Shown one piece after another: positions 1 to 52,157 of a stretch of DNA of 52,157 nt (positions are counted from its first letter, which is position 1; every line of letters starts with the position of its first letter). Origin of the DNA: Candidatus Mediterraneibacter vanvlietii (lineage in GTDB: Bacteria; Bacillota; Clostridia; Lachnospirales; Lachnospiraceae); contig DXGZ01000044.1 in assembly GCA_019113645.1 (NCBI GenBank), positions 1 through 52,157 on the forward strand, written 5' to 3'. Position numbers and translations under genes: made by a program. Below the pieces are notes generated by a model. The model worked only from the letters and a program-made list of their open reading frames with translations, was not told the origin of the DNA and did no database searches.

Positions 1-26
1 CGCGGGTTCGAACCCCGTCTGTCGCT
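1..26 (+). tRNA. 3' end of a tRNA gene (isotype undetermined)
   Basis: The first bases hold a T-arm: a five-base stem, a TTCGAAC loop at 7-13, and the matching stem, followed by seven acceptor-stem bases (19-25) and a T at the discriminator position. CCA is not encoded. The 5' part, including the anticodon, lies outside the window, so the isotype cannot be read. A U discriminator is common in Thr, Gly and Cys tRNAs, but this is only suggestive. A strong hairpin terminator follows directly. Confidence 0.85.
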
Positions 27-45
27 CTTCAAATATTTTGAGCTG

Positions 46-104
46 GTAGCTGCTAAAATAAGAATCTAAGTTTATTAGGTGATTATTTTAGCAGCTACTT
101 TTTT
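46..104 (+). terminator. Rho-independent terminator of the tRNA gene
   Basis: A perfect 15-bp inverted repeat (46-60 with 84-98) is followed by a run of six T (99-104). Bases inside the loop, 63-66 with 81-84 and 66-69 with 75-78, can extend the stem. It ends transcription of the upstream tRNA operon before brnQ. Confidence 0.9.
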
Positions 105-215
105 ATACCGAGATCAAAAGAGGTCGGATTAAAAGAAGTTGGAACAAATTTGCGATTCTGCGGACAGACTATGTGAAATGTGAAATATCAGATTTATAAC
201 AGGGGGAACTATCAA

Positions 216-1571
216 GTGAAGAAATTAAGTAAAAAGGAAATCCTGGCAGTGGCCAGCATGTTGTTCGGAATGTTTTTCGGAGCAGGGAATCTGATATTTC
301 CCGTGTCAATGGGACAACTGGCGGGAAGCCATATGTGGCAGGCCGCAGCCGGCTTTCTTATTACCGGAGTGGGACTCCCGCTTCTCGGAGTCGCGGCTCT
401 GGGAATCAGCCGAAAGGAAGGCCTGCTGGAGCTGAGCAGTCTGGTAGGAAAGAGGTACGGACTTTTCTTTACTTGTGTTCTGTATCTGACGATCGGTCCT
501 TTTTTTGCCATCCCGCGATGTGCTACGGTATCGTATACTGTAGGCGTGGAAGGAATCGTGCAGGGCGCGTCCCACGGGGCAGGTCTGGCCGTGTTTTCCT
601 TTGTTTTCTTCGCGATTGTTCTGTTCTTTTCTCTGCGCCCGGGGGAGATTATGACGTGGATTGGGAAAGTGCTCAACCCTGTTTTTCTGCTGTGTTTGGG
701 GCTGCTTCTGATCCGCGCTCTTGCTTCACCCGGCGGAGAAATCGGTTCGGTGGCGCCGATGGCAGGGTATGTGGACAGTGCTTTTTTTACGGGGCTTCTG
801 GAAGGATATAATACAATGGATGCTCTGGCAGGTCTGGCTTTCGGGATTGTCGTGGTGGAATCCATAAGAGGACTTGGTGTGAAGGAACCGGGCGAGGTGG
901 CAAAAAGTACAGTGAAGGCAGGTATATTCAGTTCGATTTTGATGGCGGTAATCTATCTTCTTGTAACTGTGATGGGAGCTCAGAGTCGCGGGATTTTTGA
1001 AGCGGCGGAAAATGGAGGAACAGCTCTTGCCCGTATTGCGGGATATTATTTTGGCAGTGCCGGAGCGCTGATTCTGGCGGCTACTGTGACAGTGGCGTGT
1101 CTGAAGACGGCGGTAGGGCTGATTACAAGCTGCGGGCGTACATTTGTAAAGCTGTTTCCAAACGGGCCTTCCTATCGTTTCTGGGCTGTTGGATTTTCCG
1201 TTCTTTCCTTTGGAATCGCGAATCTGGGATTGAACGTAATTCTTGATTATTCTGCTCCAGTACTTATGTTTCTCTATCCGCTCGCGATTTCGCTGATCGC
1301 TCTTACATTTCTGTCCGGGCTGTTTGGGGGAGACCAGGCTGTTTTTGCCTGGACAACGGGCTTCACGGCAGCAGGAGCCATTTTCGATTTCCTGCGTGCT
1401 CTGCCTGATGCGGTGAAGGACGGCACCTGGATCGGAAGGGCAGCTGATTTCGGATCCGGTCTGCTTCCGTTCTCGGCAATCGGCTTTGGATGGATCTGTC
1501 CGGCAGTGATCGGATTTGCCATCGGTATGGCAGTACACTTTGCGAAGCGAAAAAGAGAATCATTTTCATAA
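216..1571 (+). CDS. brnQ: Branched-chain amino acid:cation symporter (BrnQ/LIVCS family)
   Basis: A 451-residue polytopic membrane protein, predicted to import leucine, isoleucine and valine with a cation across the cytoplasmic membrane. The N-terminus has the family hallmark around FGMFFGAGNLIFPV in the first membrane helix, followed by about eleven further hydrophobic segments. Length fits the family (about 430-450). I chose the GTG at 216 because AGGGGG lies nine bases upstream and it gives the usual MKKLSKKE-type start. An in-frame GTG at 180 would add 12 residues but has no ribosome binding site. It is followed by hom, so amino acid uptake and biosynthesis genes are neighbours, though hom appears to have its own promoter. 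Confidence 0.93.
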   Translation: MKKLSKKEILAVASMLFGMFFGAGNLIFPVSMGQLAGSHMWQAAAGFLITGVGLPLLGVAALGISRKEGLLELSSLVGKRYGLFFTCVLYLTIGPFFAIPRCATVSYTVGVEGIVQGASHGAGLAVFSFVFFAIVLFFSLRPGEIMTWIGKVLNPVFLLCLGLLLIRALASPGGEIGSVAPMAGYVDSAFFTGLLEGYNTMDALAGLAFGIVVVESIRGLGVKEPGEVAKSTVKAGIFSSILMAVIYLLVTVMGAQSRGIFEAAENGGTALARIAGYYFGSAGALILAATVTVACLKTAVGLITSCGRTFVKLFPNGPSYRFWAVGFSVLSFGIANLGLNVILDYSAPVLMFLYPLAISLIALTFLSGLFGGDQAVFAWTTGFTAAGAIFDFLRALPDAVKDGTWIGRAADFGSGLLPFSAIGFGWICPAVIGFAIGMAVHFAKRKRESFS

Positions 1572-1580
1572 TGAATATGA

Positions 1581-1610
1581 TTGCAGGATCAGGCAGCGCT
1601 ATGCTATACT
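1581..1610 (+). promoter_or_regulatory. Candidate promoter for hom
   Basis: A TATACT -10 box (1605-1610) lies 18 bases after a weak TTGCAG -35 (1581-1586). A small 6-bp hairpin (1623-1628 with 1635-1640) follows in the presumed leader. It has no T-run, so it is not called a terminator. Only the -10 is a good match. Confidence 0.35.
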
Positions 1611-1693
1611 GGGAATACTGAAAGGACCAGAACCGGTCCTGTGAACCATATTATTATAGAAGCTGCGAGATAAAACAGAGGAGAGATGTTTAA

Positions 1694-2971
1694 ATGAATA
1701 AGATAAAAATCGGCCTTCTCGGACTGGGAACAGTCGGGACAGGCGTATATAAACTGATCCGGATGCGGTCAGATATCATGGAGAAAACGATCGGCGCGAA
1801 GCTGGAAATCAAGAAAATTCTTGTGCATAATAAGAATAAGAAGAGAGAGGGCGTGGATGAGAATCTTCTGACAGATAACTGGAAGGAGATCGTAGAGGAC
1901 GGGGAGATACAGATCATTGTTGAGGTGATCGGAGGAATCGAACCTGCCAGAACCATGATCCTGGAGGCGCTGCGCGCAGGAAAAAACGTTGTCTCCGCGA
2001 ACAAGGATCTGATTGCGGAACAGGGAAGGGAGCTCCTCGACACTGCTGTAGAGTATGGAAAAGATCTTCTTTTCGAGGCAGCAGTTGCAGGCGGTATTCC
2101 GATCATCCGTCCGCTCAAGCAGTGTCTGGCGGCAAATGAGATTTCAGACATTCTCGGGATTGTAAACGGGACGACAAACTATATCCTGACAAAAATGTTT
2201 GAGGAAGGAATGGAGTTTGGGGACGCTCTCCGGCAGGCGCAGGAACTGGGATACGCAGAGGCGGATCCGACTGCTGATGTGGAAGGTCTGGATGCAGGAA
2301 GAAAGGCAGCGATTATGGCATCCATCGGCTTCCATTCCAGAGTTGTTTTTTCTGATGTGTATACGGAGGGAATTACAAAAATTACAACGGCGGACATTGC
2401 CTACGCAAAGGAGTTTGACAGTGTGATCAAACTGCTCGCCGTGGCGAGAAATACAGAAGACGGAATCGAGGCAGGCGTGTATCCGATGATGCTGCCCAAA
2501 GACCATCCACTGTCCTCTGTGCGCGAGTCATTTAACGCCGTGTTCATCCACGGAGACGCGGTGGATGATGCGATGTTCTACGGAAGAGGTGCGGGCGAGA
2601 TGCCGACTGCCAGCGCAGTAGTGGGCGATATTATCGATGTGGCGCGGGATCTGGCATATGACTGTACCGGCAGGATCAGCTGTACCTGTTACCGGCAGAT
2701 ACCGGTAAAAGATTTCGGCGAGGTTGAAAATAAATTTTTCCTGAGGATGCAGGTGAAAAATCAGCCGGGAGTTCTGGCAAAGATCGCTCAGGTGTTTGGG
2801 GAGCATATGGTCAGCATCGCCAGGGTAGTACAGAAGAATGCCGTAGCTGATTCGGCAGAACTCGTGGTGGTAACGGACAGAGTGAAAGAAAAACATATGA
2901 AAGAGGCTCTGGAGAAGCTGGGAAAAATGGAGAGTATTTACGAGGTCAGCAGCGTGATTCGTGAATACTGA
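1694..2971 (+). CDS. hom: Homoserine dehydrogenase with C-terminal ACT domain
   Basis: A 425-residue enzyme that reduces aspartate semialdehyde to homoserine with NAD(P)H, the branch point toward threonine and methionine. Residues 1-20 carry the Rossmann motif GLLGLGTVGTGV. The catalytic domain follows, with the family segment around GIVNGTTNYIL (about residue 155) and EADPTADVEG (about 190). The last 80 residues form an ACT domain, usually the threonine feedback site in the Gram-positive type. Start ATG at 1694 follows an AGAGGAGAG ribosome binding site. Length is normal. The MarR gene begins 49 bases downstream and may be co-transcribed. Confidence 0.96.
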   Translation: MNKIKIGLLGLGTVGTGVYKLIRMRSDIMEKTIGAKLEIKKILVHNKNKKREGVDENLLTDNWKEIVEDGEIQIIVEVIGGIEPARTMILEALRAGKNVVSANKDLIAEQGRELLDTAVEYGKDLLFEAAVAGGIPIIRPLKQCLAANEISDILGIVNGTTNYILTKMFEEGMEFGDALRQAQELGYAEADPTADVEGLDAGRKAAIMASIGFHSRVVFSDVYTEGITKITTADIAYAKEFDSVIKLLAVARNTEDGIEAGVYPMMLPKDHPLSSVRESFNAVFIHGDAVDDAMFYGRGAGEMPTASAVVGDIIDVARDLAYDCTGRISCTCYRQIPVKDFGEVENKFFLRMQVKNQPGVLAKIAQVFGEHMVSIARVVQKNAVADSAELVVVTDRVKEKHMKEALEKLGKMESIYEVSSVIREY

Positions 2972-3020
2972 GCGAAATGCGTGCGGAGCGTGAAAGAATA
3001 CGGAAGGTGAAAGATACAGC

Positions 3021-3455
3021 ATGGAGAAGCAGAACCAGCCCATTGGTTTTATTGTGAAACAGATTAACAATGTATATGAGAAAGAGTTAAATGAGCGCCT
3101 TCGGAAGATCGGGATCACCTCATCACAGTGCGCTGTTCTGGACTATCTTTTCCGTACGAGCAAGGAAGAAGTGAGCCAGAGAGATGTGGAGAAGAATCTG
3201 AATTTAAAAAATCCTACGGTGACGGGGATATTGAAACGTCTGGATGAAAAGGGATATATCCTGTGTGTCCCAAATGCGAACGACCGGCGTAAGAAGAATA
3301 TCTATCTTACGGAAAAGGCTTATGACATCCAGCGGAGAATGGATGCGGATCGGAGAAAACTGGATCGGGAGCTGACCCGGGGGATGACAAAAAGGGAAGA
3401 AAACGCGCTCAGGCGAAATCTGGAAAAACTGCTGTATAACATTGCAGATCCGTAG
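3021..3455 (+). CDS. MarR-family transcriptional regulator
   Basis: A 144-residue winged-helix DNA-binding protein, expected to act as a dimer. The helix-turn-helix region is around residues 50-75 (sequence near SQRDVEKNLNLKNPTVTGI), followed by the basic wing with the NDRRKK segment typical of MarR. It lies between hom and thyA. Its ligand and target are unknown. The zinc genes downstream invite comparison with AdcR, a zinc-sensing MarR protein, but this protein contains no histidine at all, so zinc sensing of that type is unlikely. Confidence 0.88.
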   Translation: MEKQNQPIGFIVKQINNVYEKELNERLRKIGITSSQCAVLDYLFRTSKEEVSQRDVEKNLNLKNPTVTGILKRLDEKGYILCVPNANDRRKKNIYLTEKAYDIQRRMDADRRKLDRELTRGMTKREENALRRNLEKLLYNIADP

Positions 3456-3527
3456 GAGTGCCCCCTTTTTTTCTGAAATGATTTCATTTTATTATATTTC
3501 ATATATAAAAGTGTAAGGAGAGAACGG

Positions 3528-4376
3528 ATGAGTTACGCAGATAAAGTATTTATTGATATGTGCAGGGACATTATTGATAACGGAACAAGTACGGAAGGAG
3601 AGAAAGTACGTCCGGTGTGGGAAGACGGAACTCCGGCGTACACGATCAAAAAATTCGGTGTGGTTAACCGGTATGATCTGTCGAAGGAATTCCCGGCGCT
3701 GACACTGCGCCGCACGGCGATCAAGAGCTGTGTGGACGAGATGCTCTGGATCTGGCAGAAGAAGTCCAACAATGTCAATGAACTCAGGAGTCATATCTGG
3801 GACAGCTGGGCGGATGAAAATGGATCTATCGGGAAAGCATACGGATACCAGATGGGTGTGAAACATCAGTATAAAGAGGGAATGATGGATCAGACGGACC
3901 GGGTGATTTACGATCTGAAGTATAATCCTTACAGCCGGAGAATCATGACGAATCTGTATGTACATCAGGACCTGCATGAGATGAACCTCTATCCGTGCGC
4001 GTACAGCATGACGTTCAATGTGACCAAAGAAAAAGACAGTGACGTGCTTACCCTGAACGGAATTCTGAATCAGCGTTCTCAGGATGTGCTGACTGCGAAC
4101 AACTGGAATGTGTGTCAGTATGCTGTGCTGATTTACATGCTCGCACAGGTGTGCGGTATGAAAGCTGGCGAACTGGTGCACGTGATCGCAGATGCCCATA
4201 TATATGACAGGCATATTCCGATGATCGAGGAACTGATTGCAAGAGAACCGCTTCCGGCACCGACATTCTGGCTGAATCCGGAAGTAAAAGACTTCTATGA
4301 TTTTACACCGGATGATGTACGGCTGGATAATTATGAGACACATCCGCAGATGAAAAATATACCGGTGGCTGTATAA
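3528..4376 (+). CDS. thyA: Thymidylate synthase ThyA
   Basis: A 282-residue enzyme converting dUMP to dTMP with methylene-tetrahydrofolate as methyl donor and reductant. The active-site cysteine is in the YPCAYSMTF segment, followed by the QRSQD phosphate-binding motif, the NNWNVCQYAVL segment and the ADAHIYDRH motif. The start follows AAGGAGAG. folA starts 35 bases downstream. The pairing makes sense because ThyA oxidises folate to dihydrofolate, which DHFR then reduces. The catalytic region around YPCAY is somewhat divergent from the E. coli-type APCH but is seen in the clostridial group as far as I recall. Confidence 0.95.
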   Translation: MSYADKVFIDMCRDIIDNGTSTEGEKVRPVWEDGTPAYTIKKFGVVNRYDLSKEFPALTLRRTAIKSCVDEMLWIWQKKSNNVNELRSHIWDSWADENGSIGKAYGYQMGVKHQYKEGMMDQTDRVIYDLKYNPYSRRIMTNLYVHQDLHEMNLYPCAYSMTFNVTKEKDSDVLTLNGILNQRSQDVLTANNWNVCQYAVLIYMLAQVCGMKAGELVHVIADAHIYDRHIPMIEELIAREPLPAPTFWLNPEVKDFYDFTPDDVRLDNYETHPQMKNIPVAV

Positions 4377-4411
4377 AGAAAAGAATTGAATCAGAAAGGC
4401 AGATATCATAT

Positions 4412-4900
4412 ATGAAAGCAATTTTGGCTGCAGATAAGAACTGGGGAATCGGATATAATAACAGGCTGCTCGTAAGCATTCCGTCGGATATGAAGTTTTT
4501 CCGCCAGACAACTACGGGAAAAGTTGTTGTCATGGGGCGAAAGACTCTGGAGAGCTTTCCGAACGGTCTCCCGCTGAAAAACCGGACCAATATCGTCCTT
4601 ACGGCGAATCCGGATTACGATGTGAAAGACGCGGTGATCGTTCATTCAAAGGACGAGCTGCTGGAGGAATTAAAGAAATATAATGAGGATGACATTTATG
4701 TGATCGGCGGCGAGAGCGTCTATCGGATGATGCTTCCCTATTGCGATACTGTCCTGGTAACAAAGATTGACCGGGCGTTTCAGGCGGACACGCATTTCCC
4801 GAATCTTGATGAGATGGAAGAGTGGACGCTGACAGAGGAGAGCGAGGAGCAGACCTGCTTTGATCTGGAATTCCGCTTTACAAAATATGAGAGAAAATAG
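4412..4900 (+). CDS. folA: Dihydrofolate reductase
   Basis: A 162-residue cytosolic enzyme reducing dihydrofolate to tetrahydrofolate with NADPH. Visible are the N-terminal GIGYNNRLLVSIPSDMKFF substrate region (the usual Asp or Glu acid is D in PSDMKFF), the VVVMGRKTLESFP NADPH segment and the YVIGGESVYRMML motif. Length is typical. The stop is one base before the start of znuA, so the folate genes and the zinc transporter are probably one transcript. Confidence 0.96.
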   Translation: MKAILAADKNWGIGYNNRLLVSIPSDMKFFRQTTTGKVVVMGRKTLESFPNGLPLKNRTNIVLTANPDYDVKDAVIVHSKDELLEELKKYNEDDIYVIGGESVYRMMLPYCDTVLVTKIDRAFQADTHFPNLDEMEEWTLTEESEEQTCFDLEFRFTKYERK

Positions 4901-4901
4901 A

Positions 4902-5891
4902 ATGACAGGATGGAAAAAATATGCGGCTCTGTTCGGAATGGCGGCGCTTGTCATGTGCATGGGCGTCAGCCAGACCGGATGCAGCGGGCGTGAAAGGGAA
5001 AATACAGAGACAGATGACGGAAAGATCAGTGTTGTGACAACGATCTTTCCGCCTTATGATTTTGTGCGCGAGATTGCCGGAGATCAGGTGGAAGTGAAGA
5101 TGCTGCTCAAACCGGGGGAAGAGACACATTCTTATGAGCCAACACCCCAGGATATCATCGCGATCCAGGAGAGCGATGTGTTTATTTATACCGGCGGGGA
5201 GAATGACGTCTGGGTAGAGGATATCTTGAGTTCCATGCCGGATGATGACCGGATCACTCTGCGGCTTCTGGACTGTGTAGACACGGTGGAGGAAGAACAT
5301 GTGGAAGGAATGAAGGGCGAGGGCGGTCATGACCACGATGAGGGGGAAGAGGAATCAGTGCATGAGATTGATGAGCACGTATGGACTTCACCTCTTAATG
5401 CATCTGCGATCGCCGGGCAGATCGCGGAGGTGATTGCCGCAGCGGATCCGGAAAATGCAGAAATATATGAAGAGAACTGCGGCAGATATCAGAAGGAACT
5501 TCTGGATCTGGATGCAGAGTTCCGGAATGTGGTAAATGATTCTGAACGGAAACTTATGATCTTCGGCGACCGTTTTCCGTTCCGGTATTTTGTGGATGAG
5601 TACGGGCTGAATTACTATGCGGCTTTCCCGGGATGTGCGGGGGATACGGAACCAAGCGCCGCGACAATGGCGTTTCTGATTGAAAAGGTAAAAGAAGAAG
5701 GAGTCCCTGCTGTTCTGAAAATGGAACTGAGCAATGACGATATCGCGAATGCGATCGCGGAGGCAACGGGAACAGAGGTGAGGGTGTTCTACAGCTGCCA
5801 CAATCTTTCCGCGGAGGATTTTGAGAACGGAGAGACATACCTGACAATGATGCGGAAAAATGTAGAAACTCTGAAGGAGGTTTTAAACTGA
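4902..5891 (+). CDS. znuA: Zinc ABC transporter substrate-binding lipoprotein (ZnuA/AdcA-like)
   Basis: A 329-residue cluster A-I metal-binding lipoprotein. The N-terminus is a lipoprotein signal: basic residues, a hydrophobic stretch, and a SQTGC lipobox with the lipidated Cys at residue 27. A His/Asp/Glu-rich flexible loop (around HDHDEGEEE) lies mid-protein, and liganding histidines are in the EETHSYEPTP and DEHVW segments, all typical of zinc rather than manganese binders. The ATG at 4902 was chosen over an upstream in-frame TTG at 4860 inside folA. It is translationally coupled to folA and overlaps znuC by one base. Confidence 0.93.
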   Translation: MTGWKKYAALFGMAALVMCMGVSQTGCSGRERENTETDDGKISVVTTIFPPYDFVREIAGDQVEVKMLLKPGEETHSYEPTPQDIIAIQESDVFIYTGGENDVWVEDILSSMPDDDRITLRLLDCVDTVEEEHVEGMKGEGGHDHDEGEEESVHEIDEHVWTSPLNASAIAGQIAEVIAAADPENAEIYEENCGRYQKELLDLDAEFRNVVNDSERKLMIFGDRFPFRYFVDEYGLNYYAAFPGCAGDTEPSAATMAFLIEKVKEEGVPAVLKMELSNDDIANAIAEATGTEVRVFYSCHNLSAEDFENGETYLTMMRKNVETLKEVLN

Positions 5892-6601
5892 TGGCCCTGA
5901 TAAAATGTGAAAATGTATCTATCGGATACGAGGGACAGACAGTGGTAAAAGATCTGAATTTTACAATCGAACATGGCGACTATCTCTGCATTGTCGGGGA
6001 AAACGGTTCTGGGAAAAGTACTCTGGTGAAAAGTCTTCTCGGACTGAAATCTGTTGAAAGGGGAAAGATTATCTATGGAGATGGGCTGAAGCAGACCCAG
6101 ATCGGCTATCTGCCCCAGCAGACGGATGTGCAGAAAGATTTTCCGGCCAGTGTAGGGGAGGTCGTCCTGTCAGGCAGGCTGAACAGCCGCGGGATGCGTC
6201 CGTTTTATACGGGGGCAGACCGGAAAGAAGCTGCGGAGAAGATGGAGATGCTGGGAATCCAGGACCTGGCGAAACAGTGTTTCCGGGATCTGTCCGGGGG
6301 ACAGAAGCAGAGAGTTCTCCTTGCGAGAGCGCTGTGCGCCACGAAGAGCATGCTTCTTCTTGATGAGCCTGTGACCGGGCTTGATCCGATCGTGACGGCA
6401 GAGTTTTATCAGCTGATCCGGAGAATTAACCGGGAGTCGAAGATCGCGGTGGTGATGGTATCCCACGATATCGAGAGCGCGGTGGAGGATGCAAGTCACA
6501 TTCTCCATCTGCAGGAGTCCATGCTTTTCTTCGGAACAGCAGAAGATTACAGGAGAAGTTCTGTGGGCAGAAAATTCCTGGGAGGTGGCGCAGATGTTTG
6601 A
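5891..6601 (+). CDS. znuC: Zinc ABC transporter ATP-binding protein
   Basis: A 236-residue ATPase subunit of the zinc importer. Walker A is GENGSGKST (about residue 37), Q-loop region GYLPQQ, signature LSGGQKQR and Walker B LLLDEPVTGLD, with the switch histidine in VSHD. The start codon overlaps the znuA stop in a TGATG arrangement, and its own stop overlaps the znuB start by eight bases, so the three subunits are coupled. Confidence 0.96.
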   Translation: MALIKCENVSIGYEGQTVVKDLNFTIEHGDYLCIVGENGSGKSTLVKSLLGLKSVERGKIIYGDGLKQTQIGYLPQQTDVQKDFPASVGEVVLSGRLNSRGMRPFYTGADRKEAAEKMEMLGIQDLAKQCFRDLSGGQKQRVLLARALCATKSMLLLDEPVTGLDPIVTAEFYQLIRRINRESKIAVVMVSHDIESAVEDASHILHLQESMLFFGTAEDYRRSSVGRKFLGGGADV

Positions 6602-7424
6602 GACAATCATTGAGATGTTTTCCTATCCGTTTATGGTGCGGGCATTTACCGTCGGTTCCCTGGTGGCGCTCTGTTCCGCTCTGCTTGGAGTCAGCCTTGT
6701 GCTGAAGCGTTACTCCATGATCGGAGACGGGCTCTCTCATGTGGGATTCGGCGCCCTTGCCGTGGCTGCTGCTGCGAATGTGGCTCCGCTTGCCGTAGCG
6801 ATTCCGGTGGTGATTCTGGCAGCAGTACTGCTTCTGAGGATCAGGGGAAACAGCCGGATCAAGGGGGATGCGGCGATTGCCCTGATCTCCACCAGTTCCC
6901 TGGCAGTGGGCGTGATGGTGATATCCATGACAACAGGAATGAATACAGACGTATATAACTATATGTTCGGGAGTATACTGGCAATGAGCGAAGAAGACGT
7001 GCGGCTGAGCGTTGTGCTGGCAGCGCTGGTGCTGATCCTGTTTGTCTTCTTTTACAATAAAATATTCGCAATTACATTTGATGAGACATTTGCCCAGGCG
7101 ACAGGCGTGAAGGCAGATCTGTACAACACACTGATTGCCGTGCTCACAGCGGTTACGATCGTGCTGGGAATGCGTATGATGGGAGCGCTTTTGATTTCCA
7201 GTCTGATTATCTTTCCGGCACTGACTTCCATGCGGGTGTGCCGCACATTTAAAAGTGTGGTGATCAATTCCGCAGTGATCGCAGTGGTGTGCCTTGTGAT
7301 TGGCATATCCGTATCATATGTGTGGGCCACTCCGGCGGGAGCAAGTGTTGTGATGGCAAATATCGCTGCGCTTCTGATCTATACGCTGATCGGCCTTTTG
7401 AGAAACTGCGGCGCGGGACGGTAA
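6594..7424 (+). CDS. znuB: Zinc ABC transporter permease
   Basis: A 276-residue polytopic permease of the ABC-3 family with about eight hydrophobic segments. The conserved region around YSMIGDGLSHVGFG is at residues 40-55. The start ATG at 6594 is preceded by GGGAGGTG and overlaps the end of znuC by eight bases. An upstream start at 6489 would lie wholly within znuC and lacks a binding site. It forms the channel for ZnuA-delivered zinc. Confidence 0.95.
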   Translation: MFETIIEMFSYPFMVRAFTVGSLVALCSALLGVSLVLKRYSMIGDGLSHVGFGALAVAAAANVAPLAVAIPVVILAAVLLLRIRGNSRIKGDAAIALISTSSLAVGVMVISMTTGMNTDVYNYMFGSILAMSEEDVRLSVVLAALVLILFVFFYNKIFAITFDETFAQATGVKADLYNTLIAVLTAVTIVLGMRMMGALLISSLIIFPALTSMRVCRTFKSVVINSAVIAVVCLVIGISVSYVWATPAGASVVMANIAALLIYTLIGLLRNCGAGR

Positions 7425-7474
7425 CAGGATACGATCAAGAGACAGAGGACTGTCTGGCAACAGGGGGGACAGAT

Positions 7475-8224
7475 ATGTGGGAAATATTAGCGGCAGCTGC
7501 CATGGTATGTTTCGGCACTTATTATTTTCTGAATAAGAAGAAACACAGGAGAATTGCGCTGGCATGCAAGGCGTTCGCCACCGCTATGCCGGGGCTCCTT
7601 TTGATCCGGTATGCCTTGAGAACCGGACTGATCCGATTCGGCACAGTGTCTTCCGGCAGTGCCGGAGCGGCCGGGTGTCAGGAGCTGTCCGGAATATCTG
7701 CAGCCGCCTTCTGGTTTACACTGGCTGCAATTGTGTTCTACATGGCTGCTGATGTGCTGCTTGAATGCAGGTTTGTGCTTGGCGCGGTTTCCTTTGCAGC
7801 GGGGCATATTCTGATGTCAGCCGGGATTCTTCTTGGTACGGCAGATGCAGGGAGCTTTGTGGAGGCCGGCAGGGTGCGCTTTCTGTGCTTTGCCCTGATT
7901 CTGTTCTGCGTTTATGCGGGGGCGGCCTGCTTCATACTGAGGAGTTTCATACCCCATCTGAGAGCGAAAAAACTGTTCCTCCCGGCAGCGGCATATATTG
8001 TTGTATTAAGTATGATGGCTGCCTGCGCAGGAGCAGCGGGACTTCTGAGAGGAGGAGTCTCCGGAGCAGCTCTCGCACTGGGCGGGATCAGCTTTGTCGT
8101 GTCAGATGTCCTGCTGGGACAGAATCGCCTCGGGAGGAGAAGAAGCCTCGTGAAAGGCGCGGCGGTGCTGGTTCTGTATTATCTTGCGGTGTACCTGCTG
8201 GTGATCAGCTATTTAGTTGATTAG
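7475..8224 (+). CDS. YhhN-family (lysoplasmalogenase-like) membrane protein
   Basis: A 249-residue integral membrane protein with about eight hydrophobic helices. It shows YhhN/TMEM86 features: ADVLLECRFVLGAVSFAAGH mid-protein and SDVLLGQNRL near the C-terminus, where conserved acidic residues lie in helices. Characterised members hydrolyse lysoplasmalogens, but many bacterial members are untested, so the activity is inferred. The start at 7475 follows a GGGGGGAC stretch. Its last five residues, SYLVD, and its stop codon lie in the left terminal repeat of element A, so the native 3' end has apparently been replaced. Confidence 0.75.
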   Translation: MWEILAAAAMVCFGTYYFLNKKKHRRIALACKAFATAMPGLLLIRYALRTGLIRFGTVSSGSAGAAGCQELSGISAAAFWFTLAAIVFYMAADVLLECRFVLGAVSFAAGHILMSAGILLGTADAGSFVEAGRVRFLCFALILFCVYAGAACFILRSFIPHLRAKKLFLPAAAYIVVLSMMAACAGAAGLLRGGVSGAALALGGISFVVSDVLLGQNRLGRRRSLVKGAAVLVLYYLAVYLLVISYLVD

Positions 8225-8985
8225 GTTCGCTGACTTTTTGAGACGATATTTCCGAAAACAGGGGTGGCCTTCCAAAACATATTCTGCAAGGGTGGAGACT
8301 GTGTTCGGCTTCCGCTCCAGAAGCTAAGAGAAACTAAGGAGTTCCGGGGACGGACTAAAAACAGGGACAGACGGTGAGCAACTCGCATTCGCTCAGACAA
8401 TCTCACCGTCTGCCCCAACGTCCCTCCCCGGACCTCCAAGTTTCACTAAGCGTCCTCCGAAGTCAGCCGTCCACACTCTCACCCTTGCAGAAAGGTTTTC
8501 GAAATGGGGCCTGTTTTCTGCTTTATCGGCTGGGAAAGTCATCGAATAATCAGCTGAATGAAAAGCAAGGCGCGGCCGGAAAGCCTTACTATATGTAAGT
8601 CCTTCAAGCCGCGCCTTTCCGCGGTTTCTCAGCCTGTTTTGCTTCACTGAGCTTCCGACGGGAAGTACGAAGGAAGCGAAGCAGACGGTTTGGATAGCCT
8701 TTCTGAGAGCGGGGAGATGTGGGCCGTGTGACTTTGGAGGAATCCGATGGAACTTCTTAGGGGGTGGAAAAATGTTGTTAAGGGGTCTGAGGGGATTGTC
8801 TGAGCGAATGCGAGTTGCCCCTCAGCCCCCTTTGTCTTTAAACATTTTTCCAGCCCTTTAGAAGTTCCCGGATTCTGGAACGGAACACGGAACGCATCTC
8901 CCCGCTCTCAGAATACGTTTTTTTAGCTGTCTGTTATCGTTTCCTGCCCTTTTTCTGATGGGATCTCCTAGTGAACTAAATAGCT
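8207..8985. repeat. Complete copy A of a bipartite hairpin element (MITE-like)
   Basis: A 779-bp non-coding element. Terminal inverted repeats match at 17 of 19 positions (left 8207-8225, right 8967-8985). The left half is a long imperfect hairpin (8284-8490) whose loop (8376-8404) contains GCAACTCGC and GCTCAGACAATC. The right half (8703-8911) is a related hairpin in inverted orientation, with loop 8793-8819. Between them sits a GC-rich central hairpin (8567-8617). Short open frames inside have no ribosome binding sites. The left end supplies the stop of the upstream yhhN-like gene. No transposase is present. I infer either a non-autonomous mobile element or a structured RNA/DNA element. Confidence 0.85.
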
Positions 8986-9024
8986 GAACGGTTATATGTT
9001 TTTCAGTTTCTTCCTAAAAAAATA

Positions 9025-9033
9025 TGCTATAAT
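9025..9033 (+). promoter_or_regulatory. Candidate extended -10 promoter
   Basis: A TGCTATAAT extended -10 lies just outside the right end of element A, about 45 bases before the start of the next gene. No good -35 is visible. It would give that gene transcription independent of the element. Confidence 0.45.
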
Positions 9034-9079
9034 AAATATTAATATTATGAAGATCCGGAGGAATAAGGAGAATAAGAAA

Positions 9080-9850
9080 ATGGCAAACCAGACAAAAGGC
9101 TTCTGTAAATACTGTGGAAAAGAATATACGAAGGGCGGGATGCTTCGTCATCTGCCGGCCTGCAAGGCGAGAAAAGCGGTTCTTGAATCAGAAAACGGAA
9201 AAACAAAAAGCGGATATTTTCAGATCGTTCTTATGGGAAGGTATACAAAAGCATACTGGTTAATCATCGAGATCAGCGAGAACGCTACGTTGAGGGAACT
9301 CGACCAGTTTATCCGGGATATCTGGGTGGAATGCTGCGGGCATCTGAGCTCTTTCGATATAGACGGAGCCCTGTATGATGTAATGCCTTCAGAAGATTCA
9401 TTCTGGGGACCGCCGGCAAAAAGTATGGATCATAAGTTGAAAGATGTGTTAACGCCTGGGCAGACAATATCTTATGAATATGATTTCGGTTCAACGACAG
9501 AACTGGTTCTGACGGTACACAGCTATCGTGTCGGCGGACGGAGAAAAGAGAAGATTACAATCTTATCCCGCAATAATCCGCTCCAGATCGTATGCAGTCA
9601 GTGCGGGAAAAATGAAGCAAAATGGATCGATCCGCAAAAGTATTATGATGAAGCCCCCTTCTGGTGTGAAGAGTGCTTAAAAAAATATGAAGAAATAGAA
9701 GAGGTCGATGATGAATACGAAGACTGGGATGTGGAAATTCCGGAATTCTGTCTCCCGGTGTGTAACTCACCGAGGATGGGAGTGTGCGGATATGAAGGAA
9801 GCCCCAAATATCCGGATCAGTTCCAGCCGGATGTGCAGCAGTCAAAATAG
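9080..9850 (+). CDS. Zinc-finger plus PRiA4_ORF3-domain protein
   Basis: A 256-residue soluble protein. Residues about 8-28 form a C-x2-C ... H-x4-C zinc-finger-like motif (CKYCGKEY, then RHLPAC). Residues about 45-180 resemble the plasmid pRiA4b ORF-3 domain, with its YEYDFGSTTEL signature. Residues 175-215 hold two further CxxC pairs (CSQCGK, CEEC), and an acidic stretch follows. This domain family is common near mobile DNA, but its biochemical function is unknown. ATG at 9080 is chosen because GGAG lies upstream and it starts MANQTKGF. An earlier ATG at 8996 would run through the promoter. Confidence 0.75.
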   Translation: MANQTKGFCKYCGKEYTKGGMLRHLPACKARKAVLESENGKTKSGYFQIVLMGRYTKAYWLIIEISENATLRELDQFIRDIWVECCGHLSSFDIDGALYDVMPSEDSFWGPPAKSMDHKLKDVLTPGQTISYEYDFGSTTELVLTVHSYRVGGRRKEKITILSRNNPLQIVCSQCGKNEAKWIDPQKYYDEAPFWCEECLKKYEEIEEVDDEYEDWDVEIPEFCLPVCNSPRMGVCGYEGSPKYPDQFQPDVQQSK

Positions 9851-9864
9851 TAACGGATTTATCA

Positions 9865-9930
9865 TTGCAACAGTTCAGCCGCCTGTTGTCAGAAGACAGT
9901 TTACGGATGGCGCGGGATGAACTGTTACAA
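9865..9930. repeat. Short copy of a second palindromic element
   Basis: A 66-bp sequence bounded by a 13-bp inverted repeat matching at 12 positions (9865-9877 TTGCAACAGTTCA, with 9918-9930). The left end matches the AACAGTTCAGCCGC end of the larger element at 50163-50325. It starts 15 bases after the stop of the upstream gene, and its end abuts the ribosome binding site of the next gene. Confidence 0.55.
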
Positions 9931-9950
9931 CAGGAGGAGTGTGACAGCAG

Positions 9951-11534
9951 GTGAAAAAAACGTTTAATACAGACGGATACTGCGATCCGGAGCTGAACTA
10001 TATGGTAGATCTGTCCAGCAGGCTTGCAGACATTAAAGCAATGGTCGATGCGGAAAAATATTTTACCATCAACAGAGCAAGACAATATGGAAAAACTACG
10101 ATACTGACGGCTTTGGCTGATTATCTGAAGGCAGAGTATTCGGTCATCAGCCTGGACTTTCAGATGATCAGTTACGCTGATTTTGAATCCGAACAGAGTT
10201 TTGTCGCTGCTTTTTCAAGAGAGCTGCTCGATTGTGCGGGGAAAATGCCTGCCAGTGTGGAATCAAAACTAAAATTATATTCAACGGGAAAGGTGCATGA
10301 GGCGACGCTGTCCGTGCTGTTTAAAACTCTTGCCGAGCTGTGTGCTAAGTCTGAAAAGAAAATAGTTTTAATCATTGATGAGATTGACACGGCCTCAAAC
10401 AATCAGGTCTTTATAGATTTCCTTGCTCAGCTTAGAGCATATTACCTGAAAAGAAGAAGAATGCACACGTTTCAGTCAGTGATCCTCGCGGGAGTATATG
10501 ATGTCCGCAATATCAGAAGACGAATTCGTCCGGACGAGGAGCACAAACAGAACAGCCCATGGAATATTGCCGCTGATTTTGATGTGAATATGAGCTTTTC
10601 GGGAGAGGATATTGCCGGGATGCTGGAACAGTATGAACGGGATTATCATACAGGGATGGATATTAGAAAAATTTCCGGTATGTTATATGACTATACTTCC
10701 GGATATCCGTTTCTTGTTTCCCGTCTTTGCAAACTTATGGATGAGAAAATATCGGGAACAAAAATGTTCCCCAACCGTGAGGCAACCTGGTCTCAGGAGG
10801 GGGTGACGGAAGCGGTTAAAAGGCTGCTTTCGGAAAAGAATACATTATTTGAATCGCTGATCGGAAAGCTGTATGATTATCCGGAACTCAGAGAAATGAT
10901 TTATCTGCTTTTGTTTCAGGGGCAGACAATAGCGTATAATGCAGATGATCAGTCAATTGATATGCTGCGTATGTTCGGGTTTATCAGAATTGAGAATGCT
11001 TCGGTACAGATTGCAAACAGAATTTTTGAGACTCGTTTATATAATTATTTTCTTACTCTTCCGGAAGTTCAGAATGGGGATATGTACAAACTGGCTCTTC
11101 GCAGCAAGAATCAGTTTATTCATGATGGAAAACTAAATATGAGGCTTCTTCTCGAGAAATTTGTAGTTCATTTTGATGATGTTTACGGGGACCGGGACGA
11201 AAGATTTGTTGAAGAGGACGGGCGCCGCTACTTTATGCTTTATTTGAAGCCGATTATTAATGGAGTAGGAAACTACTATGTAGAGGCGCGCACGAGGAAT
11301 CAGGAACGTACGGATCTGATTATTGATTACCTTGGTGCACAGTATATTGTTGAAATGAAAGTATGGCGCGGAAAGGCTTATAATGAGCGTGGACAGGAGC
11401 AGCTGAAAGATTATCTGGAGTATTATCATCTGCAAAAAGGATATATGCTCAGCTTTAATTTTAATAAGAAAAAAGAGATTGGGGTAAAAGAAATTCAAAT
11501 CGGAGATAAAATTTTAGTCGAGGCGGTCGTATAG
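9951..11534 (+). CDS. AAA-ATPase-like / PD-(D/E)XK nuclease-like protein
   Basis: A 527-residue protein of the large AAA-ATPase_like plus PDDEXK_9 family, abundant in host-associated anaerobes. The N-terminal ATPase part has a modified P-loop, NRARQYGKTT (about residue 45), and a Walker B-like IVLIIDEIDTA (about 140). The C-terminal region has a nuclease-like core: E in YYVEARTR, D in RTDLIID and the EMK in YIVEMKVWRG, then a QLKDYLEYY helix. Activity has not been established for most members, and a role in defence or recombination is only a possibility. The GTG start at 9951 follows AGGAGGAG with long spacing. Confidence 0.8.
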   Translation: MKKTFNTDGYCDPELNYMVDLSSRLADIKAMVDAEKYFTINRARQYGKTTILTALADYLKAEYSVISLDFQMISYADFESEQSFVAAFSRELLDCAGKMPASVESKLKLYSTGKVHEATLSVLFKTLAELCAKSEKKIVLIIDEIDTASNNQVFIDFLAQLRAYYLKRRRMHTFQSVILAGVYDVRNIRRRIRPDEEHKQNSPWNIAADFDVNMSFSGEDIAGMLEQYERDYHTGMDIRKISGMLYDYTSGYPFLVSRLCKLMDEKISGTKMFPNREATWSQEGVTEAVKRLLSEKNTLFESLIGKLYDYPELREMIYLLLFQGQTIAYNADDQSIDMLRMFGFIRIENASVQIANRIFETRLYNYFLTLPEVQNGDMYKLALRSKNQFIHDGKLNMRLLLEKFVVHFDDVYGDRDERFVEEDGRRYFMLYLKPIINGVGNYYVEARTRNQERTDLIIDYLGAQYIVEMKVWRGKAYNERGQEQLKDYLEYYHLQKGYMLSFNFNKKKEIGVKEIQIGDKILVEAVV

Positions 11535-11554
11535 AATTCGTTAAGGAGAGTTAT

Positions 11555-12232
11555 ATGAGCAGAATACTGATCATAGAAGATGATGAAGATCTTCAGGAAG
11601 GGCTTTCTTTTTCACTTAAAATGGATGGCTATGAAGCGGAGTGCGCGGGAACAAAACGGGAGGCAACGGTGCTTCTGAAGAAAAGCAGGTATGACCTTGT
11701 CTTACTGGACTGTAATCTCCCGGACGGCAGCGGATATGATCTGTGCAGGTCGATCAGCGAGTACGGGGAGATCCCGGTATTCATGCTGACTGCGCGGAAT
11801 ACGGAGATGGACGAGGTGAAGGCGCTGGAACTTGGAGCAGCGGACTTTATGTCCAAACCGTTCTCCCTTGCTGTTCTGAAAGTGCGGATACGGAAGATTC
11901 TTCAGAAAGCAGAGCAGGGCAGCAGGCTTGTCTCCTGCGGGATCGTCATCGATAAGGACGGCTGCAGGGTAAGCAGAGATGGAGAAGAGATCCTCCTGAG
12001 CCGGAATGAATATCAGCTTCTTCTGTATCTTGTGGAGAACCGGAACCGGGTTCTCTCCAAAGAGCAGATCCTGGAACATGTGTGGGACAGCCAGGGGAAA
12101 TTTGTAGATGAGAATACGCTTTCCGTAAATATTCGCAGACTCCGGACGAAACTGGAAGAGGACCCGAAACATCCGGAGAGAATACGGACTGTCCACGGGA
12201 TCGGTTATATCTGGAAGGAGGGGGATGAATGA
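11555..12232 (+). CDS. OmpR/PhoB-family response regulator
   Basis: A 225-residue response regulator. The receiver domain (1-115) has the acidic pair in IIEDDED, the phosphoacceptor Asp in LVLLDCNLPDG (about 51) and the conserved Lys in MSKPF. The C-terminal winged helix (130-225) ends in the VHGIGYIWK motif. It overlaps the kinase gene by four bases (ATGA). With the downstream ABC exporter it forms a module of the kind that senses and exports antimicrobial peptides or cell-envelope stress, which is inferred from context. Confidence 0.94.
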   Translation: MSRILIIEDDEDLQEGLSFSLKMDGYEAECAGTKREATVLLKKSRYDLVLLDCNLPDGSGYDLCRSISEYGEIPVFMLTARNTEMDEVKALELGAADFMSKPFSLAVLKVRIRKILQKAEQGSRLVSCGIVIDKDGCRVSRDGEEILLSRNEYQLLLYLVENRNRVLSKEQILEHVWDSQGKFVDENTLSVNIRRLRTKLEEDPKHPERIRTVHGIGYIWKEGDE

Positions 12233-13155
12233 TGTCAGGACTTACGGCTGTCCTGGCAGTACTCCTTGCTGCCGCGGCAGGCGGATGCGTGTACGGATGG
12301 CGGCGGAACCGGAAGATGTACCGGGTGATTGACCGGATGCTGGATGAGATTCTGGACGGAGAAGAGATCTCACAGTCTGATATAAAGGAAGGAGAGATAT
12401 CAGCGCTCTCATCCAAGGCGAAGCGCATTCAGGAGAAAGTGGACGGGGGAATCCTCCGTGCGGAGGAGGAAAAGGAGCAGGTGAAAAGCCTGATTTCCAA
12501 CATGTCCCATCAGCTGAAGACTCCCCTTGCAGGACTGATGATGTACCGGGAGATGCTGGAAGATGAAAACCTGGATGACAGGACAAGAAAGAAATTCCTG
12601 CATAAGATGAAGCAGCAGTCAGAGAAGATCGACTGGATCCTGCAGTCCCTGTTCAAGATGGTGAATCTGGAGCAGGGCGCTGTTGTGTTTGAGGCAGAAC
12701 CGCTGTCAATCAGGGATACGATTCTTGATGCGGTTTCGGCAGTGCTGGATAAAGCGGACAAAAAGGCGATCCGGATTACCACAGAGCCGTTTGTGGATCG
12801 GACTCTCTGGCATAACAGGAAGTGGACGGCAGAGGTGCTTGTCAATCTTCTGGAAAACGCGGTGAAATATACAGAAAACGGCGGACGGATCACGATTGCA
12901 GTCAGGCCGATGGAACTGTATACGGAGATTTTGGTTCGGGATAACGGAATTGGGATCCGGGAGGAGGAACTGACAGAGATCTTCAAGCGTTTTTACCGGA
13001 GCAAGGATGTGGAGAATCTGGAAGGATCCGGGATCGGGCTCTATCTGTCCCGGCTGATTCTGGAGCACGAGAAGGGGTATATGACTGTGGCGTCTGAGCG
13101 CGGAAAGGGAAGCACGTTTTCCGTTTTCTTACAAAACTGTCAGAACCTGATATGA
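12229..13155 (+). CDS. Sensor histidine kinase with a single N-terminal helix
   Basis: A 308-residue kinase. One hydrophobic helix (about 5-22) is followed directly by basic residues and a linker. The H-box is MSHQLKTPLAG (His about 93), the N-box LVNLLENAVKYTENGG, G1 box DNGIGI and G2 box GSGIGLYLS. There is no extracellular domain, so it cannot bind an external ligand in a sensor domain of its own. Kinases paired with FtsX-type exporters often receive the signal through the transporter, and I infer that here. The two consecutive ATG codons overlap the regulator stop. Confidence 0.93.
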   Translation: MMSGLTAVLAVLLAAAAGGCVYGWRRNRKMYRVIDRMLDEILDGEEISQSDIKEGEISALSSKAKRIQEKVDGGILRAEEEKEQVKSLISNMSHQLKTPLAGLMMYREMLEDENLDDRTRKKFLHKMKQQSEKIDWILQSLFKMVNLEQGAVVFEAEPLSIRDTILDAVSAVLDKADKKAIRITTEPFVDRTLWHNRKWTAEVLVNLLENAVKYTENGGRITIAVRPMELYTEILVRDNGIGIREEELTEIFKRFYRSKDVENLEGSGIGLYLSRLILEHEKGYMTVASERGKGSTFSVFLQNCQNLI

Positions 13156-13184
13156 AAACTGTCAGGACGGTGAAAGAACTGTCT
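13133..13184 (+). promoter_or_regulatory. Direct repeats before the ABC exporter genes
   Basis: Two near-identical 14-mers, AAAACTGTCAGAAC (13133-13146) and AAAACTGTCAGGAC (13155-13168), lie 22 bp apart. A third partial match, GAACTGTCTG, follows 20 bp later. The spacing is about two helical turns. They overlap the end of the kinase gene and precede the ABC genes. They are candidate binding sites for the neighbouring response regulator. Confidence 0.4.
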
Positions 13185-13296
13185 GCTATTCTTTTTATAG
13201 ATCAGAAAACACAGCCATGCGGCGGGGAGGCGCTCCCCGGGACAAAACGGGAATCCTTCGTATGCCTGCATGACTGTGCGGAAAGGGGATTTACAG

Positions 13297-14016
13297 ATGG
13301 AAATACTTAAGGTGAGACAGATCCACAAGATCTATGGAGAGAAGGAGAATAAGGTTCATGCGCTGAAAGATGTATCTTTCACGGTCAGACAGGGAGAATT
13401 TATTGCCATTGTCGGCACCTCGGGATCAGGAAAGAGCACGCTCTTAAATCTTATCGGCGGGCTGGACACGCCCACGCAGGGACAGATTATCATACGGGGA
13501 CATGATATCGTGGCGCTGAACAGGAAGGAACTGACTGTTTTTCGGCGGAGGAACATCGGGTTTGTATTCCAGAATTACAGTCTGATGCCGGTTCTGAACG
13601 TGTATGACAACGTGGCTCTTCCGGTTACATTTGACAGGGGAAAACATGTGGATCATGAATACATCAGGGAACTTTTAAAAGAACTGGGGCTTTGGGAGAA
13701 GAGGAAGCGTTATCCCAATGAACTCTCCGGCGGACAGCAGCAGAGGACGGCCCTTGCCAGGGCACTGGCGAACAAACCTGCCCTGATTCTCGCCGATGAG
13801 CCCACCGGCAACCTTGATTCTGCGACTACGGTGGAGGTCATGGGACTGTTAAAGGAGAGCAGCAGGAAATACAGCCAGACCATCCTGATGGTGACGCACA
13901 ACGAAGCACTGGCTCAGGCTTGCGACAGGATCATACGGATCGAGGATGGAATGCTCTACGAACGAAGCAGCAGATTCACTGGGGAAAACACTGCGGAAGG
14001 CGGTGACCGGTTATGA
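13297..14016 (+). CDS. ABC exporter ATP-binding protein (MacB/LolD-like)
   Basis: A 239-residue ATPase with Walker [10 protein letters not shown] (about residue 39), Q-loop VFQNYSLMP, signature LSGGQQQR, Walker [13 protein letters not shown] and switch His in VTHN. It belongs to the MacB/LolD/FtsE-type group that drives mechanotransmission exporters. ATG 13297 is preceded by AAAGGGG nine bases away. An upstream in-frame ATG at 13270 is less well placed. It overlaps the permease start by four bases. Confidence 0.95.
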
Positions 14017-16763
14017 GAAATCTTCTGAGACTTTCTTTTGCCTACCTGAGATATTATAAGAAACAGACAGCTGCATTATTTGTCGGAATCCTGTTATCTG
14101 CGGCGCTGCTGACAGGAGTAGGTTCTCTTTTTATGAGCGGGAAGGAAGCTGCGAAGGAGAACGCGAGGACAGAATACGGGGACTGGCATTATGAGACGAG
14201 ATGCGATGTCCCGTGGTTTGAGGCGTTTCAGGAAGATGTGCAGAAAAGAGCAAGCGATAAGGAGAATCAGGGGGATCTGGGACAAACTGGGAATCAGGTG
14301 AATCTTAATGGAGAAGGATTCATTCTGGAAAAGTACGGAGTTGAAACGGTGAAAAAGGCAATTACAGAGCCTTTTGACATCCAGTATGTGACCGGTGATG
14401 ACGCTTATCTTGAGATGATGGACCGGGAGCTGCTGGAAGGGAAGATGCCGGAGACGGTCAACGAGATGGCAGCGGATGCGCAGACGCTTCGGAATCTGGG
14501 CGTCCGTCCGGAACCGGGCGCTGAGATAGAACTGGACGGCGAGATATTTGTTCTGTCCGGAATTCTGACAGAGATGCCGGAGAAGCTGGGAGAACTGCTT
14601 GGAGGCTCCATGCAGGTTTTCGTGAGCCCGGATCTGAATTACGGGATGAACGGAAGTTTTGTGTATCTGAAGTTTGAGGAGTACTCTCCGACATATGATC
14701 AGATCAAAGCATTTACAGATCAGTATGGTATCGATGGAAGCACGGTTGCCCGGAACAACGGACTTGCCGGATATGTGGGCGCAGACGCGGAAGCGCTGAC
14801 TCCTTCGGAAATCTTGCAGGCGCTGAAAGATCCTGTGATGGGGCTTCCTTATGTGTGGGGGAATCTGAATGAAAATGAGGTCCTGACAGAGACCGCGGTG
14901 CTGATCGCGCTGGGCTTCTTCGCTGTGTTTATCATTTACAGCATTTTCCAGGTGTCTGTGTTAAAGCGGCTGTCCCAGTACAGTGTAATGCAGACGCTGG
15001 GGATGACGGACGGGGGAACGGTCGGCGTGCTCCTTATGGAGCTGCTGATGATTTTCTACGGCGGCTACGCGGCAGGATGTGTGCTGGGCAACGGGATTGC
15101 CGCGCTGATTTACGGAAGAGTGGGAAGGATTTTTATTACGCGGAATGTATCGGTACACAGTGGCGTCAGCACAGAGGAGACTGCGTCGGTACTGTCAGTA
15201 TCGGATCTGCCGGATGCAGGGGCGTTTCATATTGATTGGAGGATGATCGCGGGAGGCGCTGTTTTCCTCATCCTCTTTCTTGTGGTAATCAGCCTGATTC
15301 TTGTAAGGAAGATGCGCTCCCTCACCCTGCGCCAGATGATCAGCAGAGATACGGAAAAGGGAAGGAAAAACAGGAAGATCTACAGTCTGAAGCACGAGAA
15401 TCTGACCGGGATCCTGACGAAACGGTTTATGTTTTCAAGGAAAGGCACTTTCATTGGGATTCTGCTCTCTCTGTCTATCGGAAGCGTGCTTTTTCTTGGA
15501 ACAGCATATGTGACGGAGAATACAAGGATCAACAACGAGCTTACTTTTGCAGCGGATGATGGACTGGGATCGGATATCCAGGTGTATGAGGAGTCGGACA
15601 GCCTGTCCGATACCATTCCGGTGCAGACAGTGGAACAGATGAAGCAGATAAAAGGGCTGGAAAGTGTTCTGCCGGTCCGGTACATGCTGGGGGAGATCCC
15701 GCTGGATGATGGAACTTTTCTCTGGAAACCATTTTATGCTGAGGTGGCGGAGGAAGAGGGATTTGATCCGGATCCGGTGATTATGGAGAAATATAATGGA
15801 ATGATTGTACAGACAGGAGAGGATGACTACAGGCTTAAGGTCAATATATACGGCTATGATGACGAGATGCTGGAAAGCCTCAATGATTATCTCCTGGAGG
15901 GAGAGATCGATCCTGACCGGATGCGCGAAGAGAATACAGTGATTATAAAAACGCTGATGGACGGACAGGGAAATTATGACGGCATCACACTGGGAGTCGG
16001 AGATACCCTGGAGATCCGAACACCCCGTGACCCGGAGCCGGAAGCGGACGTGCTGAGGTTCCTGGGAGAAGAGAATGACTACAGGACAAACGATCTTAAG
16101 ATCGCGGCGATGGCGAGCCGTCCTCTTGGAAAGGTGGAGAATTATATCGGAGATGATGGTCAGAGAGCTGTAGATATTATTATGACAAATGAGCAGATGG
16201 AGCAGAACTTCGGAGTCACGGGATATCAGACCGTCAGCATTTCACTGGAGGAGGGAGCGGATGCTGCGGCGGCAGCGGATGAACTCAGGACAATGGTATC
16301 CGGGATCAGCCGGTGTGCGGTCAGGGACTATACCGGTCAGATCGAGGCCCAGAATCTGTACCTGAACCAGCAGATCATGTTCTTCTATGGAATCGCGGCG
16401 GTGCTTCTGGGAATCAGCCTTCTGCATATCATGAACAGTATGCAGTACCTGGTGGCTGAGAGAAGATATGAGTTTTCCATCCTGCGGGCAATGGGAATCA
16501 CGGATTCCGGCTTTCTGAAGATGCTCTTAAAAGAAGGATTAAGATATGGAATCTGTGCCTGCGGGGCGACTGTGATCGTCTACTGGATCGTTCAGAAAGT
16601 ACTGTACTACTTTATGACGAAAGTGTACCTGTACCTTCATCCGCAAGGGATGATTTCATCCGGTTACCTGATCGCGGTGGCAGCGCTGGATCTGATCCTC
16701 TGCGCGGGGGCCATGGTGCTGGCGGGGAGGAAAATATTGAGGGACAGCTATTTAGTTGATTAG
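14013..16763 (+). CDS. Large FtsX-domain ABC permease
   Basis: A 916-residue permease with two FtsX-type units. A first helix (about 17-37) is followed by a roughly 250-residue extracellular domain, then three or four helices (about 290-430). A second unit starts with a helix near 480, followed by an approximately 270-residue extracellular domain and three C-terminal helices. This arrangement fits peptide or lipid export and detoxification transporters. Its substrate is unknown. The start overlaps the ATPase gene (ATGA). The last residues, SYLVD, and the stop are encoded by the left end of element B, exactly as in the unrelated yhhN-like gene. Confidence 0.9.
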   Translation: MRNLLRLSFAYLRYYKKQTAALFVGILLSAALLTGVGSLFMSGKEAAKENARTEYGDWHYETRCDVPWFEAFQEDVQKRASDKENQGDLGQTGNQVNLNGEGFILEKYGVETVKKAITEPFDIQYVTGDDAYLEMMDRELLEGKMPETVNEMAADAQTLRNLGVRPEPGAEIELDGEIFVLSGILTEMPEKLGELLGGSMQVFVSPDLNYGMNGSFVYLKFEEYSPTYDQIKAFTDQYGIDGSTVARNNGLAGYVGADAEALTPSEILQALKDPVMGLPYVWGNLNENEVLTETAVLIALGFFAVFIIYSIFQVSVLKRLSQYSVMQTLGMTDGGTVGVLLMELLMIFYGGYAAGCVLGNGIAALIYGRVGRIFITRNVSVHSGVSTEETASVLSVSDLPDAGAFHIDWRMIAGGAVFLILFLVVISLILVRKMRSLTLRQMISRDTEKGRKNRKIYSLKHENLTGILTKRFMFSRKGTFIGILLSLSIGSVLFLGTAYVTENTRINNELTFAADDGLGSDIQVYEESDSLSDTIPVQTVEQMKQIKGLESVLPVRYMLGEIPLDDGTFLWKPFYAEVAEEEGFDPDPVIMEKYNGMIVQTGEDDYRLKVNIYGYDDEMLESLNDYLLEGEIDPDRMREENTVIIKTLMDGQGNYDGITLGVGDTLEIRTPRDPEPEADVLRFLGEENDYRTNDLKIAAMASRPLGKVENYIGDDGQRAVDIIMTNEQMEQNFGVTGYQTVSISLEEGADAAAAADELRTMVSGISRCAVRDYTGQIEAQNLYLNQQIMFFYGIAAVLLGISLLHIMNSMQYLVAERRYEFSILRAMGITDSGFLKMLLKEGLRYGICACGATVIVYWIVQKVLYYFMTKVYLYLHPQGMISSGYLIAVAALDLILCAGAMVLAGRKILRDSYLVD

Positions 16764-17522
16764 GTTCGCTGACTTTTTGAGGCGATATTTCCGAAAACAG
16801 GAGAGCATTCTAAAACGTATTCTGCGAAGCCGGAGGGTATGTTCAGGGCTCCGCTCCAGGGCCTAAGTGAATCTAAGAAGTTCCGGGCATGGACTAAATG
16901 CAAGGACAGCCGGCGAGCAACTCGCTTCGCTCAGACAATCTCGCCGTCTGCCCTAACGTCCATGCCCGGAACTTCAAGATTCACTAAAACCCTTCCGAAG
17001 TCACCCTGCCCACACCCTCCGGCTCCGCAGAAAGGTTCTCGAAATGGGGCCTGTTTTCTGCTTTATCGACAGGGGAAGTCATCGAATAATCAACTGAAGA
17101 AAAGCAAGGCGCGGTCGGAAAGCTTTACAAATGGTAAAACTTCCAAGCCGCGCCGTTTCGCGTTTTTATCAGTCTATTTTGCTTCACTGAGCTTCCAGCG
17201 TGAAGCATGCAGGAAGCGAAGCGGACAGACTGGATAAACTTTCTGAGAGCGGAGAGGTGTGGGCCGTGTGACTTTGGAGGAATCCGCTGGAACTTCTTAA
17301 GAGGGTGGAAAAATGTTGTTAAACGGTGCGAGGGGATTGTCTGAGCCGCAGGCGAGTTGCCCCGAGTGCCGTTTTGCATTTAAACATTTTTTCAGCCCTT
17401 TAGAAGTTCCCGGATTCTGGAACGGAGCGCGGAACATACCTCTCCACTCTCAGAATACGCTTCTTCAAATTTTACGCTCGATTCCGGACACTTTACTGAA
17501 ACCTCTTAGTGAACAAAATAGC
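16746..17522. repeat. Complete copy B of the bipartite hairpin element
   Basis: A 777-bp copy located between the convergent permease and telA-like genes. Left hairpin 16822-17030, central GC-rich hairpin 17107-17154, right hairpin 17243-17453. The left terminal repeat, AGCTATTTAGTTGATTAGG, is identical to that of copy A, and the right end reads GCTATTTTGTTCACTAAG on the opposite strand. Stem sequences differ from copy A on both sides in a complementary way, while the loop (GCAACTCGC ... GCTCAGACAATC) is kept. The left end contributes the permease stop. The right end lies seven bases from the telA-like stop codon. Confidence 0.87.
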
Positions 17523-17529
17523 GGAATGA

Positions 17530-18666
17530 CTATCCTTGAATCTCCAGCAGCTTCGCCTTGAGTTCTTGCTCCATGCTCCGCAGGCCTTCCTCTGCTTCCT
17601 GGCGCTTCTGCCTGCCCTCTCGCTGTATGTTCATCACTTCGTCCAGAGTGGAGATCAGCGATTCGTTGGTTGCCTTGAGTGTCTCCATATCCACGATACC
17701 GCGCTCAGACTCTTTTGCAGTCTCGATCGTCGCCATCTTAAGCTTCTCTGCATTCTTCTTCAACAGTTCATTCGTCATATCCGTTACTTCCCGCTGCGCT
17801 GCCGCTGCCTGAGCGGAATGTTCTACTCCAAGAGCGAGAACCATCTGGCTCTTCCAGAGCGGAATCGTATTAACAATTGTGGACTGAATCTTCTCCACCA
17901 TCAGCGTATCATTGTTCTGCACAAGCCGGATCTGAGGCGCGGTCTGAATCGAGATCATCCGGGTCAGTTCCAGATCATGAATTTTCTTCTCAAAACGGCT
18001 GCACAGGGAATCCAGATCCTTTGCTGCCTGGGCGTCTTCCGGGAGACCGGAGAGTTTTGCCTTGTTTAAGAGTTCCTGAAGCTGTGTGCTCCTGACTTCT
18101 GCGAGCTTCTTCTTGCCCGCAAGAATATACATGGAAAGTTCCTTGAAGTAAGTCAGATTCAGCTCATACATTTTATCCAGAAGAGCGCTGTCTTTCATCA
18201 GCTGCACCTGATGCTTCTCAAGAACTTTTACGATCTCGTTTACATTGGTCTCGGCTTTGGCATATTTCGCCTTCATTGTTTCAATCTTGTTGGAAGCTTT
18301 CTTAAAGATCCCGAAAAATCCGCCTTTCTCCTCTTCCTCATCAAATGTCTTCAGTTCCTTCACAACACCAGAGAGAAGCTCTCCCACCTCGCCCAGATCC
18401 TTGGAACGTACGTTTTCCAGTGCTGACTCGGAGAAATCAGCCATCTTCTTCTGTGTTCCGGCTCCATACTGAAGCACCATCGCAGAGTTCGTCAGATCGA
18501 TCTGCTGCGCAAACGCATCGACGGTCCTTCTCTCCTCCTCTGTCAATATGCTGTCATCAAGGGCCGGTTCTTCCTGCACAACCGGCGTTTTCTTCTCCTC
18601 CTGCGTCTGGAACGGATCCAGTGTCAGGGTCGGCGCTGTACTCATGTCCTGAAATTCATTGCTCAT
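17530..18666 (-). CDS. TelA-like toxic anion resistance family protein
   Basis: A 378-residue soluble, strongly helical protein of the TelA (tellurite resistance) family, with predicted coiled-coil segments and the family-typical region around DNDTLMVEKIQSTIVNTIPLW near two-thirds of the length. The ATG at 18666 is preferred because GGAGG lies eight bases upstream. A start at 18684 would place that site inside the gene. It follows the xpaC-like gene in the same direction, a pairing known in other Firmicutes. The biochemical role is poorly defined, and tellurite resistance is a historical name. Confidence 0.9.
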   Translation of the reverse strand: MSNEFQDMSTAPTLTLDPFQTQEEKKTPVVQEEPALDDSILTEEERRTVDAFAQQIDLTNSAMVLQYGAGTQKKMADFSESALENVRSKDLGEVGELLSGVVKELKTFDEEEEKGGFFGIFKKASNKIETMKAKYAKAETNVNEIVKVLEKHQVQLMKDSALLDKMYELNLTYFKELSMYILAGKKKLAEVRSTQLQELLNKAKLSGLPEDAQAAKDLDSLCSRFEKKIHDLELTRMISIQTAPQIRLVQNNDTLMVEKIQSTIVNTIPLWKSQMVLALGVEHSAQAAAAQREVTDMTNELLKKNAEKLKMATIETAKESERGIVDMETLKATNESLISTLDEVMNIQREGRQKRQEAEEGLRSMEQELKAKLLEIQG

Positions 18667-18761
18667 CTGATTTTCCTCCATCATTTTATAGCTGTAGTTT
18701 TATAGGTACGGTTCCTTATCTCAAATGTATTTCTTTACAAGTATGATCTCTCATTCTTACA

Positions 18762-20009
18762 CTACTTTTTCCCTGTTTTCAGACCGTCATCCGTAAGCCC
18801 TTCCTGTGCCAGCATTGTCTGCAGGACCGAGATATCTGACGACAGATCCCATGCTGTATCCTGGAACAGATCATCCAGCAGTTTCTCAAAAGCAGTATTC
18901 AGCGTATCCAGCGTTTTCTCTATCTCCTGTTTGGAGGAAATGATATTCTCTCCCTGCACGGGCTGGGAATCCAGTTCCTCGTAGGCTTCCAGGAGCTTGA
19001 TTGTTGTAGGAAGATAATACTCCATCAGCTTCCGGATATCGCTGACCGACTCCGGATTCTGCTCCACACGGTCAAAAATCCGGTCCACCAGCATCTCCAT
19101 ACGGGAAATCTTTGCCGAGATCTCCTCGCCCGGGATGGCGTCATTTGCCTCCCTGATCTTTTTCACATACTCATCTCCCGCCTGCACGATCTTCTGCACT
19201 TCGGGAGAGAGTTTTGAAAACTCCTGCGCCTGGCGTTCTGCAGCCGCTTCCTTCTCTTCTTTCTCTCTGCGCATACGCTCCATCAGTCCGGTATACTGAT
19301 GATAAGCCTCCTCACTCACCATCAGGCAGGTCTCTTTCTCGTCCAGATGCCCCTGCCGGAACCATCCTCTAGAAATCATTTTTCTTAAATCCTTTGCTAC
19401 CGCTTTCACAGATTTTCCCGTCTTCTGCGCAAGCTCTTTGATATCACAGTACTCTCTGTCTGCCAGAACCTTCACATATTTTCTGAATCGCCCTACCGAG
19501 CTCACCATACTTGTCCCAGCCCATGCCATTGCTGCCAGAACAAGTGTACCCACACCGAAAATTCCGACTGCCACCTGCAGGATCAGATCCCATCCGGCAG
19601 CTACTGCTCCCAGGCAGAGCAAAAGCACAAAGACCAGCGAGGCGATTCCGAACACATACCCGGTAACCGCAAGGAAAATTCCTCCAATCTTCGTGGATGT
19701 TGCTTTCATATATAACTGCTCCTGACGGCGTTTCGCAGCACCGGCTCCTTGCGGCATGCCCACATTCTGCTCCGGCGCCGGTCCATTTCCGTAGTTTCCA
19801 TATCCGGTGTTTCCTCTGCCCGCAGTATTCTTGTCCACCGGCTCCCGGTACCAGCCTCCGTTTTTCAACCCTCTTGAAACATTGTCCATAGCCTGCCCGA
19901 TGGTATCAGATACCGTCTGGTTCAGCCGGCTGAAATCCCTTGAATCCACTGCGTCCTGAATCGTCCTGCGTATCTCGTCGCCAAACCTTTCCCAGTCATT
20001 ATTATACAT
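18762..20009 (-). CDS. XpaC-like (5-bromo-4-chloroindolyl phosphate hydrolysis) family protein
   Basis: A 415-residue protein. The N-terminal 120 residues are low-complexity (Gly/Asn-rich around TGYGNYGNGP). Two hydrophobic helices follow at about 110-160, then a winged-helix-like segment (DIKELAQKTGKSVKAVAKDL) and a coiled-coil C-terminal half characteristic of the XpaC family. It is the first gene of a two-gene unit with the telA-like gene. The start follows TAAGGAGGAATT. Molecular function is unknown. Confidence 0.85.
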   Translation of the reverse strand: MYNNDWERFGDEIRRTIQDAVDSRDFSRLNQTVSDTIGQAMDNVSRGLKNGGWYREPVDKNTAGRGNTGYGNYGNGPAPEQNVGMPQGAGAAKRRQEQLYMKATSTKIGGIFLAVTGYVFGIASLVFVLLLCLGAVAAGWDLILQVAVGIFGVGTLVLAAMAWAGTSMVSSVGRFRKYVKVLADREYCDIKELAQKTGKSVKAVAKDLRKMISRGWFRQGHLDEKETCLMVSEEAYHQYTGLMERMRREKEEKEAAAERQAQEFSKLSPEVQKIVQAGDEYVKKIREANDAIPGEEISAKISRMEMLVDRIFDRVEQNPESVSDIRKLMEYYLPTTIKLLEAYEELDSQPVQGENIISSKQEIEKTLDTLNTAFEKLLDDLFQDTAWDLSSDISVLQTMLAQEGLTDDGLKTGKK

Positions 20010-20062
20010 GGAAATAATTCCTCCTTAAGCTCTTGACCCAAAAAATCTTTTATATGATAATC

Positions 20063-20091
20063 AGTTTAGTCGCAACCCATAGAAAAGTCAA
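20063..20091 (-). promoter_or_regulatory. Candidate promoter for the xpaC-telA unit
   Basis: Reading the minus strand, TTGACT (20086-20091) is followed after 17 bases by TAAACT (20063-20068), about 55 bases before the xpaC-like start. Confidence 0.55.
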
Positions 20092-20096
20092 GAATA

Positions 20097-20148
20097 CCCG
20101 ACACCTTTCACCTGAGCAACAGCCCGACACATTTCACCTGAGTAAAGG
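20097..20148. repeat. Tandem 26-bp repeat
   Basis: Two adjacent 26-bp units, 20097-20122 and 20123-20148, share CCCGACAC then TTTCACCTGAG with few differences. They lie between divergent promoters, just upstream of the xpaC -35 box. Confidence 0.75.
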
Positions 20149-20205
20149 CGTCAACTCTATGAGGAAAACGCAGATACAGCAGTCACTATTAATAAGGAGC
20201 AGAAC

Positions 20206-20934
20206 ATGAAATCAGATATTGAAAATAATATACTATATGAAGACCCACAGATTATCGTCTGCCACAAGCCCGCCGGGATCCCGGTTCAGAGCAGCCGCAT
20301 CGGCGTTCCGGACATGGTAAGCCTTCTGAAAAACCACCTGGCAGCAAGTCAGCGCAGCTCAGCTTCCAGCCGTAACCCTGCCGCCAGCCGCAGCTCTTCT
20401 GCAAGCCCCAATCCTTCTTCCGGCGCGCCCTATCTTGGCGTCATCCACCGGCTGGACCAGCCTGTGGAAGGGCTTATCGTCTTCGCCAAAACCCCTGCCG
20501 CGGCGAAGGAACTGTCAAGACAGCTCACCTCATCCGGATTCGGCAAATATTACTTTGCTATTGTCGAAGGGAAACCGGAAAAGGATTCGGATACATTGGA
20601 AGACTACCTCGTAAAAGACGGGCGTACCAATTCCTCCCGCGTGTGCGCAAAGGGAACTGCCGGGGCAAAGCTGGCAAGACTCAGCTACCGGGTGCTCGAT
20701 TCCCGGAACGGACGCAGTCTTCTGGAGATCCACCTCGATACCGGACGCCACCATCAGATCCGCGTGCAGATGGCTCATCTGGGATGTTCTCTGATCGGAG
20801 ACCGCAAATACGGACAGAAAGAAAGCACAGAACCGCTCCGGCTCTGTGCCTGTAAACTGGAGTTCCGTCATCCGAAAGACGGGCGGGAAATGTGTTTTGA
20901 ACTTCCAATAGAAGAACGTCCCTCTCTTCTCTGA
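20206..20934 (+). CDS. RluA-family RNA pseudouridine synthase
   Basis: A 242-residue enzyme predicted to isomerise specific uridines in rRNA or tRNA. The catalytic Asp is in HRLDQPVEGLIVFAKT, followed by the family's GRHHQIRVQMAHLG motif and a conserved GDRKYG. There is no S4 domain. A Ser/Ala/Asn-rich insertion of about 28 residues (near residues 44-72) precedes the catalytic region and is probably a flexible loop. Start at 20206 follows AAGGAG. The target nucleotide is unknown. Confidence 0.9.
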   Translation: MKSDIENNILYEDPQIIVCHKPAGIPVQSSRIGVPDMVSLLKNHLAASQRSSASSRNPAASRSSSASPNPSSGAPYLGVIHRLDQPVEGLIVFAKTPAAAKELSRQLTSSGFGKYYFAIVEGKPEKDSDTLEDYLVKDGRTNSSRVCAKGTAGAKLARLSYRVLDSRNGRSLLEIHLDTGRHHQIRVQMAHLGCSLIGDRKYGQKESTEPLRLCACKLEFRHPKDGREMCFELPIEERPSLL

Positions 20935-21009
20935 AAATCCTTTTTCTGAGAATCTTTCTTCCAAGCGTCTTCCTTCCGAACCGTTCTCTTTTCCGAACAT
21001 CTTTCTTCT

Positions 21010-21042
21010 AAAAACGGGGTGTGCCGTTTCCGGCACACCCCG
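21010..21042 (-). terminator. Terminator after spoVG
   Basis: A perfect 12-bp GC-rich stem (21015-21026 with 21031-21042) and a four-base loop are followed on the minus strand by five T. It lies 29 bases beyond the spoVG stop. It may also stop transcription from the plus-strand pseudouridine synthase gene, but that side has a poorer T-run. Confidence 0.9.
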
Positions 21043-21070
21043 CCACATTTTCCTGTTCCTTTTTCACCAG

Positions 21071-21358
21071 TTACATTTCATCAATAACTGCCGGTTCTTC
21101 CTCCTCCAGCGACTCTTCATATTTATTAAGAATCGTTGTCTGGATTCTTTCTCTTGTCCCGGAATTGATCGGATGAGCTATATCCCGATATTCACCATCC
21201 AGGGCCTTTTTGCTCGGCATTGCAATAAATAAACCTTTCTCCCCCTCTATCACCTTAATGTCATGAACGACAAATTCATCGTCAATGGTAATAGATACAA
21301 CGGCTTTTAATTTCCCCTCTTTCGCAACTTTGCGAACACGTACATCTGTGATCTGCAT
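21071..21358 (-). CDS. spoVG: SpoVG family septation/sporulation regulator
   Basis: A 95-residue protein matching SpoVG closely: starts [11 protein letters not shown], has [15 protein letters not shown] and [20 protein letters not shown], and ends in an acidic tail. SpoVG binds nucleic acid and affects division-septum and stationary-phase processes in Firmicutes. It is followed by a strong terminator. Confidence 0.97.
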
Positions 21359-21382
21359 TTTCAGGTCTCCTTTCTCTGTTGC

Positions 21383-21412
21383 ATTATACGCGGGGCCCGT
21401 TATCTAAGTCAG
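21383..21412 (-). promoter_or_regulatory. Candidate promoter for spoVG
   Basis: On the minus strand, CTGACT (21407-21412) and TATAAT (21383-21388) are spaced by 18 bases and lie about 25 bases before the spoVG start. The perfect -10 looks like a vegetative sigma-A promoter. I see no clear sigma-H site. Confidence 0.5.
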
Positions 21413-21489
21413 TATACATCAAGTGTCAAATCATTTACGGCCCTGCATCCTATATTTTTCGGAAGTTATCTTCCATATGACATACAGGG

Positions 21490-22608
21490 TCATAATGCAT
21501 AACGTTCATTCTTTTCAACTACAACTTTTACGCCGTTTTCACCGACATGCCGCGTATTTGCTCTGATCGTATCGCGGCTTTCCACTATACAGTTTTCAAT
21601 ATATGTGTTATCTCCAAGATATACATCATTCAGAATAATGGAATTCTTTATCACACAGTTATTTCCAACAAATACCTTTTTGAAGATAACTGAATTCTCC
21701 ACTGTTCCGTTTATGATGCTTCCACTTCCCACGAGACTGTTTTTCACAACCGCGCCCGGATTATATTTTGCAGGCGGCTGATCGCTCACTTTTGAGTAGA
21801 CGCTCGGCAGTTCCCTGAAGAAATAGTTCCTCACTTCCGGTTTCAGGAAATCCATATTCGTCTGATAATAAGCGTCAACTGTGGAGATGTTGCTCCAGTA
21901 ACTGTTGATTTTGTATCCGTAGATTTTCTTAAGGTTCTTATAACGGATCAGTATATCTGTCACAAAATCATGCCGCTCTTCTTCCGCGCAGTGCTCGATG
22001 AGATCTATGAGCTGTCTCCTCCGGATCACATAGATTCCGGTGGAAATCGTCTGGGAATGTGCCACCATGGGCTTTTCCTCAAACTCTTCGATCCTGCTGG
22101 ATTCATTCATCCTGATCGTACCGAACCTGGTTGCGTCCTCATCCGGTCCCAGTTCCTTGCAAACCACCGTAATATCCGCTTTCTTCGCGATATGATACTC
22201 AAGCACTTTATTGTAATCCAGCTTGTACACCGCATCTCCGGATGTGATGATAACGTACGGCTCATGACATTTTCTCAGGAAATCAAGATTCTGATAAATG
22301 GCGTCCGCCGTACCTCTGTACCAGTATCCGTTATCCGCCGTAATCGTCGGGGTGAAGACGTAAAGCCCTCCCTGCTTTCTTCCGAAATCCCACCACTTGG
22401 ATGAGTTCAGATGCTCATTCAGCGATCTTGCATTATACTGTGTAAGCACTGCGACTTTCTGAATATGAGAATTCGTCATATTGCTGAGCGCGAAATCAAT
22501 TGCCCTGTAACTTCCGGCAATCGGCATTGCCGCCGCCGCACGTTTGGCTGTCAGCTCATGCATCTTTCTGCTGTTGCCGCCTGCCAGGATTATTCCTACT
22601 GCCCTCAT
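21490..22608 (-). CDS. glgD: Glucose-1-phosphate adenylyltransferase subunit GlgD
   Basis: A 372-residue partner of GlgC. The N-terminal nucleotidyltransferase motif is altered ([20 protein letters not shown], compared with the canonical GGxGxRL...K form in GlgC), which fits the regulatory rather than catalytic GlgD role known in Bacillus-type enzymes. A left-handed beta-helix of hexapeptide repeats fills the C-terminal third. It overlaps glgC by four bases. The pair makes ADP-glucose for glycogen. Confidence 0.95.
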
Positions 22609-23879
22609 ACTCTGTCACCTGCCTTTATCAATGTTTCGCCGCTTTCCAGCACGCCCTCGCTGTAATCTTCTATGGTTGTCACGCCGCTGATGGCGGTGTT
22701 CTTCCCGATCTGCACGCCTGCCGGAATCACAGAGTTTTCGCCGATCGTCGCCAGCCCGCCGCTGTAGATGTTCGGCTTCGTCTTATTCGGCACTTCGCTT
22801 CCAATGCCGATCACAACATTGTCTCCCACAACCGTGTCCTCAGCTATGATCGCCTTATCGATCACGCAGTTCTCACCGATCGTGACTCCCTGCATAATGA
22901 TCGAATCTCTTACGACACTGCCTTTGCCTATTGTTACACTTCCTCCCAGAACCGAACTGTGCACTTCACCGTAGATCTCCGAACCGTTGCTGATTATGCA
23001 GCGATCCACCACGCCCTGCTCCGCGATATACTGAGGTGGAATATTCGCGCTGTTCGTGTAGATCTTCCAGAATTCCTCATACAGATTGAACTCCGGTATG
23101 ATGTCGATCAGTTCCATGTTAGCTTCCCAGTAGGAACTCAGCGTTCCGACGTCTTTCCAGTATCCGTTGTACTCATACGCAAAGAGCCTGTCCCCCTTGC
23201 CATGGCAGTACGGAATAATATGTTTACCGAAATCGCAGTTCGGCTGGTCTTTCAGCTTGATCAGCGCTTCTTTGAGCACCGGCCAGCTGAAGATGTAAAT
23301 TCCCATCGACGCCAGATTACTGCTTGGTTTTTCCGGTTTTTCTTCAAATTCTTTAATGTGGCTGTCACTGTCTGTCACAACAATTCCGAACCGGCTGGCT
23401 TCCTCAATCGGCACCGGCATCGCGGCGATGGTAACGTCCGCTTTGTTTGCCTTATGGAAATCCAGCATCACCTCATAATCCATTTTATAGATATGGTCAC
23501 CCGAAAGTATCAGTACATAATCCGGATTATAAGTTTCCATATAATTTAAATTCTGATAGATCGCGTTCGCCGTACCCGTATACCACTCACTGTTAGAGCT
23601 CTTCTCATACGGCGGAAGTATGGATACTCCTCCGACGTTGCGATCCAGATCCCACGGGATACCGATCCCGATATGCGTATTCAGGCGCAGCGGCTGATAC
23701 TGGGTCAGCACGCCTACAGTATCGATTCCCGAGTTGATACAGTTACTCAGCGGGAAATCAATAATTCGATACTTGCCGCCAAAGGCCACTGCAGGTTTTG
23801 CGACTTTCGATGTAAGTACCCCCAATCGACTGCCCTGTCCGCCCGCCAGCAGCATGGCAATCATTTCCTTTTTATACAT
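22605..23879 (-). CDS. glgC: Glucose-1-phosphate adenylyltransferase catalytic subunit
   Basis: A 424-residue enzyme forming ADP-glucose from ATP and glucose-1-phosphate. Visible are the pyrophosphorylase motif [19 protein letters not shown], the catalytic [10 protein letters not shown] and the FEEKP sugar-phosphate segment, then C-terminal hexapeptide repeats. Start follows GAGGTGA. It is the first gene of the glgCD unit. No other glycogen genes (glgA, glgB, glgP) are in the window. Confidence 0.97.
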
Positions 23880-23910
23880 TGCGTCACCTCATTTCTGGTT
23901 AGATGCACTT

Positions 23911-23919
23911 ATTATACCA
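23911..23919 (-). promoter_or_regulatory. Extended -10 promoter for glgCD
   Basis: The minus strand reads TGGTATAAT (23911-23919), a TGn-extended -10, about 35 bases before the glgC start. The -35 region is weak and AT-rich. Confidence 0.45.
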
Positions 23920-24025
23920 TATATTTATGTTTATTGAATAATTATTTACAATTTTATCTAAACTTTTTTTCACTTTTTGTTTATTTCGTACAAAAAGAAC
24001 TTCTTTCCTTTTTTATTATATATAG

Positions 24026-24031
24026 TATAAT
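24026..24031 (+). promoter_or_regulatory. Candidate -10 box for murC
   Basis: A perfect TATAAT about 70 bases before murC in a very AT-rich stretch (23930-24060). No good -35 is seen 16-18 bases upstream. Confidence 0.35.
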
Positions 24032-24098
24032 ATAAAAGACTAAGAGATTTTATGACAATAATCACTTGAGAATTCGAAAAAAGAGAAGAGGAATCCAT

Positions 24099-25475
24099 AT
24101 GTATAAGATCGATTTTGAGAATCCGATCCACATTCATTTTATCGGGATCGGCGGCATCAGCATGAGCGGTCTGGCTGAAATTCTTCTGGAAGAAGGCTTC
24201 ACCGTATCCGGCTCTGACTCAAAAGAATCCCCATTGACAAAAAAGCTTGAATCCGCAGGCGCGCATATCGCATACGGACAGAAAGCGGAAAATATCACTC
24301 CCGGAATCGGCTGCGTAGTCTATACCGCCGCAATTCACCGGGACAACCCCGAACTCATCGAAGCTGTTGTTCAGAAGATCCCGATGCTGACCCGCGCGGA
24401 ACTGCTCGGACAGCTCATGAAAAACTATGAGACACCGATCGCTGTTTCCGGAACTCACGGAAAAACAACGACGACATCCATGATTTCACACATCCTGCTG
24501 GCAGGAGATCTGGATCCCACAATCTCTGTAGGCGGAATCCTGAAAGCAATCGGAGGAAATATCCGCGTCGGTCATTCCGGAACTTTTATCACGGAAGCAT
24601 GCGAGTACACGAACAGTTTCCTTCATTTCTTCCCAAAGATCAGCGTGATCCTTAACATCGAAGAAGATCATCTGGATTTCTTTAAAGATCTGGAAGATAT
24701 CCGCCACTCCTTCCGCCAGTTCACAGAACTGCTGCCGGAAGACGGCACGCTCGTAATCAACGCTGACATTACGGATTATCAGGAAATATACGAAGGGCTT
24801 CCCTGCCGCGTTGTAACATACGGTACATCCGCTGACTGCGATTACAGCGCGGACAATATCGCCTATGATGAGAACGGACATGTGTCTTTTGATCTGATGA
24901 AAAAAGGACAGTTCGCGGATCATATCGTGCTCTCCGTAACCGGGGATCACAATGTTTCCAACGCTCTTTCATCCATCGCCGTTGCCGAGCTTCTTTCCAT
25001 TCCGATGGATGTAATCAAGAAAGGGCTTCTCTCCTTCACTGGAACGGACCGCCGTTTTGAGTACAAAGGAGAGTTTAACGGTGTTACCGTGGTGGACGAT
25101 TATGCACATCACCCGACAGAGATTGCCGCAACCTTAAAGGCTGCCCAGCACTATCCTCACAATACGGTATGGTGCGTCTTCCAGCCGCATACGTACACCC
25201 GCACGAAAGCATTTTTCCATGAATTTGCAGAAGCGCTCTCCCATGCGGATCATCTCGTCCTTGCAGATATCTATGCGGCAAGGGAGACTGACACGCTGGG
25301 AATTTCCTCTGCCGATCTGGCAGCGGAGTGCGGAAAACTCGGTACAGATACCCACTATTTCCCGAGTTTTGAGGAAATCGAAGCATTTCTGAAAGAGAAC
25401 TGCCGTCCCGGAGACCTGCTTATCACCATGGGCGCCGGAGATGTAGTGAATATAGGAGAGGATCTGCTGCGATAA
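24099..25475 (+). CDS. murC: UDP-N-acetylmuramate--L-alanine ligase
   Basis: A 458-residue cytosolic ligase adding L-alanine to UDP-MurNAc, the first peptide-stem step of peptidoglycan synthesis. The N-terminal UDP-binding motif is FIGIGGISMSGLAE, the ATP loop is VSGTHGKTTTTSM (about residue 115), and later motifs include the VDDYAHHPTE and FQPHTYTRT segments. ATG 24099 is chosen for the GAGG upstream and the MYKIDFENP start. An in-frame ATG at 24066 is less likely. Confidence 0.97.
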   Translation: MYKIDFENPIHIHFIGIGGISMSGLAEILLEEGFTVSGSDSKESPLTKKLESAGAHIAYGQKAENITPGIGCVVYTAAIHRDNPELIEAVVQKIPMLTRAELLGQLMKNYETPIAVSGTHGKTTTTSMISHILLAGDLDPTISVGGILKAIGGNIRVGHSGTFITEACEYTNSFLHFFPKISVILNIEEDHLDFFKDLEDIRHSFRQFTELLPEDGTLVINADITDYQEIYEGLPCRVVTYGTSADCDYSADNIAYDENGHVSFDLMKKGQFADHIVLSVTGDHNVSNALSSIAVAELLSIPMDVIKKGLLSFTGTDRRFEYKGEFNGVTVVDDYAHHPTEIAATLKAAQHYPHNTVWCVFQPHTYTRTKAFFHEFAEALSHADHLVLADIYAARETDTLGISSADLAAECGKLGTDTHYFPSFEEIEAFLKENCRPGDLLITMGAGDVVNIGEDLLR

Positions 25476-25481
25476 TTCCCA

Positions 25482-25556
25482 GTATTCACAGGGGCTGCGG
25501 GAGTTATCCACATTTTCTACACAGAGTTATCTACAAAAAAGCCGGATTTACCCACG
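25482..25556 (+). promoter_or_regulatory. Array of four DnaA-box-like sites
   Basis: Four 9-mers in one orientation start at 25482 (GTATTCACA), 25504 (TTATCCACA, a perfect consensus box), 25527 (TTATCTACA) and 25548 (TTACCCACG). They are spaced 22, 23 and 21 bp apart, so all face about the same side of the helix. They lie after murC and before the dnaD-like and dnaI-like genes, suggesting DnaA control of the helicase-loader operon. No dnaA, dnaN or AT-rich unwinding region is next to them, so this is not called an origin. Confidence 0.6.
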
Positions 25557-25604
25557 AAAAAATGCTTTTTAACCTGCGGATAAAATGATATATTAGTGAA
25601 GTAA

Positions 25605-25640
25605 GGAAAGCGGATCACGTATCGTCCGCTTTCCGTTTTA
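25605..25640 (+). terminator. Terminator downstream of murC
   Basis: A 10-bp stem GGAAAGCGGA (25605-25614) pairs with 25625-25634 around a 10-base loop and is followed by GTTTTA. It separates murC from the replication genes. Confidence 0.8.
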
Positions 25641-25717
25641 TACTCCGCACAAGTTTCTGCGGACTTTATCGACAGATTATACCAAAGGCAAAACAAGAAA
25701 GTGGGACGGATTTATTT

Positions 25718-26878
25718 ATGAAAACATTAACTCTTAAAAACAAATTTCAGGCGAACGCAACTCTTCTGCCGAACGATTTTATCGATAATTATATGATCGA
25801 TGCGAATGGCGAATTTGTAAAAGTATATCTTTTTCTTCTGCGTCATCTGGACGATCCCTGTTCGTCCCTTACTCTTTCAACAATCGCGGATTGTCTGAAC
25901 AACACGGAGAAAGATATCCTCAGGGCTTTCCGGTACTGGGAGTCCGCCGGTCTGCTCAGACTGGAGCACGACCAGGAGGGCAGAATCACCGGTCTGGAAC
26001 TTCTGAGAACAGTGAAGTCTCAGAGAGAGAATACTGCTTCATCTGAAGAGCAGCCGTCAGCTTTTGATGGAGACACTGCAGCCGCAGCAGCTGCGGGCCG
26101 CCCCGTAACAAACGCGGATGATCTGGCTGATACTGTAACGGCTGACACAGCGCCCGCCGCTGTTTCGCACCGCGCACCTGCCCCGAACACTGCAGCCGCC
26201 AGAACGGTCACCCCGGCAAAAGCCGTACCGATCGATGCTTTCCGTGCGCAGAAGGAGATCAAATCCCTTCTCTTCATTGCCGAGCAGTATCTTGGAAAGA
26301 CACTGACGCACTCGGAAATGGAAGCAATCACCTATTTCTATGACACACTGCATATGTCGGCAGATCTCATCGAGTACCTGCTTGAGACCTGTGTGGAAAA
26401 CGGTCATAAGAGTATGCATTATATACAGAAAGTGGCTTTCTCCTGGGTGGAGGAAGGCATAGAAACTGTTTCCCAGGCAAAGGAAAAATCAGCAGTATAT
26501 AATAAGAACTGTTACACAGTGCTTAACGCGTTCGGCATTAAGAACCGCGGTCCTGCCACATCCGAGCTTGCCTTTATCCGAAAATGGGCGGAGGAGTACG
26601 GTTTTTCCCCGGATATACTGGAGGAAGCCTGCCGCAGAACCATCTCTGCGACACATCAGCCCAGCTTTGAGTACGCAGATTCTATCCTGACAAAATGGCA
26701 TGAAAATAATATCCGCCACTTAAAGGATATCATCACTCTGGACGAAGCATACCGCCGGGAACATACTTCCCCGAGAGCTTCCGGCAGAACAAAATCTGTC
26801 ACGAAAAACCTGAATAATTTCGAGCGCCGGAGTTATGATATGGACTCTCTGGAGGAACAGTTATTAAACAGTAATTAG
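25718..26878 (+). CDS. DnaD-domain replication initiation protein
   Basis: A 386-residue protein. Residues 1-100 resemble a winged-helix domain (MKTLTLKNKFQANATLLPNDF start). A low-complexity Ala/Thr-rich linker spans about 110-180. Two DnaD/DnaB_2-like helical domains follow: one around residues 185-260 with the HKSMHYIQKVAFSWVEEGI motif and another around 265-350 ending near SILTKWHENNI. Such proteins help load the replicative helicase in Firmicutes. The gene directly downstream encodes the loader ATPase. The ribosome binding site is weak (GTGGGACGG). Confidence 0.88.
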   Translation: MKTLTLKNKFQANATLLPNDFIDNYMIDANGEFVKVYLFLLRHLDDPCSSLTLSTIADCLNNTEKDILRAFRYWESAGLLRLEHDQEGRITGLELLRTVKSQRENTASSEEQPSAFDGDTAAAAAAGRPVTNADDLADTVTADTAPAAVSHRAPAPNTAAARTVTPAKAVPIDAFRAQKEIKSLLFIAEQYLGKTLTHSEMEAITYFYDTLHMSADLIEYLLETCVENGHKSMHYIQKVAFSWVEEGIETVSQAKEKSAVYNKNCYTVLNAFGIKNRGPATSELAFIRKWAEEYGFSPDILEEACRRTISATHQPSFEYADSILTKWHENNIRHLKDIITLDEAYRREHTSPRASGRTKSVTKNLNNFERRSYDMDSLEEQLLNSN

Positions 26879-26891
26879 AAGGAGCACATCC

Positions 26892-27890
26892 ATGGCACTG
26901 AAAAATTCACAATACTACGCGATCATGCGGGATTACGAGAGGATTCGTCTGAAGAACCACGATCTTCAGAATGCCCGCTACGAAGAAGTATACAGGAAAC
27001 TGCCCGAATTCAAGTCACTGGATGAATCTATCTCCATCCTTTCCGTACAATATGGCAAGAAACTTTTAAACGGGGACGAGCATGCCCTCACTTCTCTGAA
27101 GGAAGAACTGGAAATCCTGAGAAGCAGCAAAAAGAGCCTTCTTGTATCTGCAGGCTTTCCCGAGGATTATCTGGAGCCGGTCTATGACTGTCCGGACTGC
27201 AAGGACACAGGATATATCGGCAATCAGAAGTGCCACTGCTTCAAAAAAGCCGTGATCCGTCTGCTGTACGAGCAGTCAAATATTAAAGAATTTCCTTCAG
27301 AGGCATCTTTTGACAATTTCAGTCTTGATTTTTACTCAGCTTCAATTTATGATAAAACAACCGGGCGGAGTGCCCGGGCGATGATGGAGGATACGCTCAG
27401 GAGCTGCCATCGGTTTATTGACACCTTCGGGGATGAATTCCAGAACCTGTTCTTCTACGGCAGTGTCGGAGTTGGAAAGACATTTCTCTCCACCTGCATT
27501 GCCAGAGAAATCATGAACCGTGAGTACTCCGTACTCTATTTCTCCGCACCGCAGCTGTTCAACGCGCTGGCTCAGACCAAATTCGACCGTAAAGATGTTG
27601 ACGCGCAGAACATGGGCGAGTATATCTTTAACTGTGATCTTCTGATCATTGATGATCTGGGAAGCGAGTATACCAATTCTTTCATTGCGGCACAGTTTTT
27701 CACCTGCCTCAACGAAAGACTTCTGCACAGAAAGTCAACGATTATCTCAACGAATCTGTCTCTGGAATCTATTGCTGATCTCTACACAGAGAGAGCATTT
27801 TCCAGGATAACGAGCAATTTTATTCTGCTGAAGATAATCGGTGATGATATACGTATCAAGAAAAAGTTAAAACACATGGAGGAACACTGA
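26892..27890 (+). CDS. DnaI/DnaC-type helicase-loader ATPase
   Basis: A 332-residue AAA+ protein. An N-terminal helical region is followed by a zinc motif (CPDCKDTGYI then CHC, about residues 98-116). The ATPase has Walker A GSVGVGKT (about 195), Walker B LLIIDDLGSE and a sensor region ISTNLSLESI. This is the DnaI-like arrangement that delivers replicative helicase. It starts 13 bases after the dnaD-like gene with AAGGAG upstream, and its stop overlaps the next start by one base. Confidence 0.93.
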   Translation: MALKNSQYYAIMRDYERIRLKNHDLQNARYEEVYRKLPEFKSLDESISILSVQYGKKLLNGDEHALTSLKEELEILRSSKKSLLVSAGFPEDYLEPVYDCPDCKDTGYIGNQKCHCFKKAVIRLLYEQSNIKEFPSEASFDNFSLDFYSASIYDKTTGRSARAMMEDTLRSCHRFIDTFGDEFQNLFFYGSVGVGKTFLSTCIAREIMNREYSVLYFSAPQLFNALAQTKFDRKDVDAQNMGEYIFNCDLLIIDDLGSEYTNSFIAAQFFTCLNERLLHRKSTIISTNLSLESIADLYTERAFSRITSNFILLKIIGDDIRIKKKLKHMEEH

Positions 27891-29074
27891 TGTTACGTCG
27901 AACTGAACGAATCTTAGAAAACATCCCGGTAGGGAGCCTTGGACTGATCTCACTTACAGGATGCGAAGAACTCGGAAAAAAAGTGGATGATTACCTTGTC
28001 AAATGGCGTCACGAAAGTGCGCATGAATATCGGGATGACATTGCATTTTCCGGTTATGAAAAGGACACTTATCTCATTGATGCCCGCGTGCCGCGTTTTG
28101 GTTCCGGTGAGGCAAAAGGCATCCTCGGGGAATCTGTACGAGGCAAAGATCTGTACCTGATGGTCGATGTCTGCAACTACAGTGTTACCTACTCTCTTAC
28201 AGGGCAGGTAAACCACATGTCTCCGGATGATCATTTCCAGAACCTGAAGAGAATTATTGCCGCAATCGGCGGAAAAGGCAGACGTCTCAATGTCATCATG
28301 CCGTTCCTCTACGAGAGCCGCCAGCACAAGAGAAACTCCCGTGAGTCGCTCGACTGCGCGCTTGCCCTGCAGGAACTGGTGCGCATGGGCGTGGAAAACA
28401 TCATCACATTTGACGCGCATGACCCGCGGGTCCAGAACGCGATCCCGCTGAGCGGATTCGAGACAGTGTCCCCTACTTACCAGTTTGTCAAAGGTCTTCT
28501 TCGCACAGTAAAAGACCTGCAGATCGACAGCGATCACATGATGGCCATCAGTCCGGATGAAGGCGGTACCAACCGTGCGGTTTACCTTGCCAACGTGCTC
28601 GGACTTGATATGGGTATGTTCTACAAGAGACGTGACTATACCCGCATTGTAAACGGACGCAACCCGATTGTTGCTCACGAGTTCCTCGGAAGCTCCGTTG
28701 AAGGTAAAGACGTGATCATCATCGATGATATGATTTCTTCCGGTGACAGCATCATTGATGTGGCAACCGAGCTGAAACGCAGAAAAGCAAAACGTATCTA
28801 CGCTGCAGCTACATTTGGTCTGTTCACAAATGGAATGGAGAAATTTGATAAAGCATACGCAGACGGAATCATCAACGGCATCCTGACGACCAACCTGATC
28901 TATCAGACGCCGGAACTCCTGTCCAAACCATACTATATCAACTGCGACATGAGCAAATACATCGCGCTCATCATTGACACACTGAACCATGACGGCTCGA
29001 TCAGTTCTATCTTAAGTCCGAATGAGCGAATTCAGAATGTCATCCGCAAATACAAAAACGGAGAGCCGGTATAA
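27890..29074 (+). CDS. prs: Ribose-phosphate pyrophosphokinase (long form)
   Basis: A 394-residue PRPP synthetase-like protein; typical bacterial Prs is about 310-320 residues. The PRPP-binding loop VIIIDDMISSGDSI is intact and the conserved regions around FDAHDPRVQNA and ISPDEGGTNRA are present. The extra length is mostly at the N-terminus and in loops. It supplies PRPP for nucleotide, His and Trp synthesis. Its start overlaps the helicase-loader stop, so nucleotide supply and replication initiation genes appear co-expressed. A second, canonical prs elsewhere is possible but not testable here. Confidence 0.88.
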   Translation: MLRRTERILENIPVGSLGLISLTGCEELGKKVDDYLVKWRHESAHEYRDDIAFSGYEKDTYLIDARVPRFGSGEAKGILGESVRGKDLYLMVDVCNYSVTYSLTGQVNHMSPDDHFQNLKRIIAAIGGKGRRLNVIMPFLYESRQHKRNSRESLDCALALQELVRMGVENIITFDAHDPRVQNAIPLSGFETVSPTYQFVKGLLRTVKDLQIDSDHMMAISPDEGGTNRAVYLANVLGLDMGMFYKRRDYTRIVNGRNPIVAHEFLGSSVEGKDVIIIDDMISSGDSIIDVATELKRRKAKRIYAAATFGLFTNGMEKFDKAYADGIINGILTTNLIYQTPELLSKPYYINCDMSKYIALIIDTLNHDGSISSILSPNERIQNVIRKYKNGEPV

Positions 29075-29086
29075 CCGGCTCTTTTT
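29062..29086 (+). terminator. Terminator overlapping the prs stop codon
   Basis: A 9-bp stem (29062-29070 with 29074-29082) with a three-base loop is followed by TTTT. The stop codon forms part of the loop and stem, so termination is packed into the end of the gene. Confidence 0.85.
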
Positions 29087-29106
29087 CTTATACCGTCTGA
29101 TATATT

Positions 29107-30216
29107 ATGAAACAATTATATGAACACTCTTATATTATGAAAAAGAACAAAATTACAGAAACACTTTTTACTCTTATCATGCTGGCGGCTGCAACGGCGA
29201 TCTCGTTTGCCTTCTTCTACCTCGGCAACAAGAATGTGGCAAACATAACGGTTATCTACACTCTTGCCCTGATTTTGACCGCTCTGTACACAACAGGTTA
29301 CCTGTACGGGATTATATCTGCCCTCTACTGCGTAATCGCTGTAAACTATTTTTTCTCATATCCGTACTTTAAATTTAATTTTTCCATGGACGGATATCCG
29401 GTCACTTTTGTGGGGATGCTTGCCATCGCACTGATCACAAGCACCACAACCACGGCTCTGAAAAAGCAGCGAAACGCAATCGCAGAGAGGGAGAAGGCGC
29501 TGATCGAAGCTGACAAAGAAAAACTGCGCGCCAATCTGCTCCGGGCCGTCTCACACGATTTGAGGACGCCGCTTACGAGCATCATCGGCTCCTCTTCGTC
29601 CTACCTTGAAAACTATGCGGAGCTGAGCGAAACCGAGCGCATGGAACTGGTCGCAAACATCGGCGAAGACGCTCAGTGGCTGCTCAACATGGTGGAGAAT
29701 CTTCTGACAGTTACCCGCATTAAAGACGACGGAGCAGACAAAGTAAAGAAATCCCCTGAAGTTGTAGAGGAAGTAATATCAGAAGCAATCCTGCGGCTGA
29801 AAAAACGTCTTCCCGACATCAGAATCAATGTGGATATGCCGAATAACTTTCTGCTCCTCTCCATGGATCCCACACTGATCGAGCAGGTGCTGATCAACCT
29901 TCTAGAGAATGCATTTATCCATTCCGGAAGCACAGATCCTATCGATCTGATTGTCAGAGAACACCCATCCCGGATCTCTTTCACTGTCCGTGATTACGGA
30001 AAAGGTGTGGCAGAAGAACAGCTTCCCTACATTTTCGAGGGCAGGCAGACATCCGCCGATACATCGGACAGCCATCGCGGCATCGGTATCGGTCTGTCCA
30101 TCTGCAAAACGATTATACAGGCTCATGAGGGCACCATTACGGCCTCCAATCACGGCCATGGGGCAGAGTTTACTTTTACTCTTCCAAAAGAAAAGGAGGA
30201 TACAGATAATGCCTAA
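29107..30216 (+). CDS. KdpD-like sensor histidine kinase (DUF4118 membrane region)
   Basis: A 369-residue kinase equal to the C-terminal part of KdpD: four membrane helices (about residues 18-115) with the DUF4118 pattern, a coiled linker, H-box VSHDLRTPLTS (about 150), N-box LINLLENAFIHS, and G boxes DYGKGV and GIGIGLS. It lacks the KdpD N-terminal sensor and universal-stress domains. No kdpFABC genes are nearby, so potassium control is not shown. Neither the ATG at 29107 nor the one at 29137 has a clear ribosome binding site, so the start is uncertain. Confidence 0.88.
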   Translation: MKQLYEHSYIMKKNKITETLFTLIMLAAATAISFAFFYLGNKNVANITVIYTLALILTALYTTGYLYGIISALYCVIAVNYFFSYPYFKFNFSMDGYPVTFVGMLAIALITSTTTTALKKQRNAIAEREKALIEADKEKLRANLLRAVSHDLRTPLTSIIGSSSSYLENYAELSETERMELVANIGEDAQWLLNMVENLLTVTRIKDDGADKVKKSPEVVEEVISEAILRLKKRLPDIRINVDMPNNFLLLSMDPTLIEQVLINLLENAFIHSGSTDPIDLIVREHPSRISFTVRDYGKGVAEEQLPYIFEGRQTSADTSDSHRGIGIGLSICKTIIQAHEGTITASNHGHGAEFTFTLPKEKEDTDNA

Positions 30217-30916
30217 ATTCTCAGTACTTATTATAGAGGATGAAAAAAATATACAGACTTTCATGGGAAAGGTGCTGAAAAGACACGATTACCGTGTTCT
30301 CTCCGCTGATACCGGAGCGCAGGGGCTGGAACTGATCCGCTCCCAGTGCCCGGACATCGTGCTGCTGGATCTCGGACTGCCGGATATGAACGGGGATAAT
30401 ATCATCCGTGAGGTACGTACCTGGACGAGCACACCGATCATCGTCATATCAGCCCGGACTGCGGAACGCGAGAAAGTTCTCGCCCTCGACCTCGGTGCGG
30501 ACGACTATATCACCAAACCTTTCGGTACTTCTGAGCTTCTTGCCAGGATCCGCGCCTCTCTGCGCCACAGCAACCGTCTGCGTACGGACAGCACCTTCTA
30601 CATCCGCCCCTACAAGCACGGCGAAATGTCTCTGGACTTCTCCAAAAGACTGCTGAAGGTGCGGGGTGAGGAAGTACACCTGACGCCGATCGAATATAAG
30701 ATTGTGGCATACCTTGCCCAGAACTCCGGGAAGGTCATCACATACGCATCCATTCTGTCAAATGTATGGGGTCCTTATGCTGATGACGACAATAAGATTC
30801 TTCGTGTAAATATGGCTAATATCCGCCGGAAGATCGAGGATGATCCCGCGCAGCCAAAGTATATTTTCACAGAAGTGGGCGTTGGTTATCGAATGGCGGA
30901 AGACGAGGATGACTAA
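30209..30916 (+). CDS. KdpE-like response regulator
   Basis: A 235-residue OmpR-family regulator. The receiver has IIEDEKN, the phosphoacceptor in VLLDLGLPDMNG and Lys in ITKPFG. The DNA-binding domain ends in the FTEVGVGYRM wing motif. The ATG at 30209 follows AAAGGAGG and overlaps the kinase stop by eight bases. Longer in-frame starts upstream lie inside the kinase gene and are rejected. Confidence 0.94.
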   Translation: MPKFSVLIIEDEKNIQTFMGKVLKRHDYRVLSADTGAQGLELIRSQCPDIVLLDLGLPDMNGDNIIREVRTWTSTPIIVISARTAEREKVLALDLGADDYITKPFGTSELLARIRASLRHSNRLRTDSTFYIRPYKHGEMSLDFSKRLLKVRGEEVHLTPIEYKIVAYLAQNSGKVITYASILSNVWGPYADDDNKILRVNMANIRRKIEDDPAQPKYIFTEVGVGYRMAEDEDD

Positions 30917-31062
30917 GCGGAAATGCTGTTGTCCCGTGACATTTCTTCTTCCGCTGCTCTGAGCTCCATCAGTTTTCTTCGCCGGACGCGCTGCTCTGAG
31001 CTTAAGGCCGGACAGTTAAGATTCTGCTAAAAACCGGCTGATTCCGTTCCTTTCAAGAATCT

Positions 31063-31078
31063 CCTATTTTAAAATAGG
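31063..31078. promoter_or_regulatory. Perfect 16-bp palindrome
   Basis: CCTATTTTAAAATAGG lies 33 bases before the start of the small membrane-protein gene. It could be an operator or part of an AT-rich promoter. The rest of the 195-base gap after the kdpE-like gene holds only a weak hairpin and a short direct repeat (GCTGCTCTGAGCT twice). Confidence 0.45.
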
Positions 31079-31111
31079 TATTGGATTTTTACGGAAGGAG
31101 TGTGCAGCGTT

Positions 31112-31255
31112 ATGAATATCGGTCTTATCATACTTATGATTATCGGAGGTGCAGCGGGGCTTTTTTCCACCCTGTACATACTGATCAGCCTCCCATATAT
31201 GATTATCAAAAAAATCTACAGAAAAGCCCGTTACGGAATCTCTCTTTTTAATTAA
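31112..31255 (+). CDS. Small (47-residue) membrane protein
   Basis: A short gene with a good AAGGAG site 11 bases upstream. The product has about 32 mainly hydrophobic residues, starting MNIGLIILMIIGG and continuing to LPYMIIKK, then a basic tail (KKIYRKARYG). This looks like one or two membrane helices with a positive cytoplasmic end. I do not recognise a family. Its position 195 bases after a KdpDE-like pair recalls tiny accessory subunits, but no link is shown. It converges on rpoC. Confidence 0.6.
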   Translation: MNIGLIILMIIGGAAGLFSTLYILISLPYMIIKKIYRKARYGISLFN

Positions 31256-31289
31256 AAGAGACCGCTGAATAAAAGAGGCCTCCAACGAA

Positions 31290-31323
31290 AAACACCCCCG
31301 GAAGTATTTCACTCCCGGGGGTA
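31290..31323 (-). terminator. Terminator after rpoC
   Basis: An 8-bp stem ACCCCCGG/CCGGGGGT (31294-31301 with 31315-31322), extended by three more pairs, is followed on the minus strand by GTTTTTC. It lies about 40 bases beyond the rpoC stop. Confidence 0.85.
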
Positions 31324-31364
31324 TCTTAATGTTTATATATCCTGTATTTATAAATGTCTTATAC

Positions 31365-34300
31365 TTATAAATCTTCTTCTGCAGCGTTCTCTTCTGCTGA
31401 CTCTTCAGCCATGCTGTCTTCTGCTTCTTCCGGATTGTCCTGGGACTCTTCCTGGATTTCTGTTCCTGTCTCTTCCGCTCCTGTCTCGCCGTCAAAATCC
31501 AGTTCCTCATCCAGATCAAGTTCTTCATCCAGATCAAGTTCTTCGTCCATGTGCACATCAGTATTGAGTGCAACGTCACGGTATTTCTTCATACCCGTTC
31601 CAGCCGGGATATGTTTACCGATAATAACGTTCTCCTTCAGACCGATCAGATGATCAACCTTTCCGTTGATTGCAGCCTCTGTGAGCACCTTCGTCGTCTC
31701 CTGGAAGGATGCTGCTGACAGGAAGGAATCTGTAGCAAGTGAAGCCTTCGTAATACCGAGCATGATCTGCTCGCCTGTCGCAGGCTCTTTACCTTCTGCC
31801 TCAAGCTGTTTGTTCACATCCTCGAAATCAAGAACATCAACCATTGTTCCCGGAAGGAATTCGGAATCGCCCTTCTCCTCCACGCGGACTTTCTTCAGCA
31901 TCTGACGCACGATAACCTCAATATGCTTATCGTTGATATCAACACCCTGCAGACGGTATACGCGCTGTACCTCGCGGAGCATGTAATCCTGTACTGCTCT
32001 GAGACCTTTGATCTTCAGAATGTCATGCGGATTTACGCTACCTTCTGTAAGTTCGTCACCGGCTTCAAGCATAACGCCGTCCTGGATCTTGATACGGGAT
32101 CCGTACGGGATAAGGTAAGCCTTGGACTCGCCTGTCTCCTCGTTTGTGACGATAACTTCTCTCTTCTTCTTTGTATCGCTGATCGTCGCACGTCCGGCGA
32201 ACTCTGTGATGATCGCAAGACCCTTCGGCTTTCTCGCCTCGAAAAGCTCCTCGACACGAGGAAGACCCTGTGTGATATCATCACCGGCAACTCCACCGGT
32301 ATGGAACGTACGCATGGTAAGCTGTGTACCCGGCTCGCCGATAGACTGAGCGGCAACGATTCCGACAGCCTCGCCGACCTGTACTGCCTCGCCGGTCGCC
32401 ATGTTTGCGCCGTAGCACTTGGAGCACACGCCGTTTTTGCACTTACAGGTAAGGATCGTACGGATCTTCACTTTCTCGATCGGATTACCGTTCTCATCCA
32501 CACCCTTCTTGATCACGCGCTCTGCTCTGTGCGGAGTGATCATGTGGTTTGCCTTAACGATCAGATTGCCATCTTTATCTTTGATGTCTTCGCAGGAAAA
32601 ACGTCCTGTAATACGATCCTGAAGGCTCTCGATCTCTTCATTTCCGTCAACGAATGCATGAACATACATTCCCGGGATCTCCTCGCCCGGTTTCACACAG
32701 TCAGAATCATGAATAATCAGCTGCTGTGATACATCGACAAGACGTCTTGTCAGGTATCCGGAATCGGCTGTACGAAGAGCCGTATCGGACAGACCTTTAC
32801 GCGCTCCATGGGCGGACATGAAGTACTCCAGTACGTCAAGACCTTCACGGAAGTTGGACTTGATCGGCAGCTCGATAGTACGTCCTGTCGTATCCGCCAT
32901 AAGTCCACGCATACCTGCCAGCTGTTTGATCTGCTTGTCAGATCCACGGGCTCCTGAATCAGCCATCATGAAGATGTTATTGTATTTGTCCAGACCGGAA
33001 AGCAGCGCGTCTGTCAGCTTGTCATCAGTTGCTTTCCATGTCTCTACGACTTCTTTGTAACGCTCTTCCTCAGTGATAAGACCACGTTTGTAGTTCTTTG
33101 TAATCCTGTCAACTGTATTCTGAGCTTCCTCGATCATCTGCGGTTTCTGCGGCGGCACAGTCATATCGGAAATAGATACGGTCATTGCCGCTCTTGTAGA
33201 ATACTTGTAACCGATTGATTTTACATCATCAAGTACTTCGGCTGTCTGTGTAGCGCCGTGAGTATTGATGACTTTCTCGAGGATCTGTTTTAACTGTTTC
33301 TTGCCTACATGGAAATCGATCTCCATAAGGAGTTCATTTCCCGGCACCTCTCTGTCTACGAATCCAAGATCCTGCGGAATGATCTCGTTGAACAGGAGAC
33401 GTCCGAGCGTAGCGTCGATCGTACCGCTCTTAACTGTTCCGTCCGGCATTGTCCTGGACACGCGCACTTTGATCTTGGAGTGGAGGGTGATATATCCGTT
33501 TTCATAAGCAAGAATCGCCTCGCTCACGCTGCGGAAGAACATACCCTCGCCCTTTGCTCCCGGTCTCTCCTGCGTCAGGTAGTAGATACCAAGGACCATA
33601 TCCTGTGAAGGAACGGCCACCGGTCCACCGTCAGACGGTTTCAGCAGGTTGTTCGGTGACAGAAGCAGGAAACGGCACTCAGCCTGAGCTTCCTGGGACA
33701 GCGGAACATGCACAGCCATCTGGTCACCGTCGAAGTCCGCGTTGTAAGCGGTACAAACGAGCGGATGCAGCTTGATCGCCTTACCTTCTACAAGGATCGG
33801 CTCGAACGCCTGAATACCAAGTCTGTGCAGCGTGGGGGCACGGTTCAGCATAACCGGATGCTCTTTGATCACTTCCTCAAGCACATCCCACACTTCCGGC
33901 TGAAGTCTCTCAACCATCTTCTTTGCATTCTTTATATTATGAGCCGTACCATTTGCCACGAGTTCTTTCATAACAAATGGTTTGAACAGCTCGATTGCCA
34001 TCTCTTTCGGAAGACCGCACTGGTAGATCTTCAGCTCCGGTCCTACGACAATAACGGAACGTCCGGAATAGTCAACACGCTTTCCGAGCAGATTCTGACG
34101 GAAACGTCCGGACTTACCTTTCAGCATGTCTGACAGAGATTTCAGAGCTCTGTTTCCAGGGCCTGTTACCGGACGTCCGCGGCGTCCGTTATCAATCAGC
34201 GCGTCAACCGCTTCCTGGAGCATACGCTTCTCGTTTCTCACAATGATATCCGGAGCGCCCAGCTCAAGCAGTCTCTTCAGACGGTTATTTCTGTTGATAA

Positions 34301-35105
34301 TTCTTCTGTACAGATCGTTTAAGTCAGATGTCGCGAAACGTCCTCCGTCGAGCTGTACCATAGGACGCAGATCCGGCGGAATTACCGGAATCGCTGTCAG
34401 AATCATCCACTCCGGACGGTTTCCGGATTCGCGGAATGCCTCGACAACTTCCAGTCTCTTCACAATTCTCGCACGTTTCTGTCCTGTTGCATTATCAAGG
34501 GATTTCTGAAGCTCATCGTATTCTTTTTCAAGGTCGATCGCCTCAAGGAGCTCCTTGATGGCCTCAGCGCCCATTCCAACACGGAACGCGCCGCTGCCCC
34601 ATTTCTCTTTCTGCTCCTGATACTCTGCCTCAGAGAGGATCTGCTTGTTCTGAAGATCTGTCTCTCCCTTGTCGAGCACGATATAGGAAGCAAAATAGAG
34701 CACTCTCTCAAGTGTACGCGGAGAAATGTCGAGTATCAGCCCCATACGGCTCGGGATTCCCTTGAAATACCAGATATGGGAAACAGGAGCCGCCAAAGCA
34801 ATGTGTCCCATACGCTCACGACGCACACTTGATTTTGTAACCTCAACTCCGCATCGGTCGCACACAACGCCCTTGTAGCGGATCTTTTTATACTTACCGC
34901 AGTGACACTCCCAGTCTTTGCTCGGTCCGAAGATCCTCTCACAGAACAGTCCGTCTTTCTCCGGCTTTAATGTTCTGTAGTTGATCGTCTCCGGTTTGGT
35001 AACCTCGCCTCGGGACCACTCCAGGATCTTTTCCGGTGAAGCCAGCCCGATCTTGATCGCATCAAATGTTAACGGTTGATATTGTTGTTCATTGTTATTT
35101 GGCAT
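31365..35105 (-). CDS. rpoC: RNA polymerase beta' subunit
   Basis: A 1246-residue subunit. The N-terminal zinc site is [20 protein letters not shown], the catalytic magnesium site is [14 protein letters not shown], and the second zinc site includes the [13 protein letters not shown] segment. The length fits Firmicutes. The C-terminus carries an unusual acidic tail of about 57 residues with a threefold DLDEEL repeat encoded by an 18-bp tandem repeat. Start follows AGGAGGAGCC and lies 18 bases after rpoB. Confidence 0.98.
31503..31550. repeat. 18-bp tandem repeat within the rpoC 3' end
   Basis: Nearly three copies of an 18-base unit (TTCTTCATCCAGATCAAG) encode the DLDEEL repeats in the acidic tail of RpoC. 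Copy number could vary by slippage. Confidence 0.85.
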
Positions 35106-35123
35106 TTATGTGGCTCCTCCTAA

Positions 35124-38100
35124 CTATTCTTCATCATAATCGGAATACTCTTCAAACTCGATCGATTCAAGATCGCTGTCATCCGGCTCCTCCTCAGGTT
35201 CAACATCTGTCAGTTCTTCGTCTACGAACTCCTGCTCCGTAAAGCCGTGATCGCCGAAGGACTCGTTCTCATCGCGGTACTTTCTGTCCCCTTCGATGAT
35301 GTGACGAAGGTCTGTCTCACCGTAATCCACATTTTCCATGATCTCCACTTCCGTGTTGTCATCACGCAGCACGCGGACATCCAGGGCAAGAGACTGAAGC
35401 TCTTTTAAAAGTACCTTGAAGGACTCCGGAATACCCGGTTCCGGAATATTCTCGCCTTTGATAATCGCCTCGTAGGTCTTCACACGTCCCACAACATCGT
35501 CGGATTTCACTGTAAGGATCTCCTGCAGTGTGTAGGATGCGCCGTAAGCCTCGAGAGCCCATACCTCCATCTCTCCGAAACGCTGTCCGCCGAACTGTGC
35601 CTTACCGCCGAGCGGCTGCTGCGTAACGAGGGAGTACGGTCCGGTAGAACGGGCATGGATCTTATCGTCTACCAGGTGGTGGAGTTTCAGGTAGTGCATG
35701 TGTCCGATCGTAACCGGGCTGTCGAAGAACTCTCCGGTACGTCCGTCTCTTAAGCGCACTTTACCGTCTCTTGAAAGCGGAACGCCTTTCCAGAGTTTCC
35801 GGTGCTCTCTGTTGTCGGAAAGATACTGAAGCACTTCCGGAAGCAGCTCAGCGCCGTGTTTCTTCTCGAACTCATCCCACTCAAGGTTAACATAATCATT
35901 TGCAAGGTCAAGGGTATCCATGATATCCACCTCGTTCGCACCGTCGAATACCGGTGTGGAGATGTTGAATCCAAGCGCTTTCGCAGCAAGACTCAGGTGG
36001 ATCTCAAGTACCTGTCCGATGTTCATACGTGACGGCACGCCCAGAGGGTTCAGCACGATGTCCAGCGGACGTCCGTTCGGAAGGAACGGCATATCTTCCA
36101 CAGGAAGCACACGGGAAACGACACCCTTGTTACCGTGACGACCAGCCATCTTGTCACCAACGGAAATCTTTCTCTTCTGCGCAATGTAGATGCGGACAGC
36201 CTGATTTACTCCCGGTGACAGCTCATCGCCGTTTTCTCTTGTAAACACTTTCGCGTCTACAACAATACCATATTCTCCGTGAGGAACTTTCAGGGAAGTA
36301 TCCCTTACCTCGCGGGCTTTCTCACCGAAGATCGCGCGGAGAAGTCTCTCCTCAGCTGTGAGCTCTGTCTCACCCTTCGGTGTCACTTTACCTACAAGAA
36401 TATCACCTGCGCGAACTTCAGCGCCGATGCGGATGATTCCACGCTCGTCCAGATCTTTCAGAGCGTCATCGCCCACACCCGGAATATCTCTTGTGATCTC
36501 CTCAGGTCCGAGCTTTGTATCTCTCGCCTCCGCCTCATACTCTTCGATATGAACGGAAGTGTATACGTCATCCTGTACAAGGCGCTCGCTTAACAGTACG
36601 GCGTCCTCGTAGTTGTATCCTTCCCATGTCATGAATCCGATCAGCGGGTTCTTGCCAAGCGCCATCTCTCCGCCGGAAGTAGACGGTCCGTCTGCGATAA
36701 CCTCGCCTTTCTCGACATGGTCGCCTTTGTTGACGATCGGTCTCTGGTTGTAGCAGTTGCTCTGGTTGCTTCGCTGGAATTTGGTCAGTCTGTATGACTT
36801 CTTTGTGCCGTCCTCATGGCGGATCACGATCTCTGTTGAAGTAGAGCTCTCAACAGTACCTGCCTCCTCGGCAACCACGCACACGCCCGAGTCAACCGCT
36901 GCCTTAACTTCCATTCCGGTTCCTACAACAGGAGCCTCTGTTGTGAGAAGCGGCACCGCCTGACGCTGCATGTTGGATCCCATCAGCGCACGGTTGGCAT
37001 CGTCGTTCTGCAGGAACGGAATCAATGCTGTAGCAACCGAGAATACCATCTTCGGGGATACGTCCATGTAGTCGAATTTGTTTCTCTCGTATTCCTGCGT
37101 CTCCTCACGGTAACGACCGGATACGTTTTTGTGTATAAAGTGGCCTTCTTCATCGAGCGGCGTATTCGCCTGTGCCACATGGTAGTTATCCTCTTCATCC
37201 GCGGTCATGTATACAACCTCGTCTGTAACACGCGGATTCTGCGGATCCGTTTTATCCACTTTTCTGTACGGAGCCTCGATGAATCCGTACTGATTGATTC
37301 TCGCATAGCATGCAAGAGAGTTGATCAGACCGATGTTCGGACCCTCGGGAGTCTCGATCGGACACATTCTTCCGTAGTGGGAATAGTGTACGTCCCGGAC
37401 CTCGAATCCGGCACGGTCTCTGGACAGACCACCCGGTCCCAGTGCGGAGAGACGTCTCTTGTGCGTCAGCTCACCCAGCGGGTTGTTCTGGTCCATGAAC
37501 TGTGACAGCTGGGAAGATCCGAAGAACTCTTTCACAGCAGCTGTTACCGGCTTGATGTTGATCAGAGACTGCGGGGAGATTCCCTCCTGATCCTGTGTTG
37601 TCATACGCTCGCGGACAACTCTTTCCAGTCTGGAAAGACCGATTCTGTACTGGTTCTGGAGAAGTTCTCCGACCGCACGGATACGACGGTTGCCCAGATG
37701 GTCGATGTCATCATCATTACCCATCCCGTACTCGAGATGCATGTTATAGTTAATGGATGCGAAAATATCATCCTTGGTAATGTGTTTCGGAATCAGATCG
37801 TGAATGTCGCGCTTAATCATGCGTTTCATCTCATCGATATCTCCGGCTGATTCTTCAATGATACCTGCAAGTGCCGGATAGTATACCTGCTCTGTCACTC
37901 CTGCCTCTGCCGGGTCAATGTCGACAACAGCCTGAAGGTCTACCATCATATTAGAAAGAATCTTGATATTTCTTGAAGAATCCTCGCTCTCTACCCATAA
38001 GAACGGAGCTGCGGAATTCTGGATTGCGTCTGCAATCTCTCTTGTGATCTTTGTGCCCTTTTCAGCCACCACTTCGCCTGTCAGCGGGCTTACTACATCC

Positions 38101-38987
38101 TCCGCCAGAACCTGTCCTGTCACACGGTTCTTGAGCATCAGTTTCTTGTTGAATTTATAACGTCCTACTTTCGCAAGATCGTAACGTCTCGGATCAAAGA
38201 ACATGCTGTTGATCAGGCTCTCTGCGCTGTCAACCGCCAGCGGCTCGCCCGGACGGATCTTTTTGTACAGCTCTAACAGACCTTCCTGATAATTCTCAGC
38301 AGTGTCTTTTCCGAAGCTGGCAAGGATCTTCGGTTCCTCGCCGAACATATCTATAATCTCTGCATTCGTTCCAATGCCAAGCGCACGGATCAGCACTGTG
38401 ATCGGAACTTTTCGCGTTCTGTCAACACGAACATAAAAAACGTCATTGGAGTCAGTTTCGTATTCCAGCCATGCTCCTCGGTTCGGGATCACAGTCGCCG
38501 AATAGAGCTTTTTGCCGAGTTTATCATGGGCGATTCCATAATATATACCCGGGGAACGTACCAACTGACTGACGATGACACGCTCCGCGCCGTTGATGAC
38601 GAACGTTCCTGTCTTGGTCATGAGCGGAAGATCTCCCATGAAGATCTCGTGCTCGTTGATCTCATCAGTCTCTTTATTGTGGAGCCTTACCCTTACTTTT
38701 AAGGGTGCCGCATATGTCGCATCGCGTTCTTTACACTCGTCGATTGTGTATTTTACATCGTCTTCACAGAGTGTAAAATCCACAAACTCCAGACTCAGAT
38801 GACCACTGTAGTCAGCGATCGGGGAAATATCGTCGAATACCTCTTTGAGACCTTCATCCAGAAACCACTGGTAGGAATCCTTCTGAACCTCAATGAGATT
38901 CGGCATTTCCAGTACTTCCTTCTGCCTGGAATAGCTCATGCGGAAGCTTTTGCCGGTTTTAATGGGACGGATCCTGTTTTTCTCCAT
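35124..38987 (-). CDS. rpoB: RNA polymerase beta subunit
   Basis: A 1287-residue subunit. The rifampicin region reads [20 protein letters not shown] then [11 protein letters not shown], the wild-type sensitive form. The C-terminus is acid-rich (ending EEYSDYDEE). ATG 38987 gives the [13 protein letters not shown] start and has GAGGAG ten bases upstream. An open frame extends 16 codons further but has no binding site. It is transcribed with rpoC from its own promoter. Confidence 0.98.
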
Positions 38988-39090
38988 TGACGTTTCACTC
39001 CTCTTGTTAATCTCTATAAATATGAAAAGAGCCATGTGCCAGCAATTATACTGCTACTATGGCATAGCTTTCCATAATAGTGCATTTTTT

Positions 39091-39120
39091 ACTATAGCAC
39101 AAAGCTCTTTTTATTGTCAA
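39091..39120 (-). promoter_or_regulatory. Promoter of rpoBC
   Basis: On the minus strand a perfect TTGACA (39115-39120) is followed after 18 bases by TATAGT (39091-39096). About 100 bases of leader separate it from rpoB. With the terminator upstream, this makes rpoBC an independent unit here. Confidence 0.85.
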
Positions 39121-39179
39121 TAACAAATTGCGATTTTTCGCAGATTTTTCTTGACATTTCTCGACATATGTGATAATGC

Positions 39180-39214
39180 AAAAGACCGCGGAAGTGTCAT
39201 TCCCTTCCACGGTC
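39180..39214 (-). terminator. Terminator after rplL
   Basis: A 10-bp stem with one mismatch (39184-39193 with 39205-39214) is followed on the minus strand by CTTTTG. It lies between rplL and the rpoBC promoter. Confidence 0.75.
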
Positions 39215-39270
39215 CCTGCCTCGCCGCCTTAATCGGCGGAAATCCTCAACAGGATCATCTTTCAGGTTTA

Positions 39271-39648
39271 TTATTTCATGTTAACCTCAGCGCCCTGCTC
39301 CTCAAGTTTAGCCTTGATCTCCTCAGCCTCAGCTTTGGAAACGCCCTCTTTGAGTACCTTCGGTGCGTTGTCAACAAGCTCTTTAGCTTCTTTCAGTCCA
39401 AGACCTGTGATCTCACGAACTGCTTTGATAACTTTAACTTTGGAAGCTCCTGCAGATACAAGCTCTACATCGAACTCATCCTTCTCGTCTGCTGCTGCAG
39501 CTCCGTCAGCACCTGCTGCTGCAACTACAACGCCTGCTGCTGCAGATACGCCAAACTCTTCTTCGCAAGCTTTTACAAGCTCGTTTAACTCTAATACTGA
39601 TAACTCTTTGATCGCATCGATCATTTCAGCTGTTGTCAATTTAGCCAT
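39271..39648 (-). CDS. rplL: Ribosomal protein L7/L12
   Basis: A 125-residue stalk protein with an N-terminal dimer domain, an Ala/Gly-rich hinge and the C-terminal factor-binding domain containing [21 protein letters not shown]-like sequence. It recruits translation GTPases to the ribosome. It follows rplJ in the same transcript. Confidence 0.98.
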
Positions 39649-39753
39649 TTTTGATATCCTCCATTTTTCTTATTTCATCAAATGATTTCTTATTTTCTTA
39701 TCGCGTGCGGTTTCCCGTCTCCGCTTTATGCGCTTATCCGCGCGGTTTCGGCA

Positions 39754-40329
39754 TTACTCTGCCGCTGTCTCAGCCGGAGCTTCTGCTGCCGCCTCAACCG
39801 GTGCCTCTGCAGCCTCTGCCGGTGCTGCTTCAGCCTCTGCTGTCTCGCCGCCCTTCTCTGCGATCTGTTTAATAACACGCGCAAAGTTGGCAATCGGTGA
39901 CTGCATGCTTCCAAGGAGTCTGGAGAGAAGTACTTCTCTTGACGGAATCTTGGAAAGTTCTGTAAGTCCTGCGACATCGTAGACATTACCTTCTACGACA
40001 CCGCCCTTAAGCTCAAGTGCCGGTGCGTCTTTTGCGAAGTTGCACAGGATTCTTGCCGGAGCTGTCGCGTCATCTTTGGAGATTGCGATAGCGCTCGGTC
40101 CTTCCAGGCAGCTCTCAAGGCCTTCACACTCTGTTCCTTCGAAAGCTCTCTTCATCATGGTGTTCTTATAAACCTTGTATACCACACCTGCTTCTCTGAG
40201 CTGCTTACGAAGCTCTGTATCCTGAGCAACTGTAAGTCCGCGGTAATCAACAAGAACAACTGACTGAGCATCCTTGATCTCTTCTGCGATTGCCTGTACG
40301 ATCGGCTGTTTTAATTCAACTTTTGCCAC
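39754..40329 (-). CDS. rplJ: Ribosomal protein L10
   Basis: A 191-residue protein that anchors L7/L12 dimers to the ribosome. The N-terminal part reads VAKVELKQPIVQAI, and the VLVDYRGLTV segment is conserved. The GTG at 40329 is chosen because AGGAGGTG lies nine bases upstream. A further ATG at 40413 lies inside the leader RNA. The last 30 or so residues are an Ala/Glu-rich extension, making it longer than the usual 165-175. Confidence 0.96.
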   Translation of the reverse strand: MAKVELKQPIVQAIAEEIKDAQSVVLVDYRGLTVAQDTELRKQLREAGVVYKVYKNTMMKRAFEGTECEGLESCLEGPSAIAISKDDATAPARILCNFAKDAPALELKGGVVEGNVYDVAGLTELSKIPSREVLLSRLLGSMQSPIANFARVIKQIAEKGGETAEAEAAPAEAAEAPVEAAAEAPAETAAE

Positions 40330-40344
40330 TTTCAGGTACACCTC

Positions 40345-40499
40345 CTTATTTATTTTGCGTGTACTGCCAAAAGAAACCTCCGCATCCAAAGACACAGAGG
40401 TTCGTAAATTCATACTCTCGTAATAAATCTGACTCTCCTCGGTAGGCGTTTTAATCCTTACGCTTTACAGCACCTACTGTCTTCGGCAGTTGCTGTATT
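40345..40499 (-). ncRNA. L10 leader (ribosomal protein autoregulatory RNA)
   Basis: The transcript between the rplJ promoter and rplJ contains the conserved GAAGACAGTAGGTGC segment (40463-40484 region) and its partner CCTACCGAGG (40438-40449 region), the hallmark of the L10 leader. L10/L12 binding here represses rplJL. An attenuator-like hairpin follows before the gene. Confidence 0.85.
40369..40402 (-). terminator. Attenuator-like hairpin in the L10 leader
   Basis: AACCTC and GAGGTT (40375-40380 with 40397-40402) pair around a 16-base loop and are followed on the minus strand by TTCTTTT. It could terminate the leader transcript when L10/L12 is in excess. Confidence 0.55.
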
Positions 40500-40528
40500 A
40501 CAATACCACCAGAGAGCAGGAATGTCAA
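40500..40528 (-). promoter_or_regulatory. Promoter of rplJL
   Basis: The minus strand carries a perfect TTGACA (40523-40528) and TATTGT (40500-40505) with a 17-base spacer. Element C begins only about 20 bases upstream of the -35. Confidence 0.85.
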
Positions 40529-40549
40529 GACCTTTTTAAAATTTTCCCG

Positions 40550-40902
40550 CCTGTTTTGCTTCACTGAGCTTCCGGCAGAAAGTGCGAAGGAAGCGAAGCG
40601 GATATCTTGATGAACCTTTCCGGATGAGGGGATGTGTGTGGCATGTGACTTTGGAGGAATCTGCTGGAACTTCTTAGGGGGTGGAAAAATGTTGTTAAAC
40701 GGTGCGAGGGGATTGTCTGAGCGGACGCGAGTTGCCCCGAGTGCCGTTTTGCATTTAGACATTTTTCCAGCCCTTTAGAAGTTCCCTGATTCTGGAACGG
40801 AACTTGACGCGCACATCCCCTCATCCGGAATACGTTTCTCCAAACCAGCCCGTTCCCATTCCTGGCACACTTTCCGCCTGGCTGCTTAGTGTACAAAATA
40901 GC
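40550..40902. repeat. Half copy C of the hairpin element
   Basis: Matches the right half of elements A and B: hairpin 40620-40828 with the conserved loop (GGATTGTCTGAGCG ... GAGTTGCC) and the right terminal repeat ending at 40902. It lacks the left half and the central hairpin. Its outer stem (CCGGATGAGGGGATGTG with its complement) differs entirely from the other copies on both strands. The last 27 codons of the jetD gene are encoded in it. It separates the Wadjet operon from the rplJ promoter. Confidence 0.85.
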
Positions 40903-42143
40903 AGACTCTCCTGCTCGATCTCCATCCCCTGTTCCAGGATGCACTTCTTCAGTTCTTCCAGACATCCCGCATCCATTTTCCGGAGCTTCTCGCTTTTATC
41001 GCGATCGAGCGGAATTCCTGCCCCGGCTGCCACAGCGCACTCATACGCTTCCCTGTCCATCCGGTACGGCTTCAGTTCAGGAAACAGCTTCCTCTGATTA
41101 TAGAGAAAGATCCGGATCCCGCCCAGGTCCATATCTCCCCAGTGCAGGAACTCTGTTCCCTCTTCCGCAAGGGATGCCAGGCGACCGAGGAATTTCAGTT
41201 CTTTCGGAGAGAAAAATCCGTGGCAGAATATATAAAGCGTATCCGGTCTGAAGTCCATGGATTCATAGTTCGCCTTATTTTCAATCAGCATGATCCGGCG
41301 AATCCCGGAAAGAGAGACCGGTTCGGCATGTTCCAGCGTCTGCGCGTTGATCACCGTGCCGAAGCAATTTGCAGAACTGTCGATCACATCCACATCAGCA
41401 TCCGCGGCAGGACGCAATTCTGCCCTTCCGCCATCTTCCGCACGGACCACAGAATCCGCAGAATCTGCAGATTCTTCACATATGATCCGATACACCAGCG
41501 GGCCTTTCCACTCCAAAGTCTGAGAATAGGTTTTTATTCCATGTACCCGGAGAACATCATCCTCTGTCATCCCCTCCACACAGAGGGGTGAATACTGGGC
41601 AAGCACTGTAACAACCTTTTTCTGATACTTCCGCTCAAACAGCTTCGAATCATGGAGCACAGCAGCACTGAAACGCCGTCTCCAGACAGGGGATTCCAGC
41701 GCTGCCGCTGCGTTCAGACATTGGAAGAATTTTTCATCTTCCGGATCCGGCTGTTTTACCTCCTGCCCGGCTTCCAGCCGTTCCAGAAGATTCCGGTAAT
41801 AGGACTCCAGAAATGTTCCCGCCGCATTGTCCGCCCACTTCTTCGCCGCACCGATCCGGCGCAGCTGCTTCTCGCGGGGATCTTCCATCCCGGCGCGGCG
41901 GCAGAGCGCCGGAATATCGCCGACATTGTAGTGGATGCGGCGGATATCCGTATCCATATCCCGCCTCTCCGTCCGGATCAGCCCTGCCCGTTCCAGCTCG
42001 TCCGCCTCCTGAAGGAGTGCTTTCCTGCCGCCGACCTCGCGGATCATCTTCGCGTCCACCTCAGGATGCCGCGCCCCTTCCAGTGCGCCTGACCGGTAGG
42101 CCGGACCATTTGCCAGATGAATCAGATACTCTGTCAGATTCAC
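40821..42143 (-). CDS. jetD: Wadjet subunit JetD (DUF2220, Toprim-like nuclease)
   Basis: A 440-residue protein. An N-terminal winged-helix-like region precedes a C-terminal Toprim-like nuclease domain with ENKANYES (catalytic Glu) and HWGDMDLGGIRIF (DxD). JetD is the nuclease of the Wadjet complex that cuts circular plasmid DNA extruded by the SMC-like JetABC motor. It starts with GTG, overlapping the jetC stop by four bases. The final 27 residues (from LFCTLSS to the end) are encoded by element C and are probably not native: the natural end would be near IEQESLL. Confidence 0.88.
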   Translation of the reverse strand: MNLTEYLIHLANGPAYRSGALEGARHPEVDAKMIREVGGRKALLQEADELERAGLIRTERRDMDTDIRRIHYNVGDIPALCRRAGMEDPREKQLRRIGAAKKWADNAAGTFLESYYRNLLERLEAGQEVKQPDPEDEKFFQCLNAAAALESPVWRRRFSAAVLHDSKLFERKYQKKVVTVLAQYSPLCVEGMTEDDVLRVHGIKTYSQTLEWKGPLVYRIICEESADSADSVVRAEDGGRAELRPAADADVDVIDSSANCFGTVINAQTLEHAEPVSLSGIRRIMLIENKANYESMDFRPDTLYIFCHGFFSPKELKFLGRLASLAEEGTEFLHWGDMDLGGIRIFLYNQRKLFPELKPYRMDREAYECAVAAGAGIPLDRDKSEKLRKMDAGCLEELKKCILEQGMEIEQESLLFCTLSSQAESVPGMGTGWFGETYSG

Positions 42144-45100
42144 GATCTATCTCCGTCCTTTCCTTCCGGCACCGACTGCTCCTCAGCGGTGTTCTCCGCT
42201 TCACCTTCAATCATGCTGAGATAATTTCCTTTATCAATATGCATCATGCTGACCTGGTTTTTAAACCTCCGGAAACCGTACACGCAGTCCACATTCCGGA
42301 TCAGCGACTGCAGACGCTCGTCCGGCACGCAGACGATGAGCTGGAGTTCCAGCTCCCTGGCATATCTTAAGCACACCTCGCTTCGCTCCTTATCCATCTT
42401 GGAGAACGCCTCGTCGAGGAGCACCAGCCTGATCTTCGAATCCCGGTTGCTCTGCTGCATGTAAAGCATGGCGAATCCTGCGAGCAGCGCCACGTATTTC
42501 GGGTTCTGGCCCTCACCGCCGGAGTCCACGCCCGCCATATCATCCACGTAGTTCTTTTTCTCGACACCGTTTTCATCGATCACCTGCTCGTACATACTGA
42601 AGGTCAGATAGTTCCGGTAATCAGCGAATTTTTCCATCTGCTGACGGTGTTTCTCCCGGTTCTGACTGTCCTCTTCTTTAAGCGGCATGAACTTCTCCGT
42701 GAGAAGCTGTATCTTCTGTTCGTATTTCCGAAAAAAATCATCTTCCATCAGACTCAACTGTCCATCGAAACCGCCCGTGTCGATCACCTTGCTGTCCAGC
42801 TCCTCTGCCATCAGCATATCATAGAACTGCCCGTTCTCATTCTTCGCCGGCAGGATATCAATCTGGTAAATACTGTCGGAGAAGCGGATCTTCGCAAGCA
42901 TCCGGTTAATATCTCTTCTGTGCCTGTAAGCGGCTTTGATCTCACCATGTATTGTTGCAATCACGTTGTCTCTCAGGGAATGATAGACAAGCTCATACTG
43001 CTTTTTGAATTCTTCTTTATATTTCGGTTCAAAATCCTCCCGGCAGCGCTGAAGTACTTTATCGTACACATCGTTGGAATGTTCCACTCCGGTGAATCCG
43101 TACGCCGGATACTCCCGGTTGAACCGGTTTCTGGCAATTGTCCGTTCATCGGAAAGTTCCGCTTCCCGCTCATCCAGCCGGTCAAGCTGCGCCCTCACCT
43201 GCTGGCGATAAGATGCTTCCGTCCGCTTTCTGATCTCTTCGTTCACTTCCGCGGTCAGCGCCTCATCCTGCACGAATCCTGTCGTCAGCTCCTCCAGCTT
43301 CACCGTCAGATCCCGGATATCCCGCTCCGCCGACTCCAGTACACTGCCCAGACGAATCTGCTCTTTCTGAATCCCGTGTGCCTTCTCTTCCCGGTCCGCG
43401 ACATCGGATTCCAGCTGCTTCTGCTCGTTTTTAAGCTCCGCGGTTCGCGTTCCGTCTTCCAGCTCCCGAAGTTCTTCCCTCAGTTTCTCCTGCTTCCTGT
43501 AATATGCTTCCAGCTCGTCCGCCGCAGATGCAAGACGCAGAACCTGGGCGGTCTCCTGGCTTAAGTCCTCAAACTTCTGCGCCTCTTTCAGCGAAGCTTC
43601 CAGCTGCCGTTCTCCAATCAGATTTTCCTGCAGGGCATCAATCTCTTCCGCCAGTTCCCGCAGACGCGCTTTTGAGATCTTCGTCCCGATACAGGCGCCC
43701 TTCGTATAGTCTCTGCTGCGCAGGTGCCGGAAAATATAGTTGCTGTAAGAATAGCAGTCCGGCGTCACACCGTCACGCACCTGATCCAGTTCCTCCACAG
43801 TCTCGCACTTCTGAATCCGCCCGAGATACCGTTTCAGACACCAGTCCACATAATCCACGTCCGTATGAACCGCCTCATAGAGAGAATTTTCTTCCGCCCG
43901 GGGCGACTCACGCTTCAGTGCGGCACTGTTGATCAGATCCGTCTCCTCGAAGCGCTTCATCTTCCGGAAGATCTTCGCGGCATCCAGCGCATAGGCCGGC
44001 TCTGTGATCATGCTCTTCTTCAGGCGTCCCAGACGGCCTTCCACCGCATTCTTCCATTTCTCATCCGTGACATCAAAAAGATCCGCAAGAATATGGACGT
44101 GAATCGTCCTGCCGTAACGATCGCTCAGTGCGCTCTGCAGCTGCTGCCTCGCCTCTTTGAGCTCTCTCGGATAAGGTTTCCTGTCATTATTCATATCCTC
44201 CAGGGCTTCCTCTTTCTCCCGGAGTTCTTTCGTCGTCTCCCGGATCGACACTGCCGTCTCCGCCAGCTCTTCCGAGATATTGTCCATCGCTGCCTTCAGG
44301 TGATTCCGAAGTTCCCCGCAGGTCTCTTCCGTCACCTCGCCGCGGGCGAAATCATCAATCAGCTGAAGCGCCCGGTTGCTCACATAATCCGTAGCCGTCT
44401 CATCGGTTTCCCAGCGCCTCAGTCCGTTTATGATCCTTCGCCAGTCCGCCGAATTATCCGCCAGCAGCTGAATCGTATGCTCCATCTCCTGTAGTTCCTG
44501 CTGCTTCTGTCCGTAATCACTCTTCTTAAGTTCCGCCTTGACGTCAATCAGCCGGTTCCGGAGCGCTGTCAGCTCTGCCTGGACTTCACTCTGTCTGCGC
44601 TCCGTCCGTTCGGAATCCCGTTTCGCACGTTCAAGATCATCGCTTCGCGATGCGATTCTGGTTCTGCATCCCTCAATCTCGATATATTTCAGAACTTTCT
44701 CCGCATACACTCTGTCCGCCCGGACATTGGTCAGTTCCAGATCCGCCGCATGGACTGCATCCAGCATCTCGATCCGTTTCTCCAGATCTTCCACGCGCTC
44801 CCTGATCTCCCGGTACGCTCCCAGCTGCTCACTGATGACAGCCACCGTATTCTCCCGGCTCTTCGGGAACATATAGTCCCGGATAAACTGCCCGGTTCCA
44901 CTGGTCATCTTCAATGCGATTGCGCTCTTCTCCATGGTAATCATCCGGTTCGACTCCACATATCCGAAAATCACCTCATAGAGGGTATTCAGATAGGATT
45001 CCCTGGACGGATAGACACGGTTCACATCCCCGTGCCCCCGGTTATCCACACTCCTGCTGCGCTCTTTCGCAAGTTTCCGGATCATATCAATGGTATAAGG

Positions 45101-45544
45101 GACTCCGTCTTTCAGATATTCGTCCTCCGGCATCCGTCCGGAATGGCTGAAGAAATTGTAGCGTCGCAGCTCTGTGTCATTCTTCCCAACCTCGAACGCC
45201 GCGCCGATACATGTGACAATATGAGTCCCCGTATCCTCGATCTCCATCACGATCTGAGAACAGAAATCCTGCCCTCCGCGGTTCACGCTTCCATCCTTCT
45301 GAGCGCCCCTCAGGTAGCTGAGCACGCTTCGCTTATTCTTGGAATCATCCGCTGCTTTGTTGAGAAAATTAGCGGACACGCTGCCGTAGAGCACCACCTG
45401 GATCGCGTCCATGACCGTGGATTTTCCAGAGCCGCTCTTTCCGCTGAACAGATTCACATGCTCGTGCAGAGTGAGGATCTTGTGGCTGATGCCGCCCCAG
45501 TTATTGATCAGTATCCGTGTAAAGAGTTTCTTCGGCTGCCTCAT
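42140..45544 (-). CDS. jetC: Wadjet subunit JetC (SMC-like ATPase)
   Basis: A 1134-residue SMC/MukB-like motor. Walker A GKSGSGKST is at residues 35-43, long coiled coils occupy the middle around a hinge, and the C-terminal half-site has the signature SGGEGQ and Walker B LVLLDEAFSKMD. ATG 45544 is chosen because AGGAGG lies six bases upstream. An earlier ATG at 45571 would put that site inside the gene. It overlaps jetB by 44 bases. JetC extrudes DNA loops and recognises plasmids by size and topology. Confidence 0.93.
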   Translation of the reverse strand: MRQPKKLFTRILINNWGGISHKILTLHEHVNLFSGKSGSGKSTVMDAIQVVLYGSVSANFLNKAADDSKNKRSVLSYLRGAQKDGSVNRGGQDFCSQIVMEIEDTGTHIVTCIGAAFEVGKNDTELRRYNFFSHSGRMPEDEYLKDGVPYTIDMIRKLAKERSRSVDNRGHGDVNRVYPSRESYLNTLYEVIFGYVESNRMITMEKSAIALKMTSGTGQFIRDYMFPKSRENTVAVISEQLGAYREIRERVEDLEKRIEMLDAVHAADLELTNVRADRVYAEKVLKYIEIEGCRTRIASRSDDLERAKRDSERTERRQSEVQAELTALRNRLIDVKAELKKSDYGQKQQELQEMEHTIQLLADNSADWRRIINGLRRWETDETATDYVSNRALQLIDDFARGEVTEETCGELRNHLKAAMDNISEELAETAVSIRETTKELREKEEALEDMNNDRKPYPRELKEARQQLQSALSDRYGRTIHVHILADLFDVTDEKWKNAVEGRLGRLKKSMITEPAYALDAAKIFRKMKRFEETDLINSAALKRESPRAEENSLYEAVHTDVDYVDWCLKRYLGRIQKCETVEELDQVRDGVTPDCYSYSNYIFRHLRSRDYTKGACIGTKISKARLRELAEEIDALQENLIGERQLEASLKEAQKFEDLSQETAQVLRLASAADELEAYYRKQEKLREELRELEDGTRTAELKNEQKQLESDVADREEKAHGIQKEQIRLGSVLESAERDIRDLTVKLEELTTGFVQDEALTAEVNEEIRKRTEASYRQQVRAQLDRLDEREAELSDERTIARNRFNREYPAYGFTGVEHSNDVYDKVLQRCREDFEPKYKEEFKKQYELVYHSLRDNVIATIHGEIKAAYRHRRDINRMLAKIRFSDSIYQIDILPAKNENGQFYDMLMAEELDSKVIDTGGFDGQLSLMEDDFFRKYEQKIQLLTEKFMPLKEEDSQNREKHRQQMEKFADYRNYLTFSMYEQVIDENGVEKKNYVDDMAGVDSGGEGQNPKYVALLAGFAMLYMQQSNRDSKIRLVLLDEAFSKMDKERSEVCLRYARELELQLIVCVPDERLQSLIRNVDCVYGFRRFKNQVSMMHIDKGNYLSMIEGEAENTAEEQSVPEGKDGDRS

Positions 45545-46139
45545 ACTCTTCCTCCTCCCCTCTGTACTCATCGATCAGCGCATTGATATCCGCCGCTGTC
45601 ACATAGAGATTCACTGTGCTGTAAATATAGATCGGCGTGTCGTCTTCCACATCGCGAACCGCACCCGGCACATCAATAATCTGGTGCATCCGCATCAGAT
45701 AGAGTGCGTCCTTCCACTGCGCCTGAGTCAGTTTCTCTGTGATCAGATTCGTGTTCTTCCCATATTCACGGATTTCCTTCAGAGTTGTCAGCGGAGCATT
45801 CAGCCCTTCGCCCATGATCCGATCCCGGTAAATGAGTTTGACAAGAAGCAGGATCACCGTGCTCGTAAGGCTGAGTTTCTCCTGCGGCACATGTTCGCCC
45901 GCAATGCGGAACACATGCTCCTGCGCATCGTGAATCAGCTCGCATCCCAGCACCTCCACATAATCCGTGATAAAATTCCTGTGTCTTGCGCAGATCTCAT
46001 ACTGCGGATTATCCCTCGGCGTCAGTGTCGCCGGATCGTATTTCACCTGCAGGATGCACGTCTGGCGGAACAGCGCCTGTATGGTCTTTCTCACCTGCTC
46101 CGCCTCTGTCACTGTCAGTTCTTCCAGATATGTAAACAT
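45501..46139 (-). CDS. jetB: Wadjet subunit JetB (DUF4194)
   Basis: A 212-residue winged-helix protein of the DUF4194 type, equivalent to MukE/KITE subunits that bridge the SMC ATPase and the kleisin JetA. Conserved features include the ILQVKYDPATLTPRDNPQYE segment and an acidic C-terminal tail (EEEEYEAAEE). It lies 64 bases after jetA and overlaps jetC. Confidence 0.88.
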   Translation of the reverse strand: MFTYLEELTVTEAEQVRKTIQALFRQTCILQVKYDPATLTPRDNPQYEICARHRNFITDYVEVLGCELIHDAQEHVFRIAGEHVPQEKLSLTSTVILLLVKLIYRDRIMGEGLNAPLTTLKEIREYGKNTNLITEKLTQAQWKDALYLMRMHQIIDVPGAVRDVEDDTPIYIYSTVNLYVTAADINALIDEYRGEEEEYEAAEETLYTDTDQ

Positions 46140-46203
46140 AGATTCTTCCTTTCCCTGTTACTGCATCGCATATTTATACTGCACGTTCATCGTACTGCAA
46201 ATA

Positions 46204-47625
46204 TCATCCGTTCTTCGCATCGCTTCTCCCGCGGATGGTAAGCGCGGAATACCGGAATCCCGAACCGCTCTCCTGCTCTTCTCCCAGCTCGATCTCCCCG
46301 TTTCCATCCGCAGTCTCTGTCGCTTCCTGCCAGACGAAGAACAGTTTCTCCAGGTCTTCCACACTCTGCACCGTGTCCTTCGTGACCCGGAACACACCAT
46401 CCTTCTCATTCTTTCTCCGGAACTTCTCTATCTCCCGGTGTGTATACAGCGGTTTCAGGACAAAGGAATCCATCTCTTCTGCCCCCGTCTGTTCCTCTTC
46501 AGCCACAGCCTGCGGAGCGAAAGCCTCCTTTTCTCCTGATTTTCTCCGGTACAGACTGTCTGGCGTCATCAGCTGCCACGATGTGCTCATCCGGATCTTT
46601 TCAGCAAGCGCCTGAAGGATATCCTCTTTCACACGGCTTCTGTTCAGGAGGCTGACAAACGCAGTCGTCCGGTCATCTCCGTCTGCCCCTTCCTGCATGA
46701 TATAGCGGATCCTGGCTGCCGCCCGGCTGGCGAACACGGTTTTCTGTTCGATCAGCTTATTGTACCGCCTTTCAATCACATCCGACTGTCTCTCGATCCG
46801 GATGATGATATCCGCCGCCTCGGTGCAGAGCTGTATTGCGCGGACACACCGCACATACTGAGGGGTCCCCTCTTCCAGCTGTGTCAGCTCCCGTTCTTTT
46901 TTTCTTCTGCGCGCCTCATTTTCATCCAGGTTTTTCACAATCAGCTCCTTTACCGCCTCTTTATAACGGTAAAAACTGTCCGTTGTCGTGAGGATCGCAT
47001 ATTTCCTGCTGTCACTGTTGTTGATCTCTTTGACAAGCACATCCTGAATCCCTTTGAAATCCTTCTGCCTGGAAAGCTCATCGAAATACTCTCTCATGCC
47101 GTCCTGCATATTCACAAGCATGCGCACCAGCCTTCTGGACGCGTTGAGAGCGCTTTTCAGAATCTCGTTATTCTTCTCCGTATCCACGCTGTATGTATAC
47201 AGATGGCTGTAAATCGCCAGAACACTCTCACGCTCCTGACTGTCGCTCTCATCCATCAGCCGGACAAAAAGCTCCACATACATCTGGCTGTATTCAGGGA
47301 ATGTCACAACATAGCTGTTCAGCGTCTCGTCGTAGTCCTGCTTAAGCCATCCCCAGTCCTCAAAATGCTTCAGGCAGACCGAAGCCATGTTTGATCGGGT
47401 GAGGAAGACGCCTTCCTCATCGTAATTTTCACCGTCCCAGAGGATTGTCGTTGAAGCAATCTTTTCATTAATCACAGCGCGGCATTCCTTTTCCGTAAGT
47501 CCGAGGACAGAGTAGGACTGTTCCATGGCATTATAGATCGCCACAAGAAAAGCCATGTAGTACTCTGTATATTTACTTGTAAATAATTTGTAGAATTCAT
47601 GGGGGATTCTGGTGATCAGACTCAT
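46204..47625 (-). CDS. jetA: Wadjet subunit JetA (DUF5716, kleisin-like)
   Basis: A 473-residue kleisin-like protein. The start MSLITRIPHEFYKLF followed by TEYYMAFLVAIY is the pattern I associate with the JetA DUF5716 family, unlike the DUF3375 JetA of type I systems, so this looks like a type II or III Wadjet. It links JetB and JetC into a dimeric loop-extruding complex. AGGAGA precedes the ATG. It is the first gene of the operon and has its own promoter. Confidence 0.88.
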   Translation of the reverse strand: MSLITRIPHEFYKLFTSKYTEYYMAFLVAIYNAMEQSYSVLGLTEKECRAVINEKIASTTILWDGENYDEEGVFLTRSNMASVCLKHFEDWGWLKQDYDETLNSYVVTFPEYSQMYVELFVRLMDESDSQERESVLAIYSHLYTYSVDTEKNNEILKSALNASRRLVRMLVNMQDGMREYFDELSRQKDFKGIQDVLVKEINNSDSRKYAILTTTDSFYRYKEAVKELIVKNLDENEARRRKKERELTQLEEGTPQYVRCVRAIQLCTEAADIIIRIERQSDVIERRYNKLIEQKTVFASRAAARIRYIMQEGADGDDRTTAFVSLLNRSRVKEDILQALAEKIRMSTSWQLMTPDSLYRRKSGEKEAFAPQAVAEEEQTGAEEMDSFVLKPLYTHREIEKFRRKNEKDGVFRVTKDTVQSVEDLEKLFFVWQEATETADGNGEIELGEEQESGSGFRYSALTIRGRSDAKNG

Positions 47626-47721
47626 GTTGTTCTCCTGTCATATCCTGTAAGGCAAATGGCCGGCAGGCTGCTGCCGGACCGTTCCGCCGTTGTTCTAAAA
47701 GGTATTAAACCAAGTGTTCAC

Positions 47722-47751
47722 AGTATACCACGCGGGCGGCGAATGTGTAAA
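47722..47751 (-). promoter_or_regulatory. Promoter of jetABCD
   Basis: The minus strand shows TTTACA (47746-47751) and TATACT (47722-47727) with an 18-base spacer, about 100 bases before jetA. The leader contains a 7-bp GC-rich hairpin (47660-47677). Confidence 0.75.
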
Positions 47752-47774
47752 GTTTGCGCACAACCGCAGTAAAC

Positions 47775-47822
47775 AAAACAGGCTCCTGCAGGAAAATCAC
47801 ATTTCCTACAGAAACCTGTTTT
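47775..47822 (-). terminator. Terminator after rplA
   Basis: A long, imperfect stem (outer AAAACAGG, 47775-47782, with 47815-47822) is followed by GTTT on the minus strand. It closes the rpmG-secE-nusG-rplK-rplA transcript before the Wadjet promoter. Confidence 0.75.
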
Positions 47823-47845
47823 TATTACTCTTTATTCATTTCAAA

Positions 47846-48538
47846 CTATGCAAGCTTTGTCGGGTTAACCTTCACACCCGGGCCCATTGTAGATGTAAGA
47901 GTGATGCTCTTCAGGTACTGGCCCTTAACTGCTGCCGGTCTCGCCTTGTTGATTGCATCGATAAGCGTCTGGAAGTTGTCCGCTAACTGCTCTTCAGTAA
48001 AGGAAGCTTTACCGATCGGCACATGGATAATGTTTGTCTTGTCAAGTCTGTACTCGATCTTACCGGCTTTGATATCGTTGATGGCTTTTGTTACATCCAT
48101 CGTAACTGTTCCGGCTTTCGGGTTCGGCATAAGACCCTTCGGTCCGAGTACACGTCCGAGACGTCCAACTACACCCATCATATCCGGTGTTGCAACTACA
48201 ACATCGAAATCCAGCCATCCTTCATTCTGGATCTTCGGGATCAGGTCATCTCCGCCTACGAAATCAGCTCCTGCTGCTTTTGCTTCCTCTGCTTTTGCGT
48301 CTTTTGCAAATACAAGGATGCGAACCTTCTTACCTGTTCCGTGCGGAAGTACAACCGCACCACGGATCTGCTGGTCTGCATGACGTCCGTCACATCCTGT
48401 TCTGATGTGAGCCTCGATTGTCTCGTCAAACTTTGCTACTGCTGCTTTTTTCACTAATGCGACTGCTTCTTCTTTGTCATAGAGGTTTCCTCTCTCGATC
48501 AGTTTCGCAGCCTCGATATATTTCTTTCCTCGTTTCAT
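47846..48538 (-). CDS. rplA: Ribosomal protein L1
   Basis: A 230-residue protein of the L1 stalk and translational repressor of its own operon. It begins [13 protein letters not shown] and contains [21 protein letters not shown]. Start follows AAGGAGG. The leader between rplK and rplA repeats that between nusG and rplK. Confidence 0.98.
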
Positions 48539-48548
48539 TTTACAATAA

Positions 48549-48586
48549 CCTCCTTGTGGTATTGGCGGGAACGTGCCCCTCCCACT
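48549..48586 (-). promoter_or_regulatory. Leader repeat before rplA
   Basis: A 38-base stretch nearly identical to 49045-49083, ending at the ribosome binding site of rplA. In RNA it starts GTGGGAGGGGCA and ends CCAATACCACAAGGAGG and can form a short hairpin. It may be an L1-binding autoregulatory site. Confidence 0.5.
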
Positions 48587-48609
48587 TGTTTACATGCTTC
48601 TAAAGTGCT

Positions 48610-49035
48610 CTACTCCTCTACAACGACACCCATGGAACGGCATGTTCCCGCTACCATGCTCATAGCAGCCTCTACTGTTGCCGCATTCAGGTCAGGCATC
48701 TTCATCTCTGCGATTTCCTGAAGCTGAGCCTTTGTGATTGTTGCCACTTTGTTCTTGTTCGGCACGCCTGATCCGGACTGGATCTTGCAGGCTTTCTTGA
48801 TCAGAACTGCTGCCGGCGGTGTCTTTGTGATGAAGCTGAAGCTTCTGTCATTGTATACTGTGATAACAACCGGGATAATCAGGTCGCCCTGATCTGCTGT
48901 TCTGGCATTGAACTGTTTTGTAAACTCAACGATATTTACACCGTGCTGTCCAAGTGCAGGACCAACCGGTGGTGCCGGAGTTGCCTTTCCGGCAGGAATC
49001 TGTAATTTGATATAACCTTCTACTTTTTTTGCCAT
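48610..49035 (-). CDS. rplK: Ribosomal protein L11
   Basis: A 141-residue protein of the GTPase-associated centre with [20 protein letters not shown] at its N-terminus. ATG at 49035 is preferred to an upstream TTG at 49041, since AAGGAGG then has normal spacing. Confidence 0.98.
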
Positions 49036-49044
49036 TTTCAATTA

Positions 49045-49083
49045 CCTCCTTGTGGTATTGGCGGGGCGATGCCCCTCCCACTC
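49045..49083 (-). promoter_or_regulatory. Leader repeat before rplK
   Basis: Near-duplicate of 48549-48586, located right after the nusG stop and ending at the rplK ribosome binding site. Its hairpin GGGGC-atc-GCCCC is perfect, while the other copy has GGGG with TCCC. Confidence 0.5.
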
Positions 49084-49087
49084 ATCT

Positions 49088-49606
49088 TTAATCCATTTTC
49101 TTCACTTCTGAAAAACCAAGTTCAACCGGAGTCTCGCGGCCAAACAGCTCTACATTGATAGACAGGCTCTTCTTCTGCTCATTCATGCTCTGAATGACAC
49201 CGACAGTGCCTTCCCATGCCCCGCTTAAGACAACAACCGTATCGCCCACTCCAAAGTTGACGATAACGTTATCTTTCTTGATGCCGAGATTTTCCATCTC
49301 GCTCTCTTCCAGCGGAACCGGCTTTGATCCCGGTCCGACGAACCCTGTAACGCCGCGGGTATTTCTCACGACATACCATGTATCGTCATTCATGATCATG
49401 TGGATCATCACATATCCCGGGAACATCTTGCGCTGTACTGCTTTCTGGACACCATTTCGAAGCTCTGTCACTTCCTCCATGGGAACCCGGACTTCAAGGA
49501 TCTGGTCTTCCAGATGGCGGTTCTCGATCGTCTTGTCAATGTTCGCCTTTACTTTGTTTTCATACCCCGAATAAGTATGAACTACATACCATTTTGCCTC
49601 TGACAT
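49088..49606 (-). CDS. nusG: Transcription termination/antitermination protein NusG
   Basis: A 172-residue factor with the NGN domain (KWYVVHTYSGYENKV start, FPGYVMIHM segment) and a C-terminal KOW domain (GDTVVVLSGAWEGTVG). It binds RNA polymerase and couples it to Rho or the ribosome. It follows secE by 25 bases. Confidence 0.98.
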   Translation of the reverse strand: MSEAKWYVVHTYSGYENKVKANIDKTIENRHLEDQILEVRVPMEEVTELRNGVQKAVQRKMFPGYVMIHMIMNDDTWYVVRNTRGVTGFVGPGSKPVPLEESEMENLGIKKDNVIVNFGVGDTVVVLSGAWEGTVGVIQSMNEQKKSLSINVELFGRETPVELGFSEVKKMD

Positions 49607-49631
49607 AAAATCACCTTTCTGCTGCGGTCAA

Positions 49632-49829
49632 CTATCGTACCAGTAAGTCAATTCCATATCTCAGAATTACATCGACAACCGCAATGACAATCCCGAGAAT
49701 GACGGAAACGGCAACTACTGCCGTAGTCTGTCTTGCAAGTGTTTTCTTGTCTGGCCAGATGATCTTCTTAAACTCTGCCTGAAGCCCTTTGAACCAGCTC
49801 TTCTTCTGAGTTCTTGTTTTTTCACTCAT
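49632..49829 (-). CDS. secE: Preprotein translocase subunit SecE
   Basis: A 65-residue single-helix subunit of SecYEG. The KIIWPDKKTLARQT motif precedes the one membrane helix. ATG 49829 is preferred to a GTG at 49838, which would abut the ribosome binding site. Confidence 0.95.
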   Translation of the reverse strand: MSEKTRTQKKSWFKGLQAEFKKIIWPDKKTLARQTTAVVAVSVILGIVIAVVDVILRYGIDLLVR

Positions 49830-49851
49830 CTTGTCCACTTCCTTCCGACGA

Positions 49852-50001
49852 CTACTTTGTTTCCTTGTGCATCGTGTGTGATTTGCAGAATCTGCAGTAC
49901 TTCTTGGTCTCCATGCGTTCCGGATGAGCTTTCTTATCCTTTGTCATGTTGTAGTTACGGTGTTTGCACTCCGTACACTCCAGCGTAATTCTTGTGCGCA
50001 C
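49852..50001 (-). CDS. rpmG: Ribosomal protein L33
   Basis: A 49-residue zinc-type L33 with two CxxC pairs (CTEC and CRFC) and the typical [11 protein letters not shown] start and HKETK end. It initiates at GTG (50001) after GAGGTGG. It is the first gene of the secE-nusG-L11-L1 transcript. Confidence 0.95.
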
Positions 50002-50103
50002 AACTTCCACCTCGCTTTTTTCTTATTCACTACGTGTTACTGATGGTTGCGAAGCCATCGATTTTTAGGCATAAAAAAAAGACCTACTTCCATTCGCCGT
50101 AGT

Positions 50104-50133
50104 AGTATACCACGGCATATGGATGTAAGTCAA
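50104..50133 (-). promoter_or_regulatory. Promoter of rpmG-secE-nusG-rplKA
   Basis: The minus strand has TTGACT (50128-50133) and TATACT (50104-50109) with an 18-base spacer, followed by about 100 bases of leader. Confidence 0.8.
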
Positions 50134-50162
50134 GATCTTCACATAATTTTTCGATAAATCAG

Positions 50163-50325
50163 GTAACAGTTCAGCCGCGCCATTCGGAAAACCGCACTTG
50201 CGTGCTTACTGCGGCTGCGCCGTTATTTTCCTCATATACAGGCGCTCAGCCCATGGAACTGCCCGGTCGAAAAATCATGCGAGCATGATTTTCTCTCACG
50301 AACAGTCCCATGGCTGAACTGTTAC
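50163..50325. repeat. 163-bp palindromic element (second family)
   Basis: Perfect 14-bp terminal inverted repeats (GTAACAGTTCAGCC at 50163-50176, complement at 50312-50325) enclose an internal hairpin AAAATCATGC/GCATGATTTT (50271-50280 with 50283-50292) and nested CCATGG-containing arms. No coding frame. It ends five bases from the stop of the AI-2E gene. A shorter relative is at 9865-9930. Confidence 0.7.
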
Positions 50326-50330
50326 GTAAA

Positions 50331-51545
50331 TCATTTTTCAGCCGCCGCCTCTTCATCCTCTGCTTTTTCGGCTTCATCTCTCACCACCTGTCCAGTCCGG
50401 ATATCACGGTGCTTGCGTTTGAGTCTTTTATACACGCTGGCTCTGAACAGCGTATAGACCACAGAGACAATCGGAATAAAGATCAGCATTCCGACAATTC
50501 CCATCAGATTGCCGCCGATCGTCACTGCTGCCAGCACCCAGATCGATGGAAGCCCCACAGAGCTTCCCACAACCTTCGGGTAAATCAGGTTCCCTTCAAT
50601 CTGCTGAAGGACAAGGAATACGATAACAAATATCAATGCCTTGACCGGATCCACCATCAGGATAAGGAACGCGCCTACCACACAGCCGATAAATGCACCG
50701 AAAATCGGGATCAGCGCGGTAAATGCGATCAGCACGCCGACCAGCAGTGCATAAGGCATACGGATAATCGTCATCACAACGAAGAACATACAGCCGAGAA
50801 TCAGCGCTTCTACACACTGCCCCGTAAGAAAACTGGAAAATGATTTAGCAGTCAGCGAGCACACTTCCAGACACCATTCCACCCGCTTCTCGGACAGAAA
50901 CGCATACATCACTTTTATCACCTGTACGCGCAGCTTCTCTTTCTGCAGAAGTACATAACACGCGAATACAAACGCGATTACAAATGTGGCAACCCCGCTC
51001 ACAATCGATCCGATCGCAGACACTGTTGAATTCAGCATATTGCCTGCACCGTTCTGGAAAAACGCGACTGCCTGGTTCACCAGATTGCCAACATTCAGAT
51101 TCAGCCCATTGAGCCATGCCTGTATCTCACGGTTGTCCGTAAACAGCTTCTCCAGGAAACGCTGTGCTTCCGGAACAAAATCACTAATCGTCCTTCCAAG
51201 GGAAATAATCGTTGTTGTCAGTTCCGGGATCACGACGAACATAACAAGAACTACAACGCCGATCACAATGGCAATAGTCAGAACAAGACTGACCGGTCTC
51301 GCGATCCTCTTAGCAACTTTCTTTTCTTTCAAATGCCTGTTCCCAAATATCTTTTCCTCCAGAAAACTCATAGGCACATTCAGCACAAACGCAATCGCGC
51401 CCCCAAGCAGGAACGGAAAGACAATCCCGAATCCAAAACGGATCCATTCAAATATAAGCGCGTAATTCCACAGTGCGATCAGGATAACAATTGTAAAGAG
51501 AATCAATTCTCGTAATTTTCTGATACTGTCTTTGTCGAAATTCAT
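50331..51545 (-). CDS. AI-2E (PerM/YdbI) family membrane transporter
   Basis: A 404-residue permease with about eight hydrophobic segments. It has the family signature in the C-terminal half (around QQIEGNLIYPKVVGSSVGLP and WVLAAVTIGGNLMGIVGM). Members export diverse solutes, and the autoinducer-2 name does not prove function. An acidic and basic cytosolic tail follows the last helix. The start near 51545 gives MNFDKDSIRKL. Confidence 0.9.
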   Translation of the reverse strand: MNFDKDSIRKLRELILFTIVILIALWNYALIFEWIRFGFGIVFPFLLGGAIAFVLNVPMSFLEEKIFGNRHLKEKKVAKRIARPVSLVLTIAIVIGVVVLVMFVVIPELTTTIISLGRTISDFVPEAQRFLEKLFTDNREIQAWLNGLNLNVGNLVNQAVAFFQNGAGNMLNSTVSAIGSIVSGVATFVIAFVFACYVLLQKEKLRVQVIKVMYAFLSEKRVEWCLEVCSLTAKSFSSFLTGQCVEALILGCMFFVVMTIIRMPYALLVGVLIAFTALIPIFGAFIGCVVGAFLILMVDPVKALIFVIVFLVLQQIEGNLIYPKVVGSSVGLPSIWVLAAVTIGGNLMGIVGMLIFIPIVSVVYTLFRASVYKRLKRKHRDIRTGQVVRDEAEKAEDEEAAAEK

Positions 51546-51636
51546 AACTCCTCCAAATATTCCATAATATTCTTCCCCATTCTAACACGTGTTATCCCGT
51601 TCAACAAGGCAGGGGCGGAAATCTTTAGAATTTACC

Positions 51637-52040
51637 GCTATTTTGTTCACCAGCTTCTTTGGCTAAACATCCGAAAACAGAGAGTGTTTGCAAGACGTAC
51701 TCTGCAGAGATGGAGGATATGTTCGGGGTTCCGCTCCGGGCGCTAAGGAAAACTAACGGTTCCGTGCATAGACAAAAAGCAGGGCTGACAATGAGCAACT
51801 CACCTTCGGCTCAAACAATCTCATTGTCAGCCCTAAAGTCCCTGCCCGGTCCCGCAACTTTTCCTAACCGCCCTCCGAAGTCACCCCGCCCACATCCTCC
51901 ATCTCCGCAGAAAGGTACTTGCAATAGGGTTCTGTTTTCTGGTCTATCCAAAAAGGAAGTTAGTAACAATATAGCTGTTAGAACCAAAGGCGCGGCCGGA
52001 GAGTCTTACAAGTTGTAATCTCTTCCAGCCGCGCCGTTTT
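51637..52040. repeat. Half copy D of the hairpin element
   Basis: Matches the left half of elements A and B: terminal repeat GCTATTTTGTTCAC at 51637, hairpin 51702-51910 with the loop GAGCAACTC...GCTCAAACAATCTC, and the GC-rich central hairpin (51989-52035). The right half is absent, and similarity stops soon after. Stems again differ from other copies in a compensated way. It occupies most of the gene-free stretch 51546-52157. Confidence 0.8.
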
Positions 52041-52096
52041 GCATGGGCAATGTGTATTTATTCCCGGAGCATTATTGAAAGCGTCTCAGAACAAAA

Positions 52097-52157
52097 ATGA
52101 GGAGTCAGGGGAAGGGTGGAGATTTCCGAAGGAAATACTACCCGACCTTGATTCCTC
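52097..52157 (-). terminator. Candidate terminator at the window edge
   Basis: The minus strand from 52157 begins GAGGAATCAAGG and folds back on CCCTGACTCCTC with an inner GGAAAT/ATTTCC stem, then ATTTTTG. It could end a minus-strand gene lying to the right of the window, or belong to a longer structured RNA. Confidence 0.4.

Follow-up and report, generated by a model that had tools for sequence, protein, structure and literature searches.

The window, by which we mean the whole analysed stretch of 52,157 nucleotides from Candidatus Mediterraneibacter vanvlietii (hereafter the host), carries four elements of a dispersed hairpin repeat that we interpret, with a probability of about one half, as a giant, non-autonomous, REP/BIME-like mobile repeat. 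This interpretation is based on its hairpin units (inverted pairs in the host), its 3' intergenic site, its stop-supplying ends and its G-T pairs, and also on the lack of target duplication and of a self-encoded enzyme. It is not a member of the GTAG/CGTC REP families, since size, tag and RAYT link all fail.

Elements A and B are complete, and the layout given for both in an initial annotation of this DNA (ends, hairpin, central hairpin, inverted hairpin) was confirmed with slightly longer coordinates (Table 1). The hairpin lengths stated there, 207–211 nt, hold for both hairpins of A, where they were re-measured, and C was rightly described as a right half. The description of D as a left half copy was wrong. 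It is a longer element cut by the contig end, containing a left half, the central hairpin and the beginning of an alternative middle module. Up to the last base of the contig, D aligns with a complete 1,067-bp element of the same genome (L022), in which two left-type halves surround another middle module, and over most of its length it also aligns with a second relative (L191). The ends of B, C and D are variants of the terminal repeat of A. The upstream ORF takes its final codons and its stop from the left repeat of A (...SYLVD, then stop), the left repeat of B contains the stop of a 916-aa ORF and, at the right end of B, a minus-strand 384-aa ORF stops 5 nt away. The free end of C adjoins the region upstream of a ribosomal protein L10 leader RNA, found at 40362-40504 on the minus strand (Rfam RF00557, 75.8 bits). 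Several ORFs of at least 90 aa overlap the elements; we read them as probably either reading frames that run through the stems or the final parts of neighbouring genes, in agreement with the earlier statement that no protein is encoded. Folding against shuffled sequences, which among the four elements covered A, gave z values of −12.3 and −13.2 for its left and right hairpins (200 shuffles) and of −16.6 for the whole element folded as DNA (20 shuffles).

Table 1. Features of the four elements in the window (E-values are those of covariance model R1).
Feature	Position	Strand	Remarks
Element A, whole	8206-8986		Outermost bases of the terminal repeats included
A, left terminal inverted repeat	8206-8225	+	CAGCTATTTAGTTGATTAGG
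A, left hairpin	8282-8492	-	211 nt; tip on minus strand, 8378-8401
A, left hairpin core	8342-8438	-	E 5e-22
A, central GC-rich hairpin	8569-8616		GGCGCGGCC...GCCGCGCC; appears in whole-element fold
A, right hairpin	8702-8909	+	208 nt; tip on plus strand, 8795-8818
A, right hairpin core	8758-8854	+	E 9e-21
A, right terminal inverted repeat	8967-8986	-	CCTAGTGAACTAAATAGCTG; 18/20 bases equal to left repeat
Element B, complete	16745-17524		Between convergent ORFs
B, left hairpin core with tip	16881-16976	-	E 2e-22
B, right hairpin core with tip	17299-17396	+	E 6e-18
Element C, right half alone	40550-40904	+	Core 40675-40771, E 8e-19
Element D	51635-52157	-	Left half (core 51760-51856, E 4e-14), central hairpin and start of middle module; cut by contig end

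Both hairpins of a dimer carry the tip TTGTYTGAGC-N3/4-GCGAGTT, in inverted orientation. A second conserved non-canonical internal loop, GTTA facing TTTAG, is located about one helical turn or slightly more below the tip, and the helix in between varies freely in sequence but keeps its pairing. Changes on both sides were observed for 29 of its 33 pairs, with 242 both-side-change cells versus 82.5 in shuffled alignments. The covariation score of the helix was 0.718, compared with 0.236 after shuffling and 0.13–0.20 with the partner slid; the alignment was motif-picked and its units are related by descent, which the slid control covers in part. The covariance model R1 (97 positions, 33 pairs) was built from 25 tip-proximal units of many loci. 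Searched with filters off, it found exactly six hairpins in the window, the number previously reported, at E-values from 2e-22 to 4e-14 that are generous because the training included close relatives of these hairpins; the seventh match had an E-value of 0.47. At gathering threshold, Rfam release 15 matched the L10 leader alone in the window and tRNA alone, none of it at the hairpins, in 14 related loci. Against element A at E up to 10, Rfam gave 11 sub-threshold matches, nine of them to microRNA precursors, which appear to be chance-level matches to a long stem.

The mismatches of the stems were used to ask which strand folds. In 82 representatives, 359 G-T versus 162 A-C mismatches were found on the tip strand by a count favouring neither kind, with 65 instances leaning to G-T and nine to A-C. 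The G-T excess over the random-pair ratio given by arm composition was present in all seven groups, in left and right halves alike, and in five aligned sets 109 columns departed from a consensus pair by G-T and not A-C, versus 58 by A-C and not G-T. This bias indicates that the folded strand is the tip-carrying one, which runs from the middle of the element out towards the terminal repeat and is consequently antisense to the gene whose stop abuts that end. Regarding the tip loops, 166 of 215 instances (a few of them chance matches, many related) fell in the classes GNA (104, including triloops closed by an extra C-G), GNNA (20) or GNAB (42), all of which are unusually stable in DNA. GNRA loops of RNA type, a subset of GNNA, accounted for 11 of the 215. 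The G-T bias together with the two conserved internal loops fits RNA at least as well as DNA.

The host genome (3.2 Mb, 144 contigs) contains 78 exact tips versus none for the reversed pattern, so that the other copies expected of a dispersed element exist, and 114 terminal-repeat ends versus two in the control; these are lower bounds, and many copies lie at contig ends. In an uncultured Mediterraneibacter (BRZ_GH bin5, hereafter G075) the figures were 229 exact tips versus none and 195 ends versus one. Among the same-genus genomes searched, exact tips were found in eight of 37, host included, and were missing in 29, among which are the very contiguous genomes G001, G018 and G027. A scan of GTDB contigs returned at least 92 stretches with tips, from a biased and incomplete list of taxa. 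In the host and G075, the canonical element consists of an end, a minus-strand tip some 160 bases on, a plus-strand tip about 410 bases later and, after about 165 more, the second end. The same end sequences also bound shorter forms and alternative combinations of halves. Five loci (L011, L021, L130, L148 and L149) have ends in which the terminal repeat is present twice in tandem, at a distance of 16 bp. A unit of about 1 kb at L108:2259-3283, bounded by the terminal repeat, carries an ORF of GNAT type (named by eye) and no tip; it is possibly a passenger-carrying relative. At L125:780-2225, an insertion that looks like IS200 type separates the halves of an element and coincides with a Y1 transposase match of the same genome (G075:C15:49353).

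The position of the repeat relative to genes was best resolved in Clostridium sp. Marseille-P3244 (hereafter G070), a well-assembled genome whose ORFs were called in this analysis. Here, another terminal repeat, AAATCTGAGTTTG, encloses the same right half, and all 47 matches to this repeat (up to one mismatch) were examined, giving 20 complete elements of 244–865 bp and seven single repeats. These elements are not tip dimers, as one tip (up to two mismatches) is present in 14 of the 20 and no tip in six; according to the alignment, the other half of these elements (L280-L299) carries a different hairpin without the tip motif. At 34 of their 40 borders, the end of a flanking ORF is at most 22 nt away, and at 17 of the 40 the stop codon takes its last two bases from the start of the repeat (gap −2). 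The right border of L281 faces a stop in one ORF calling and a start in another. Fourteen elements are located between convergent, six between codirectional and none between divergent ORFs, versus 3, 39 and 13 background pairs; for convergent placement (14/20 versus 3/55) Fisher's test gave p 3.5e-8, a value overstated, as are all p values here, by the kinship of the instances. Of the 118 borders in the host and G075, a stop is faced by 52. In 40 of these, its position ranges from 16 nt beyond the border to 28 nt within it (−16 to +28), and in the other 12 it is 27–165 nt away. Such close approach of border and stop may reflect targeted insertion or the loss of spare intergenic DNA after insertion, and both fit. 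In two species (L033 and L127) the element directly follows the stop of the same gene in different orientation, at least one such shared site being present among the matches listed; recurrent insertion and rapid turnover are both consistent with it.

The repeat was also detected beyond the host genus. The search over relatives proposed in the initial annotation gave R1 matches at E up to 0.001 in seven of 106 genomes of the host's order, host included, which is a lower bound owing to strict filters. Eight of the ten R1 loci outside the host combine quite different stems with a tip that has one mismatch or none, L325 and L332 being the two without such a tip. In L345 and in L346, two tips in inverted orientation are spaced by about 280 bp (E of the weaker partner 0.003 and 0.002). 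In the 2.48 Mb of a Variovorax paradoxus plasmid (CP063167) there are just two exact tips, which lie 409 bp apart and on opposite strands within an 800-bp gap between two convergent annotated genes (R1 E 0.003 and 0.011). By arithmetic with equal base frequencies, a single tip of the pattern used for Variovorax is expected by chance about once per 200 Mb. Tip pairs were likewise found on a Parabacteroides distasonis plasmid (365 bp apart, R1 E 0.09 and 0.6) and in Bacteroides reticulotermitis (about 370 bp apart, one tip with a mismatch). Between the two Parabacteroides tips, an NCBIfam smalltalk peptide is predicted (L196:3822-3896). Exact tips were further present in MAGs labelled in their records as Mucispirillum (29), Nitrospirae (6) and Desulfobacula (3). 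The Mucispirillum-labelled copies L082 and L115 have additional sequence inserted within the hairpin arms.

A test of arm pairing supported the stems at L106, L124, L139, L235, L236, L239, L240, L241 and L251 (p up to 0.032 under a permissive null) and gave no support at L151, L158, L195, L196, L197, L198, L237, L242 and L252 (p 0.08–0.83). It likewise lent no support to the stems of the Variovorax, Parabacteroides and Bacteroides pairs, for which stem support is weak overall. Because the test was unsupportive for these three and for Nitrospirae, all four are recognised by the exact motif, to which the first three, and not Nitrospirae, add the inverted-pair geometry. Tips of Myxacorys and Nitrosomonadales were discarded as chance matches inside ORFs, as were those of Paenibacillus and of a red-deer Eubacterium MAG, which have no convincing flanking stem. 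Viral contigs gave no tips, phages 10 weak tip matches and plasmids 36 records with short tip matches, five of which were examined. With the Variovorax element as query, 316 plasmid records were matched, mostly by short pieces, and 80% coverage was reached in its own record alone.

Several approaches were used to look for traces of transposition. In the host and G075, the mean best direct repeat flanking 37 strictly complete entries (two elements being entered twice) was 1.78 nt versus 2.01 for shuffled pairings, and a looser set of 97 candidates, some of them spurious, gave 1.72 versus 1.90, so neither comparison shows target duplication. For the 20 elements of G070 the score was 2.10 versus 1.69, a value reached by 8% of shuffles, and a very short target duplication may exist in this genome. 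The initial annotation suggested looking for a full-length relative with a transposase and for empty sites, and neither was obtained. No transposon lies between the long-range ends of G070, among all 47 repeat matches; a 15.4-kb plus/minus pair of single repeats, considered as a transposon, encloses ordinary chromosomal ORFs, none transposase-like by eye. In the host and G075, where many ends are at contig ends, no autonomous copy was found among the first 100 of 114 and 100 of 195 ends, respectively. An empty site for B was sought through its neighbouring gene in 41 genomes, and in the 30 loci read there was no conserved synteny past this gene; as no empty site was obtained, we infer mobility from the distribution of the repeat.

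No mobilising enzyme was identified among the Y1 and tyrosine-recombinase candidates examined. Y1/RAYT proteins were not supported as partners: matches occur in 18 of 21 genomes, whether or not these carry the repeat, and no RAYT-type Y1 protein was found in the carriers G065 and G071. The host has a single-copy RAYT-like gene (L316:1096-1881) that lies between ORFs resembling by eye glycyl-tRNA synthetase and aminopeptidase. It has the same neighbours in three relatives, G023, G020 and G010 (L313-L315), which have no exact tip, and no tip is near the host gene, which looks domesticated. A tyrosine recombinase was discarded as general partner, one locus alone being suggestive. This locus (L139:60-3754, a Desulfobacula MAG) contains three tandem tyrosine recombinases, a CHC2 zinc ribbon and a small ORF. 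The part of the initial proposal that describes a dispersed, non-autonomous structured repeat is supported by the high copy number, the common terminal repeats, the shorter same-ended forms, the lack of a transposon between the long-range G070 ends and the strong covariation.

In one account of the GTAG and CGTC families (PMC3733652), REPs are described as dispersed extragenic palindromes, many in inverted pairs and with G-T in the stem, that lie preferentially between convergent or codirectional genes and whose ends often supply the stop codon. Like REP, BIME and REPIN sequences, the elements of the host and G075 are inverted pairs at 3' intergenic sites without detected target duplication. 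Unlike paired REPs, those of G070 have one tip or none. The units are also far larger (about 210 nt versus palindromes of 20–40 nt), have a conserved tip and internal loops in place of a GTAG/CGTC tag, which by eye is not seen in the 25-unit alignment, possess additional terminal inverted repeats and a central hairpin, and are not linked with a RAYT gene. Among the papers listed by a literature search, with subscription journals and preprints mostly or wholly outside its coverage, none was seen to describe this element.

In the REP-like reading, the host form pairs two structured hairpin units as an inverted dimer, with the central GC-rich hairpin as their junction and a short terminal inverted repeat at either end. 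Folded as single-stranded DNA (or RNA), the unit would be recognised, at its tip, by a factor encoded in trans, and this factor would copy or paste the element with no duplication of the target site. Inserts would persist mainly where no gene is touched, between one stop and the next stop or promoter, and the element ends could complete a stop codon, as in GTAG REPs. Several observations count against this reading, among them the failure to identify a mobilising enzyme or to obtain an empty site, the G070 target-repeat score, the 12 distant stops at borders of the host and G075, and the fit of the G-T bias and internal loops to RNA. In addition, the sharpest gene-end figures, those of G070, come from elements that are not dimers, and the conservation of the tip across phyla exceeds what a selfish repeat needs. 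We also propose, tentatively, that the tip hairpin, often in an inverted dimer, is an undescribed class of structured genetic element common to several phyla, whose functional form would be single-stranded DNA or RNA folded from the strand that is antisense to the gene it abuts. A widespread protein would read the tip, and local families would add their own stems and terminal repeats.

Much of the same evidence bears on a non-coding RNA, an explanation we regard as rather doubtful, in which each half would give an outward-reading RNA that folds into a long hairpin and is bound by a protein at its tip and internal loops, the copies being kept for a function at gene ends. This could be an antisense RNA of the near gene, or it could form the distal end of a transcript that reads through from a convergent gene. 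The strong covariation, the excess of G-T over A-C on the tip strand, the two non-canonical internal loops (GTTA/TTTAG and the tip) and the location at gene 3' ends all speak for it, but GNRA loops are rare and no sigma-70-type promoter was found in 8150-9080 (0.7 expected). Two terminator-like sites occur in this region (1.3 expected), before or across the left border of A, and in a test for intrinsic terminators (GC stem and direct T run) neither of them arose from a hairpin of the element. In L345 and L346 (genome G056), a hairpin that folds like an ordinary terminator separates the element from the neighbouring ORF; thus replacement of the terminator by the element is not a rule. Moreover, codirectional ORFs flank six tips in L344-L349; four of these (two in L344 and one each in L348 and L349) run antisense to both neighbours, and those of L345 and L347 are sense.

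The initial annotation suggested a MITE. A classical one, in which the elements would be internal-deletion remnants of a DDE transposon with terminal repeat CAGCTATTTWGTTSAYTA and the hairpins would be passengers, is in our opinion unlikely. Like bacterial MITEs, the elements are small, protein-free and present in many copies, with terminal inverted repeats that are clear in the host and G075 and with shorter same-ended forms, and both the L108 unit and the G070 target-repeat score, slightly over its null, would suit this origin. The MITE reading is weakened by the absence of target duplication in the host and G075, by the unrelated repeat around the same right half in G070 and by a tip motif broader than one transposon family. 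In addition, unlike bacterial MITEs, no autonomous partner was found, the long-range G070 ends enclosing no transposon, and it is the hairpins that are common to the species, within differing repeats. Mobile insertion cassettes are units bounded by terminal repeats with a passenger ORF and without transposase. The L108 unit, seen once, resembles them, and the hairpin dimers themselves are gene-free. In integrons, the attC hairpin follows a stop codon directly and folds from the antisense strand. A comparable recombination site, a bottom-strand hairpin right behind the stop at which a tyrosine recombinase exchanges genes, would agree with the folded strand being antisense to the abutting gene, with the stops at the border and with the Desulfobacula hairpin about 400 bp from the five-ORF recombinase set. 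We consider it very improbable, given that this association is a single case, that the host hairpins are inverted dimers and not directly repeated gene cassettes, and that none of the seven integrase-domain loci of the host (PF00589 search) has a recombinase trio, or element ends or tips in the flanks examined. Compared by description, the elements also differ from attC in their longer stems and in having neither integrase association nor cassette array.

With more than 200 hairpin tips near gene ends in one gut bacterium, the repeat can shape 3' ends and genome rearrangement. It can also shape genome assembly, as many contig ends fall inside copies. The tip motif and R1 now make it searchable, and the strand-specific folding provides a direct experimental handle. 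If one conserved protein reads the tip across phyla, this would point to an unknown system of mobility or nucleic-acid binding.
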